64,000 nucleotides of DNA from Spinacia oleracea (taxonomy: Eukaryota > Streptophyta > Magnoliopsida > Caryophyllales > Amaranthaceae), in assembly GCF_020520425.1 (NCBI RefSeq), contig NC_079491.1:6249143-6313142 (forward strand), written 5' to 3'. The position numbers were made by a program, and so were the translations under genes. Within the stretch, counting starts at the first letter, position 1, and each line of letters starts with the position of its first letter. A model generated the notes under the pieces. That model made no database searches. It was not told the origin of the DNA and saw only the letters and a program-made list of their open reading frames with translations. This document shows positions 1 through 64,000 of this stretch, piece by piece.

Positions 1-174
1 AGTGGAGTGCTCTCACCTCCCAGCTTACCTAGCGAGGTGAAAGCTTTTGCGTACTATTGAGCTCCCACTTAATTCTCTCAAACGATAATAGTTATAGTAT
101 TCGATCATTAAGCTAGTTATTAGTAAATTTGTTTAATTTGAAATCAATCAGTATAAATTCACATAGATTCATCT

Positions 175-290
175 AGGTGTTGGCCTAGTAGTTAAGTTTG
201 AGGGTTTGTGTACAATAGGTCTCGGGGTTTGAATCTTCCGCCTCGTCCAAATACTAAAACTGTTTAGCAACAAACTTATCTCTATTATAG
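175..290 (+). mobile_element. tRNA-derived SINE remnant
   Basis: Contains an A-box-like TTGGCCTAGTAGTTAAG and, about 45 bases on, a B-box-like GGTTTGAATCTTCC, the spacing of an internal RNA polymerase III promoter. The head resembles the better preserved copy at 27673-27809. No clear tail or target duplication, so an old, decayed copy. Confidence 0.55.
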
Positions 291-557
291 AAGCGAAGAG
301 GGGTATTTCGGTAACACCACTTTTGGTGTCCCTCTAGGATAAGACTAAATTACCCTCTAAGATTTCAATTAAAAAGCTAATTATTTATTGATTTTAAAAA
401 CTGAAAATCAATAACAAATCAGGAAAGTTTTTTGGTGCCAGCATTATGGGTTAATCTCCATACGTGTAAAATTTAACGGTCTAATATTTGGAGATCTTTG
501 ACTTTCTATAAAATTAGGAAACTATTATAGCATTTATTTTCCATATGAATGGAAAGA

Positions 558-667
558 ATTTTTTTTGTGTGCAAATGAGCCATTAGGGCGGGGATGAGAA
601 TCGATTCCAGGATCACCTGGAACCGGAATGGAAGCTCTAACCAACTAAGTTATGCTTCACTCTCTAA
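558..667 (-). mobile_element. SINE copy, minus strand
   Basis: Read on the minus strand it has a tRNA-like head (TAACTTAGTTGGTTAGAGC), a tRNA-like central part and a 3' end GGCTCATTTGCACAC followed by A's. That 3' end is shared with the SINE at 27673-27809, but the head differs. Imperfect flanking repeats (GAATGGAAAGA at about 548, GAATGGTAAGA at about 668) look like an aged target-site duplication. Confidence 0.6.
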
Positions 668-2205
668 GAATGGTAAGATATGATTATGTAGAAAATACCA
701 TAAGAGTATAGTTGCACGTAGTATGTACAAGATCTTTGCTTACGCCCATACATCAATATTAAGTAAAAATACAATTTTAAGTTTTTTATAATTTCGCATG
801 CATCGCGTGCATATAAGATATATATCTCTATTTTATAATGAAATTCATGGGGTCATTTTGGTAAATGTCATTTTGGTGTCCCCTATGAAATAGACTATAA
901 TACCCTTAAAAAGTTTTAATTTAATTTAATTCTAATAATTCTAAAAACTGATAATTAATTTCATATTGTAAAAAATGAAATTTCAATGCACGTAACAACT
1001 AAAAGTTACCTACAATTTAATTTAATTCCTATATCAAACATGAAAGCAAATATTAAGGAAGTTAAGAAAATTGGAATTCATCCATTCAATCTTACATTTT
1101 TTATTACAAAATTAAACTTAGTCTTATTCTTAATCATACCTTAATTTTATATGGTTATACAAGCAATTTGCGGCAAAAAAAAAATGAACAAGTAAAAACA
1201 CAATCTTTTACGTTTGTTTTAGTTAATTTGTTATTACATTAATTCCTAAATAGATTTTATTACATATAAATATGTATATTTGTTTTCTTTAGTTTTAAAT
1301 AAATTTTCTTACATGTTTTAGAAAATGTACATACTTTTAAGAATGTGTAGCATGTATGTAGGAATATGTTTTAATTAACAAATTAGAGAAGAAAGTCATT
1401 GAAGTATTATTTTAGTTCATTGTGATCAAACTTTAGTTTAATAACTTAGCACTTAGGTGTTTACATAATTAAGATATCGATAACACACTTATAAAAATTG
1501 TTAAAAGAATTATAAAACATTAGAACATACTTACGTTTATATCAAATCAGATTTAAAAAAAAAATACCCGTCAAAAATCAAAAAACCGATACCGCTCAGA
1601 ACTGGGTCCACAAAATTGGAACCGTCTTAGTTTATTGATTGCTTGGAATTATTATTCATGTTATGTCATGGAATGAATTGAAACATACTACTATATCTTG
1701 GGAGTTTCTCTGTGGGCTTTTCGGGCTAGTTTGGGCTTTGGCTTAAAACTGCCCTAAAAATATATTTGAGGTGTGTCCAAAACTCCAAACAATATATATA
1801 GGGATGTGAAATGGTCATCGGTCAGCTACAAGTCGTGTATAATCTGTTCGGATTTTTTTTTTTGCAGGATCATTTTGCTCATGGGGATTGTAATGTGAGA
1901 TTTTATTTATTTATTTGGGATTACTTTGATTTTTATCAGATGTCGGATGGATCCATCAGGTATGGAGTAGTAATATTTGATATTTTCAAAATCATTAGCG
2001 AGATAAATCAAACAAGACACCTAGTCAGTTCGCGCACAATCAGTTGATTTTTTGTAGACTAATTTCTTCACCTAGTCTGATATAATTTTTGCTAGCTTAT
2101 GGGGTGATATGAACTTTTCTAGTCTGGTCAATGTTGTCCGTTATTGCTTTTTACTTTTCTGGTCTGAATTTTTTATATTTTGTTTGATTGTAAGAAAAAT
2201 AAGTA

Positions 2206-2529
2206 CTCCTTTCGTATTTATTTAAGGGATACACTTGGCCGAACACGGATATTAAGAATTAGAATTGAATGAAATAAAATAGTAAATCAAGTTGGATTGG
2301 GTTGATATTTTAATAAGTAAACAAGTGGGGACCATGTCATTTTTTGGGATGGGAGGTGGGGGTGGGGTTATGAAATTATTTGTCAATATGATGGTGGGTC
2401 ATATGGTAAATTAGATATATTATTTAATTAGATGGTGTGGTTGATAAGTTACTAAAAATGGCAAGTGTATCTCTTAAATAAATACGGCCGGAAAAGGCAA
2501 GTGTATCTCTTAAATAAATATGGAGGGAG
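2206..2529. mobile_element. Stowaway MITE
   Basis: Terminal inverted repeats of the CTCCCTCCGTATTTATTTAA type flanked by TA on both sides (2204-2205 and 2530-2531). The right end carries a partial internal duplication of about 32 bases (2460-2522). Same family as 19421-19752 and 38023-38349. Confidence 0.8.
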
Positions 2530-2658
2530 TAATATTTCATACGGAATAAGCAATAAGGACAGAGTGAACAAAACAAACCTTAAATTTGACTTAATTCAAC
2601 TCATATATAAACCAAAATAATCCTTACCAACTAGAGCTACCATACCCGACCCCTACCT

Positions 2659-3150
2659 AGGGATAGCATTGGATCGAATTTGGGTCGGATGGAGCTCCAC
2701 CCGCATCCAACCGTCACCAACTTAACCCGTCATCCACATCCACCGGCCCATCCTTCATTCGCGGATGAAGCGGGTGGATCGTGTAACTAACGGATAAATA
2801 TTTTATATTAAAAAAATAATTAAAATCATCACTAATATATATTCATTTTCATCAATAAACAAATATTTTGTACATAAAAATTATAAAAACAAGAACAATT
2901 GGTTTAAAAAAAAAATTGCAACAAGAAATTAAATTAGTTTCTTAAATATTTAACATTTTTATTAAGATGAAAAATATATTAAACGGGTCGATGGATGATT
3001 AAAGGATGGAACGAGCATCATCCACACCCGATCAGATCCGTCACCCGCTTCATCCGTCACCCGCATTCATTCATTTAGTTCGGGTATCCATCCTTTTAAT
3101 AACTGCGGGTTGATCGGATTAACGGATATTCATTTACTATTGCCATCCCG
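2659..3150. repeat. GGATCGG-rich inverted-repeat element
   Basis: Begins GGGATAGCATTGGATCG and ends with the approximate complement (ATTGCCATCCC), with arms rich in GGATCGG/CCATCCATC motifs around an AT-rich core. Related sequence occurs at 7747-8328 and 33417-34545. Non-coding and probably a MITE-like element; superfamily not assigned. Confidence 0.5.
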
Positions 3151-3193
3151 ACCGATTGATCCATACCCGACTTAAAATCCCGTTTACCGAAAT

Positions 3194-3505
3194 CTAACCT
3201 GACTGAATAGACCCGACCCGTACTGATCTAATTACCGCAAGCAACCGGAAACGGTCGGGACTCGGAAGGGCGGAACCGATAATTAGTTTTGTGTAGCGCA
3301 ATTTTCCGGTGTTGGCTGTACTGCTGTACATGTGCCGATAACGACGCCGACGCCGGAGAATAGGAGGGAATGAAATGCATCCAATTTCCCCGCCGGAAAC
3401 GGAAAGAGTAATTCCCCCGTCGTAATCGTTAAGAGTAAGTCCGATATTCAACCTCTTTTTCTTCTCTCTACTAAACGCAACTAGGGTTTCTGGGGATTGA
3501 TTCAA
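3194..3505 (-). other. GC-rich open frame, unassigned
   Basis: A 103-codon open frame on the minus strand with clearly higher GC than its surroundings and an AAACCCTAG telobox-like motif near its 5' end, a motif common in plant leaders. No family was recognised. It lies about 320 bases upstream of the hydrolase start on the opposite strand. It could be the 5' part of a divergent transcript, a gene relic or chance, and the telobox could equally serve the hydrolase. No downstream exon was found. Confidence 0.2.
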
Positions 3506-3823
3506 TTCCTTAAGGTTCGGGATGAATTTGATACCCCAAATCCCTAATCATTTCCACTTTCGAAAGTTTCTGACCAAACCAAGGAATGGAATCAACCGCA
3601 ATCCAAAGACTTCAACCAAACACCCTTTAAGAATTGCTTTTGACTACTCTGTTTTCATTTTGTTTTATATTCCACCAAGTTGGTATTATTTTTTTGATTT
3701 TATTCGAAATTGGGGGGAAAAATTGAAGTAGTCTGAATTAGTGTGGAAGGAAATGGAGAAAAGGAATGTAAAAAGTCAATCAAGGAGGAAGAGGAGAGAG
3801 AAAATAGTAGACGAAAAATAGCA

Positions 3824-6721
3824 ATGGCCCCTCCTCGATCAGCTAAGCTCAATGACATTTCTGATGAGCTTAAGCGAATCATAGACGCCAATTTCGATAA
3901 AGTTTTTGCTCGCCGCCGCGCTCGTGAAGCTTTTGAAGGTGTTATGCTTTCCATTGACCACTCCTTGTTCAAGGTATTTTGATTAATTGTGGAGTAATTT
4001 AGTTTTTTTTTTTTTTGGTGACCTGAATTTCATTTTGCAATTGAAAGGTCTTAGTTGCCTATTGAGTATTGATCACAAAATCTTATATAAACGATTTTGG
4101 TTAAAGAAAATTGAAACTTCTGACCTCTTTTAGCCAATTTTTATGTGCATTTGAGAGTATAAAGAATCAATTAGGTAGCAATTATTAAAGGGGGAATACA
4201 AATTGATGGGACACCCAATTTCGCGAAGAAAAACACAAGTTCAGATGATACTTTCTTGCAAATTTACTTTCAGATTTATTTCCATTACCACCATTTGATA
4301 CCATCTACCAGTGAGCCATAAATGTAGTTCTATGGTATCTGATGTAGATGTAAAGATATTCTTCTACATATAGGCATATAGCTATGTATGTCTTTCTGTT
4401 TGTGCTTAGTTTTGAATTAATCGTTTCTCGGTTAACAAATGTTTTTCAATGCTGTAGGTGCCAACTGAAGGATTAAAGATAGATGAGGTAACTTTTGTTT
4501 TACTTCTTTACTACTAGTTCTTGTACTTTCAAAGCTTTCTAAAACCAGATATCATGTTACCTTGCTGTAGTAAGTATTATTGTTATATTGGTTCTAGTAC
4601 TGCACAGAAGATCAAACTTTATTCAGTATTCAGAATTTTGCTTATCTTCTTAAAATACAAGTCTTGGTAGCAAGTGAGTTACAGCAACATCAATGACTGA
4701 GTTTCTTTGTTTTTCTGTTTCATGTTGTAACATTTTTCTGGGACAGAGGTATGAAAAGAACTCAAGAGGGGTGGAAATTTTCTCCAAAAGTTGGCTTCCT
4801 GAATCGCATCCTCCAAAAGGAATCATTTGCTACTGTCATGGCTATGGAGAAAGCTGTACATTTTTCTTTGAAGGCATGTAGCTATGCTTTTGTGGTTGCT
4901 GAGAATCGTCTTGTTTGTTCATCATGTTGATTAAAAAAAACACACTCAATTATCTGTGTTTGATTTCAGGAACTGCCAGGAAACTTGCTTCAGCAGGATA
5001 TGGAGTTTTTGCATTGGATTACCCTGGTTTTGGCCTTTCAGATGGTCTTCATGGCTACATCCCGAGTTTTGAAAGTCTCGTTGATGATGTAACTGAGCAC
5101 TACTCCAAAATCAAAGGTATTTTACATTTTCTTATTTCTCTATTCTTCACTCTTCACTAGATTCTTCTGCTAATAAGGAGTATTTTTATTTATTAGTATC
5201 TTCTCTTGTTATATATGGTCCTGTTCTGTTTTTTTTCTTTTCCTTTTTGCATTTAGGTTCTGAAATTCTTGTTCTTCTTTGACTCTTCTTAGTATATCAT
5301 CTACACTTGTATTGGTACTTGACAACACACTTGCCTTTTCCTAGCAGACAAACCAGAGTTCCATGCCCTTCCGAGCTTTTTATTTGGTCAGTCGATGGGT
5401 GGGGCTGTAGCTTTGAAGGTGCATCTGAAGCAACCTAAAGCTTGGAGTGGCGCGATTCTTTTGGCCCCTATGTGCAAAGTATTTTACCCACCCTGGAATT
5501 GGTATAACTTACAAGTATATATACCTTCTATGAATTGAGAATTTAATGTTAATTTCTATTTTTCTGTTTCTTATGTAGATTGCAGATGACTTGCGCCCTC
5601 CATATTTAGTAACCCGTCTTTTGATTGCCTTATCTAAAGCTCTTCCTAAGTCAAAGTTGGTTCCGTCAAAAGATTTAGATGATATTGCTTTCCATCAGAA
5701 TAAAGAGCTGGTTAGCCCCTTAATCTATCATGTCTAAACTAATACGGAATACACGACTTTCATGGAGCAGGAATTATTGTTCGCATTTTACAGTAGTGCA
5801 GTTATCCCTTGATTTTATTTGTAACACTAAAATTATTGTACCATTGTTCGAATTTTGCACTTTTGCAGACCTAACCTTGTTTTTTTTGTCTCAATTTGTG
5901 ATCCCAGACAGCTTACAATATCATTGCCTACAAGGATAAACCACGACTAAGGACAGCTGTTGAGTTGCTTCACGTAACAGAGGAGATAGAACGTCGATTG
6001 CAGGAAGTATGTGAAGCCTTTCAACTTATGTTATCATTATATTCTATCTGTTTATAATAACGTCTTGAATAGTTGACATGTTATGGTAAATGATAACTGA
6101 AATCCATATCTCAGAAAACTTAAATCCGAACTGGCTTTCATGGTCATAGCTATCAACTCGGACTGATTATGCATGCATATTCTGTTTCCAGAATCATTAG
6201 CTTTTACAAACGTATATTAAGATTATCATTGGTCATGCATCATCATGGATACTCTCCTTTGTGCTCATTTGTGGGAAAAACAAAATAGAAAGAGGAATTT
6301 AGAACCATATAAGCCCAAAAGAGGCATTTCCTCAAACTTGTGCTTAGTTTCTACTTTCTAGTGTGCCTTTTCTGCAACTACCACAAATTCAGTTCAAGGC
6401 TTAACCAATACCAACCTTAACTTGTGGTGTTTTTTTCTTCTTCCTTTATTCGTGCATGATTATGTGATTCTAATTATCATTTTGTTTAATCAGGTTAGTT
6501 TACCTCTGCTAATCTTACATGGAGAGGCTGATGCATTAACTGATCCATCAGTGAGTAAGGCCTTATTCGAGAAGGCAAGCACCAGGGACAAGAAGCTCAA
6601 TCTTTACAAAAATGCTTGTCACCAACTTCTTGAAGGAGAACCAGATGAGGTTGTTTTTGGTATTTTTAATGATATTATCTCTTGGTTAGATGACCACAGT
6701 TCAAAAGACACTACCTCTTAA
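3824..6721 (+). CDS. Alpha/beta hydrolase, monoacylglycerol lipase/lysophospholipase-like
   Basis: Eight exons give a continuous 347-residue frame: 3824-3973, 4458-4487, 4747-4873, 4970-5116, 5348-5478, 5579-5710, 5908-6006, 6494-6721. The protein matches the plant serine-hydrolase group that includes monoacylglycerol lipases and caffeoylshikimate esterase, which release fatty acid or ester groups from glycerolipids or phenolic esters. Visible motifs are the oxyanion-loop HGYGE (about residues 91-95), the nucleophile elbow GQSMGG with Ser167, the likely acid Asp285 in HGEAD, and His315 in the C-terminal block. The triad looks complete and length is normal for the group. The start is the first in-frame ATG. 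Intron 3 appears to use a GC donor (GAAG|GCATGT); all others are GT-AG. No signal peptide is evident. The substrate cannot be told from sequence; the Arabidopsis At1g77420-like clade seems closest (from memory). Confidence 0.9.
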
Positions 6722-6911
6722 CTAATTTGCACTTGGAAAGAATTGAGAGGGTTATATGTTTTGTGTAAATGGTCAGTTATTTACGTGAACATTAGTTTTA
6801 TTCTTTTTACTCTTTTTTTGAATCTTTGAGAGATGCACAATATCGTCATGAAATCGGGTGTATTGACTATTGACCTTACCTTGATAGTTTAAACAGGGGG
6901 GCATGGTGTTT

Positions 6912-7139
6912 AGAGGAAGTATTTTCGGATATCAGATATGTGCTTGCAAATACATATCATAGCAAAAGACAAAGTAGAAAAAAGGACAAAAAAATCATTA
7001 AATGGTACTTTTAAAAACAAGAATGATACTTTTTTTTTACAGAATGGTACTTTTTTTTAGCTATTTTGTCTTTAGATATTTGTCGTTTAGCTGATATGTG
7101 CGTTGCCACACATATTTGATATCCGAAAAAACAACCTCT
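6912..7139. mobile_element. MITE with about 30-bp inverted ends
   Basis: Ends are complementary (AGAGGAAGTATTTTCGG on the left, reverse complement of AGAGGTTGTTTTTTCGG on the right), continuing into a GATATCA-ATATGTG palindromic part. The interior repeats the phrase ATGGTAC/ATGATAC followed by T-runs. A related copy lies at 18417-18642. Non-coding; target duplication not resolved. Confidence 0.6.
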
Positions 7140-7309
7140 GATGTGTATGCCTTATGTGACAATCTGTGAGGTACACGTATATATATGTATATTCTTATTA
7201 TCACATTTCGAGTACCATTGTTGTATTGGTCAAGCTAATGTACAGAGTAACATGTTGTATTCAGCTACACAAGTCTTTAGGTCGACAAGGAGATTAGGTA
7301 TAGCCATAT

Positions 7310-8339
7310 AGGTAGGCCGAGGTGTTCATTACCGAGTACCCGACTCGCTTTTACGGGTAGTTGAAAATGCGGCCCGTGAGCTGACCCGGGAAATTCGGGT
7401 ACCCGACTTTGCGGGTCGGGTCAAGGGTACCCGGAAGAATTAACGTTTTCACTTCTCCTGTTTTTCATAAGATACCTTTGTATTTGAAAAATAAAAAATG
7501 ACAATACTGCAAAATCATAATGAACAATAATTAATTAATTTGCAGATTATTAAAAACAGAATCAAGCAAATCAAAGCAAATAACCCAACAAAAGTGAAAA
7601 AAAGGAAAGCATAAGTCTGTATCAACTAGGGGAAATGATTAATCCAAGGAAGAATTTTACTTCATCCAAGGAAATCAACTTTAAAAAAATGTGGATTTCC
7701 TTGGAAGAAGTAAAAATTTCCTTGAATTTATCACTTCCCATCAACTAGGGGTGGCAGTGGATCGGATTTGGATCGGTGAGGCTCAATCCGCATCCCATCC
7801 ATGACATTTTATCCGTCATCCAACCCCTCCATCATCCGTAAAATTATTCATCCACATCCGATCCATCCATCATCCTCGGATGGGTCGGGTGAGAATCAGG
7901 TGAAATTTATTTGAAAATATATAAAAAACAATTTAAAGTGACACATATTGCAATTAGAAATAATTAGTCCACATATAGTCCACATGACTATTTTTCTTTT
8001 GAAAAACCATAGCATAACTATTACAAAGCTTTAGATTTATCTTTGTGTTATCCTACTAAGGGAATACAATATTTTGTGTTACGCTTATGTCTAATATAGT
8101 TTTATTTACAATAAATAAATATATTATGAAAGTAAATGATGATAAATTAAATCATACAATTAATGTAATAGGTTGAAGGATCGGGTGATGGATTGGATCC
8201 ACCCGTCCGTTATCCGATCCATCCATCCATCATTCGTCACCCATACGCTTATTTTTGGGTTTTCGTCCATATAATTTGAATCGGGTGGATGAATATCCAT
8301 CGGATTCGATTGGAATTGACAACTCTAGTATCAACACCA
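7310..8339. repeat. Gene-free interval with GGATCGG-type element
   Basis: The interval between the hydrolase and the LINE contains low-complexity GGGTACCCGACT-type sequence (7310-7440) and a second GGATCGG inverted-repeat element at about 7747-8328, whose arms (GGTGGCAGTGGATCGGAT and a complementary end) resemble 2659-3150. No gene is visible. Confidence 0.5.
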
Positions 8340-8357
8340 AAAACTAGTTACTTATTA

Positions 8358-9513
8358 TCTCAAAAAAAAAAAAAAAAAAAATCAAAAATGACTTTTTTTT
8401 TATAATAATAATTTTTATTCAGACCGACACCTTGCCTTATTCTTATGGAGGATTGGGTGTTTATTCAGCTGGTGATGTTCGGCATTATGCTTTTCTTGCA
8501 TCCCGTTTGCAGTCTTCTGGTTTGCAGGATTCGCTTCTTCATCTTTCAGGTGTTGATGGTCCGGGACCGGCCTTTGATGATGCTCTTGGTCTTTTCAATA
8601 GGACCGTGGAGACCGACCTTATGCGTAGCCCTAGTGAGATTGCTGCCCCCAGACTCATGAAGAAATTGGCAGACATATATTTCACGAAGGTTACTGCTGA
8701 TGCGGAATCCGCCTACTCCTTATCTTCACGTCTTGTTGCCCTATGGAAATCACAGCAGGGGGATCACTCCTCAGCTTGGTTGCGGGCAGTCCCCATCCCG
8801 GGGTTAGGCCAGACTATGAACGATAAGACTTATCGTTCGGTTCTTTGCTATCGGTTGGGTATTCCGTTGTTCTCTGATTCGACGCCGTGTTCTGCTTGCT
8901 CTCGGGTTTTCGACGGGGACATTTATGGGGATCATGCCGTGTCCTGTGCTGGGATTGTGGGTATCAAACATCGACATAATGTTGTTCGTGATACCCTTTT
9001 GGATATTTGCTATCGGTCGGGTATTTCTGCTCGCAAGGAGGTTGATGTTGGGCTGACTAGTGAGAGTGATGGAGCTCTTCGTCCTGCAGATATATTGCTT
9101 TACTCATGGGATGGCGGTCTAGATGCGTGTGTTGACTTGACTGGGTATTCCCCTATGACGCAACCTGGGTTGTCAGGCTTCATTCCGGGTCGGGTTGTGG
9201 CGGTTGCAGCGCAGCGGAAGCAGGATAAGTATGCGGCACGTTGTAGGGCTTTGGGTTACAATTTCTTTCCTTTTTCCTTCTCTTCTTTTGGGGAATTAGA
9301 GAAAGGGGCTGTTTCTTTGCTGAAGCGGGTCCAGACGTACTCCAGGGCTCAAGACATTGGGGCACGAGCAGCTGCCCACATTTTCAGCAGGATGGGGTTC
9401 GCCATAGCTAAAGGAGTGGGGGCCCAGATTGTATCTCGACTCCCCTCCAACTTCTTGTAGTTCACTTGATCTTTGTAGCTTGTTAAGCTTGTAACGTTTT
9501 GATGTTTTCCCAT

Positions 9514-9555
<42 letters not shown>
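8358..9555 (+). mobile_element. 5'-truncated non-LTR retrotransposon (LINE)
   Basis: An intact 343-codon frame (8432-9460) has no ATG near its start; the frame begins with TTG and is open upstream into AT-rich DNA, so this is the C-terminal part of a longer retroelement protein. It carries a zinc-binding-like C-x2-C-x11-H-x3-C block (about residues 154-173) followed by a KHRHNVVRD stretch, which I associate with the region after the reverse transcriptase in plant non-LTR elements. Codon use is GC-richer than the surroundings. The copy ends in a (TAA)n tail at 9514-9555. Near-identical 18-base sequences (8340-8357 and 9553-9570, two mismatches) flank it and look like a target-site duplication. 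The frame is unbroken, so the insertion seems fairly young, but without an ATG it is unlikely to be an independent gene. Confidence 0.75.
9514..9555 (+). repeat. (TAA)n tail microsatellite
   Basis: About fourteen ATA/TAA units directly after the LINE 3' end. Some plant LINE lineages end in such a tail rather than poly-A, so it marks the retrotransposon 3' terminus. Confidence 0.85.
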
Positions 9556-9556
<1 letters not shown>

Positions 9557-9967
9557 CTAATGACTTATTACTGCTTGTGTTACAAATTTACAAAATAACT
9601 ACGACTTGTTAAAATTAAAATCCACTCCACAGTATGATCCAAAATAAGAACTTCCATTTTCGCTTCTCCTTCATTTTCACTTTTCACTTTTCACTCTCTC
9701 TCTCCTCACTCGCTCGAACTTCCCGAGAACTTCAAACTGAAATTTCGCTTTTCCGGTCACTAACTTCTTTCAAGACTTAATTTTTCTGCGATTTTCCTTT
9801 TCTGCAGTGAACTCCGGTCTGTTTGCTGGTTTCTTTTCTTCTTTTGGTGGTTGCTGCTTTCTGGGTTTCATTTCGCCATTTTCGTTCGACAAGTTCCCGA
9901 GCTGTTTATCTTTTTGCCTTTGATTTATCGTACGTCGGGTCTCTGATTTTAGGTAACCACCGGAGCA

Positions 9968-12900
9968 ATGACAGAAAACGCACACTGGAAAATCCAATAC
10001 GCAAGATTCTTCAACTTCCCACAGACTCACTCTTCTACCACTACCTCTTGTTCCTTACTCCGGCCACTCTACGCAGGCAAGCGGAATCGGGTGAAGGGTA
10101 CTTGGCTTCCCTCCTCTTCTTCCAATGTCTCTCTTCACATTCTCTTCTTTGATCACTCCTTTTCCGAACCAACCCTCGTTGTCTCCCTTGACGAAAACAT
10201 CTATGTGAGTACCCCTTTAAATGGGTTGCCTACCAACTGTTTGATTATAGTTCTCAATGACATTTGACACTGAATTTTATATTGCCTCTTTGTCGCGGTC
10301 AAATCCAGATTAATAGGAGTCTAGTAAGGGTCAATGGGTAGTCTATTCAAGGAATTTATGGAATGCCTTATTAGAAAATTATGGAAATTTTATGGAGTTG
10401 TAGTTTTGCTGCTTGATTATGGGCCTTAATTACATATTTTCTGGTTTAGCTGAGTTAATTCCTGTTGTGGGTCATTGACATTGTTAATCTACGAATTGAA
10501 TGTGGCTGGAAGCTAGAAATTCGTTGTGTTTGTCTAAGATGATATGGGTTGTTTGTTAACTGTGTGATTATGGACATAAAGTGTCCTAATTTATTTGGGC
10601 TTTTAAGGCTAATCTTTCTTGTGGGACCGAAAATGTTGGACCTTTACTGAAAAGTAATCAAGTTCAACATATCTTTTCGGTAACAGATATGGAGGGTGCA
10701 TAAGCTGCAATAAATCTGTTTATATTCAGTGTTCGAATTGTAGTTTTCTTATGTTCATGAAATGTGATTAAGTATAAGTGACATTGAATGATTCTGAAAG
10801 CCTATTTTGATCAGAAATGCTTACATAACCTTACTAATCAATGTGCACTGGTTATATCGTGCATTTTACCTGTATGTACACATCAGTACTGCTGAGGGTT
10901 CTGATTTCTTCTGTGGTACCCTTTGAGATTGTTTTATAACACTCAAAATACAATGTTCCGAAAGCTTATTCTGGAATGTATGATGTGAAATCCTTGTTAG
11001 TTTTCAGAGCTCAATATGGGCTTTTTGAGAGCTTCAATGGATAATGTAAAACGTACATTAGATAAACAGTACAAGATAGGGTCATTTACAAAAGTCTGCC
11101 TGTGATAGTTCTTTTATTATGGAATGTACCGGTTCATTTATTTTGTTATAAGACAACTACATGATTTCCTGAAGAATTAAAGATCAGTCAAATATGCAGT
11201 TTTATAGCTATCTTCTTTATCTATGCATAAATCTCTCTGTATTATTGTTCTTTGATACGGATATCTTCCTCTTTTTCGTGCTTGGGAATGAATCCTTTTC
11301 TACAGGATGTTACTCATCTTTAACTATCTTACTGATGGTGGAATAAACAGCAGAAGCATTAACATTTGTTTTAATATTATTTTGTATGGCTGGTTATTTG
11401 CAGGAAGAACACTACATTTCGAAGTTGAATTTTACATGGCCACAGGGTATCAATGGTTCAGGATGTGTCAGGAAAAGCAGAGTAGTATTTGCCAGTTACA
11501 GAGATGGCATGGGTCAGGCAAGCTTCTAGACCGGGATTCCCACTGATTAGTGATTGATTATCTTCTTTCATGCATTGACAAACACACTTCTTGCAAAGAA
11601 TGTTCTATAGATAATATTTACCATTAGTTTAGCATTGAAGTTGTTTAGTCTAAACTCTAGGAGATATTATCTGGAAGTATGTGGCTCTGCTGATAATTTA
11701 CTGCAATAATTTTCCATGAATATATCTCAGTAACCTTGCAATTAACACACTTGAGTTCCTGTTAGTTTCTCAGGATCCTTGCACATGTGATCTATTCAGG
11801 CAACATTTTCTTTAAGAATAGGAGAATTCTCGTCTGCAAAAATTTTGAATTGCCTTTCAGAAAGCTGACTGTGCTAGACATGTTTTGGTAGAGAGTTGTG
11901 ACCATTTTTGTTGATTGCCACCAACCTATCTAGGAAGTATGATTTAGAGGTTCAAAACCAAAAGCCTTTTCCAAGAACACAAGTGCACTGAAGTTATCTG
12001 CACATAGCTCATTTTTGTGCCCTGTCATCGTTGTTCTGTCTCTATCCTTTCAACTTCCAAGAAGTTCCAATTCTTACAACACATGAATTCCTTGCTTCAG
12101 TAACTACACTCTTTGTCTTTCTTCTAGTGCTAAACATGCTTCTGATTATCTTCATTAGTTGATGTTCTGCACATGATATTGGTTTATGACTATTTCATGC
12201 TTATAATACCGACTTCATAGAAACTTGTTTAGGATTATCTTTTTTCTGCTCATTATAGCAAGTCTAGCTTTCCTAATCAAGAGCCTGAAATGTAACCTAT
12301 GTGATGTTTCAGATTCAGAAGTTCGCCCTTCGGTTCTTCTCTTTTATAGAGTCACAGAAATTCATGGAGTCATTAAAGGTAAAATCAGTATGATTGTGAA
12401 TTTGTGAAAGTTTTGTGCAGTCATAGTAACATCTTCAACACTTCTTTGTACCTTGACAGTGCTTGAAGGAACAAAGAAACGGTTCAAATGGCTTGCCACA
12501 GCGTATGATCACCGAGGGGTATCAAGCATCACTTTCTAAAGAAACAGTCAACCTTTTCATAAGGAATAACAAAGCAACAACCATGAAAACACGTAGCAGG
12601 TTTCTTCAAAATAAGGCCTAAAAAGAGAATTGACAATTGATCTTTTTTGTTTTAAGGTCTAATGAAGAACATACGCCATTTTGGGGACCTTCAATCAACC
12701 AAGAACATGTCCCCTACTCATGTCCAGAGCCAGCAGCTCAGGGTCATGCTGTTGGAAGCACAGACGTTGCATTGCCTCAGAGCTTTACCTCACTTCTTGC
12801 TGATTGTTGCACTGGGATTGATCTAGGTACATTGATAAGGCTAATTTTTAAGCTGTTTTACACTTATCTAGAAATATGGATGTTCTTTGATCGATTTATG

Positions 12901-14309
12901 TCTTTTACAGGAGTACCTCAAGTACCTGCAGAAGTTGATCTGAATCACTTCTTTAAAGAGGTATCTCTCAGAACTTTGACAATGTTGTTGATCTTTCTTT
13001 TTCTACTGTTCTTATAAATCTTAATAGTCAACAATCTCACTATGTCCATCCAGCATTAGTCCTTGTGACGTGTTTTAGGGTGATATTTTTTGTTACAGTG
13101 GCTTTTTTCCACTTGCTAGTGTATTTGGGACGTGTTACTCGAACATAGGGATAAAATTCTCCGAGGGTGTGGATCCATGGCTGATAATCATGTATTTTGA
13201 TTGATATCTGGATTTTTTTTAAATTTGGGGGGGGGGGGGGGGGGGGTTAATTTCAAGTTCCAAGTGCAATAGAACATCTTGTCATCACAAAAATATCTGG
13301 CTAAATGTAACCGTCCAAGTGAAATAAGCTGTGGCTACATTTTTTTTTAACCCAAGGTTCCGCATGATAACTTGGGAGCTATTTCATTTCAGAAACTTTT
13401 TCTAATGTTTAAATCTGTGTTCTAAATGTGATTTGCATGAAACTTTGCCTCAACTAGTTTTGTCTTTCATTTCTGCATTTCATCACCATGTATTTTGCAT
13501 ATGTAAGTTCATTTCTATGCAGAAATAATGTTCTCTTACTAGCTGTAACAAGAGTACTCCGTATCATGATGGTTGTGCTGCAAAATCAACTGTTTGTTTT
13601 GTGTATCAAAACAAAACTTGTGTCATTTATTTCCTGGGTTCCCACTTATTACTTGACCATTCATGTCACTCATGTTCTTCTTTGTGTTATTAACTATATT
13701 TCTTACTTGTTTTTCAGAAAAAGGGGGCAGACAAATTCTTAGGTAAGTATTCTATTGGTTATACTTTTGTGAATTATGAACATGAAGACAGATTCATATC
13801 TTAATTTCAGTTCAGCATGAAAACATGCAATCTCTTTCGCTTATTTCTTTTACTGTGATAGAAAATCATAGAACTATAGACAGTGAATTTGCCTGGTACT
13901 CTGGTAGTGACCTCCAAATGGTACTCATTTATAAACATAATACAATGTCAAGTTCACACAATATTTCTTATATTGAAATTCAAATCATGAAACACCTTAC
14001 TCGAGTTAAGATTCAGCTGTCATTTGATAAATTTCATGAATATGAGGATATGTTTCAGAGAATTACAGCTTACAAAGTTAGGCCCTGTTCTTTTTTAGAG
14101 CTGAACTGAACTGAACTGAACTGAACTTTTCTTTTGTATGCTTAGTTTAGATATAACACTATAACAGGATATGCTGTTTTGCTCATCTTATTCAGCTTCT
14201 GCTAATCTGCTCAATACCATTCTGAAATTTCTCGTCCTATGTTATCACAGACATGGTGGACATGATGGACACCGTCATCATTGGAATGGGAGGAAACTTG
14301 GCAATTTGA
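9968..14309 (+). CDS. PHS1: POOR HOMOLOGOUS SYNAPSIS 1 (meiotic pairing protein)
   Basis: Eight exons give an unbroken 286-residue frame: 9968-10204, 11404-11517, 12313-12378, 12460-12599, 12657-12826, 12911-12960, 13718-13742, 14251-14309. PHS1 is needed for correct homologue pairing and synapsis in meiosis and for nuclear entry of the recombination factor RAD50 (established in maize and Arabidopsis). Family-like blocks, compared from memory of the maize protein, are WKIQYARFF near the N-terminus, EEHYISKLNFTWPQ at the start of exon 2, IQKFALRF at the start of exon 3, PQSFTSLL in exon 5, and a C-terminal tail ending GMGGNLAI. Intron 2 uses a GC donor (CAG|GCAAGC). The last two exons are tiny and were joined because exon 7 ends one base into a codon that exon 8 completes. 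Introns 1 and 2 are long; intron 6 holds a 20-G run. The start is the first ATG of a frame with an otherwise clean leader. The linker between exons 3 and 6 is shorter than I recall for maize. Confidence 0.87.
13227..13246 (+). repeat. Poly-G tract (20 G) in PHS1 intron 6
   Basis: Twenty consecutive G, sitting on the sense strand of the PHS1 pre-mRNA. Such a run can form a G-quadruplex; whether it does so here, or affects splicing, is not known. Confidence 0.9.
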
Positions 14310-15209
14310 GGACCTTATTATACTCACTGTTACGGTGTTACCATAACTTGAACGAGACTTTGAAGTTTAAGGACCAGTTTTATGTCCCAACCTTTCTGTA
14401 AGTAGCGAAATCAACGGCAAACTCAGGTTTCTATATTTCAACCATAATCTCATCCATCTTTTTAGCTTAATCCAATTTCATGTACAGAAATTTGAATCAT
14501 TAAATTCCACTATATGCTTTAACTTTTACAAACCATTGTACACTGATAATTAATATTCATGTATGGTTACAGTTCTGAATGGTGACGATAGTACATAATA
14601 CTGTCATTCGATGTTTGTTGACGTCTCCTCTTAAAAGTTAATGATGTGATTTTGGTTTATTTCCATCTTTTTATTGCCTTTTGAAGTCAAGGGTCGTGGA
14701 AATTTGAGGAACACATGCTCGATCCATGTGACTCGAGTAAAAAGTCCCGATCTTCAGATTTTCTTACTGCATATCTTAATTCTGCTCTCCTATTTAGTTA
14801 GAAAAGTCACCAAAAAATACTCTGATTAGTGATTATAGTCCAATATTTCTGTACACTGATAATTTGTCTTTGATTTGCAAAGTTTAGAACTATTAACAAA
14901 TTGGTATGTGGCGTATGTCCGATTCCATGTGATTATGTTAATATGTGATGGGTTTGCCTTGATAAGTGAGCCAATGGAAAATTCTTTTGAATTACATGGC
15001 CCAGTTATATAAAAACCTTGATCTCCTATTTGATGGGTCGAGGCCCGAGACCCAAGGCCCAATACAGTCTCCTTTTTGGAAAAACTTCATTTGTTTCTAA
15101 CAGGATTTAGAGCTGAGACTCTGAGAGTATTGTTGGAAGGGAATATCGAAATGCTAGAATACATTGAAATAACACATACGAAAGTACGAGTATTCCATAG
15201 CTAGGAGCC

Positions 15210-15419
15210 TTTTTTTTTAAAAAAAAAGGTAAGATGAAGCGCCCTATTGGACCAGAACCCGTATAGGTCAATCCGGTCCGAGTTAGCGGGCAAGAAACTT
15301 TGAGAGTGGGCGAGTTGGTAGGAAACGCTCTCTCAAAGTACTCCTAATGGGGATTGAATCCCCAACCTTTTTTTGGTTGGTAGGTGAAATTCTTTCCACT
15401 ATGAAAGCCTTGCTTAGAA
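15210..15419 (-). mobile_element. Old SINE insertion, minus strand
   Basis: On the minus strand there is a B-box-like GGGATTCAATCCCC downstream of the head, and an A/T run at the 3' end (15210-15227). It is flanked by 21-base direct repeats at 15189-15209 and 15420-15440 that differ at three positions, as expected of an aged target-site duplication. Confidence 0.65.
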
Positions 15420-15999
15420 AGTATTCTGTAGCTACGAGCCTAGCTAGGGAGGCAAACATTTGGTACATTGTACCATCTGATTTTGTAGATTATATTGACA
15501 TACTTTATGAATAAAGGGAAAGCCAATATGGGAAGTTGAAAGGCAAAGGACTAAATTAGGTATTCAATTCACAAGTCAAACACATTTCTACAAAGAAATC
15601 TCTTCTATGGATTTTATCTTGGCATTCTATATAGTGCATTCATAATATACTATGTTAATTTTGTACTATATTTCCATGTGTATGATTCCCTTCATTAGTG
15701 ATGTTCAAAGGGAAAGAAATGGTTGTTGGAAGTTTTATGACTCTACGCGTTCTAATAAATTAATCAATCTCCGTGACTGAGCAAGTTTGCTTAATCTCAC
15801 CGGAGGCAGGGAGGGTTAAACCGGGTTTTGTTAAGACGTTTTTTTTGTTAATGAAGGCTGGAGGTTATATTATGGTCGTCTACTCGTCTCAAAAATAATT
15901 ATTGGAAGATAACGAAGTATTAGCAACAACTCTAGTTTTGCAAAAAAAAAAAAGTGTTCTCTTTACTTTAGGTTATACATGGGTTGCATTGTATAAGTT

Positions 16000-16130
16000 T
16001 TAGGTGCGAATTAGCTATATTATACACTTAGGCAGTACAAATCACAAATAAAGGAAAAGACGATTTGAACTTGTGATTTGTCGTACACATGCATCAACCT
16101 TAATCATTAAGCCAAGACATCATTGATAGT
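16000..16130 (-). mobile_element. SINE remnant, minus strand
   Basis: Minus strand reads AATGATGTCTTGGCTTAATG then, further on, a degenerate B box (AGTTCAAATCGTC). The head matches the 27673-27809 SINE (AATGATGTCTTGGCCCAGTG), so it is a diverged member of the same family. Ends are not defined. Confidence 0.5.
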
Positions 16131-18416
16131 TGTGTTTTATAATGATTGTAAACTCATTGTAGAACTTTTAATGTCGCCAGTGGCTCTATATTTAAGTGTT
16201 TCGTCCCCACTAATCCCACTACGTACTTAATAAGATTATTAAAAGAGCCTTTTAGTCATGTTACCCATTAGTTAGGTCTTTGATTGATACAAAGATAAGT
16301 AATCATATGAGAAATGATTAGGCAGCCGTATCTCTAATGATTAATATCATCCCTCATTATTTATTAATGGAGGAATCTTACTCTCGCCGACCACAATCGC
16401 AACTTCACTTGTGCGAAAGGCGTTGGAAGGCGTTAATTTGAACAACCATATTTTTGGATGCTTTCAAGAGACAATTTAAACTATCCATTAAAATCTAACC
16501 AACTTCTTAATTATTGAACTATTTCTTAATTTCTTGGTGTTAACTTTAGGAAGAATTTGATGTGAGTTTCATGTTAGGCTTCACTTGTTTCAAAGGAAAA
16601 AACATTATCATGGATCTTTTTGTTTTCTTTGCTTGAAATATCGTGTTCTGATGTGAATTTTCTGAGGTATGCTCTGAAATTTTCTGGAAGTTTCTCATTC
16701 GGCCTAAGTATGACCATACTTGTATGGTTGTACCTTAATACGAAGTATATAAGGAAAAAACATGATGAAGTAGGGTCTTGTAAAATTTGTCTTATTGTAT
16801 ATTCTTTAATTATCCAACATTTTACCCTCAAATAAAAAATATCCAATTTTTGTAATTTTGAAAAATGCGTAAACAAAGACACATGTCAATAAGCTAACAA
16901 GCGTGAAAAGGTAAAAAATAAGTATGATCTTTTCTGGTCTTTTCTTAACAAGATTGAGTGATGCTCCATAAGTAATAAAAATAAGGCGAAGATTGAAGAG
17001 ACATTGCTTACTTCCCATGATTAACAAAAAATTCTTTACTTTAAGAACGGGTACTACACGAGAAAACTTCCCTTTCAAAATTTACGTAGTACTTGATCGT
17101 ACTTTTTATGTTTAACCAAAGAATTATGCATCACTTAACCCAATATAAACAAGTCGAAAAGAAGAGGGTCGTTGAAGGAGCAAGAAGAACTAATAAGAAA
17201 TTGCAAATTGGGTAGCTTTCCACCGGTGTGTAACCAAAAAAGGGAATGTGCATCATGCTATATTGAGTAAGGAGAGAATGTTAATAACTTAATATGCCAT
17301 CTTATAATATATGGAAAATTCTGATATCAAATATGCTTAATGCCAAAAAATAAATGATTAGAAATGGGGTCCAATTGGGTTTTTATTAGATTTGGGCGGT
17401 TATGAAACTCCATGAAAGATGATGTTTCAATAATGTGATTATGTGATGGCTAGTTTCAACTAACACTTTGAAAATTATTCTTAATAGATTTGTTTTCATT
17501 CCTATTTAAAGGGTTCTCATTTGCAAGCTAGAAAGAAGATTAGGAAGGAGGCATAGGCCGTCGGAGGAAGTTGACTCGCTTAAGCCAAGCTTTTGATCAG
17601 AAGAGAGGTAACAGTTAAACGAACGGTAGGCCCAATATAGCTACCCCTTTGTTTAGATAGAAAATTAACTAGTAAGTCGTCGTACGTTTATGAATACTCG
17701 GGTACACTGCAGTTGTGATGATTCCAATCGTATGTGAGATAGGGTATTCATACACGGAATTCAATCTTATGTTTACTATATTACATTTTAAAAGTTTACC
17801 GACTAAACTGGTTAATATTTGTCACTCTGTATACGTTGATTTTCAATTTGTCACCCCGACCCTTAACTCTACTATGAAATCTTCCACTCACTCATGTGAC
17901 TCATCATTTTTAATTTACTTGTAGCTAATTTCTATAATACATGAGATATTGAGATGTACGTATATCTTCTACGAACACCATGATTGTCCCACCAAACAAA
18001 AGGAATATAATCACTTTTTGTTGAATATTTTAGGGTAGAGTGATATGAATTTATTGTGGTTAAGAGGTGTGATCATAAAAATGAGCTAAGTGTGACAATT
18101 TCTTACAGATTTGAATCATTTGATGATTGTTGTGCATGGGAGTTGAATAGGCTTATAGGCTTCTTCTCACTCTGCCTTCATGTTTGAAGGTAAGTCATCT
18201 TCTATACTCTCTTCTCCCCTTATTATTTTCCTCCGTATGTTGAGGTTTGCCTGCGTGGAAGTATATTTATTTACTTTTATTTGTATCTTAGTTAATTCAT
18301 GCGTACATGATTTAATTAACCAACATATGTTGATAGAGTTGGTGGAGAAACTTGAGCCACTTCATGTGAAATATTTGGGAGTTGCTCAAGCGTATATCTG
18401 CGTAGCTGAACTGGTT

Positions 18417-18642
18417 AGAGGGAGTATTTTTGCATATCTGATATGTGTTTGCAAATGTATATCATAGCAAAAGACAAAATAAGAAAAACACAAAAAAACA
18501 TTGGATGATACTTTTTAAAAAGAAATGGTACTTTTTTTTAAAAAAATGATACTTGTTTTTACATGAATGGTACTTCATTTTTTCCTTATTTTGCCGTTTT
18601 CTTGACTGATATGTATTTGCAACATATCAGATAGCCGCCTCG
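18417..18642. mobile_element. MITE, same family as 6912-7139
   Basis: Shares the left end (AGAGGGAGTATTTTTGCATA), the GATATGTGTTTGCAAAT segment and the interior ATGGTACTT plus T-run phrases with 6912-7139. The inverted end on the right (GCAACATATCAGATAG) is more eroded. Confidence 0.55.
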
Positions 18643-19420
18643 TCAACCTTGAGCTGGTTAATTAACCTGTGATAGGTGTTGTGTCAGACTTCCAGTTAGA
18701 GTCCCTTCTTCTTACCTAACAAATTAAAACAAATATGCTTTAAATTCTTGAAAGTTTGGAGCACATCATGCACCTTAATGTGAGATAAACTAGGTAAGGG
18801 GCCTTCGAGTTATGATCCCTCATTGAGCGAGACTCAAATCCTCATTTCGTACGTACGTTCAAGTATGTATGAAAGATTATTTTGTGATAAATCATGAGTC
18901 ATAAGACGAAATTGCTACCCATGCACCTTTTATATATTAAGGATATGATGGTTGAATATACGGAGTATTATAAATGAACAATACTCATATCTTATAATAT
19001 ACGGAGTCAAAATCATGAAATTAGATTCGATCATACTCAGCTTGAAGGAATGACCATGAAATTTTCTTAGTTTCTAGGGAGTCAAAATCATATCAAGTTT
19101 GACACAAATTCTTTTGTGTAAAGACATTCGATCACCTTATTCATCATGTGGAGACTAAATAGTTCAGAATAGTGTGACCAAATTAAATAGTATTAGGTCA
19201 TTGTTATAAGTTTACAATTGACATAACGTAACATATAGTTCTTCTATAAGTTCTGTTGAAGACAATATAATTTTAAACGATTTGAAGTGTTAGGGCATTG
19301 ATTTTGACACTCATTTGTTTTTTGTTTTCTAGTTTTCTCTTCTTGTGAGTAGGATATACGGAGTAATAAATTACATGTAATTTCACAATGGGTGTGCCAA
19401 AATCAACTTTTAAACCGTTA

Positions 19421-19752
19421 CTCCCTTCGTATTTTTTTAAGAGATATACTTGTCTTTTCCGGCCGTATTTATTTAAGAGATACACTTACCATTTTTAGTA
19501 ACTTATCAATCCCACCATCTAATTAAATAATACATCTAATATACCCTATCACCCACCATCCTATTAAACAAATATTTTCATAAACCCACCCCACATTCCA
19601 CCCTCCACCCACCAAAATGATATGGTTCCCCGATATTTAATTATTAAAATATCTATCCAACCTCACTTGCTTTATTATTTTATTTCATTCAATTATTCTT
19701 TTTAATAACCGTACCCGGCCAAGTATATCTCTTAAAAAAAATACAGAGTGAG
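19421..19752. mobile_element. Stowaway MITE
   Basis: CTCCCTTCGTATTT left end and a complementary right end, flanked by TA at 19419-19420 and 19753-19754. Interior matches 2206-2529 and 38023-38349 (phrase AAGAGATACACTT in both arms). Confidence 0.75.
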
Positions 19753-20150
19753 TAGTAATATTATTACTACGGCTCTGAAAAGGTAAATTCACCAATAATA
19801 ATAACGAAGAAACATTCGCCAACTTAGACCATTATTTGATTGGAGCATAATACTATTATTTTTACACGCCCAATACTTTGATGTGATCGCTACAGAATGA
19901 GTTCTGAATTTGTGATCACCACACGAGCTCCTGTCAAATTTATATGATCAATAATTATCCCAATTGAAAAGTAAAATAGTTCAAGCTTATTTTGTACTTC
20001 CTCCGTTTTTTCTTTCTTAGTAGTACTCCGTAACATACTAACATGAAGTCCGTTTCTTATAGTACTTTGTACTCCATAGTTTTTGAAATTTTACTGAAAC
20101 TACTCCATACTTTGTACTTAAAAGTATAAATGTATTTATACATAGGACTT

Positions 20151-20963
20151 TTTTTTTTTTTTGATAAGGTAAGAAAAATAGTATATTAAGAGCCCCTCTG
20201 TACGAGGGATATTCCTAAGTAATCACTATCTAAAATGGAAAGTACATGAGGACTATTATACGAATCAATACACATAGTGTTGCTAATTAAGTGACCAACA
20301 TTTGCAATTCAATCTGCTGCTCGATTGGCTTCTCGATAGATATGCTTTATCGAAAATGATAAAGGTCGCAACACGCGACCTTTAAACCGTGTCACAATGA
20401 TGACATGGCATGCTTATGTGTCATGGTTTAAATTGGAAACTAAAATATTTAACTTATATAATCTATTATACATGTTTCAAAAAAGGTAAGAAAATTTTAA
20501 TATTCTAATTTGTCTCCTTTTTTATATCGATTAATCTATTTACATATTTTGATAGTAAAAATATTGAATTGATAGTAAAAATATCCTGATGACACATAGC
20601 CTATGTGGCGCCTATATGTATCAATTAAAGTGCGACACGTAAGATTGTGACAACTAAATGTTATCGTAACTTGCGACCTTTATCATCACCCATGCTTTAT
20701 ATCCCATGGGAATGTCTTGTATTGGCCAATTGTCGAAGAATTTGAGAATGTCTTGTATATCTTGAATGACGAAATGAAGCTTCCACGGGATTCTCCAAAT
20801 CCCTTTTACTGCATTGATGACCATCAGGTTGCCTCCTTCAATGTTGAGATTCTTAATGTTAAGCTTTTTAGCTTCTTGAAGTCCTTTGTGAAGCGCACAA
20901 ATTTCTGCCATGAAAGCTTGTGTAATGCCTAGATTGTAAGTATGAATATCGATTGGGGAGCCG
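20151..20963 (-). mobile_element. 5'-truncated LINE carrying RNase H-like remnant
   Basis: Read on the minus strand, an AEICALHKGLQEAKKL-type block followed by a degraded REANRAAD motif matches the RNase H domain at the C-terminus of plant non-LTR elements. The copy ends in a poly-A (T-run 20151-20162). It is flanked by a perfect 15-base target duplication, TTATACATAGGACTT, at 20136-20150 and 20964-20978. One apparent frameshift and an in-frame stop where Trp is usual (after REANRAAD) show it is dead. A separate MITE (20351-20691) splits its coding part. Confidence 0.8.
20351..20691. mobile_element. Mutator-type MITE nested in the LINE
   Basis: Ends carry the inverted repeat ATGATAAAGGTCGCAA (left at 20356, complement at the right end), and the element is flanked by perfect 9-base repeats ATGCTTTAT at 20342-20350 and 20692-20700. 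A 9-base duplication is the hallmark of Mutator-like elements. It interrupts the RNase H part of the LINE, so it inserted later. Confidence 0.75.
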
Positions 20964-21787
20964 TTATACATAGGACTTGTGATCTGAGTTTTTAGTTCCT
21001 ATTCTTTCATGAAAAATAATTAACAACACCCTTCTTTTGAAATATATATAATTAAAATATAAGTGAAACACTCAATTTTGAAATTTGTTTTGTTCTTTTT
21101 TTAACGTATAATCAATAACCAATAAACCCCATATATATTTATATTTACTACGCTGAAAGCGTGAAACTATCCATCCCAAAGTTTATGTATTACAATGACA
21201 TCATGTATGTGTGATAGGTAACATTTTTGTAAGTACAGAATATTCCTTAAGCTTTGTTCTCTTTACATGGTATTGTCTGATTTTTCTAGTTTCTGGTCTA
21301 GTACGAATGTTTTACGTGAGTGTTTCTTGCTTTTTTTTTTCCTGATCTTGTCTAGTGTGATTGATCTGATTTTTCAAGTGTGATATAAATATATATTAAG
21401 CAATAAGAATAAGGTAAAGAAAACAGAGCATAACTCTTCGACTTCATGACATAGAAAAATAAAATTGAGGGGAACATTTGACGAACAAGTAGACAAGTAG
21501 TCCATGATATGCAGATATGGATTATGGAGTAGATAATACATATGTTCACTCAAAATTGTACGAGAAGAGAAGATTAGGTTGTCGATGAATGACTAGGAGT
21601 GGGCCCAGACATGAGGACATAACAGAGCTAGCCACACGTTCTGCCCTATTAGCCTACTTTGCTATTTGGGCCCCTACCCCCGACCCTGTTGGCTACAGCC
21701 CAGCCCTCAAAGTTGCCCATTTCTGGTAATACCATTTTCACCTCCTTACTTACTGTTGGTTTGCCTCACACAGTAAAAAGTGTTTTA

Positions 21788-22091
21788 CTTCCTCCATTCT
21801 ATAAATATCGTACCATCTTATTTTTCACATTATTCACATTAGAGTGATTAGACCTTTGTTCATTTTTTTGTGATTCCTATCCAAGAAAAATTGTAATAAC
21901 ATGAGAATTGAGATTTTGTTAGACTCGTATCGATGTATATTTTCTACATTTTTTTAAAATTTTTTTTTGAGTTATACATAATTCGAAATAGTAAGAGTCA
22001 AAGTATGCGTTGGAAAATGTAAAATCAATCATGGTAAACGAAAAATTAGTTCACAAATATGCACCCTCTTTTTATGTTTAGGATGAGGGAG
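21788..22091. mobile_element. Degenerate Stowaway MITE
   Basis: Left end CTTCCTCCATTCTATAAATA after TA (21786-21787), right end GATGAGGGAG before TA (22092-22093). The inverted ends match only partly. Confidence 0.5.
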
Positions 22092-22135
22092 TAGGGAAAT
22101 TGTCTAATCTTTATAAGTTACAGGAGTATCTCATA

Positions 22136-22355
22136 CTCCATCCGTCCTTAAAAGATTGCCCTAATTTTCTTTTTTGTCTGTCCTTTTAAGTTTTCCCCGT
22201 ACTTTTATAGTTTGTGGTTCTCACATGTCTCCTCTCACTTTCTATTATTTAAATTAACAAACAGACAAAACTACAACCCACTTGCTTTTATTTCGACTTA
22301 ATTTTTAATAAAGTGAATAATGTGATTTGAGACAATTTTTTAAATACGGAGGGAG
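22136..22355. mobile_element. Stowaway MITE
   Basis: CTCCATCCGTCCTTAAAAGA left end and ATACGGAGGGAG right end, with TA duplications at 22134-22135 and 22356-22357. It resembles the copy at 53148-53364. Confidence 0.75.
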
Positions 22356-22734
22356 TAAACAGTTGTCTAATCATTTATGTACCATATCTCTCGAGAAGAA
22401 AAGGGTACATACCTAACTAATTAAGCTTATTAAATCAAAAACCCTAGATTAGATGAAGGGTACATTTACATACATAAAATAAACGTGTACTGCTTATCAA
22501 CCTATTTTTTACAACTTATTAATTTAATCTTGCTCTTATGTTCTAGATGCTATGAACACCTCATAAACAACCCTAAAATATGGTGCTGGCCTTATGCTCT
22601 TTGATGTAGTTCTACTTCCACATATTAGTAAGGTGTGTTATATATCTTCACTTTAAAGAAATAAATTTCTAAGTTTAATAAAGATAGAAATTTGAGGACG
22701 CACGTGAAAGTTTTGATGGGCCTGATTAATATAA

Positions 22735-23075
22735 CAAAATTGCATTTTTATCATTGATTACAGTAATAAGAATTGTACAACAATATTTGCGAGAGCCCAT
22801 GTCTCTCACTTATCTCTTTGGTAGAACTTTTGTTTCTACCCCTCATATATTGTGGGAGCTCTCTTGATTGACTCACCTCTAAACTTATGCACATACAACC
22901 TATTTATAGTTGTTGTATCCTAGTTTCTAGATTTTTCTACACTTGTCATTTATCTAGATTTTTCTTAGTACATTTTTCTTAGGATAATTCTAGACATTTT
23001 CTAAGATTATTCTAGATTATAATTTACAATTATATTATCTAGATTTTTCTAGATTAATATTTTAACAAATAATAA
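22735..23075 (-). mobile_element. Solo LTR candidate, minus strand
   Basis: On the minus strand it would start TGTTAAAATATTAATCTAG (plus strand ends TTTTAACA at 23075), contains TATA-like CTATAAATAGG followed by a leader-like segment, and repeats TCTAGAAAAATCTAG motifs. These are LTR features, but the other end and a 5-base duplication could not be fixed, and no internal retroelement genes are nearby. Confidence 0.4.
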
Positions 23076-24400
23076 AAGGTCAGTTGAGTTTCAATCATGT
23101 CTTATTATGTCCAATAAGTTACAATTATATATTTTTATTTGTCTAATAAAGTTCAATCATGCTCGGTAAGATTCAATCAGCTACGATCTAATAAATTCAG
23201 ATAACTTAAATTCAAATAAGTTTAGGAGATCACAGGTGAACACATTATAAGTTGTACAAAGATTTATTTTGTGTTGCATCCACTATTAAAGCATATGCTT
23301 CTCAATCATGGTTAAAAGTTAGTGATTGATAGCAACCATGTTAATAATATTTTTATAATGTATATGCTATTTGATTTTGTAATCTACTTATAAATGTCAC
23401 ATCTAATCTTGATTCTGTTAGGACTTGTTGGGGGTATGGAAAGTGATAGGACCTTATTTAGGAGTAATGATAGGGATTGTTATTGTTCATAAGTAAAAAC
23501 ACACCCTAAGGGACTGTACAAATACCCTATTCCTATAATTAATTTCCACTCCATATTTAATGGTAATTATCTAACCTTGGTTAAGACAATAAATAAAAAG
23601 TAAAGGATATGGGCCATAACTTTTACAAACATGAAATAATAATTCACCATGCATATTTGACTCGTTGGATTATTTGTTTGTCTTCACAATCCATACAGTT
23701 AGTTTCTTTGGTCTACCAAACTAATTATTACTTGTACACATGTTAGGGTTGCTAATTCAAATTTTTTTTTAATATAAATTTTAGGGCTTGTTCTCTCCAA
23801 TTTAAGAAGTCAATTTTTAGGTTCTTTTGGTTAATTTGTTTTAGAGACAGTAATATGTGGGAGTAACCAATTAAGCGAAGGAGAGAAAACTAGTTTGAAT
23901 TTTTATTGCGAAAGAGAAAGGCATAAAACAAAAGACTTCAGACAAGACAACAGAAACAAAAAGAAGCGGACTGAAAAGGAAATAAAGGCAACCAATCAGC
24001 AACATATAGAGCGAGTGTTATATTTCTTAATTGAAATCAGCTCCAATTAACATTATTAATTTTAATGCAGTGAAAATTAAGTGAATAGGTCGGATTCTTA
24101 ACGAGGTAATTAAACCATTATTACATTATCATTCATCTTCTCAATTTATTTTTTTGTTTCTGTGGGTGCATGATCAGTAAGGGGAGCAGATCAGAAGATC
24201 AATCTAGATTAGAGGGGCAGAAATGGAGATAACCCCACAAACACTTATAGTAATATTATTAAGTTGCAGTATCATTTATTCACAATTTCATACCAAATAC
24301 TATTTTTTTTTTTTTTTGCAAAAATAAAACTAAAATAAAAATGAAAATAGTGCTCCATTAATTAGACTTTATTTGTCTTTTAGCAATGAATATAATTTTC

Positions 24401-25957
24401 CTCCTCTTCCTCTTCTGATTTCCCCTCCACTAAAAATGCTCTTTGCCTGCCTTCCTTTCATTCCTTTTTGTCATCAATTTTTATGATTTCCTTCTTCTCT
24501 GCAAATCTCTCTCCATTTTCCTTCAAATTAGGGCTTTTCTTTTTCCTTTTTTGTAAAAAAATCATAAATTTGAGTACTAGTTAACTCCAACAGAAACAGT
24601 TGTTCCTTAACATCAGGGAACAAGAACTACTCTTGTTTAAAGAAAAAAGGTACAGTCTTTTTTATGTTAATTTTAATTTTCCTTTTCTTTCTTTCATTTT
24701 TTTCCTGATCAGCTTAAATAAGTTCATCTGTGTGAATGTTTTTATTTAGGTAAAGTGTGAGAAACAAGCTATGCAAGTTATAACCTATTGCTACTGTCTT
24801 AGCTTCTTCAAGTCTGATCTATAATTCTATATAGCTTAGGTTATACAACACAGAAAGTTATAACCTATAGTTTTGAATTTTGTGGAATTTTATAATATAG
24901 TTCACTAGTAGTATATATAGTAGTATCTTCTTAGATTAGCTTATTTAAGGAGGTGAAAAAATTGGAAATAAATGTTGGATAAATAGGTGAAAAAGAGTCC
25001 AGATCCCATGAATCAGAAGAATTACTGTTGTTAGTCTATTATAGCTGCAACCTGCTCTTGATCATCATCATTATCATGGTCTTTGTGTCTTTTATGATTT
25101 TTTCACATGGAGACTGAGACTGAGACTGAGAGTGAAAGTGAGAGAGAAACTTTGAAGGGAATTTTTATTTTGGAAATTTTGCTAAAAAATAATTTCCCAA
25201 AAATACACATCATAAGTTTTTTTTTTATATGAAATACACATCATAACTCATAAGGTTGGTAGAGTAAAAAAAACTTCAAAATATCTGGTGGGAAAATCAA
25301 AGCTTTTCTTGAATGATTTTTTTTTTTTAAAAAAAAAGTTAATTACAAGAAAGGGCTTTGGATGATTTGGTTATGTTGGTGAATTGGGATTTGACATGTG
25401 TTTAATTTCAGTTCTTCAACAATTTCAGATCAACAAAAATAAGAAATAAATTTCTGATCAACTAAAAAGTTTCAGCAACTTCTGATTTTTTTTTTTTTTT
25501 TTTTTTTTTTTTACCAATTTCAGATTTCTTTCAATAAATTTGTGGGTTTTTCTTTTTGTGTGTTTTTAAGGTTAAAATCAAATGGGGGATTTATTTTTAT
25601 TGCAAATCTAATTCCACCAAGCAGTTTAAATTTATCACTTTGTTATAAATCTAGCTAAAATGATACTGGGTATAAAAGATCAAATTAAAAGTAAGACACG
25701 AATTAAATCAAACTTAATAGTATTAGGTGATCATCCTCAATTTATAATGTACTTCTATGAAAAAAGTTAAATTAAATTAAATTAAATTAAAGTATGTAAC
25801 ACTCTGAATTATAAATTCCCTAGCAAACCTAATTTTGTTCTTGAATCCTGCCTAACTCGATCATCTTTGATAACATATACTCGTATCTCTTTAATGGCTT
25901 TCCTTCATTTCTTCTATCATATTATTGTACACAGAAGATCAAAACTCCACTGCAAAA
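24401..25957 (+). promoter_or_regulatory. LOB leader with probable 5'UTR intron
   Basis: CT-rich DNA (24401-24560) is followed by a donor-like AAAAAG|GTACAG at 24649/24650 and an acceptor-like TACACAG ending at 25934, 23 bases before the LOB start codon. This fits a long intron inside the 5'UTR, an arrangement known in some LBD genes. The intron holds long T-runs (25483-25512) and no inserted gene. Inferred from splice signals only. Confidence 0.45.
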
Positions 25958-26548
25958 ATGGCATCATCATCATCATCATCAAGCTCATACAACTCACCAT
26001 GCGCAGCCTGCAAATTCCTTCGAAGAAAATGCATGCCAGGTTGCATTTTCGCACCTTATTTCCCACCCGAAGAACCCCAAAAATTCGCCAACGTTCACAA
26101 AATCTTCGGCGCCAGCAACGTCACCAAACTCCTCAACGAACTCCTCCCTCACCAGAGGGAAGACGCCGTCAACTCCTTAGCTTACGAGGCGGAGGCAAGA
26201 GTCAGGGACCCAGTTTACGGCTGCGTAGGGGCAATTTCGTACTTACAACGCCAAGTTCAAAAGCTTCAAAAGGAGCTTGATGCGGCCAACGCCGATTTGC
26301 TTCGCTACGCTTGCCATGAAATCAATTCAACCACCGTAGCAATGCAGGGGATCGGGGTGGTCCCTCCACCACCGCCGCCTCCGCCGCCTAGGCCGCCACA
26401 CGAACAGTTTGGAAACTATTATCATCAGCCGTCGTCGTCTGATATTATGTTGCAACCGTCGTACCCGATTATTCCATGGAATGTCGACATGAATGTTGTT
26501 AATCAAAGAGGAGGAGGTGATAATAATAATAATCAAGGTAACATGTGA
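25958..26548 (+). CDS. LOB: LOB domain transcription factor, LATERAL ORGAN BOUNDARIES orthologue
   Basis: A 196-residue protein in one coding exon. LOB-domain proteins are plant-specific DNA-binding factors; LOB itself is expressed at organ boundaries and limits brassinosteroid response there (Arabidopsis). The domain is complete: zinc-finger-like C-x2-C-x6-C-x3-C at Cys15, 18, 25 and 29, then the GAS block containing FGASNVTKLL, then a leucine-zipper-like L-x6-L-x3-L-x6-L in YLQRQVQKLQKELDAANADL, which marks class I. The N-terminus (polySer then YNSPCAACKFLRRKC) and the C-terminal QGNM resemble Arabidopsis LOB more than other LBDs as I recall them. The variable region has a nine-proline run and an Asn-rich tail. 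An in-frame extension upstream lacks a better ATG and crosses the probable intron acceptor, so 25958 is the likely start. Confidence 0.92.
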   Translation: MASSSSSSSSYNSPCAACKFLRRKCMPGCIFAPYFPPEEPQKFANVHKIFGASNVTKLLNELLPHQREDAVNSLAYEAEARVRDPVYGCVGAISYLQRQVQKLQKELDAANADLLRYACHEINSTTVAMQGIGVVPPPPPPPPPRPPHEQFGNYYHQPSSSDIMLQPSYPIIPWNVDMNVVNQRGGGDNNNNQGNM

Positions 26549-27166
26549 TCATCTTATAGAGTTATAGCTCCCCACCTAGCTAAGAAAGCTACCTATTTTT
26601 GAGAAGGCATAATGAATTAAGGTGAGAATTCATTATTACTCATCATCATAATATATCTATATTATTATTAGCTATTCTTTAGCTAGGTTATATATTGCTC
26701 TCTTTATTTGAACCACTACTTTTAGTTGGGGGTCATTTGGAGTTTCTAAAAAAAAAAAAATTATGGGGTGCTACATATTTTTGGGGGCATATATATATGT
26801 GAAATAATTCAAATTTTGTATTCCATGGATCAATTTTGATGTTTTAATTGTAATGCAATATATATGGATATATCTTAATTTGTTATGCTAGTTTCTTGAA
26901 AAACACAATTTTATGAGGTAGTTTTTGATAAATTTGCCTAAATTCTATGTTATGTAAATCGTGTTGCATAAATCACCAAAAGCCTTCATAGGTTGTGTTC
27001 TTTTGGACTTATTTTGACTGAACTTATATTATCTGAACTTATTTTATTTGAAATAAACTTATTTGTGTGTGAAAATGTTTTTAAAAAACTTATTTTTGTT
27101 GGACGTATATTACAAACCTTTATATAATGCGGTCTTACACAAAAGACCACCTTGATGTCATATAAG

Positions 27167-27250
27167 TTAGGCAATGAAATCAATTAGTTAAGCATTGAAT
27201 CTAATTAGTTAAGCACTGAAACTAATTAGTTATGCAATGAAACCAATTAG
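27167..27250 (+). repeat. Four 21-bp tandem repeats
   Basis: Four consecutive 21-base units of the form TTAAGCANTGAAACTAATTAG, each starting with TTA and ending with ATTAG (27167, 27188, 27209, 27230). Units differ by a few bases, so the array is not fresh. Non-coding. Confidence 0.8.
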
Positions 27251-27333
27251 TTAAGCCACTTTAACTTATCTGAACTTGTTTTGTTTGAAATAAATCAAAA
27301 TATGTCGAACATAATAGATCTCCTTATGACTTA

Positions 27334-27588
27334 CTACCTCCGTTTCAGAAAGTTCTTTACGCTTTGGAAAATGTGTCTAAAGTATAAAAACTTTGACCGT
27401 AAATTCTACCAATTATATACATCAAAACGTTACATGTAAGATCTTGTTAGATTGGTCTCAGGATATATTTTCAGAATATCAAATTTTTATAATTTTTTCA
27501 CATACGAAATTGGATATATTTGTAGTTAAATATTGCATTGGAGTTCGTGCAAATAGTAACTGTAAAGATCTTTTTGAAACGGAGGTAG
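27334..27588. mobile_element. Stowaway MITE
   Basis: CTACCTCCGTTTCAGAAAG left end and complementary GAAACGGAGGTAG right end, with TA duplications at 27332-27333 and 27589-27590. Same subfamily as 28483-28848, 33605-34139 and 57870-58144 (ends followed by TTCTTTACG-like sequence). Confidence 0.8.
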
Positions 27589-27672
27589 TATGATTCTTTG
27601 AAAGACCAGTACTCCTTTAGTTGCATAGGAGACGTACTCTTCTTGAGTTCTTAATTTAATTTACTTGCATTA

Positions 27673-27809
27673 GTTTTTTTTTTTTTTTTTTTTTTGTGCG
27701 AATGAGCCACAGGGGCAATATAAATTACAAATGGGGGCAGGGGGATTCGAACCTGATACCTATGGTATACAGACCCTCAGTCTTAACCACTGGGCCAAGA
27801 CATCATTGG
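27673..27809 (-). mobile_element. Complete tRNA-derived SINE with perfect target duplication
   Basis: Minus strand reads GATGTC then A box TGGCCCAGTGG and, 33 bases further on, a B box GGTTCGAATCC, both matching RNA polymerase III promoter consensus. It then runs through a non-tRNA body to GGCTCATTCGCAC and a poly-A tail (T-run at 27675-27695). Perfect 16-base repeats TAATTTACTTGCATTA flank it at 27657-27672 and 27810-27825. It is not a tRNA gene: the acceptor stem is lacking and the 3' part is unrelated. Confidence 0.9.
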
Positions 27810-28482
27810 TAATTTACTTGCATTAATTAGAGTATATGATTTGATAGAAGATCGTGTAGCTTGAAGGTGCCGAAACATTAATCAGTAGCCTAAAGGCGCA
27901 CTTCATCAGCAGTTGTTTTGGAATAGATCGATCACCTAGTTTGATCTTGTGTTCCTGTGGATTTATTATGGTTTGCTAATTGGAATTTGAATGATATATA
28001 GATTGTGATGAAGCTTGAAACTAAATATTACTTGCATCATATATGCATTAATTAACCTGCATAAAAACTAAAATACTACTTGTTTCATGCATTATGCTGG
28101 TTTTTCGAAGTCCGGTTTTGATCATCTGAAAATTGTGTTTTCCGGATTAGTTAAACATGATTTCAAATGATTTCCATGAGGAGGCATAATGAATTATAAA
28201 CCTCTATTCGATTGATTTGAGCCATTATTATAAATATCCTTAGAGGTATGATATATTAGAGATATAGCCATATAGAAAAATATTAGTGTAATATAACAAG
28301 TATATATGTTTAGCATAAATCTAATTGCCTAAAAGTGCTAGCTCCATGTTACATATATTGACATATTGTTGACTAGGGTTGAGATCATATGTCCCGGTAT
28401 CTTTCTAATTTTGATACATTAGCAACCAAAAGAAATTAAAGTGTTTAAATTATTTTTTGGTGGATGAACTTGTTAAGATATA

Positions 28483-28848
28483 CTATCTCCGTTTTATAAA
28501 GTTATTTACGCTTTGAAAATTGTGTCCGACAATCAAAATTGTGATCATAAATTCTCACTATTATATCTATCAAAAATTATCATGAGATATCTTTGTGACC
28601 ATAAATTCTCACTATTATATCTATCAAAAATTATCATGAGATATCTTTGTGACCATAAATTCTCACTATTATATCTATCAAAAATTATCATGAGATATCT
28701 TGTTAGATTCATCTCAAAATGTATTTTATAAATATCAACTTTTTTTATAATTTTTTGCATACAGAATTTGATATATTAACGGTCAAACATGGCACATGAG
28801 TCTGCATGTGCAAATAGTAAGTATAAGATTTTTTTGAAACGGAGATAG
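28483..28848. mobile_element. Stowaway MITE with internal triplication
   Basis: CTATCTCCGTTTTATAAAG left end, complementary GAAACGGAGATAG right end, TA at 28481-28482 and 28849-28850. It is longer than its relatives because of a 54-base triplication inside it (28541-28701). Confidence 0.8.
28541..28701 (+). repeat. Three 54-bp tandem repeats
   Basis: Three near-identical 54-base units starting at 28541, 28595 and 28649, each beginning GTGA(T/C)CATAAATTCTC and ending ATGAGATATCTT. Units two and three are identical over what I compared; unit one has T for C at position 5. As 54 is a multiple of three, the array makes spurious repetitive open frames on both strands. Confidence 0.9.
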
Positions 28849-30495
28849 TATAAAAGAGACGTTGTTAGGTTATAAGAAATGGCATAAACCAACCAGTATA
28901 GGCGTATATGGTTTATCCGGACTAAACATACGGTAATTTTTGAAGAAAAACCTCGACCGGAGTCTCGAGGGTACCCTCGTATATATGTTTAGAGTTCCAT
29001 ACTTAGGATGATACATGTGTGTGTTAGGAGCTACTCTATAAGTTTGGTGCATTAGTGTGCCTTTATTTACTAAGCTATATTTCATATAGAGTTCCGTACT
29101 TGTCAATTGTCATCGACCTTTAATTAGCACAAGATAATTAAGAGTATATATTAATGATAGTTAATTAGTCATGAATTATTAAAGGAGAATTATTCCCTAG
29201 CTAGAATTGGAGATTAAGCCTAGCTAAGCCTTAATTATATTCCTTTTACACACACTTAGCAATTTAATTATATTCTCACCTTTGCCGGACCACACCTACC
29301 TTTGCTTAATATTGCTTCCCGGCCGGTAATTAACTTGTTTAAGTTGATGATTTATAGCCGTAGATTTCCAAAATCTCCTTTGTCTAAAAGTTAAATGTAT
29401 GCTAAAGGTCCTAAAAAAGCATCTATACTTACTACTTATGGAAAGGAAATAAAGGATTGAACAATTACACTCTTTCATGACAAAGTTCGTTGATCAATCT
29501 CAGTGGAAGATCTTGAACAGTTTCGGTAGGAGGACTGGTAAAAAATTTAAGCAATGTATTATAGGACATACACAATTATACACAAAGTTTTGGGGGCTGA
29601 AGCTAAAATTACATTACGAAATTTTTTGGTCGGGGGCCAGACCCACCCCCAGGTATTGGCAAGGTCCGCCATTGATCAACCCGTACTGAGAAAAGATTTA
29701 GGCACACGCACTGTTAGAGCATATACCCCTTATATAGTTTATTGTATTCTACTCATAAACTAGAAGATGTGCCAAAATCAATTTCCACGCAGCTCGTGCA
29801 TGCACATGTTTACATTTGGTCTTCCTAGGGCATCTTTTGATCGATTACGGTGACTAAGACTATGTTCTCTTCACCTTATTCTTATTGTTTATTAGACCAG
29901 ACCAGAAAATGAAAGCTAAACTAAGATCGGAGAATCAGATTACATCAGACCAGAAACTATAAAAGTTAGACCAGACTACGTGAAGAGAACAAAACCTAAG
30001 GGGTAGGCATCACCTTCACACCAAAGGCTAGATAAATGCTACTCACACTAGATAACATAATTCAGAGCATATGCTACGTATATAGGTAAGGTTGTTTACA
30101 AGGTAGCTTGCCTCCACCAAACAAACACCCACTGAATGAAGTTAAAAAGTGTACGAAGTATTAGTTTTTTACCTACAATATATATATGGTTTTAACCAGC
30201 AGTTAAAAGGTTGGTATATAATGTGACCAAATATGTAAAAACATGAATACTTGTATCTTACTCAAAATATAAAAATAGCATAAGAATTAAGAAGCAGGAA
30301 AATGTACGTGAAGTATATTGGTGTAGTGTCAATTTTCTATGGTGTGATGGTGCACAAACTGTTTTAATTCTTCTGCTTTTGAATTCCTTTCGGTTAATGA
30401 TTCCTCAACATACTCATATGATTATATGCACATTCAGCATCTTCCCTGTTCATAAATTAATATATTGCAGTAATTTTTTTTTTTTTATTATTATT

Positions 30496-30993
30496 TGGAT
30501 AAATTGTTTTTTACCACCTAAAAAATTAAAACTTGTATTTTACCACCTAAAAAAAGTTTAAAAATTGTTTTTTACCACCTGAAAAATGAAAAAATAGATG
30601 AAAATGTTATGTAGGGGGTCACAATTACGGTAATACTTCTAATATGTTCTATTCTTCCACGATTGTATTTAACTCTATTTTCTTCCCCCGCTTCCTTATT
30701 TTCCATTAATTTACATAATTTTTCACCACCATTAATTTACAAAATTGACAAAATTTAATGGACGTAAAGAGCAAAAGGTTAAAGAGTTAAAGAAAATCAC
30801 ACAAGGAATGTATAAAATTTGAGGAAAAATGAATTAGGTAGCTATACATAAAGTTTCATCTATTTTTTCGTTTTTTAGGTGGTAAAAAACAAGTTTTAAT
30901 TATTTTTTAGGTGGTAAAATACAAGTTTTAATTTTTTAGGTGGTACAAAATAAATTTTTCGATTTTTATAGGTGGTAAAAAACAATTTGTCCT
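30496..30993. mobile_element. Fold-back element with TTTTTACCACCT arrays
   Basis: The left arm has three spaced copies of a TTTTACCACCTAAAAAA phrase (30508-30585) and the right arm has four complementary TTTAGGTGGTAAAA phrases (30878-30985). The outermost ends, AAATTGTTTTTTACCACC and its complement, face outward. No coding content. A second copy of the same structure is at 50553-51069. Confidence 0.7.
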
Positions 30994-32373
30994 TATTATT
31001 TCAGCAGGGAAATTTTCAAATTCGTACCTTTTACCATAAATTTAGTTTTCCATTTATATATCTTCACATTTAAAAAATATATAATGTGAATTGAAGGTTC
31101 CTTATGTGTGACTGTAGCGCGATTATATACTTGGCTAGGTTGATAATTTGATACACTCCATTTATATACTCTTTTTTACAGGAAAATCATTATGAATGGC
31201 TCTTGAACAAAAATAATTTTAATATTTGAATTATATTTCAGCCATTCTCTTTGATTAAACTCAATTTTTAAGAATTATACTATTTTTGTTTCAATTCTCA
31301 CTTTCAGTTGATTAAAGCAATAGCATAAAGATTTAACAAGTTTAGTAATTTTATAAAATGATGGTCTCAAGCAAAGTACAATGCTAAAAAGTACAAAGTA
31401 CCTAATAAGTATGGACTATGGAGTAATGTTTTTTCTCAAATGTATGGACTACATATGACTATATGAGGATGTGACTATAATGAGTAGGGACATGATCGAA
31501 GTGAAAACAAATACTCCACTTTATTTTCATCTTATTTGAAAATGCATTTTAATTGTACTCTCAAACTTAAATACTTCATTAATTTTTCTTTTTGCTTTTC
31601 TTCAATTTAGTTATAGTTTAGGATTGACACTTCATTAAAATTTGAGTTCAAATAAGTACAGTGAAACTATTCTCTACAATTTATTTACACCAAGAGACAA
31701 AATGACCAAAACCTCACTATTGTAATAGTACACATGTCGTTTCTCATAATTATCATTAAATTAAGTACTTCTACACGAATTAACGTAACACAAACATTTG
31801 AAACCCTACCATTGATCAATTTAAGCAATCCTCTTTTATATTTATTTTCTATTTTTTTTTTAAAAAAAGGAAAAGCAATCCTCTTTTTGAAATAGAGATA
31901 AGAAATGAGAATTAACAAATTGATCAAAGTCTACCCCTTTAAAGCATGCATTATTGTGATCCCTCCTTAGATATTGTATGATCTCTACCTTAGCTTATTC
32001 GATATCCTCCTTTTTCTTTAATTTCCAAATAAATATAAAAAGGGATGGATGAGGGACCCACTTGTTAATGAATTAATCTTAAACAGTGGTTTAGGTAAGA
32101 GTTGAGATTTTCTGATAAATCGATCTTTTAATTATATTCATTAAAATTCCCTCAACTATTTGTCACATTATATTCTACTACAATTATTTGTTGCCTCTTT
32201 GTCTTCAACACTTGCACTGTTTACTCAAGTCCAATATCAATCTACAGGAGTCAGGAAACACCAGTGGCACCGCCCAGTACTGCAGCCATTTAGTACCTTT
32301 TTCATTTCATTTTACACAATCTCCATGCACACTGCTCAACCTCATAATTAACTAATTAAGTACTTACAATTAT

Positions 32374-32517
32374 CAATAAGGTCCTGGTTTAGTGGTTAAT
32401 AAGAAGTGCAAAACTGTGTAAAATAGATTACATGTTCGAATCCTCTTACCCCCATTTGTAATTTATATTTGTCCTCCTAACTCGATCATTCGCACCAAAA
32501 AATTAAATAAAATAAAA
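32374..32517 (+). mobile_element. SINE copy, plus strand
   Basis: A box TGGTTTAGTGGTTAA, B box ATGTTCGAATCC, then CCCCCATTTGTAATTTATAT and CATTCGCACC with an A-rich tail, the same body and tail as 27673-27809. Short flanking repeats ACAATTAT (32366-32373 and 32518-32525) may be the target duplication. Confidence 0.75.
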
Positions 32518-33604
32518 ACAATTATGAGGTCAATCTTCGTTTAGGATTATACTTCCTTCGTTCTTTTTTATTGCAACATAATTCTTACAAGAAATACAAG
32601 AAAACTTTGGGTGTGTTTGGATTTTCTTTGGCCTCCAAAGTCTAGCTAATGAGTTTTGTTGTAATTTGTAAACTCTTTCGTTAATGTAAATTTATCCGTC
32701 AAAAAAAAAAAAACTAAGAAAACTAGTCGGAGAATCAAGGATTCGAATTGAAGGGTGGTAACTGGTAAGCCCTTTTATCTTCCTTGACTTATAAGGCGAC
32801 TGCGTGCGAAATTAGTACACTCCCTAAGCATTACTGAATGATTAATTAAGTAGATGAGATATGAGAAATTGAGAATGATGGTTAATTGTAAAAAGATAAA
32901 GCATAACATAATTAGGGTTAGGGTTTTAGATCGAGTGTTGACCAAAAACATTCAAAAGAGGATTAGTCTTTTGAGTTTTGAGTCAGTTTTATAGACATAG
33001 AAAGAGCATAGTTGGTTGAATATTCCTTTTCAAATCTACAGTTCGAGAATGCATCCATCAATCATATGTTTGCTTAATAATAGAAATAATAAGTTGAACA
33101 AATATTTATTTATAGAACTGAAGATGAAGACTAGTTAATTTAACAGTAGAATTAATAATAAATAGTGAATGTTACTGTTAAACATGTATACAGTGGAAAC
33201 ATTAATATGTGAATATGATGAATCATAAACAGTTGAAGAGTTACATTCATATTCCAATGCTATACGAGGGTTCAAATTTGTCACTCATTAATTTGGATTG
33301 GGGAAAAAAAAGTTGAGAGCATGTCATGTCCATCAATACATTCATTGTCTCACCCCTCCTCGGCCTCTCTGTCCTTTTTGTTTCCTTGGGTTAGCGTCTG
33401 TACAAACAGGTCGGCTGGATCGGGTTTGAATAATATTCTCTCTATGGGCAACTACTGATGGCAAATCAATCTTGATCGGATCTTATTGGATACAAATTTG
33501 GATCCCCGGGTCCAAAAAAATTGGATCTGGATCCCACGGATTTGCGGGTAGGATTTGGATCCACGTGTGATTTTTTTTCCTTCAAAAATTATTGCTTTAT
33601 ACTA

Positions 33605-34139
33605 CTACCTCCGTCTTATAAAGATCTTTACGATTACTAATTTACACAAATGTAGACAAAAATTAAAAAAAAGTTGGTTGAGTATAATATAATACTTCCT
33701 CCGTTCCGGAAATATCGCACAATTTGTTTTTTAGACTATTCACACTGCGACTTTGGACATTTTTTGTGATTCGTACATAGGGAAATTTTAGTCATGTGGG
33801 GTCATGTATTCTTATAGATTTTTTATAATTTTTACTTGCACAAGATGTGAGATATTAAGATTCAAAGTAATGGTTAGAGGAGTAAAAGTCAACCATGGTG
33901 CGATATTTTCGGAACGGAGGAAGTAATATAATATGGATAAAGTAAGAGAAATGTATAAAAAGGTGGTTGAGTGTAAAAAAAAAGAATAAAGTACGATAAA
34001 GTAAGTGAAAATTTGTTAATATCGTGGGGTAAGAAAGGGTAAAGTAGTAAACTTTCATGTCCAAAAATAGAATAAAGCAAAGAACATTATGAAACAGACT
34101 AAAACGAAAAGTGTAAAGATCATTTTAAAACGGAGGTAA
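33605..34139. mobile_element. Stowaway MITE, interrupted by a second Stowaway
   Basis: Outer ends CTACCTCCGTCTTATAAAG and complementary AAAACGGAGGTAA, with TA at 33603-33604 and 34140-34141. A different Stowaway copy (33695-33923) sits inside it, itself flanked by TA. The whole nest lies within a broken GGATCGG-type repeat (33417-34545). Confidence 0.75.
33695..33923. mobile_element. Nested Stowaway MITE
   Basis: CTTCCTCCGTTCCGGAAATA left end, exactly complementary GGAACGGAGGAAG right end, TA at 33693-33694 and 33924-33925. At 229 bases and with well matched ends it is younger than its host element. Confidence 0.85.
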
Positions 34140-34157
34140 TACTTTTTACTATAAAAA

Positions 34158-34160
<3 letters not shown>

Positions 34161-34242
<82 letters not shown>
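34161..34242. repeat. (AT)41 microsatellite
   Basis: An uninterrupted run of about 41 AT units just outside the right end of a Stowaway MITE. It is likely to vary in length between individuals. Confidence 0.95.
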
Positions 34243-34245
<3 letters not shown>

Positions 34246-35185
34246 TACACTATGTGATGCAAAATATATTCTAACGGAATAAAGAAAATATGTATCAAAA
34301 TCTTGAAAAATATAAAAGTTCATATTATTTTATACGGAGTATATATCTTTTATTAAAAATATAAATTCTTTTACCGGATTTGGATCTCAAAGCGGGATCC
34401 ATATCTAGATCCTATCAATTAGAAACAGATCCTGCAGTTCCAGATCCGTCGGATCCAAAATTTGAAGATCCAAATCCTGTAAAACGGATCTGGATCCATC
34501 GAATATGGATCGAGTCCATGATCCATTGTCATATCTATAGGCAATAGTTTAACTTGACTGACACACATGTCAATATAATGCACAATTTTGACGATCAATA
34601 TCTTTAATGAGTTATGTTACTTTCTAAACAAACCAAGGTTTTTCTATGTTATAATCGAACTTACCCTTGTTGTTAACCTTGCATAGTTACATTAATGGAG
34701 GTAAATCTTGCATTTGTTTTTATAAATAACAACATAACTTATTAACATTGGAAATTGACTGCAGGTATAAAGTGGTTTGACTTTTATAACTACCATGGTT
34801 CAGTGTTACAGTATAGACAATTTGAAAGGATTTGATGCCGGAGTACAACGTAAACTTTAAACGAAGGCGTATAATGTAGAAAAATGAAATTTTTTATGTA
34901 GTTTGATCGAGTCATGATAAGCTTTTAGTCAAAACCCTAAGGTTGGATTGAGTTTTGATTCATCGATGATTTGTCAATTGTCATTAGATCAATTTGCGCA
35001 AGTACGTATTTGCTTGGAATTGATCACTAGTTATAAGATACAATAAGTTTACGATTGTAAACGAGATTCAATCCAGTCTTTACTTCAAATCTTGGATATC
35101 ATTCCAATACGTACTTTACCAACTTAGATAATGGACATTGCACATTTATAACTGTGCATAAAACATTTGTTCATCAATACATGCA

Positions 35186-35456
35186 CACTATAAAAAATTG
35201 TACCATTAACGACAGGAAATTCCGTCGCTAAAGGCCAATAATCGTTGATTAATGACGAGATTTCCTGTCGCGAGCTCGTCATTAAAGGGGTCGTCGTTAA
35301 TGAAAAATCCCGTCGTTAACCTGTCGTAAAAGACATTTGCGACGGTTATTCCCGTCTTTATTTGCTTGCTAGCCCCGTCGCAAAAGGCTTTTGCGATGGG
35401 ATTTTGACCCGTCGTAATTAGGTACGTTATCGTTAAAGATACAAATTCTTGTAGTG
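35186..35456. mobile_element. CACTA-type MITE copy 1
   Basis: Starts CACTATAAAAAATTGTACC and ends GATACAAATTCTTGTAGTG, the CACTA...TAGTG termini of CACTA/En-Spm elements. The interior has many short inverted phrases (AATCCCGTCGTTAA, TTTGCGACGG). Same family as 38390-38656 in the opposite orientation. No matching 3-base target duplication (GCA versus ATG), so its borders have changed. Confidence 0.75.
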
Positions 35457-38022
35457 ATGTGTGTATTTAGAGCGAGGCCGGTCCCATGTAAGAATGAATG
35501 AACAAATAAAAGGGTACGGTATGGCTCTCTGAAATGTGATACTGTAAAAATTCAGCAATGTCTTTGTTAGTTTCTCCAGTAGAAGATCGAAGACGTAAAA
35601 AAGAAGCAAAGAGAATTGAGTTGAGAAAACTTTCTTTGATGGCAGTGGACAAGACAGATTTTTATTCAATCCCCACCAATTCAACTGTTTGTATGTTCTT
35701 TGTGTTTTGTATTTTTGAGCTTGGATTTTTTTTCCTTTTTGAACAATGACTTTGACTTTTTCGACATGTATGCACAATGAGCCTGAAAACTAAAAAACTG
35801 AAACCCCCACAAAACATGAAATCAGTATCATCATGTAAACCTAATTGAACTTTTTTTTAACTTATTTTACGGCTTTAAAGTGTAAATAAGGTGAATATAA
35901 CAAGGTCTAATAGAGTACTCGTATACAACACTATGTTTTAAGAGATGACTTTGAGCAATTTAGGAGTCAACTTTGTACATTGCAAGGTTTCCCCCCAAAC
36001 ACTTGCATGTATTCCTCAAAAATTATGTTTTGTTCACTTATTTTCACTAAATTCAGATAAAACAGAAAATTTATTAGGGTGTGTTCAATTCTATTCACCT
36101 GGACTTACTTGAACTTTTTAGAATTTACTTTAGTTGCAAAATAAACTTGAGTAGTCCTTATTTTTCATAAATTAGGTGAACATAACATAGTACTCTGTAT
36201 TAGATTAATTCGTTTAAGTTCAGTTCAAATGTTATGTGTTACTCTGTAATGCGTAAGTGTGTAACACACACATTAGTGCATGCATGCAAACCAATTCATT
36301 GAGCTGAAGCTTCAAGTCATCCAAAAACCAAAGTCTCTCTCTTATTTTTCTATATATTTGATCAATTATTATTAATTAATTAAGTTCATTAGTTTAACTA
36401 CTTTTGGGTTTAAATCATTCCTAGATATCCAACTTCACAATATAGTGCATGTAATCATAACTTCATCATGCATAAAAAAAAATGAAATTAATACTATATC
36501 ATTGACCGATCAACTATTTCCTAAAAAGGGTTTTTCATGCATCATAATAATTAATCAAATACGAAGTATATGATAAATAATGACATTCAATATATTCTAG
36601 ATTAGAAGAACTAAATCTAAGAAAGATTTTTGAGGAGCATGGCATATTATTATATAATGTCCATATAATATCATAATAATTAATATAATTATAATAATAT
36701 AATAATGGATTGCACCTCACCTAACCAATAATAGAGCTTTGAAGCACGCCATGTTAATATGTAATGGAAAAGATGATTTATGTGTCTAACAGACTATATA
36801 ATTTAATTAATTAAGTAACCAATTAAGCCACTCCTCTTCTTTTGGCTGATTGCCAATCATGAGGTGATGATCATTATCACCTTATATTCGATCTAAATTA
36901 AAGGCATCTATAATTATTATGGTCAAATTTATAATTTTTGTAATGAACGATATGAAATGTACCTATTCCTAATTAGGGTTGTACAAATGCTTGTACCTAT
37001 TTGTACTACTAGCTTCTTAATAATGAAATTCAATTTGAAGTAATAATGAACAACATGACCAACATTCACAATCCTATTAATGTCTTGATCTATTGATTTT
37101 ATGATTGTTGAAATGAATTATAACTAAGTAGAAATTTAACTACAAACTCGCTTGTAAAATCGAGCACAAGCCACAAAGAGGCAAAGAGCTAGATTATCCT
37201 TGTCGGGGTTTTTGCCCCTCTCTTTTACATCAAAAATAAAAAATAAACAAGGAATTAGGTTACCAATTACTTGTACCATTTATTTTTATAGGATGTTTTC
37301 ACATATTTTTTTGGTTTGCTGACACACTAAATATTCGTTTAACCTTATTCGATCAGTTATTCATATTTCAAATATACTATTGTTGCCTTACTTACCTAAC
37401 ACTTTTCCTCTTTTTTATTTGTTATCATATGGGCAATTTTAATATTTATAAATTTTCTTAATCTTTATTCCCAACCCGAGTGGTGTAATTAAAAGAAAAA
37501 CGAAGGAAGTATTTTTATTATTTATCAATACAGAGTACTAAAATCTTTCTTTATCACCCAAAAAAGAAAACTATATAAAATAAATAAGTGTACCTATGAT
37601 TATAATAGTACTGATAAATAACGAACGAAGCAACAAGCAGGTAAGTTATAAAAAAAAGTTGTCGCCGCCATGGAGATATTCATAGATATGGAGAATATTA
37701 CGATATCCTGATTTATACAATAATGTTATACTTCAATTTTATACAATAATGTTATAATTTTATGGTTGCACAGTATGCTGCTTTATCCCTTTTACTCTCT
37801 TTACTTGCAAATTTTGACAAAAACTCCGCAGAAAGGAGAGTTGTTCTTCGAATGTGCATGAAAAGATAAACAAATTAATTTGAGTCAACTCAGGAATATT
37901 ATGAAGAGAACAATATCATATCATCCACCGAATAATTATTGTTGTTGCACCCTTTCAGACACCACCTAGGAATAATATTGCTAAATTCCTAAGACCTTAA
38001 ATTTATTGAACCCTCGGTTTTA

Positions 38023-38349
38023 CTCCCTCGTATTTATGTAAGTGATACACTTGCCTTTTCCGACCGTATTTATTTAAGAGATACACTTGTCATTTTTAGT
38101 AACTTACCAACCCCACCATCTAATTAAATAATACATCTAATTTACCCTATGATCCACCATCTTATTAAACAAATAATTTCATAAACCCACACTACCTCCC
38201 ACCCACCAAAATGACATGGTCCCCACTTGTTTAATTATTAAAATATCTATCCAACTCCACTTCCTTTATTATTTTATTTCATTCAATTCTTATTCTTAAT
38301 TAATACACGTGTCTGGTCAAGTGTATCTCTTAAATAAATACGGAGGGAG
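38023..38349. mobile_element. Stowaway MITE
   Basis: CTCCCTCGTATTTATGTAAG left end and AAATACGGAGGGAG right end, TA at 38021-38022 and 38350-38351. It belongs with 2206-2529 and 19421-19752. Confidence 0.8.
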
Positions 38350-38389
38350 TATTTGATTCCAATATACCTACTGGCCACTCGGTGTCTTT

Positions 38390-38656
38390 CACTACAAGAA
38401 TTTGTATCTTTAACGACAACCTAATTACGACGGGACAAAAATTCTGTCGCAAAAGCCTTTTGCGACGGGGCTAACAACCAAATAAAGACGGGAACAACCG
38501 TCGCAAATGTCTTTTATGAAGGGTTAACGACGGGATTTCATTAACGACTGCCCCTTTTTATGACGGGTTTGCGACAGAAAATCTCGTCCTTAATCAACGA
38601 TTATTGGCTTTTAGCGACGGAATTTCCCATCGTTAATGGTACAATTTTTTGTAGTG
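38390..38656. mobile_element. CACTA-type MITE copy 2
   Basis: CACTACAAGAATTTGTATC start and ACAATTTTTTGTAGTG end, flanked by TTT on each side (38387-38389, 38657-38659), the 3-base duplication expected for CACTA elements. It is the reverse orientation of copy 1 and is 267 bases long, too short to encode a transposase, so it was mobilised in trans. Confidence 0.85.
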
Positions 38657-39235
38657 TTTTAATCACCTTATTCAGAATGGTTATATTTTTTAATCAAATT
38701 TACATACGGTGTTAATAGTTAGAGGATTTTATACAACGTAGCTAGAGAGAGGTTAAGGGACGACAATGACCAAATATTCGACAATTGATGAATGGGAACG
38801 TTATGAATACTTAAATGTAACCAAAAAGAAGTTAAAATTGATATTTTAACGTGGTGACAAGTAGCATATTATAAGTTTTCATGTTTTAAAACATTAGTAT
38901 AGAGATGATCTTGATCACTTGTTTTCACTTATTTGAAAAAAATGATGAGTTTAGGATACAAGGTAAGTAATTCAGTTAAGATAATAACTTCTCAAATTCT
39001 CTTTTGTTTTCTTAAAAAAAAAAATCAAAAGTCAATATGTATGAGCTATGTATTTTTCTAAATATATAGATATGAACTAATCTTTCCCCTCAAAAAAAAA
39101 AATTAGTTGAAGTCATTTGCTCGCAGGTCATACTCCGTATAAGTTTATATAAGTAAAAAGATTATTAATGTTTTTGATGCACAAATCATTGAACCAAAAG
39201 TCATTTATTGAGTTCACAAATTCTTATTTACAATG

Positions 39236-39510
39236 GGTGTACAATAAATATTGTACACCGAAGTAAAAGTTAACTCAAAATGCTTAAAAGTTAAGCTTTT
39301 ATATGTAAAAGTTATCTATTTTTAAGTGATAAATTTTTTCATTTTAGTAAAACTTATTTCTTCAAAATCACTAATAATGTATAAAATTAATCATTTAATC
39401 ATTTCTATTAACTTTTTTTTTTTACTAATATAAAAGTTAATCAAAACTAGGTTAAAGTTACGAAAAAGGGGTAAAAGTTATCTTGGTGTACAATAAATTT
39501 ATTGTACACC
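39236..39510. repeat. Element with palindromic ends
   Basis: Both ends are the same near-perfect palindrome, GGTGTACAATAAAT(A/T)... with GTACACC (39236-39259 and 39485-39510), around an AT-rich interior rich in AAAGTTA. A diverged copy lies at 42715-43005, followed by the same ATGCGCGC-type flank. Class unknown. Confidence 0.6.
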
Positions 39511-39894
39511 TTATGCGCGCAATACCTTTTATATCAAGTTTGCAAATTGGAAGTCCAACTACCTACTTAGCAAGTTCGCAACATACGAAGTACTCGTATT
39601 ATGTAATGGGCCTAATGGTATCAATGTATTATCAATAGTTTACTGGACCTTTGTCCAGCTTTACAGTTTGGGTCATCGGTTATTGGGGCATGTTAGGCCT
39701 TTTTGTCCCAATTCTTGAAATGGAAGTACTTTTTCTTTAGAGGTTACTATTGAGCTAACATTTATTTCAATAACGTAGGTCAACATTTAAGCCACTCTCT
39801 GATTGTAGTTGATGGAGCTCGACTTTGTGATCTTTAAATTAATTACAATGTGAGTTATCCCTTAATTTCACTAATTTATGCTGGTTATTCTTGT

Positions 39895-39990
39895 AGTGTA
39901 TGGCATTTATCAATATCTTCATGTTTTTCTAAACAAAAATTAGTGTATGGCATTTTTATCAATATCTTCGTGTTTTTCTAAACAAAAATT
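39895..39990 (+). repeat. Two tandem copies of about 50 bp
   Basis: The phrase GTGTATGGCATTT followed by ATCAATATCTTC and GTTTTTCTAAACAAAAATTA occurs twice in succession (about 39897 and 39944). The second copy differs by a short insertion and one substitution. Non-coding. Confidence 0.8.
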
Positions 39991-40387
39991 ATGTAGTATC
40001 CAGTGGCATATTTTGAACAACTTACGAGGAGGTCCGGTAGTAAAAATTAAGCAATATACTGTATAATTATATTATACACAATTTTAGGAGATAGTGACTA
40101 AAAATAAGCTAGAAATCGACCCTTGATAGCATCCAAAGAGATCATAACTCCAATATATTAACCACATACGAAGTATTATATCGTACATAAATCTTCAATT
40201 TTTCCCTAAACCCCGATTTCATAGGATAAATGAACAATATATGTTATGTGCAAAGGCGGATCTATGTTGTACAAAGGGTAGACACTAATTTTTCTTTATA
40301 AAAAAAATAAAGAAAACAAATTTTTTTTTCTTAAATCGAAAAATCAATCTGGCAGTAATTACAACTAGTAATTATTATCCCCAAATA

Positions 40388-40510
40388 TGATCACTAATGA
40401 CATGTGCCTTAGTGGTTTCACTGGATGAAAAGTTTGACTCTTGCAATCCCATGACTACGGGTTTAAGTCCCCCACTAGTATTTTGTTAAACTTTTTCTTT
40501 ACTTGCCTTT
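40388..40510 (+). mobile_element. SINE-like remnant
   Basis: A-box-like TGCCTTAGTGGTTTCA and B-box-like GGGTTTAAGTCCCCC, about 65 bases apart, resemble a SINE head. Tail and target duplication are not clear. Confidence 0.45.
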
Positions 40511-40616
40511 ACACAATTCAAATATATACAGCAGGGTTTCTAAATACGTTGGATTTTGCATTAAAATCTAAATATTGAACTATGCATGTTTTCTTTAATC
40601 AACTTTTTGCTATTCA

Positions 40617-40809
40617 ACCAACATAGAGTTGGCTCAAGTGATAAGCAGCTTGATGTCGCTTAAGGGAGGTCTCGGGTTCGAGCCTCGCCGTATGCAGAAA
40701 CTCTTGCTGGGAGACTCACCCACCATAAGCAAGGTGTGCGACACGGGTCGGATCCGGATGTAGTCGGAGCTAAGCTCCGGTGAACCGGGTGTGCTATGCG
40801 TAAAAAAAA
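40617..40809 (+). mobile_element. Complete SINE, second family, perfect target duplication
   Basis: A-box-like TTGGCTCAAGTGATAAG and B box GGTTCGAGCC give an internal Pol III promoter. The 193-base body differs from the 27673-27809 SINE and ends GTGTGCTATGCG before an A-run. Perfect 16-base repeats AACTTTTTGCTATTCA lie at 40601-40616 and 40810-40825, overlapping the A-tail. It is a recent insertion of a separate SINE family. Confidence 0.88.
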
Positions 40810-40853
40810 AACTTTTTGCTATTCATAAATATATATATATATATATATATATA

Positions 40854-41108
40854 CTTTCTTTGTTTCATAAAAATTGCAACACTTTTAGTTTTGTAATTAT
40901 TCATGCACCAACTTTGACCATATATTTTTACTAATTTATTAAAAACAAATGCTATCAAGTAAAATATCGTAGAATTATTCTCATTATATACTTTCATAAT
41001 ATTAAACTTTAAGACTTTTAGAAAAAGATAATCAGAGATAATTATGGTCAAAGTTTTATAATGGCAAACGTGCTAGTCAGTGTTGCAATTTTTTGGAAAC
41101 AGATAAAG
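40854..41108. mobile_element. Stowaway MITE
   Basis: CTTTCTTTGTTTCATAAAAA left end and GGAAACAGATAAAG right end, TA at 40852-40853 and 41109-41110. The left end abuts an (AT)n run, itself next to the SINE duplication. Confidence 0.65.
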
Positions 41109-41137
41109 TATTTTATTTAATTTTTATAGTTTTACTA

Positions 41138-41378
41138 CACCCTCTGTCCCTTAATACTCGCACCGTTTTGACTTTTTGCACTATTCACATATTTTACTTT
41201 GACCATGTTTTATTTCTAATATATGAAAACAAATGTTAGTATATAATATATTGTTGGTTTCATCTTAATATATATTTTTATAAGTTATTATAATATGTAG
41301 TAAAGATATTGGTGGTCAAAGTTATTTATTGACAAACGTGTCAAGTCAAAACAGTGCGAATATTAAAGGACGGAAAAG
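41138..41378. mobile_element. Stowaway-like MITE
   Basis: CACCCTCTGTCCCTTAATA left end and complementary TATTAAAGGACGGAAAAG right end, with TA at 41136-41137 and 41379-41380. It ends about 330 bases upstream of the oleosin start codon. Confidence 0.7.
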
Positions 41379-41575
41379 TACTTATTATAATTCTGCACAG
41401 CCTATTTTTAAATCCTAGATACGCCACATATTATATACATAAGATTACAAAAAAAAAAAACCTATACCATAAAGGGAAAAAGAAAGGTACCCTTTGAACA
41501 ATATATAAATATAAATTAATAAAAGCAGCAAACCCAACAAGATAAACACTTCCACAATTCCACCCCTCCTATCTT

Positions 41576-41648
41576 CATGCATGCATGCAAAACCTTCACA
41601 TTCTCTCATTTTACACATCACACGTGTCACCCTTCTTCCACACGTCAC
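41576..41648 (+). promoter_or_regulatory. RY and ABRE motif cluster of the oleosin gene
   Basis: Three overlapping CATGCA RY motifs (CATGCATGCATGCAA, 41576-41590), then G-box/ABRE CACGTGTC (41621-41628) and CACGTCAC (41641-41648). RY motifs bind the B3 factors ABI3/FUS3/LEC2, and ABREs bind bZIP factors in abscisic-acid and seed-maturation control. A TATA-like TATAAATATAAAT lies at about 41505, which would put the cluster at or after the transcription start unless another TATA is used. Confidence 0.75.
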
Positions 41649-41709
41649 AACACCACACCTCATTAAATTCATAACTTCTCTATCATTATTCTCTTATCTT
41701 ATCAAAAAA

Positions 41710-42237
41710 ATGGCCGGTCAATCTTATTCTTCCCGCCAAGACACTTACCTAAAAAACCAAGAAAGAGGTAGTCAAGATCTTCAACAAAAGGGCCAAGAAG
41801 CTATCCAAAACTTCAAACATTTCCTTCATCGAAAAACCCCTTCATCTTCTAACTTAGTTGCATTTCTCACTGTTTTCCCACTTGGGGCCTTCCTTTTGGG
41901 CCTATCCGTACTCTCTTTTATCGGGTCGGTTATCGGGTTAGCGGTAACCACACCGTTGTTTATCCTCTTTAGCCCGGTTATCATTCCGGCTATTTTGACT
42001 ATCGGGCTTGCTAATTTGGGCTTTTTGGCCTCCGGGGCTTTTGGGATAACGGCACTATCCGCTTTTTCGTGGATCATTAACTTCTTTAGGGGGTTTCGGG
42101 TTGGTGGAACGGGTACGGATATGGAGCATGTTTCTCGGTGGGCTTATGAGAAGGCTGGAGATATGGGCCAGAGAGTGAAAGAAATGGGTCAGGAAATTAC
42201 TGGTAAAGCCCGTGAGTCCGTGAGGAATGATGGTTAA
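41710..42237 (+). CDS. Oleosin
   Basis: A 175-residue, intronless oleosin, the structural protein that coats seed oil bodies and stops them fusing. Residues 1-45 are hydrophilic and Gln-rich. Residues about 48-122 form the long hydrophobic hairpin with the diagnostic proline knot P-x5-S-P-x3-P (Pro82, Ser88, Pro89, Pro93). The C-terminal part, from about residue 137, is amphipathic. The frame is open upstream to 41581, but ATG 41710 in AAAAAAATGGCC starts a protein with the usual oleosin N-terminus (MAGQ) and is preferred. Length is typical of the higher-molecular-weight seed class. No intron or damage is seen. RY and ABRE motifs upstream agree with seed-maturation expression. Confidence 0.93.
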   Translation: MAGQSYSSRQDTYLKNQERGSQDLQQKGQEAIQNFKHFLHRKTPSSSNLVAFLTVFPLGAFLLGLSVLSFIGSVIGLAVTTPLFILFSPVIIPAILTIGLANLGFLASGAFGITALSAFSWIINFFRGFRVGGTGTDMEHVSRWAYEKAGDMGQRVKEMGQEITGKARESVRNDG

Positions 42238-42714
42238 GGTAGAAAGGTGTATGCTTGTGTAAGATGAGCCTATTGGGCCATTTGATGACCCGTCTAAATG
42301 TGGATATTATCCTATTTAGATTGAGGTTAGAATGGTTAATATGTCGTGAAATCTTTTGGGGTGTTGCCTCTTTTGAGCCGTTTGTTCCTTTAGTTTTTTG
42401 AATTCCGTCTAATAATGCCATAATTGTAGCAATTTAGAATTTTCATCTTGTGTACATCCGGATCTGAATAACTTTTACCTATTTTTTTTTATCTAATTTT
42501 TTTATATTATGAAACAATTTTGGTTGAGTAATTTTTTAAAACGACTATATATAAAATGAAAATAATTGTCACTAAAATATAAATAAATTCTACATTTAAT
42601 TATAAGTAATTTATATCTCCTTTACAATATTTTATATTTGTTAGACATTGAATGTAATTAAGAGTTTGTGCCAAGGAACAGTAAAGCCAGGCAAAAATAG
42701 GTTACCAAAATTGT

Positions 42715-43005
42715 TATTTACAGATGGTGTACAGATTTAAAAGCAGAGTTTTGACTCGAAATATAAAAGTTATCTTTATATATATCAAAGTTATCTATTT
42801 AATTTGTAGCGATAATTGTTTTTATTTTAATAAAAGAATTCTTTAAAATCACTAATAATATATATAATTAATTATTAACAATTTAAAATATTTATCTATT
42901 AATCTTTTTTATAATATAAAAATTATAAAAAATTAGGCTAAAGTTATAAAAAAAACTGCATAAAAGTTATCTCGTTATACAATAAATTTATTGTACATCT
43001 AATGC
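42715..43005. repeat. Diverged copy of palindrome-ended element
   Basis: Carries GGTGTACAGATTTAAAAG at the left, the AAAAGTTATC-rich interior and ATACAATAAATTTATTGTAC with ATGCGCGC at the right, as in 39236-39510. The left palindrome is lost. It lies about 480 bases downstream of the oleosin stop. Confidence 0.5.
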
Positions 43006-43201
43006 GCGCCGCACAAGGCCTTTTGAATAGGTCAAGAGTATCTTCCTAGGAACTCCGTAATAATCACACTTGACACTCTACAGTTGTTACTAATTGTGTT
43101 AATATTTTCTTCCTCTCCCAATGTCATCCCACTCTTGCCCATATTAGATCATGTTACTTCTACATTGATTATATGTAGATTAATTGGAGGAGTATTATTT
43201 C

Positions 43202-43840
43202 TGTTGGAGTTTTTCCCCTCCAAGTAATGCTTCAAAAGAATAAAAACTCATTTGTCCCACATTAATAAAAAAAACCCACATGCTTCCTTCTTCAAATATC
43301 CCACTACCCTTTAATGATTTGTTAGAAGACTAGAGAGGTGGGACTAGTAATCACACGCGCACGCACCGGGCTTGGGCGAGTGGCGCGACGTGTTTGCGGG
43401 TGTGGGTGGGGCTCCTTTTTCCTAACCGTTATTATTTTTGGTCACGTAATTTTTGCGAGATTGACGTAACGGTTAATTGATTTCTTTGACGATTTGATTT
43501 CCGTCAAAGATATTATTCCGTTTTTTGCTTTAGTTACGAAATCAATCAAGGACTAATTGATTGTGTTTCCGTTTTTCAGCTTGACCGTTTTGGCTATAAA
43601 AGACTACCTTCCCTTCCAGAAAAGAGACACAGAAAACTAATCTCTTCCTCTTCTCCGAAATGAAAACACAAAACCACCATTGTTTTGGGCATTGCTCAAG
43701 GGTGTTCTCAATCTAGTTCTTCGTCGTACACCGAAGGATTGAAGTCGTGTATCCCTAGGGGTCGGTTGCTACGAGTCCGCGTGTACTTAGCGGGGCAAAT
43801 TCGACTTTAGGGAAGTGATTGGTGTCACACCATGACATTG
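43202..43840 (+). mobile_element. Solo LTR candidate (copia-like)
   Basis: Begins TGTTGGAGTTTTTCCCC, contains promoter-like GGCTATAAAAGAC at about 43590 followed by an A/C-rich leader, and ends near GTGTCACACCA. The GC content and lack of open frames fit an LTR. No internal genes, partner LTR or 5-base duplication were found, so the right border is uncertain. Confidence 0.45.
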
Positions 43841-44080
43841 TTATAGATAAGCTTGTTCTAATTATTATTCTTATTAGTCATAGTTCCTACAATTAATTTC
43901 AAATGTATAAGAATGTACTCAAAGAATGTACATTCATAGGTGAAAAAGAACATGGTATTGTAATAAAAGAAAGTGAGATGCATGCTACTAATTATAATAT
44001 ATATCCGTCATGTAAACTGCATTTGTACTCCATACCACATGCATGCATCATCTAACAAAACCCCCCGTCAAAAAAAACTC

Positions 44081-44088
44081 TATAAATA
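44081..44088 (+). promoter_or_regulatory. TATA box of knottin-like gene
   Basis: CTC followed by TATAAATA, 74 bases before the start codon, inside a promoter segment (44030-44110) that is duplicated at 47080-47150. The duplicated part includes CATGCATCATCTAACAAAAC. Confidence 0.7.
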
Positions 44089-44161
44089 CCCTAATTCATA
44101 ACCACATTTCATCAGAAAAAATAAAAAGGAATCAGAAAGAAAGAAAAAGGAGTGGATCAAA

Positions 44162-44425
44162 ATGATGAAGATGAAGAGTTTTGTGATGGTTATGGTGATG
44201 ATGAGCTTGATGGTGGCTACATCAATCGCAGAAAATACTCCATGCCAGAGAAATAGCCAGTGTCCCCCTGGAGAGTGTTGTGGGTACGATGGTTTATGTC
44301 TCTCTGTCAGCTTTGACGGATGCCGCCGCGGTGGTGTCGAGGAGGTTGAAGCCCACCGATATACCGGTGTTCCTAAAACGCGCAAGTTCCGTGCTGCTAC
44401 GGTTGTTAGAACGGGTGCCCCTTGA
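44162..44425 (+). CDS. Secreted cysteine-rich peptide, knottin-like pattern
   Basis: An 87-residue protein with an N-terminal hydrophobic Met/Val-rich signal peptide (about residues 1-24, likely cleavage before the Glu-Asn of the mature part). It is followed by six cysteines spaced C-x5-C-x4-CC-x5-C-x7-C. That order (C, C, CC, C, C) is the inhibitor-cystine-knot pattern found in several plant antimicrobial peptides, so an extracellular defence role is possible but is inference. The C-terminal 35 residues are basic, cysteine-free and may be a propeptide. No close family was recognised. It has its own TATA box, and the leader and start region are duplicated at 47041-47246. An overlapping frame (44280-44471) is also open but lacks such features. 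No intron was seen. Confidence 0.65.
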   Translation: MMKMKSFVMVMVMMSLMVATSIAENTPCQRNSQCPPGECCGYDGLCLSVSFDGCRRGGVEEVEAHRYTGVPKTRKFRAATVVRTGAP

Positions 44426-45060
44426 TCAGTGCATGGCGGAGTCAAGGTCTTTGATCGAGTCGGAATGTTGACATGTTATAAAAATAATTATCTAATAATC
44501 TGTATTAATTTACTTTTTCTAATAAATACAGCCGCTCACTTCAACCACGTAGATTGTGCTTGTGTCTTAATTACTACGGAGTACTACGTAACGTAGTTGC
44601 TTAAATTTGTAAGGGGTGTTTTAAATTAAAGTTATTATCAAACGAATGAATTGCATCTATTCATAATTCATGTGCCTTCATGTGCCTACACGTGTACTAC
44701 GTACCTTATAATGTTATACACTGTATGTTACTATGTTAGTATCAATATAATTGGATTATTGGATTTACGCCAAAGAAATTAAGTACGAAGTACTTCGTAT
44801 GAAATAATTTGAAAAGATGATATTTTCACAAATTTCCTACATGCTTCCCTCCTTTGTCTTTCTTTGTTTATGTCATAGGTTGGTTAGTTAGTTAGTGGAT
44901 GATCATTACTCTATACTGCACCACTACACATTAATTCTGTTAAATTTATTACAGAGAAAATACACAAGCTGGCTTGGAATCTACGATTAGTACTACTTCT
45001 GTTTCTAATTGATATTAACAAATTGACTTTTGTCATTATTTACGACTTTGATAATATTCA

Positions 45061-45920
45061 CCTGATCCACCCGGTTCACTCGAGTGTGATGGATGGATCA
45101 AATGCGGGTGATGAGTAAAGCAGGTGACGGATGGACTGGGTGGAACGGATGGATACGGGTAGACCTGGCAAACGAGTCGTTTAATTAGATCGGTTTCGGA
45201 TCGGGTTCATTCCGGTTGGGTCATTTCTGGTTATTCTTCTTTCGGGTCGGTTTCGGATATGGGTCGGGTCCATTCTGGTTTCGGGTAACTTCGTTTTTTT
45301 ATAATTAGGTCGGGTCTGGTTCGGGTCAATATCGGATCGGGTCATATCGGATCGGTTCATGTCGAATCAGGTTTTTCGGGTTCGATCGGATTTTTCGAGT
45401 TGGATCAGATTTTTTGTGTTTCGAGTTTTGATTACGTTTTTTGTCTTTTGATTTGGTGGTCACTATCATAATATTGTTAAACATTTTTCCTATAACACAA
45501 AAGAGTATAAATTAATAAAAAGAAAATAATAACAATAATAATAATAATAATATCAAAATAAAAGTAATAATAATATGAAAAGCTAAAAAAACTTGTATTT
45601 AAAACTATTTGGTAAATTTGAGATGCTCTTCGATCGGATCGGTTCGGGTTAATAAATTTTACAGTTATTTCTGGTTAGGGTTATTTTAGTTTCGGGTCAT
45701 TCGGGTATCGGGACATTTCAAGTCAAATCACTTTCGGGTCGATTTCGGTTTCGAGTCGATTCTATTTGATTTCGGATCAATTTCGTGTATCGGGTCATTT
45801 CGTTGTTTCGGATCAACTTCGTGTTACATATCGGATCAATCGGGTCGATTTTTAGGGTCCGGATCAGTTTTGCTAGATCTAGATACGGGTGATGCTCTAC
45901 CGATCCAAATCCCACCCATT
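45061..45920. repeat. Degenerate CGGGTC/GGATCGG-rich tract
   Basis: A long run of imperfect phrases such as TTCGGGTCGGTTTCGG and ATCGGATCGGGTCA on both sides of an AATAATA-rich core. It looks like the inverted-repeat class at 2659-3150 but longer and less orderly. Non-coding; it separates the knottin-like gene from peptide A. Confidence 0.5.
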
Positions 45921-46115
45921 TTCATTCTTATCCACATGCAGATGAGAGGGAAGCTTTATTGATCTCGGGTATAGTATAATTACGACCTAAAGGCTAGAGA
46001 GTTGTTCAAAGGGACTTGAGCCTATATTCTAACACCTAGCTAGCTGGATGTACGTAGTTGTCTTGGTCTACTACAACGTGAATGCAACTAACTATCTGAA
46101 TGTTAGTTAAACCAC

Positions 46116-46123
46116 TATAAATA
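46116..46123 (+). promoter_or_regulatory. TATA box of small peptide gene A
   Basis: TATAAATA 89 bases before the start codon. This promoter is not present upstream of paralogue B, where homology only begins about 35 bases before the ATG. Confidence 0.65.
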
Positions 46124-46211
46124 TGCTTCACCCAATTCTACATGCATTCTTCATCAATCCAACTAAACCACTAATTAAGAGTAAATTCCACTAAGAAAAA
46201 ACCCCATAAAA

Positions 46212-46472
46212 ATGAGTCAGGCGGCTCAGCTAATTACAAAGTGTGTAGTTTTCGTCACCTTGGCTATACTTGTCATGGCCTTTGCCGTCTCAGCTGCCCG
46301 ATCTCTAGCTGGCGAACCAGCGAAACTCCCCGGTGCATCCGATAAGGGAGGAACTCTAGATGGGCTAGTTACAGGTGGTGGTATAGAAATGAGAAGGCTT
46401 CTAACGGAGGTGAGCGTACGTAAAAAGGTTATCAAGGGCCATAGCCAATTTATTTTTAAAATAAAAGGTTAA
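46212..46472 (+). CDS. Small secreted peptide A, unknown family
   Basis: An 86-residue protein: hydrophobic signal peptide (about 1-28, cleavage expected after VSA), then a 39-residue segment starting ARSLAGEPAKLPGASDK and ending MRRLLTEV, then a 19-residue basic tail. It has no cysteine after the signal, so it is not a knottin or defensin. It could be a precursor of a short signalling peptide, but I recognise no known plant hormone motif. Paralogue B (47893-48141) shares the 39-residue segment with one change, whereas the tails match at only about 9 of 19 positions. The tail begins exactly at a donor-like GAG|GTGAGC, so the real transcript may splice there. The 3' flank is duplicated as well. 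Confidence 0.6.
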   Translation: MSQAAQLITKCVVFVTLAILVMAFAVSAARSLAGEPAKLPGASDKGGTLDGLVTGGGIEMRRLLTEVSVRKKVIKGHSQFIFKIKG

Positions 46473-46759
46473 GGTCATAACGTAAGTACGTACTATTAGA
46501 TGAATGTTGTAATTCTTTATAATAATATTTCAAAAAAAAAAAAATACTTACGACTTATCCTCGTGCGGAGAGACTTCTAAGTTTTTTCTTCTTACCTTTA
46601 TAAAAGAAAAAAATCAAAGTATGCATTCTCTAGTAAATAGTAATACTCCCTCCGTTTTATATTGCTTTTCTTGTTTGGAGAAACACATGAATATTAAGAA
46701 AAAAAACAAGAATGTGTAAGTTGCAATTGTTGTTGTATACTTGTAATGGGAAGGTAGTA

Positions 46760-47012
46760 CTTCTTCCGTTCCGAAATGTTGCACCGTGTTGACTTTACGC
46801 TTCCCAATATACATGACTTTGACTCGTTATCTCTCGAATTATGTATTAGTAAAATTATAAAAATTAATATTCAGAAATCACATATCGATTCGAATCTAAT
46901 AAAATCCTACATGATTACGTACTTTTTACGTATATTTTTCAAAAAATGATCAAAGACACAACATGAATAATGTAAATATCAACATAGTGCGATATTGGCG
47001 GAGCGGAGGAAA
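46760..47012. mobile_element. Stowaway MITE, absent from the paralogous site
   Basis: CTTCTTCCGTTCCGAAATG left end and GGAGCGGAGGAAA right end, flanked by TA at 46758-46759 and 47013-47014. The duplicated flank after peptide B has the uninterrupted sequence GTAGTATAATATTCCGCC (49011-49028), which is the empty site. Confidence 0.85.
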
Positions 47013-47040
47013 TATAACATTTCGCCATGTCAAAAAAAAA

Positions 47041-47246
47041 ATCCACCTTGTAAATTGTATGCGTACTTTGTAGCACGTGCATGCATCATCTAACAAAACC
47101 CCCCATCAAAAAAACTCTATAAATACCCTCATTCATGACCACCATTTAACACTAAAAATATCAATAGATGGAAAATACAAAAGATCGAGTCGGAAAGAGA
47201 AATGAGTGAAAATGATGTAGATGATCGAAGAGTTCTCTTACGAGGA
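47041..47246 (+). pseudogene. Truncated duplicate of the knottin-like gene
   Basis: Carries the same promoter segment as 44030-44110, including CATGCATCATCTAACAAAAC and the TATAAATA box (47118-47125), and then the start-codon region. Here the third codon is a stop (ATG ATG TAG at 47212-47220, against AAG in the intact gene), and homology is lost about 25 bases later. Neither the signal peptide nor the cysteine region is preserved, so no product is expected. Confidence 0.75.
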
Positions 47247-47343
47247 TCCGAGTAATATATCAACTATCCACAAGGATCACCTCCAACACAATTAACCAAA
47301 ATAATGGTTTGTAGATTTTCTAACGCGAATCTGTTATAAAAGA

Positions 47344-47572
47344 GGACCATCATTGATGGAAAATTCCGTCGTTAGCCCATCATAAAAGGCATTTGCGACT
47401 GATGTTCCCGTCTATATTTGGTGGTTAACTCCGTCGCAAAAGACATTTGCGATTGGTGTTCCCGTCTATATTTGGTACGGTGGTTAACTCCGTTGCAAAA
47501 GACTTTTGCAACGGGATTTTTGACCCGTCATTATTGGTTTGTCATTAAAGATCAATTAAATTTCTAGTAGTG
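47344..47572. mobile_element. CACTA-type MITE copy 3, rearranged
   Basis: Shares AATTCCGTCGTTA, GCATTTGCGAC and CCGTCGCAAAAG phrases with copies 1 and 2 and ends TAGTAGTG at 47572, but the CACTA start is missing. A segment of about 55 bases (TTTGCGA-TGTTCCCGTCTATATTTGGT) is tandemly doubled at 47390-47500. It lies between the broken knottin copy and peptide B. Confidence 0.65.
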
Positions 47573-47892
47573 AACTCCAATATACCGCAAATAATCCACC
47601 AAACAAACAACTTAGCAATCAACCAATAATCAAATGCGGAATAACATAATGCTATCAACACACACGAATTATACGTGGAAAAGCCTTCAATGTGAAGAAT
47701 AAAAACCACGGGACTTGTGAGAAGTCCACCCTTGTCACCTTCTCTTATTATGATAAAATTTAGGGAAAAATAGCTCAAATCGTTCATACAAAGGTTCACA
47801 ACCCACCAACAGTTCCATACATAAGAGATCTACAATTGAGAGATAAAATATGAGATCTACAACTAAATCCCACTAAGAAAAAAGCCCTAAAA

Positions 47893-48141
47893 ATGAGTCA
47901 GTTAACAAAGTGTGTGGTTTTCATCACCTTGGCTATGCTTGTCATGGCCTTTGTCGTCTCGGCTGCCCGATCTCTAGCTGGCGAACCAGCGAAACTCCCC
48001 GGTGCATCCGATAAGAGAGGAACTCTAGATGGGCTAGTTACAGGTGGCGGTATAGAAATGAGAAGGCTTCTGACGGAGGTGCGCGTGCGTACAGTTTTTA
48101 TCAGGGGCCATAGCCAAATTCTTTTTATTGTGAAAGATTAG
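47893..48141 (+). CDS. Small secreted peptide B, paralogue of A
   Basis: An 82-residue protein with the same plan as 46212-46472: signal peptide (shorter by four residues near the N-terminus), the near-invariant segment ending MRRLLTEV, and a diverged tail. In B the donor-like site after LLTE reads GTGCGC, weaker than in A. Homology to A upstream of the ATG covers only the leader (CCCACTAAGAAAAAAGCCC), so B sits behind different DNA, including a CACTA MITE 320 bases upstream, and may have lost its promoter. The frame is intact. Function unknown. Confidence 0.5.
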   Translation: MSQLTKCVVFITLAMLVMAFVVSAARSLAGEPAKLPGASDKRGTLDGLVTGGGIEMRRLLTEVRVRTVFIRGHSQILFIVKD

Positions 48142-48156
48142 GTTAATAACGTATTA

Positions 48157-48835
48157 CTACCTCCGTTTCTAAATGATCTTTAACCTTACTATTTGTACGG
48201 TAATAAAGCGAAATTTGATGAATATATGATGGAGAGGGGTACCAAATGAGAAAATGAGTGACTATAAATTGTCCAACAATGTACGTAAGTGGATGAAAAT
48301 TAATAATCCATCCGTCTCTTTTTGTTCTTTACGTTTTTCTTTTTGGGTGTCCCAAAATGTTTTTTACATTTCTTTTTATATTATCTCATAAATGCTTTAA
48401 TATTCTATCAAAATTTGTGTCCAATGATTATTTTAACCAATTGAGTTAATTGGGTCATTTAATGTCTCACACTTTTCCATTGAGACATTAATTTTTTCTC
48501 ATTTTCCCAATATCAGAATTTTGATAAAAAATGTAATTTGCCTTGCTTAAATAAAAAAGACAGTAATCTCAATGCACATTAATTAATCGTTAAAACGCGT
48601 GCAAAACACCAACCGTAAAGAACAAAAAGAGACGGAGGCAGTGTTAAAGTATTATGGTGGGTAAGTTATGATGAACTCTCGTAATACAATATTCCAAGTT
48701 GTATAGTTATAGTGGGCCAAATGAATATATAAATGTAAAATTAGCATATCAAAAATGAAATAAAGTAGAGTGTAAAAACTTTCAAGATCAAGCAGTAAAA
48801 CGAAAAGTGTAAAGAATTTTCAGGAACGAAGTTAG
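48157..48835. mobile_element. Stowaway MITE with a second element inside
   Basis: Outer ends CTACCTCCGTTTCTAAATGA and complementary GAACGAAGTTAG, with TA at 48155-48156 and 48836-48837. Inside, at about 48308-48641, lies another inverted-repeat copy (CATCCGTCTCTTTTTGTTC and its complement). The equivalent position after peptide A (about 46487) lacks both. Confidence 0.75.
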
Positions 48836-49040
48836 TATCAGAATTTTGTAATTCTTTGTAATATTTCAAAAAATCAAAGCATGCATTCTCTAGTAATACT
48901 CCCTCCGCTTTATATTGATTTTCATGTTCAGAGAAAAACATGAACATTAAGAAAAAAAAAAAAAGTGTAAATTGCAATCGTTGTGTACTTCAGTACTTAT
49001 ATTGGGAATGTAGTATAATATTCCGCCATGTAAAAAAAAA

Positions 49041-50552
49041 TTAAATCGTTTTTGTTTAAGTTGTACAAAATACTTAGTTTTGTTATGTTCAATGTCTATG
49101 TAATGGTTAAATATATTTTGTTCAACTTGTACAAAATGGTTAATTTATTCTGTTCAATTTGTATAAATAGAAACATTTATTGCATGAAAAGGCTCGGGAA
49201 AACACGAAGAAAAAACGAAAATTAACTCAATTCCAGGGCTTTCAAGTTAAAAAAAAGATCGTCTATTGCAATCAAAATATGTATCCTAATTTGATTAGAT
49301 ACACGTAACACTAAAAAAAAATCAAATTTATTTGGACCAAAATAATATCAAAAAAAATGTTGATAGAAAATAAATAAAAGTGGGGATTAGAGTTTTTTTT
49401 TAAAATGAAAATAATAAAAGTAAAAAGAGTTGCGTCAACTAAAATCAAGTTGTGTTTAACAACCGTATTTTAATTTTTTCATTTTCATGTATACTCCATG
49501 CGTCCTCTTCTGCTCTACACTGTTACTGTAGATACAAAGTTTAATGTTCTTTAGACAAAGTTGGGTTATGCATAATATAACTATATAAGATAAGAAAATC
49601 ATGTAAATTAGGGATGTCAAATTAATTGTTAATGCATCAAAATTCTAACCTAATGGTGTATTCTTATTATGATATTTTGATATTTACTACCTTGAATTTA
49701 TGTTTAAGGTTTTTGTATTACCACCTTATAAAAATTAATTTCATATTTAGCACCTTAATTTTTGTACGGGGTGTCCTATCGGCATTATTTGATACTGGTA
49801 GAAATCCCCATAAGTAAAACTAACCAGCAGGTAATATGGTCATCTTAGATAAACACCACCTACCGGCACATTTGCAATGCCCTTACCGGCCTAAGCATGG
49901 CGACGGCCAGCCATCGATCAACCACAGGTCACTATCAAACAGGTCGCTATCCACCATAAGAGACCCAGTTGACCGTACGCTTGGATTGGTCTATATAAGG
50001 AGGATCTCATTTATTGCTATGAGGTACACAAACACTTAAACACACTTCTTTCTTACTATTTGATTATCTCTTAATCACTTCAGTAATAATCTTACTTAGG
50101 CATCGGAGGGGGGATCCTCGAACCACCCCCGAGGCTAGTTAATCTATTCAATTCTATTGTGCAGATACCATTAGGCATTCTCAGCAAGAGTTCAGTACCC
50201 CACAGTCGGCTATTCCTATTCCGTACCTGAACAATTTTATTAAATGTTTTAAATTCATCACTTCTTAACGGTTTTCATCCAACTTTCGATCCATTTGAAC
50301 CTAGCTATTTAACTAACTTTTTTAATTGGAAACCTAATGATAGAGGAGAAAAATTAAAGTTGGTTAAATGAATCTCACATGGATTAGAAATAGGATGAAT
50401 TTCGTTAAAAAATGGCGAAAACAAATTTTTTTCATAAAATTAAGGTGGTAAATATAAAATTACATTTTATAAAAGGGTAAATAGAAAAACATGAAATTTA
50501 GAAGGGGGTAAATATGAAAAAATCCTTGTTAATAATTGTGCAAGTATTTGAG
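49041..50552. other. Gene-free stretch with inverted arms around an LTR-like core
   Basis: 49660-49770 and 50440-50530 hold complementary phrases (TACCACCTTA/TAAGGTGGTAAATA), like arms of a fold-back element. The core at about 49790-50230 is GC-richer and has a promoter-like CTATATAAGGAGGATC followed by a leader, suggesting a solo LTR. Borders are not fixed and no gene is seen. Confidence 0.35.
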
Positions 50553-51069
50553 AAATGACAAATTATTTTTTACCATTTACAAAAATTGAAAAATTGAAAA
50601 ATTATTTTTTGCCACCTAAAATTTAAAACTTGTATTTTACCACCTAAAAATATATTAAAACTTGTTTTTTACCACCTGAAAATGAAAAAAATAGATGAAA
50701 CTTATATGTATGGCTACCTAATTCAATTTTCCTCCAATTGTTTACACTCCTTGTGTGATTTTCTTTAACTCTTTCACCTTTCTCTCTTTACTTTTACTAA
50801 ATATTGACAATTTTATGAATTAATGGTGGTGAAAAAATATGTAAATTCATGGAATATAAGAAAGCGGGGGGAAAATAAAAGAGTTAAATACATGAAATCG
50901 TAGAAGAATAGGACATATAAGAATTATTATTAAATTGTGCTTGTGGCTCACTACATAATATTTTCATCTATTTTTTCATTTTTCAGGTGGTAAAAAACAA
51001 ATTTTAATTTTTTTTTTAAGTGGTAAAATATAAGTTTTAGTTTTTTAGGTGGTAAAAAATAATTTCTCC
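50553..51069. mobile_element. Fold-back element, second copy
   Basis: The left arm has spaced TTTTACCACCTAAAA phrases (50600-50680) and the right arm the complementary TCAGGTGGTAAAAAAC and TTTAGGTGGTAAAAAAT (50980-51065). Same plan as 30496-30993, including the AAAAATAGATGAAA junction sequence. Confidence 0.7.
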
Positions 51070-51239
51070 TTTAAGAAACTAGCAGAAAAAAAAATGGTGG
51101 TGTGTTAAGTTTAGTGAAGAGAAGTAGAGAACGCAGTCTTAAATCTTAAAGGATAAGTCTCTTAAGCCCAATTAACTTAACCACCAGGCCCACACATACA
51201 CAAACTAATATACATATATAAAGGAGGCATATTTGTTGA

Positions 51240-51957
51240 AATATTAAAGCGCCACCTAGGGTTATTAATGGTTTCGTCCAATGAAAAATAAGATTTCTAA
51301 TTTATTTTTGAATTAAAAAAATCAAGTGCCACGTAGATAATTAATTAGGTGCCATGTAGATATTTTAATTAATTAATTACTAATATATACAACTCCATCT
51401 AAAATCAAACACACTAATAATTAAAAAATAATCGATTGCCACGTAGATAATTAATTAGGTGCCAAGTAGATATTTTAATTAATTAATTATTACTAATATA
51501 TACAACTCCATCTAAAATCAAACACTCAAATAATTAAAAAATAAATCTAAAATAAAATTCATCCAAAATCAAACCCTAATCCAAAATAAAATAAATAAAA
51601 TTCAATTTAAAATCAAAACATTAATCAAATATTAGAGCGCCACGTAGAAAAATCTAATGGTTTCGGCCAATGAAAAATAATATTTCGAAATTAATTTTGA
51701 ATTAAAAAAGTCGAGTGCCACGTAGATAAATGATTAAGTGCCACGTAGATATTTTTTATTAATTAATTATTAATATTACGCATATACAATTTCATCCAAA
51801 AACAAACACTCTATTAATATAAAAAAAAACTAAAATGAAATTCAATGCAAAATCAAAAACTAATCTAATCTAATATATAAAAGTGGTATATACATAAGAT
51901 GTTTATTTAAACATAACAATTTAATAGAATCCGTGCATCGCACGGGCTAAAATCTAG
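51240..51957 (+). mobile_element. Helitron-like element (3' end clear)
   Basis: The 3' end has the Helitron signature: a short hairpin CCGTGCATCGCACGG (51931-51945) eight bases before CTAG, followed by T. Upstream, 51240-51780 is made of imperfect direct repeats with the phrase GTGCCACGTAGATA and TTTTAATTAATTAAT at intervals of about 115 bases. The 5' TC end was not found. It has no replicase/helicase coding, so it is non-autonomous. It ends about 310 bases before the AP-1 mu start codon. Confidence 0.65.
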
Positions 51958-52181
51958 TTAACAAAATAAAGAAAATAAAAGAAAAGGGAAAAAAAAGAAA
52001 GAAAGTGGGAGAGCAATGCATAAACACATCTCCTCTGTCCTCTCCATTTCTTGACTTTTTTTTGGGTGGACTTTTTTTCGATTGAAAATACAATTGCTGT
52101 TTCAAATAATTCATTGTTTGAATTAAACTCATCAAATCGAATGCAGAATTTCTGGATAATTTCACAAAACTTTGTATGAAT

Positions 52182-52203
52182 CGACGACGACGACGACGAC
52201 GAC
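52182..52203 (+). repeat. (CGA)7 in the AP-1 mu leader
   Basis: Seven CGA units, 66 bases before the AP-1 mu ATG, probably in the 5'UTR. Confidence 0.85.
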
Positions 52204-52268
52204 ATTAACCAGTCTGGTTGTTAGATTGTGATCAATTCCCAATTGATCATCAATTTCATCAATCATCA

Positions 52269-55200
52269 ATGGCAGGCGCAGCATCAGCGTTGTACCTGTT
52301 AGATATCAAGGGACGAGTTCTTATATGGCGCGACTTTCGAGGTGATGTTTCCGCTGTAGAAGCCGAACGCTTCTTCACCAATCTCCTGCAGAAACAGGTT
52401 TCATCGGACATTTTTTCGTATTCATTTTTTTTTTTAATTTTTTCAATTTATTAACCACGTAAAATAAACTCTTGATTCATGTTTCCGACTCTCTTTGGAA
52501 ATAAGGCTATGACTTTGCTTTAAAAAATTTACACGACTTTGCTTTAAAAAATTTACACGAAGTAGTATAATTTTGTGAATGGTCCTAATAGGGTGCAAAT
52601 GAGCCGATACGTCAATCAAAGCTTGCTAATTAAGAAAATGAACAAACTCTGAGAAAATATCGAATCGCAAAGCTATTTTGCTAAGGCTCGTTGGATTTAG
52701 AGTTCGAGAAACGAGCAAGCTCAAGCCGAACAATATTTTTTTAAAGAGCTCTTTCAAGCTCGAGCATACCCGAACAACAATATTTCTGATAAACACGGGC
52801 ATGTGCCGCGCCCATCATAAAGGAAGATAGTACACTTAAAAAGTCCAACGGAGGATCCACCTTTAAATCATATGGCAATAAGGAGACAGTCCTTAGCCTT
52901 ATTAAAGTGATACTCCCCCTCACATGTGAAGTATCTTTTAGTCCAGTCACGTGGGTCAAAGCGCGTTTCTGGACAATTTCTTAACATGCTTAATTTGATA
53001 ACGCTAATACTCAACTAGACTCGGCTCATTTGCAGACTTAGCTTCGAGCAGTGTGTTCTGACCATAGATTAATCTTTTGTTTGTTGGACTAGCGAGCAAT
53101 AGCTAGCATGTGTACATAAGGCTACATTGTGACAACACTAGTATGTACTCCCTCCGTTCCTAAAAGATTGTTCCATATTAGATTTTTCACTTAGGTAGAA
53201 TGCAAAATGAAAGCACGTAGGTTGATAGTTTTGTCTTTTTGCTAATATAAATAATAGAATGTGAGAGGAATCATGTGAAGATCACATACTATAAATGGAA
53301 GGGGGCAAATTTAAAAGGACAGACCGAAAAGGAAACTGGGGCAATGTTTTAGGGACGGTGGGAGTACATAGTATGAAGCATGAAAGTTTATTACTAGGTG
53401 TAGTTTAGAGCACATTTCTCTTTGCTAACGTAGCTACAACATATTTTTTAGAGGGTAGATGTGATCTTTAGTAGATTACTTACTCATACAGTCATACTTA
53501 ATGTGCTATTGGGTGTACCTAATAATTTGTAAGGGGACTAAAGTCTTGACAGTTTTTTTCCTTTTGATCTGAAAATGAAGGATGATGTGATTTCTCAAGG
53601 GCCAGTTATATACGAGAAAGGAGTGACATACATGTTTGTGCAGCACAAAAATCTTTACTTGATGGCAGCCTCTCGCCAGAACTGCAATGCTGCTAGTCTT
53701 CTTCTTTTCCTTCATCGAGTTGTTCAGGTAAAATTCTAATTAGTGTTCTAATACACTTTCTAAATTGTGTTTTGAGCCGGCCTTTAATCCTTGAAAGCAG
53801 AACATGTAATGATTTCTGTAGTAAACTAGTAATTATGTTTTGAACCACTCTAGTGAAATTGCATCTTATAGGAGCAATACTTGTGTGATTAGCAATCAAA
53901 ACACACTTAAACACCATAAATTGGTTGTTAATAATTTGTTAAAATGTGTCTAAGATGAAGCATTGCCTTTTCTTTGTGCAGGTGTTTAATCATTATTTCG
54001 AAGAATTCGAAGAGGAATCACTGAGGGATAACTTTGTTGTTGTGGTAGGTACTGCCTGCATACTTTAAGAAACAGGGCTAGACATTACATATTGACTTTG
54101 ATTGGATTGCTAGTATTTATGCATTTATATATCCTGTTTCCTTTCAGTATGAACTTCTTGATGAAATGATGGACTTCGGTTACCCCCAATACACTGAAGC
54201 AATGATTCTCAGTGAGTTCATCAAAACGAATGCTTATAAGATGGAAGCTGTACATCGGCCACCCATGGCTGTAACAAATGCAGTTTCTTGGCGTAGTGAA
54301 GGGATTAAATACAAGAGAAATGAGGTGTTTTTTCTTATTCTGCTTCATTCTTACATATGAACCCTAAAGTAATAATTAACTTCATGAATTGATGGACTTT
54401 ATTTTTTATTGTTCAGGTCTTTTTGGATGTGATAGAAAGTGTAAACATACTAGTTAACAGCAATGGCCAGTTAATTCGTTCAGAAGTTATTGGGGCATTG
54501 AAGATGAGAGCATACTTGAGGTACAGAAACATCTTCTCTGTTTTTGTTGTTTAAGATTGGACTTACATGTTCGTTCTGTATCGTTCTCTTGTTCCTTATG
54601 GGGGAGCTGGGATGGTTAAGTAATTATCCAATGCCGCGCCCTTGCATCCCCTGCCTTTATTTGGTTGCTCCTTTCTCATTATATACTTTAGTGCATGTAT
54701 ATAAATGGTGAAAATACTCCTTTGGCACGTGGAGCCATAGAGATCATCGAAATGTTTCTTAAGCTGTTTGGTTGTGTGTAAAACATATTCAGTGTAAAAT
54801 AATTTTCAAAATTAGTTTTCTGTTGTTTGGTTCCATGTAAGAAAAATGATGAAACGAAAAGAAAATGAAAGGGAAAGTAAGCAGGTAGTGAGGCTGTGAG
54901 AGGAGTGTACAAGAGAGATAAGGAAAAGGAAGGAAAGTGGTTTTCCCTTCATTTTGAATAGAGGAAAACTGGTTTCCATGAAGATGTTTTACACCCTACC
55001 AAACGGAGCCTTAATGTGGTTCATTTTCAGAGATATTGTCTGCTTAACTATCCTTCTCTATAGACAGATAGATTGACCCTCATACATTTGATGCAGTGGT
55101 ATGCCTGAATGCAAACTTGGCCTAAATGATAGAATTCTATTGGAGGCTCAAGGTCAAACAACCAAGGGAAAGGCCATTGATATGGAGGACATTAAATTTC

Positions 55201-56506
55201 ATCAGTATGTATTCATTTCTTTTCCCATTTTGACATGGGTCTGTGATTTTTCTCTTATCAACTGCATCTCATCTCATTACCATGAATCTTTCGACCTTCC
55301 GAGTCACTCTTATCTGATAGCTAGATTATCCTACAGGTGTGTGCGTTTGGCACGATTTGAGAGTGACAGAACAATATCCTTCATACCTCCTGATGGGTCC
55401 TTCGACCTGATGACATACCGATTAAGTACTCAGGTTTACTTCTTGTTCTCTGATGTGTTTCTGTTTATGACTCTATTCCATGGTTGCACACTCTTAGAGA
55501 CTTTAGAGTATTCGGTTCTCTTGTATGAGATGTAGCTTTTGGAAATTTAGAAACCTTAAAGTATGATTTCTGTTCTATACTTCTATAAGTTCTATCTGAT
55601 AGAAAGTATAGATTTCTAAGATTAAGTGTTTGTTGGCTATTTTAGGTGAAACCACTCATTTGGATTGAAGCTCAGGTCGAAAGATACTCAAAAAGTCGTG
55701 TAGAGATCATGATCAAAGCTAGGAGTCAGTTTAAGGACCGAAGGTACATATCTGGAAATTAGATCATGCTATAACTTTAGACTGATCTGTACTGTCTTTT
55801 TGTCTATCAGAAGTTCAGTACAAAGTGTAAGATTTCTTCCTAGAAAACAAGTTCAGGTTACTATATATCTAACTGTCTGGACTTCTCGTTGTGTTACTTG
55901 TCATCAGCTACGCAAACAATGTTGAGATCGATCTGCCTATTCCACCTGATGCCACAAATCCTAAAATCAGAACATCAATGGGAACTGCAGCATATAAACC
56001 TGAAAATGATGCAATTCAATGGAAAATCAGATCTTTTCCTGGAAATAAGGTATGAAACCTTTTCTTCACAGACTGCACCAGCCATTTTGGGAGTGCCATT
56101 AAGACTTCTGAATTCCTGATAGTTGTGAACTATACTTAACTTTGGTAGGAGTATCTCTTGAGGGCGGAATACACACTTCCTAGTATAAGTTCTGATGACG
56201 GTGTTCCTGAAAGAAAAGCACCTGTACGTGTCAAGTTTGAGATACCGTATTTTACCATCTCAGGAATCCAGGTTCTTTGTTCTATCTTCACCTTTTAACT
56301 ACCAGAATCAATCACAACATATATGGTGTTATGTTACTGTCATCAGCTGATTTGAGAGCTTATTTATAATTTTATATAACTGAATATGTGATTGCTGGTT
56401 TTGTCAGGTGAGGTATCTAAAGGTTATCGAAAAAAGTGGATATCAGTCTCTGCCATGGGTGAGATATATAACAGCAGCAGGCGATTATGAGATACGGCTC
56501 ACCTGA
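52269..56506 (+). CDS. AP1M: AP-1 complex subunit mu (medium adaptin)
   Basis: Eleven exons give a 428-residue frame, the length of the Arabidopsis protein as I recall: 52269-52397, 53581-53727, 53982-54044, 54148-54324, 54417-54520, 55097-55204, 55337-55433, 55646-55743, 55908-56049, 56149-56271, 56408-56506. The mu subunit binds tyrosine-type YxxPhi sorting signals in cargo and is part of the clathrin adaptor AP-1 at the trans-Golgi network/early endosome, needed for secretion and cytokinesis. The N-terminal longin-like domain (about 1-140) includes SALYLLDIKGRVLIWRDFRG and ASRQNCNAASLLLFLHR. The C-terminal mu-homology domain (about 165-427) includes WRSEGIKYKRNEVFLDVIES and ends PWVRYITAAGDYEIRLT. 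All junctions are GT-AG and in phase. The long first intron (1.2 kb) holds a Stowaway MITE. AP-1 rather than AP-2 is judged from overall similarity. Confidence 0.95.
53148..53364. mobile_element. Stowaway MITE in AP-1 mu intron 1
   Basis: CTCCCTCCGTTCCTAAAAGA left end and TTTTAGGGACGGTGGGAG right end, with TA at 53146-53147 and 53365-53366. Wholly intronic; the next exon begins 217 bases on. Confidence 0.8.
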
Positions 56507-57598
56507 AAGCTACTGTCAACATGTGAATAGAAACAGCAGGAGTAAGTTTTGTAATCCTTCCTCAGATTTAAGAAGTAAATGAAGCTTGATAGTTTGTTTT
56601 CAACTCTCACAATCTGGTTCCTGGTTTCTGCTGTTTCAAGGATGGTCAATTATTTCAAGATCTTGTATCAAATCGGTACACGAACAATTTTAGCAGATGT
56701 TTGCTGCCACAATTGTTCAGTAAGGGAGATTAGCTAGCTCTGAAGTAAGACGTATTAGTAGAGCTTATATGCAGTGGAGAAGTTTTGATCGGTGAAATAT
56801 TAATGTTTTCAAGACAATTTTGTTGTCTTAATTGACTCACTAGTTTGTTGTTGTGAATGAACATATATATATTTTGTAAATCCAAGCATGAATATCATTT
56901 TTGCACTAAATTGTGAGGATGGCTTGTACGATTTGATTATATATTTTGCTCTCTTTCGGTATATACGAGATTTTTACGACTACAGTCTACAGATCCAAGC
57001 AAGAGTGGTAGCAAACCTCGTGCTCAACCGCCCTCCCGCGGTCAAACCGTGTGAGAAATACGCTTGTGTAATGCAGCATATATTGTCACGTGTTGACATT
57101 TTCCCGATACTAAAGTCCAACGTGTCCCATATGAGCAAAGATACCCATGGGTCAGCCCGGCCCACGCCTAGCCCATTCAACATCGTGTCGAGCCGAAAAG
57201 GTTAAAACATGGCCCACAGGCTGTCGGGCATCGCACGGGCAGTCAAGAGGCCCATCCGTGACAATATGTTGCCTTGTGCCCTTGTGAATACATTCGACTT
57301 AATGCAAACTATTTGTGTATATTCATCCTGCATATTTCTCTTTGCTGCAGTCCAGATCAATTAGATTTTAGAAACAACACCTTTATAACCTACATTTACT
57401 CTTATAACACGTACCTAAATCATCTCTCTACGAAATATTATAACATAAACTAGAAAAGCTATATGAGATTCAAGTCTTAAGAACCCTAAAAAACAAAGAT
57501 ACATGTTAGAAAGTGTTCTTTGAAGGTCAATTTTTCACTAATATACAAGTCCTTCCCTTTCCCTTTCCCTGAGAAAATAAATCATTCAGTCTTCAGAT
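56507..57598. other. Convergent intergenic stretch
   Basis: Lies between the 3' ends of AP-1 mu (+) and the TAR2-like gene (-). It contains the 3'UTRs of both and a GC-richer repeat-like tract (about 57000-57260) with GGCCCA/GCCCGGCCCA phrases similar to one in a TAR2 intron (58520-58860). No gene is seen. Confidence 0.5.
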
Positions 57599-61612
<4,014 letters not shown>

Positions 61613-64000
61613 CTGTTAATTCAATTAAACAAACAAAAACAAGTAAGATTAGTCCACTTAATTATCATTATGAACCAAATGAATAACACGCCATAATATC
61701 TGCACGCCACAATTAATGACACCATGTTCTTTGATTAATTATCCATTAGCTTACTGTAATTAAAATATTGCGTACTTGAGGCCAACTTGTCAGTCATAAT
61801 CATCTGATAAAATTATATAATTTGGAGGGGGGTTAGTTTATACGAAGTATAAGTTTAATTTTTCAAATCATCAAGAAAGAGTAAATGTGTTTTATTTCGT
61901 GTTTCACTAGGAAAACAATGAAGATAGAAACATAGATTACTATGTTACTTGAAATTATTAGAAAAAGTAAAAGATAAAGGGCATAAAATTTATTGGAGGT
62001 GAAAGGGAATGAATTGTTTTTGGTAGTGAAGAGACATGAAATTGGAAAGGGCATGAAATTTAAATAAATAAATGGGAAAATGCTTTCAAGGAGGAACACG
62101 TGGCACTCTACATTTGTTGCAAACTTGCCAGCTAATAATCTTGCCTAATACACAAACTAAACAGAGAATTGAAACTAACAATCTTGCCTAATACACATAA
62201 ATAAGAAATTCCAGAAACGAAGGTGCTAGAGTTACGACTGTTGATAACTTGAAAAACAATCACTCTCCTCAATTACGACTTTGGTTCTACAATAGACACT
62301 CTTGATTTTAGTATAGGCCTTATTAGACTTTGTATTGCCAAAGCATACTGGGCATGATCATTAACTAGTTAAAGTTATACGAATTATGTAATTTTCATAA
62401 TGCGAAAATAATCCTTGCAAGTTTATCACTGCAAAATACTTGCATAAAGTTACGGTTTAACTAGTAGAGCTTTAAAACATGGTGCTCATTTCTTATCTCT
62501 AAACAAAGTTTAAGTTTCATTTCGGTTCTGGTTCATCACAAATTTGCATATCTAATCGAAATGGAAATACGTGACAAATAGTTAAATAAACTTAATCACT
62601 AAAAGAACATGATTCAAATCCACAAGTGCTAAAGCTTCCACACAAAAAAAGCACATACATACTACTGCTACTACAGTAGTACTACTTACACTTTTAGATA
62701 CCATTTAGTGATCATATTCCATGCATGGAGGGGTATGGAAGCCCAACAAGAGGTGGACCCAAAGAACTCCATCAACTTAATGAATAAGTGCCAAATTAAA
62801 AAGTATGGCTACATACGTTCCTCCGTTCCTTAAATATTGCACTATGGTTGACTTAACGTTTTCCAACATTGTATAAGTAAAAATTATAAAAAGTTGATTT
62901 TTTGAAGATATATATCGATATAATTCTAACAAGATCCACCCGACTATAATTTTTCTTAGGTATGAATCACAAAAGATGTCCAAAGGTCTAGTGTGAATAG
63001 TGTAAAATACAAGACGGTGCGATATTTATAGAACGGATGAAGTATTTGTTTAAGGTCACTAAGTGCACAAGGGGGAGCCATATGAATAGTATCTAAAAGT
63101 GACCAAAATCCAATTAGAACGATGTTTTTGTACAACAAATATCACTTTATCCAAATGCAAGCACTTTGTAATGCATACATGAATCAAACAGAAAATTCAC
63201 AACCACTTCAACCATACACACACGACAACAAATCAACAATGAAAAGATAGGAGATATGGTCCTCGATGATTGGAAACCTTAGGCAGGACCCAAAAGATAT
63301 GTAAATGCACCCCCCAATAAACATAAAGGGCTTAAGATTAAGGGCTACTTTTTCTAAGTGGTGGTGCACAAGTTTAAGGCGGCGCGCGCTTTAATCTTTA
63401 GATTTTCCCAAGAGACAACATAAGAAAGTGTAGTAGTAAGGTGTAAAGTCCCAAAAAGGCAAGTTCATGCACACTCAAGTACTCCAACACAACTTACTAA
63501 TATAATTGTACGGAGTTAGAAAGAAAGAAAACAGGATTAAACATATTCATTCACCTTAATTACATAATTTATAATTATATTTATGAAATGGAGTTTTGAG
63601 GAGTTTGAGGTCCGGTTGCTAGTGTACAACATCAGTGAGTCACTGACATAATCATGGTAGATTGTGCGGGTCAAATGGGCCACCAGGCCCACCCCCCAAG
63701 GCCCAACCAAAATGCACAAAAATGGGAACATGTTTTAGGGAGAGAAAGTAGAAAAAAAAGAGCAAGATTAAAAGGAGGCAGCAAGCTCTAAGCACAAAGA
63801 AGGCTGTAAAATTCTACTAACATGCACCAACATGGCCCATAGGGAATCTCAACCTCAAACGAAGGAGTTGTCTTTGTCTATACACTGCCATGCTCAAAAA
63901 AGGCTCTTGGAAAACGTGATTCCAACCATGTTCATCACTGTGCTTGGATATTTGGGAATATATCTTCCATATCCCCACTGCAATTTACTATAGGGAAAAT
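61613..64000. other. TAR2 upstream intron or flank, no gene seen
   Basis: Likely the first intron of the TAR2-like gene, since its first visible exon needs an upstream partner. AT-rich, with one Stowaway MITE (62816-63042). Open frames here, for example 63537-63731, have no recognisable domain. Confidence 0.45.
62816..63042. mobile_element. Stowaway MITE
   Basis: CGTTCCTCCGTTCCTTAAATA left end region and TATTTATAGAACGGATGAAG right end, with TA at 62814-62815 and 63043-63044. Related to 33695-33923 and 46760-47012 (interior TTGCACTATGGTTGAC). Confidence 0.75.

Follow-up and report, generated by a model that had tools for sequence, protein, structure and literature searches.

Tandem duplication of a two-gene segment

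The window, that is, the whole 64 kb stretch of DNA that we analysed, most probably contains a tandem duplication, about 10 Myr old, of a segment carrying a hevein-like precursor gene (HLP) and a gene for a small secreted peptide. Both copies were later reshaped by insertions and losses; we place the probability of this reading at roughly 0.85. The two units and their 3′ flanks are:

43996..47040, + strand, tandem unit, copy 1 (5′ limit about 43996-44003)
47041..49036, + strand, tandem unit, copy 2, directly behind copy 1
46502..46757, + strand, 3′ flank of copy 1
48841..49036, + strand, 3′ flank of copy 2

We compared the region 43.5–49.6 kb with the whole window by self-BLAST. Three homologous blocks were found in the same order in both copies. 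Block A pairs 44003-44123 with 47041-47160 (82% identity, E 3e-27), block B pairs 46182-46484 with 47864-48153 (86%, E 2e-99), and block C pairs 46502-46537 plus 46608-46759 with 48841-48873 plus 48868-49015 (86% and 80%; best E 7e-35). The unit boundaries lie at about 43996-44003 and 47034-47041. An earlier note on this DNA had claimed a recurring gene order produced by one tandem duplication of two unrelated genes, and both points are borne out by the collinear blocks. All three of its pairs of matching segments were recovered, the third (46500-47046 with 48835-49040) being interrupted by copy-specific insertions:

46758..47012, + strand, inverted-repeat element, MITE-like, about 255 bp, copy 1 only
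about 48160..48831, no strand assigned, copy 2 insertion of about 670 bp that contains an inverted-repeat element (arms 48300-48345 and 48602-48647)

The aligned sites show that copy 2 holds an empty site for the MITE-like element and copy 1 an empty site for the 670 bp insertion. Pooled noncoding divergence between the copies is 12.8%, which gives an age of about 10 Myr under a substitution rate that we assume.

The matching segments might instead be dispersed repeats that fell into the same order by chance. The intervening DNA is indeed repetitive, since 46755-47021, 47313-47574 and 48155-48198 match elsewhere in the window, and block C is partly repeat-like, with a 59-nt piece (46644-46702) matching a region on C2 at 75%. 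Against this, the blocks keep a single order, and no third copy of block A, B or C was found at E ≤ 1e-3 within the 64 kb window. Among the best candidates scored in the genome, block B has four further matches, all weaker, and each copy-specific insertion is matched by an empty site in the opposite copy. We consider a chance arrangement very improbable. Dispersal, which the earlier note had itself raised as a challenge, fails as an account of the gene blocks and holds in part for the DNA that separates them.

Tandem duplication is described as a route by which small secreted-peptide genes become clustered (PMC5557327). Compared with tandem or clustered plant cysteine-rich peptide genes, the unit here holds two unrelated genes, one of which is dead in copy 2. 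The duplication and the later partial wreckage of copy 2 are nothing unusual in genome evolution, although a few details are of interest.

The cysteine-rich gene is a divergent hevein-like precursor

44162..44425, + strand, divergent 6C hevein-like peptide precursor, 87 aa
44081..44087, + strand, TATA box of the HLP gene

The precursor consists of a signal peptide (residues ~1-23), a six-cysteine mature region (~24-55) and a C-terminal tail (~56-87); these limits were set by alignment, and the signal peptide was judged from its hydrophobic stretch. The cysteine spacing, C-X5-C-X4-CC-X5-C-X7-C, fits the motif CXnCXnCCXnCXnC by which 6C-HLPs are defined (PMC5743680, PMC8512870). Type IIa precursors are described as a signal peptide, a mature peptide and a short C-terminal domain (PMC5743680), and alignment with 19 paralogs gives the same layout for the window HLP. 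Its tail of ~32 aa compares with a reported 6C-HLP average of 31 aa (PMC5478723).

A genome search with the whole precursor returned 23 matches at E ≤ 10, including the window HLP itself. The other 22 are paralogs, 21 at E ≤ 1.4e-4 (best 2.6e-13) and one weak (E 0.1). By eye we read 19 of the 22, namely those given with loci. All 19 have a signal peptide and the CXnCXnCCXnCXnC motif, and 18 have a C-terminal tail of similar kind, paralog L034 being truncated there. CTATAAA occurs at the same promoter position in six of seven aligned paralogs. The Pfam model Chitin_bind_1 (PF00187) was matched above its gathering score by all four paralogs tested. The window HLP itself gave no match to this model at E ≤ 10, and its best Pfam match, Nodulin_late (E 0.0033), is below the cut-off. 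A profile built from the mature peptides of 11 published 6C-HLPs does not separate it from shuffled sequence (182 of 2000 cysteine-preserving shuffles score at least as high), so membership rests on the genome's own paralogs. By this homology we place the gene in the 6C hevein-like precursor family, and the earlier statement that it matches no described family does not hold. This ties what looked like an orphan "knottin" to an antifungal peptide family that has been well studied.

For the core, a single-sequence model (pLDDT 76-83) gives weak matches to knottins. It is consistent with a knottin, whose cystine-knot connectivity would be I-IV, II-V, III-VI, and the last cysteine falls in a low-confidence part of the model. 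Squash trypsin inhibitors (EETI-II, MCoTI-II) have the spacing C-X6-C-X5-C-X3-C-X1-C-X5-C. The window HLP departs from this spacing; match scores were weak, and no squash inhibitor was among the matches listed by the PDB sequence search.

Loss of chitin-binding residues

The residues described for chitin-binding HLPs are SXXG in loop 3 and GXXXX-aromatic in loop 4 (PMC8512870). The corresponding loops of the window HLP, GYDGL and LSVSFDG, depart from this rule. The chitin-binding 6C-HLPs of Amaranthaceae (IWF4 of beet, Ac-AMP1/2, Ar-AMP, altides, chenotides) share with it the signal peptide, the CXnCXnCCXnCXnC mature region and the short C-terminal domain, and the mature region of paralog L024 is identical to beet IWF4 at 26 of 30 positions (by eye). 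Where these peptides have Ser in loop 3 and Gly in loop 4, the window HLP has Gly and Leu, respectively; it also lacks an aromatic before Cys6, and its loop 4 has seven residues rather than six. Each of the loop-3 Ser, the first loop-4 Gly and the Tyr before Cys6 is present in 18 of the 19 paralogs read by eye, L034 being the exception. Strict SXXG was found in only five of the 19 (13 have Asn for Gly, and L034 has Thr for Ser; by eye), and for this reason loss of SXXG alone is no proof of lost binding.

Other 6C-HLPs, among them bleogens, Mj-AMP1, PAFP-S and roseltides, are described as non-chitin-binding (PMC5743680). The window HLP resembles them in having a six-cysteine frame without a chitin-binding domain. 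Unlike them, it derives from a clan of chitin-binding peptides encoded in the same genome, and it has kept that clan's type of tail. By its aligned architecture, and by analogy with the family as regards processing, it would be a secreted, disulfide-knotted precursor cut to a peptide of ~32 residues. Since the chitin-binding residues are gone, the HLP, if expressed, would most likely act as a non-chitin-binding defence peptide, to which we give about even odds; the alternative is drift towards loss.

That alternative, in which the gene is decaying and the changes in the mature region reflect relaxed constraint rather than a new function, is a serious possibility somewhat short of an even chance. 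The window HLP has the longest branch (0.99) in a tree of 14 distinct rows, where its placement is without support. Its mature region is identical to those of seven paralogs at just 7-11 of 30-32 residues, its last cysteine sits one codon out of register (by eye), and 6 nt are inserted in loop 4. On the other hand, the frame is open, and both the six cysteines and an intact TATA box are retained. The signal peptide (10-17 of 20-23 identical) is clearly, and the tail (9-16 of 25-31) somewhat, better kept than the mature region. An HLP that has lost its chitin-binding residues is a natural test of whether the fold is antifungal without chitin binding.

Peptides A and B

46212..46472, + strand, small secreted peptide A, 86 aa
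47893..48141, + strand, small secreted peptide B, 82 aa, open frame

The peptide frame had been said to remain open in copy 2, and the 82 aa ORF confirms this. Peptide A matched no Pfam family at E ≤ 10 and peptide B matched DUF6092 alone, below the cut-off (E 0.12), a test that leaves room for plant signalling peptides without a Pfam model; neither had an NCBIfam match. The claim that this gene lacks a described family therefore stands, and a small secreted-peptide family outside Pfam recognition is now documented.

Up to 46409, the codons of A and B differ at 10 of 186 sites, compared with 45 of 352 noncoding sites (Fisher p 0.007). Gaps are likewise rarer, with one event (12 nt, in frame) per 249 aligned coding sites and 13 per 352 noncoding sites (p 0.011). 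Over the whole CDS, divergence is not below noncoding (26/249 vs 45/352, p 0.44), and the whole-ORF Ka/Ks is ~0.9 (0.106/0.118). In the C-terminal tail, 16 of 63 sites differ, a higher proportion than in noncoding sequence (p 0.019). In a substitution-only neutral simulation both frames stayed open in 879 of 5000 runs; intact frames alone thus prove little.

The near-neutral Ka/Ks and the divergent tail are what one would see if A and B were chance ORFs in a duplicated noncoding stretch. The same can be said of the further copies on C2, C3 and C4, which are truncated, frame-broken, split or divergent past the signal region. Yet the signal-peptide and core region is kept between A and B, four other copies in the genome retain recognisable parts of it, and a promoter region is shared with the C2 and C3 copies, with a TATA box in copy 1. 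We regard chance ORFs as unlikely. The core identity could also stem from gene conversion rather than selection, as synonymous changes in the core are few (2 of ~34 sites) and one run of 54 bases (46293-46346) is identical. Neutral change at the noncoding rate could, however, account for this number (binomial p 0.17), and single differences flank the run on both sides; conversion has in our view perhaps one chance in a handful.

As a putative coding sequence, the second gene is a member of a small secreted-peptide family most of whose copies have decayed. Its predicted features are a conserved signal region, a RSLA...KLPGAS...LDGL core and a fast-changing tail, and it could have a signalling or defence role. 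Our best guess for peptide A, held about as firmly as it is doubted, is an apoplastic peptide precursor with its working part at residues ~29-67.

The gene pair outside the window

No peptide gene was found near HLP paralogs in the six 6 kb stretches sampled (six of the 22 paralog matches), and no HLP was found near peptide paralogs in three regions (40, 20 and 20 kb). The suggestion of a conserved two-gene cluster is not supported by these samples, in which the partner is missing at every site of either kind. The pair looks unconserved, the HLP and the peptide gene being neighbours copied together rather than a cassette. On a more novel reading, which we consider quite improbable, the HLP would be a chitin-blind offshoot of an antifungal clan, with its mature face rebuilt for another target and its leader and tail kept, and, as a separate point, A and B would form an undescribed lineage-specific secreted-peptide family.

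Remodelling of copy 2

47041..47255, + strand, HLP relic: promoter, TATA at 47118, leader, few codons, early stop
46066..46211, + strand, peptide A promoter and 5′ leader, TATA at 46116
47313..47572, + strand, transposon fragment, CACTA-like right end
47573..47863, no strand assigned, sequence in place of the copy 1 peptide promoter, no assignment

As had been proposed, the cysteine-rich gene is dead in copy 2: an early stop follows a few codons, and the cysteine-coding region is missing from the relic, whose start position was read by eye. Unequal crossing-over presumably made the tandem copy. Copy 2 would then have lost the HLP body and the peptide promoter to unrelated, partly transposon-derived DNA, with the peptide ORF surviving.

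The peptide A promoter region (46066-46211) is homologous to DNA upstream of the peptide paralogs on C2 and C3 and is absent upstream of peptide B. By comparison of these sequences, the ancestral promoter of peptide B is replaced by unrelated, partly transposon-derived DNA, and its expression is therefore doubtful. Downstream of the copy 2 HLP promoter, 13 ATGs precede the start of peptide B, which is probably silent or weakly expressed. The improbable reading given above would include the possibility that copy 2 brought peptide B under the control of a defence-gene promoter. We take the right-end motif of the 47313-47572 fragment to be CACTA-like, and copies related to this fragment lie at 35.3 and 38.4-38.6 kb of the window.

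Tandem duplication of two neighbouring genes

The array is a tandem duplication of two unrelated neighbouring genes, in agreement with the earlier note, which had proposed that a two-gene block was copied as a whole. BLAST of 43.5–49.6 kb against the whole window returned three pairs of homologous blocks in the same order and orientation, and no third copy of these blocks was found in the 64 kb at E <= 1e-3.

about 43996–47040: tandem unit 1
about 47041–49036: tandem unit 2
44003–44123 and 47041–47160: block A, 82% identity
46182–46484 and 47864–48153: block B, 86% identity
46502–46759 (two pieces) and 48841–49015: block C, 86% and 80% identity
44162–44425: knottin-like gene, 87 aa
46212–46472: peptide A, 86 aa
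47893–48141: peptide B, 82 aa

Block C has a partly repeat-like character, with 59 nt of it matching C2 at 75% (C1–C6 are contigs of the same spinach assembly, and the window is C5:6249143–6313142). Collinearity between the units is interrupted by two insertions. Without about 46758–47012, copy 1 aligns through to the unit end in copy 2, and without about 48160–48831 the alignment of copy 2 to copy 1 likewise runs on to the unit end. The insertion in copy 1 has imperfect terminal inverted repeats, and that in copy 2 contains a nested inverted-repeat pair.

Pooled noncoding divergence between the copies is 45/352 aligned sites (12.8%, JC 0.14). At a substitution rate of 6.5–7e-9 per site per year, the duplication would be roughly 10–11 Myr old. 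We infer from the 80–86% identity between the copies that a collapsed-haplotype artefact is ruled out.

Family identity of the knottin-like gene

The knottin-like gene belongs, as a divergent member, to the 6C hevein-like peptides (HLPs), a known family of antifungal peptides. Alone, it has no Pfam match above the cut-off (best Nodulin_late, E 0.0033), and a profile of published mature HLPs did not distinguish it by score. We assign it to the HLPs because a whole-genome protein search finds its paralogs: 23 matches at E <= 10, namely the gene itself, 21 at E <= 1.4e-4 and a weak one at C1 11.65 Mb (E 0.1). Of the 21, one is on C6 and all others are on C1 near 105.4–105.6 Mb, C2 near 70.4–71.4 Mb and C3 near 120.4–120.8 Mb.

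We read the 19 of 22 paralogs with loci. The signal peptide and the six-cysteine frame recur in all of them; a similar C-terminal tail is present in 18, the exception being locus L034. The four paralogs tested all pass the Chitin_bind_1 gathering score. The mature region of paralog L024 is identical by eye at 26/30 positions to beet IWF4, as listed in Table 1 of PMC8512870. When seven paralogs were aligned with the window gene at the DNA level, CTATAAA was at the same place in six, and loop 4 of the window gene was found to carry a 6-nt in-frame insertion; the sixth cysteine of this gene, read by eye, precedes the family position by one codon. The claim that neither gene matches a described family is thus withdrawn for this gene and stands for the small peptide.

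The array at C1:105.43–105.63 Mb (loci L016–L023, L033 and L034), where 8 of the 10 genes read are near-identical, is probably the main HLP locus of the genome.

Sequence and constraint of the small peptides

Peptides A and B, which differ by 12 nt in length, begin with a strongly hydrophobic stretch, a putative signal peptide. In codons up to 46409, they differ at 10/186 sites, fewer than in noncoding sequence (p 0.007), and the ORF has fewer gap events than noncoding sequence (1 per 249 vs 13 per 352, p 0.011). The tail (46410–46472) differs at 16/63 sites, above the noncoding 45/352 (p 0.019; small numbers). The whole-ORF Ka/Ks of about 0.9 counts against constraint, as does whole-CDS divergence, which is not below noncoding (p 0.44). 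Conservation covers codons ~1–66, and the last ~20 codons look unconstrained. A splice-donor-like GAG|GTGAGC is located at 46407–46415, where conservation stops, and the peptide gene may have a spliced form.

The peptides are members of a small, unassigned secreted-peptide family. A DNA search, which more distant copies may escape, found four further copies in the genome, read by eye:

C2 78.0694 Mb: frame stops early
C2 78.0898 Mb: frame interrupted after the start codon, ahead of the signal region
C3 5.6543 Mb: split by about 500 nt
C4 173.245 Mb: open, divergent after the signal region

By eye, the N-termini of the C2 78.0694, C3 and C4 copies fall between those of A and B in length. C2:78073157–78073208 is homologous to the peptide A promoter, with no recognisable peptide ORF behind it by eye; it is perhaps another dead copy.

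Fate of the second copy

As had been noticed before, the knottin-like gene is dead in copy 2 and the frame of peptide B is open. Of the HLP gene, only the promoter, the TATA box and a few codons, soon ended by a stop, are left. From the end of this relic up to a point 30 nt short of where peptide B starts, BLAST gave no match in copy 1. This stretch includes:

47313–47572: repeat ending in what we take, from its motif, to be a CACTA-like terminus
47573–47863: sequence without assignment

The region before peptide A (46066–46211) is homologous to regions before the C2 and C3 paralogs; the ancestral promoter of peptide B is therefore gone. The HLP-type promoter is still there; 775 nt, with 13 ATGs among them, separate its TATA box from the start of peptide B downstream. 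On these grounds, expression of peptide B is doubtful.

Linkage of the two genes

Nothing supports the HLP and peptide genes as a conserved unit, and the expectation that the pair would recur elsewhere was not borne out in the regions sampled. No peptide gene was found in six 6-kb stretches around HLP paralogs (6 of the 22 other matches) or at the 19 HLP loci read, including flanks of about 1.5 kb each, and no HLP in three regions (40, 20 and 20 kb) around peptide paralogs. Peptide matches outside the window lie megabases from HLP matches or on other contigs, as judged from a DNA search for the peptide and a protein search for the HLPs.

Neighbouring genes

Elsewhere in the window, a 342-aa ORF at 8432–9460, for which Pfam gave nothing at E <= 0.001, looks on reading like a retroelement remnant. 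A LOB-domain gene is located at 25925–26548 (Pfam E 1.7e-42), and an Alliinase_C match, presumably aminotransferase-like, at 61201–61533 on the minus strand (E 7.3e-28). The HLP gene is preceded, at a distance of about 2 kb, by an oleosin gene at 41704–42237 (E 4.7e-33), which is serviceable as a synteny marker.
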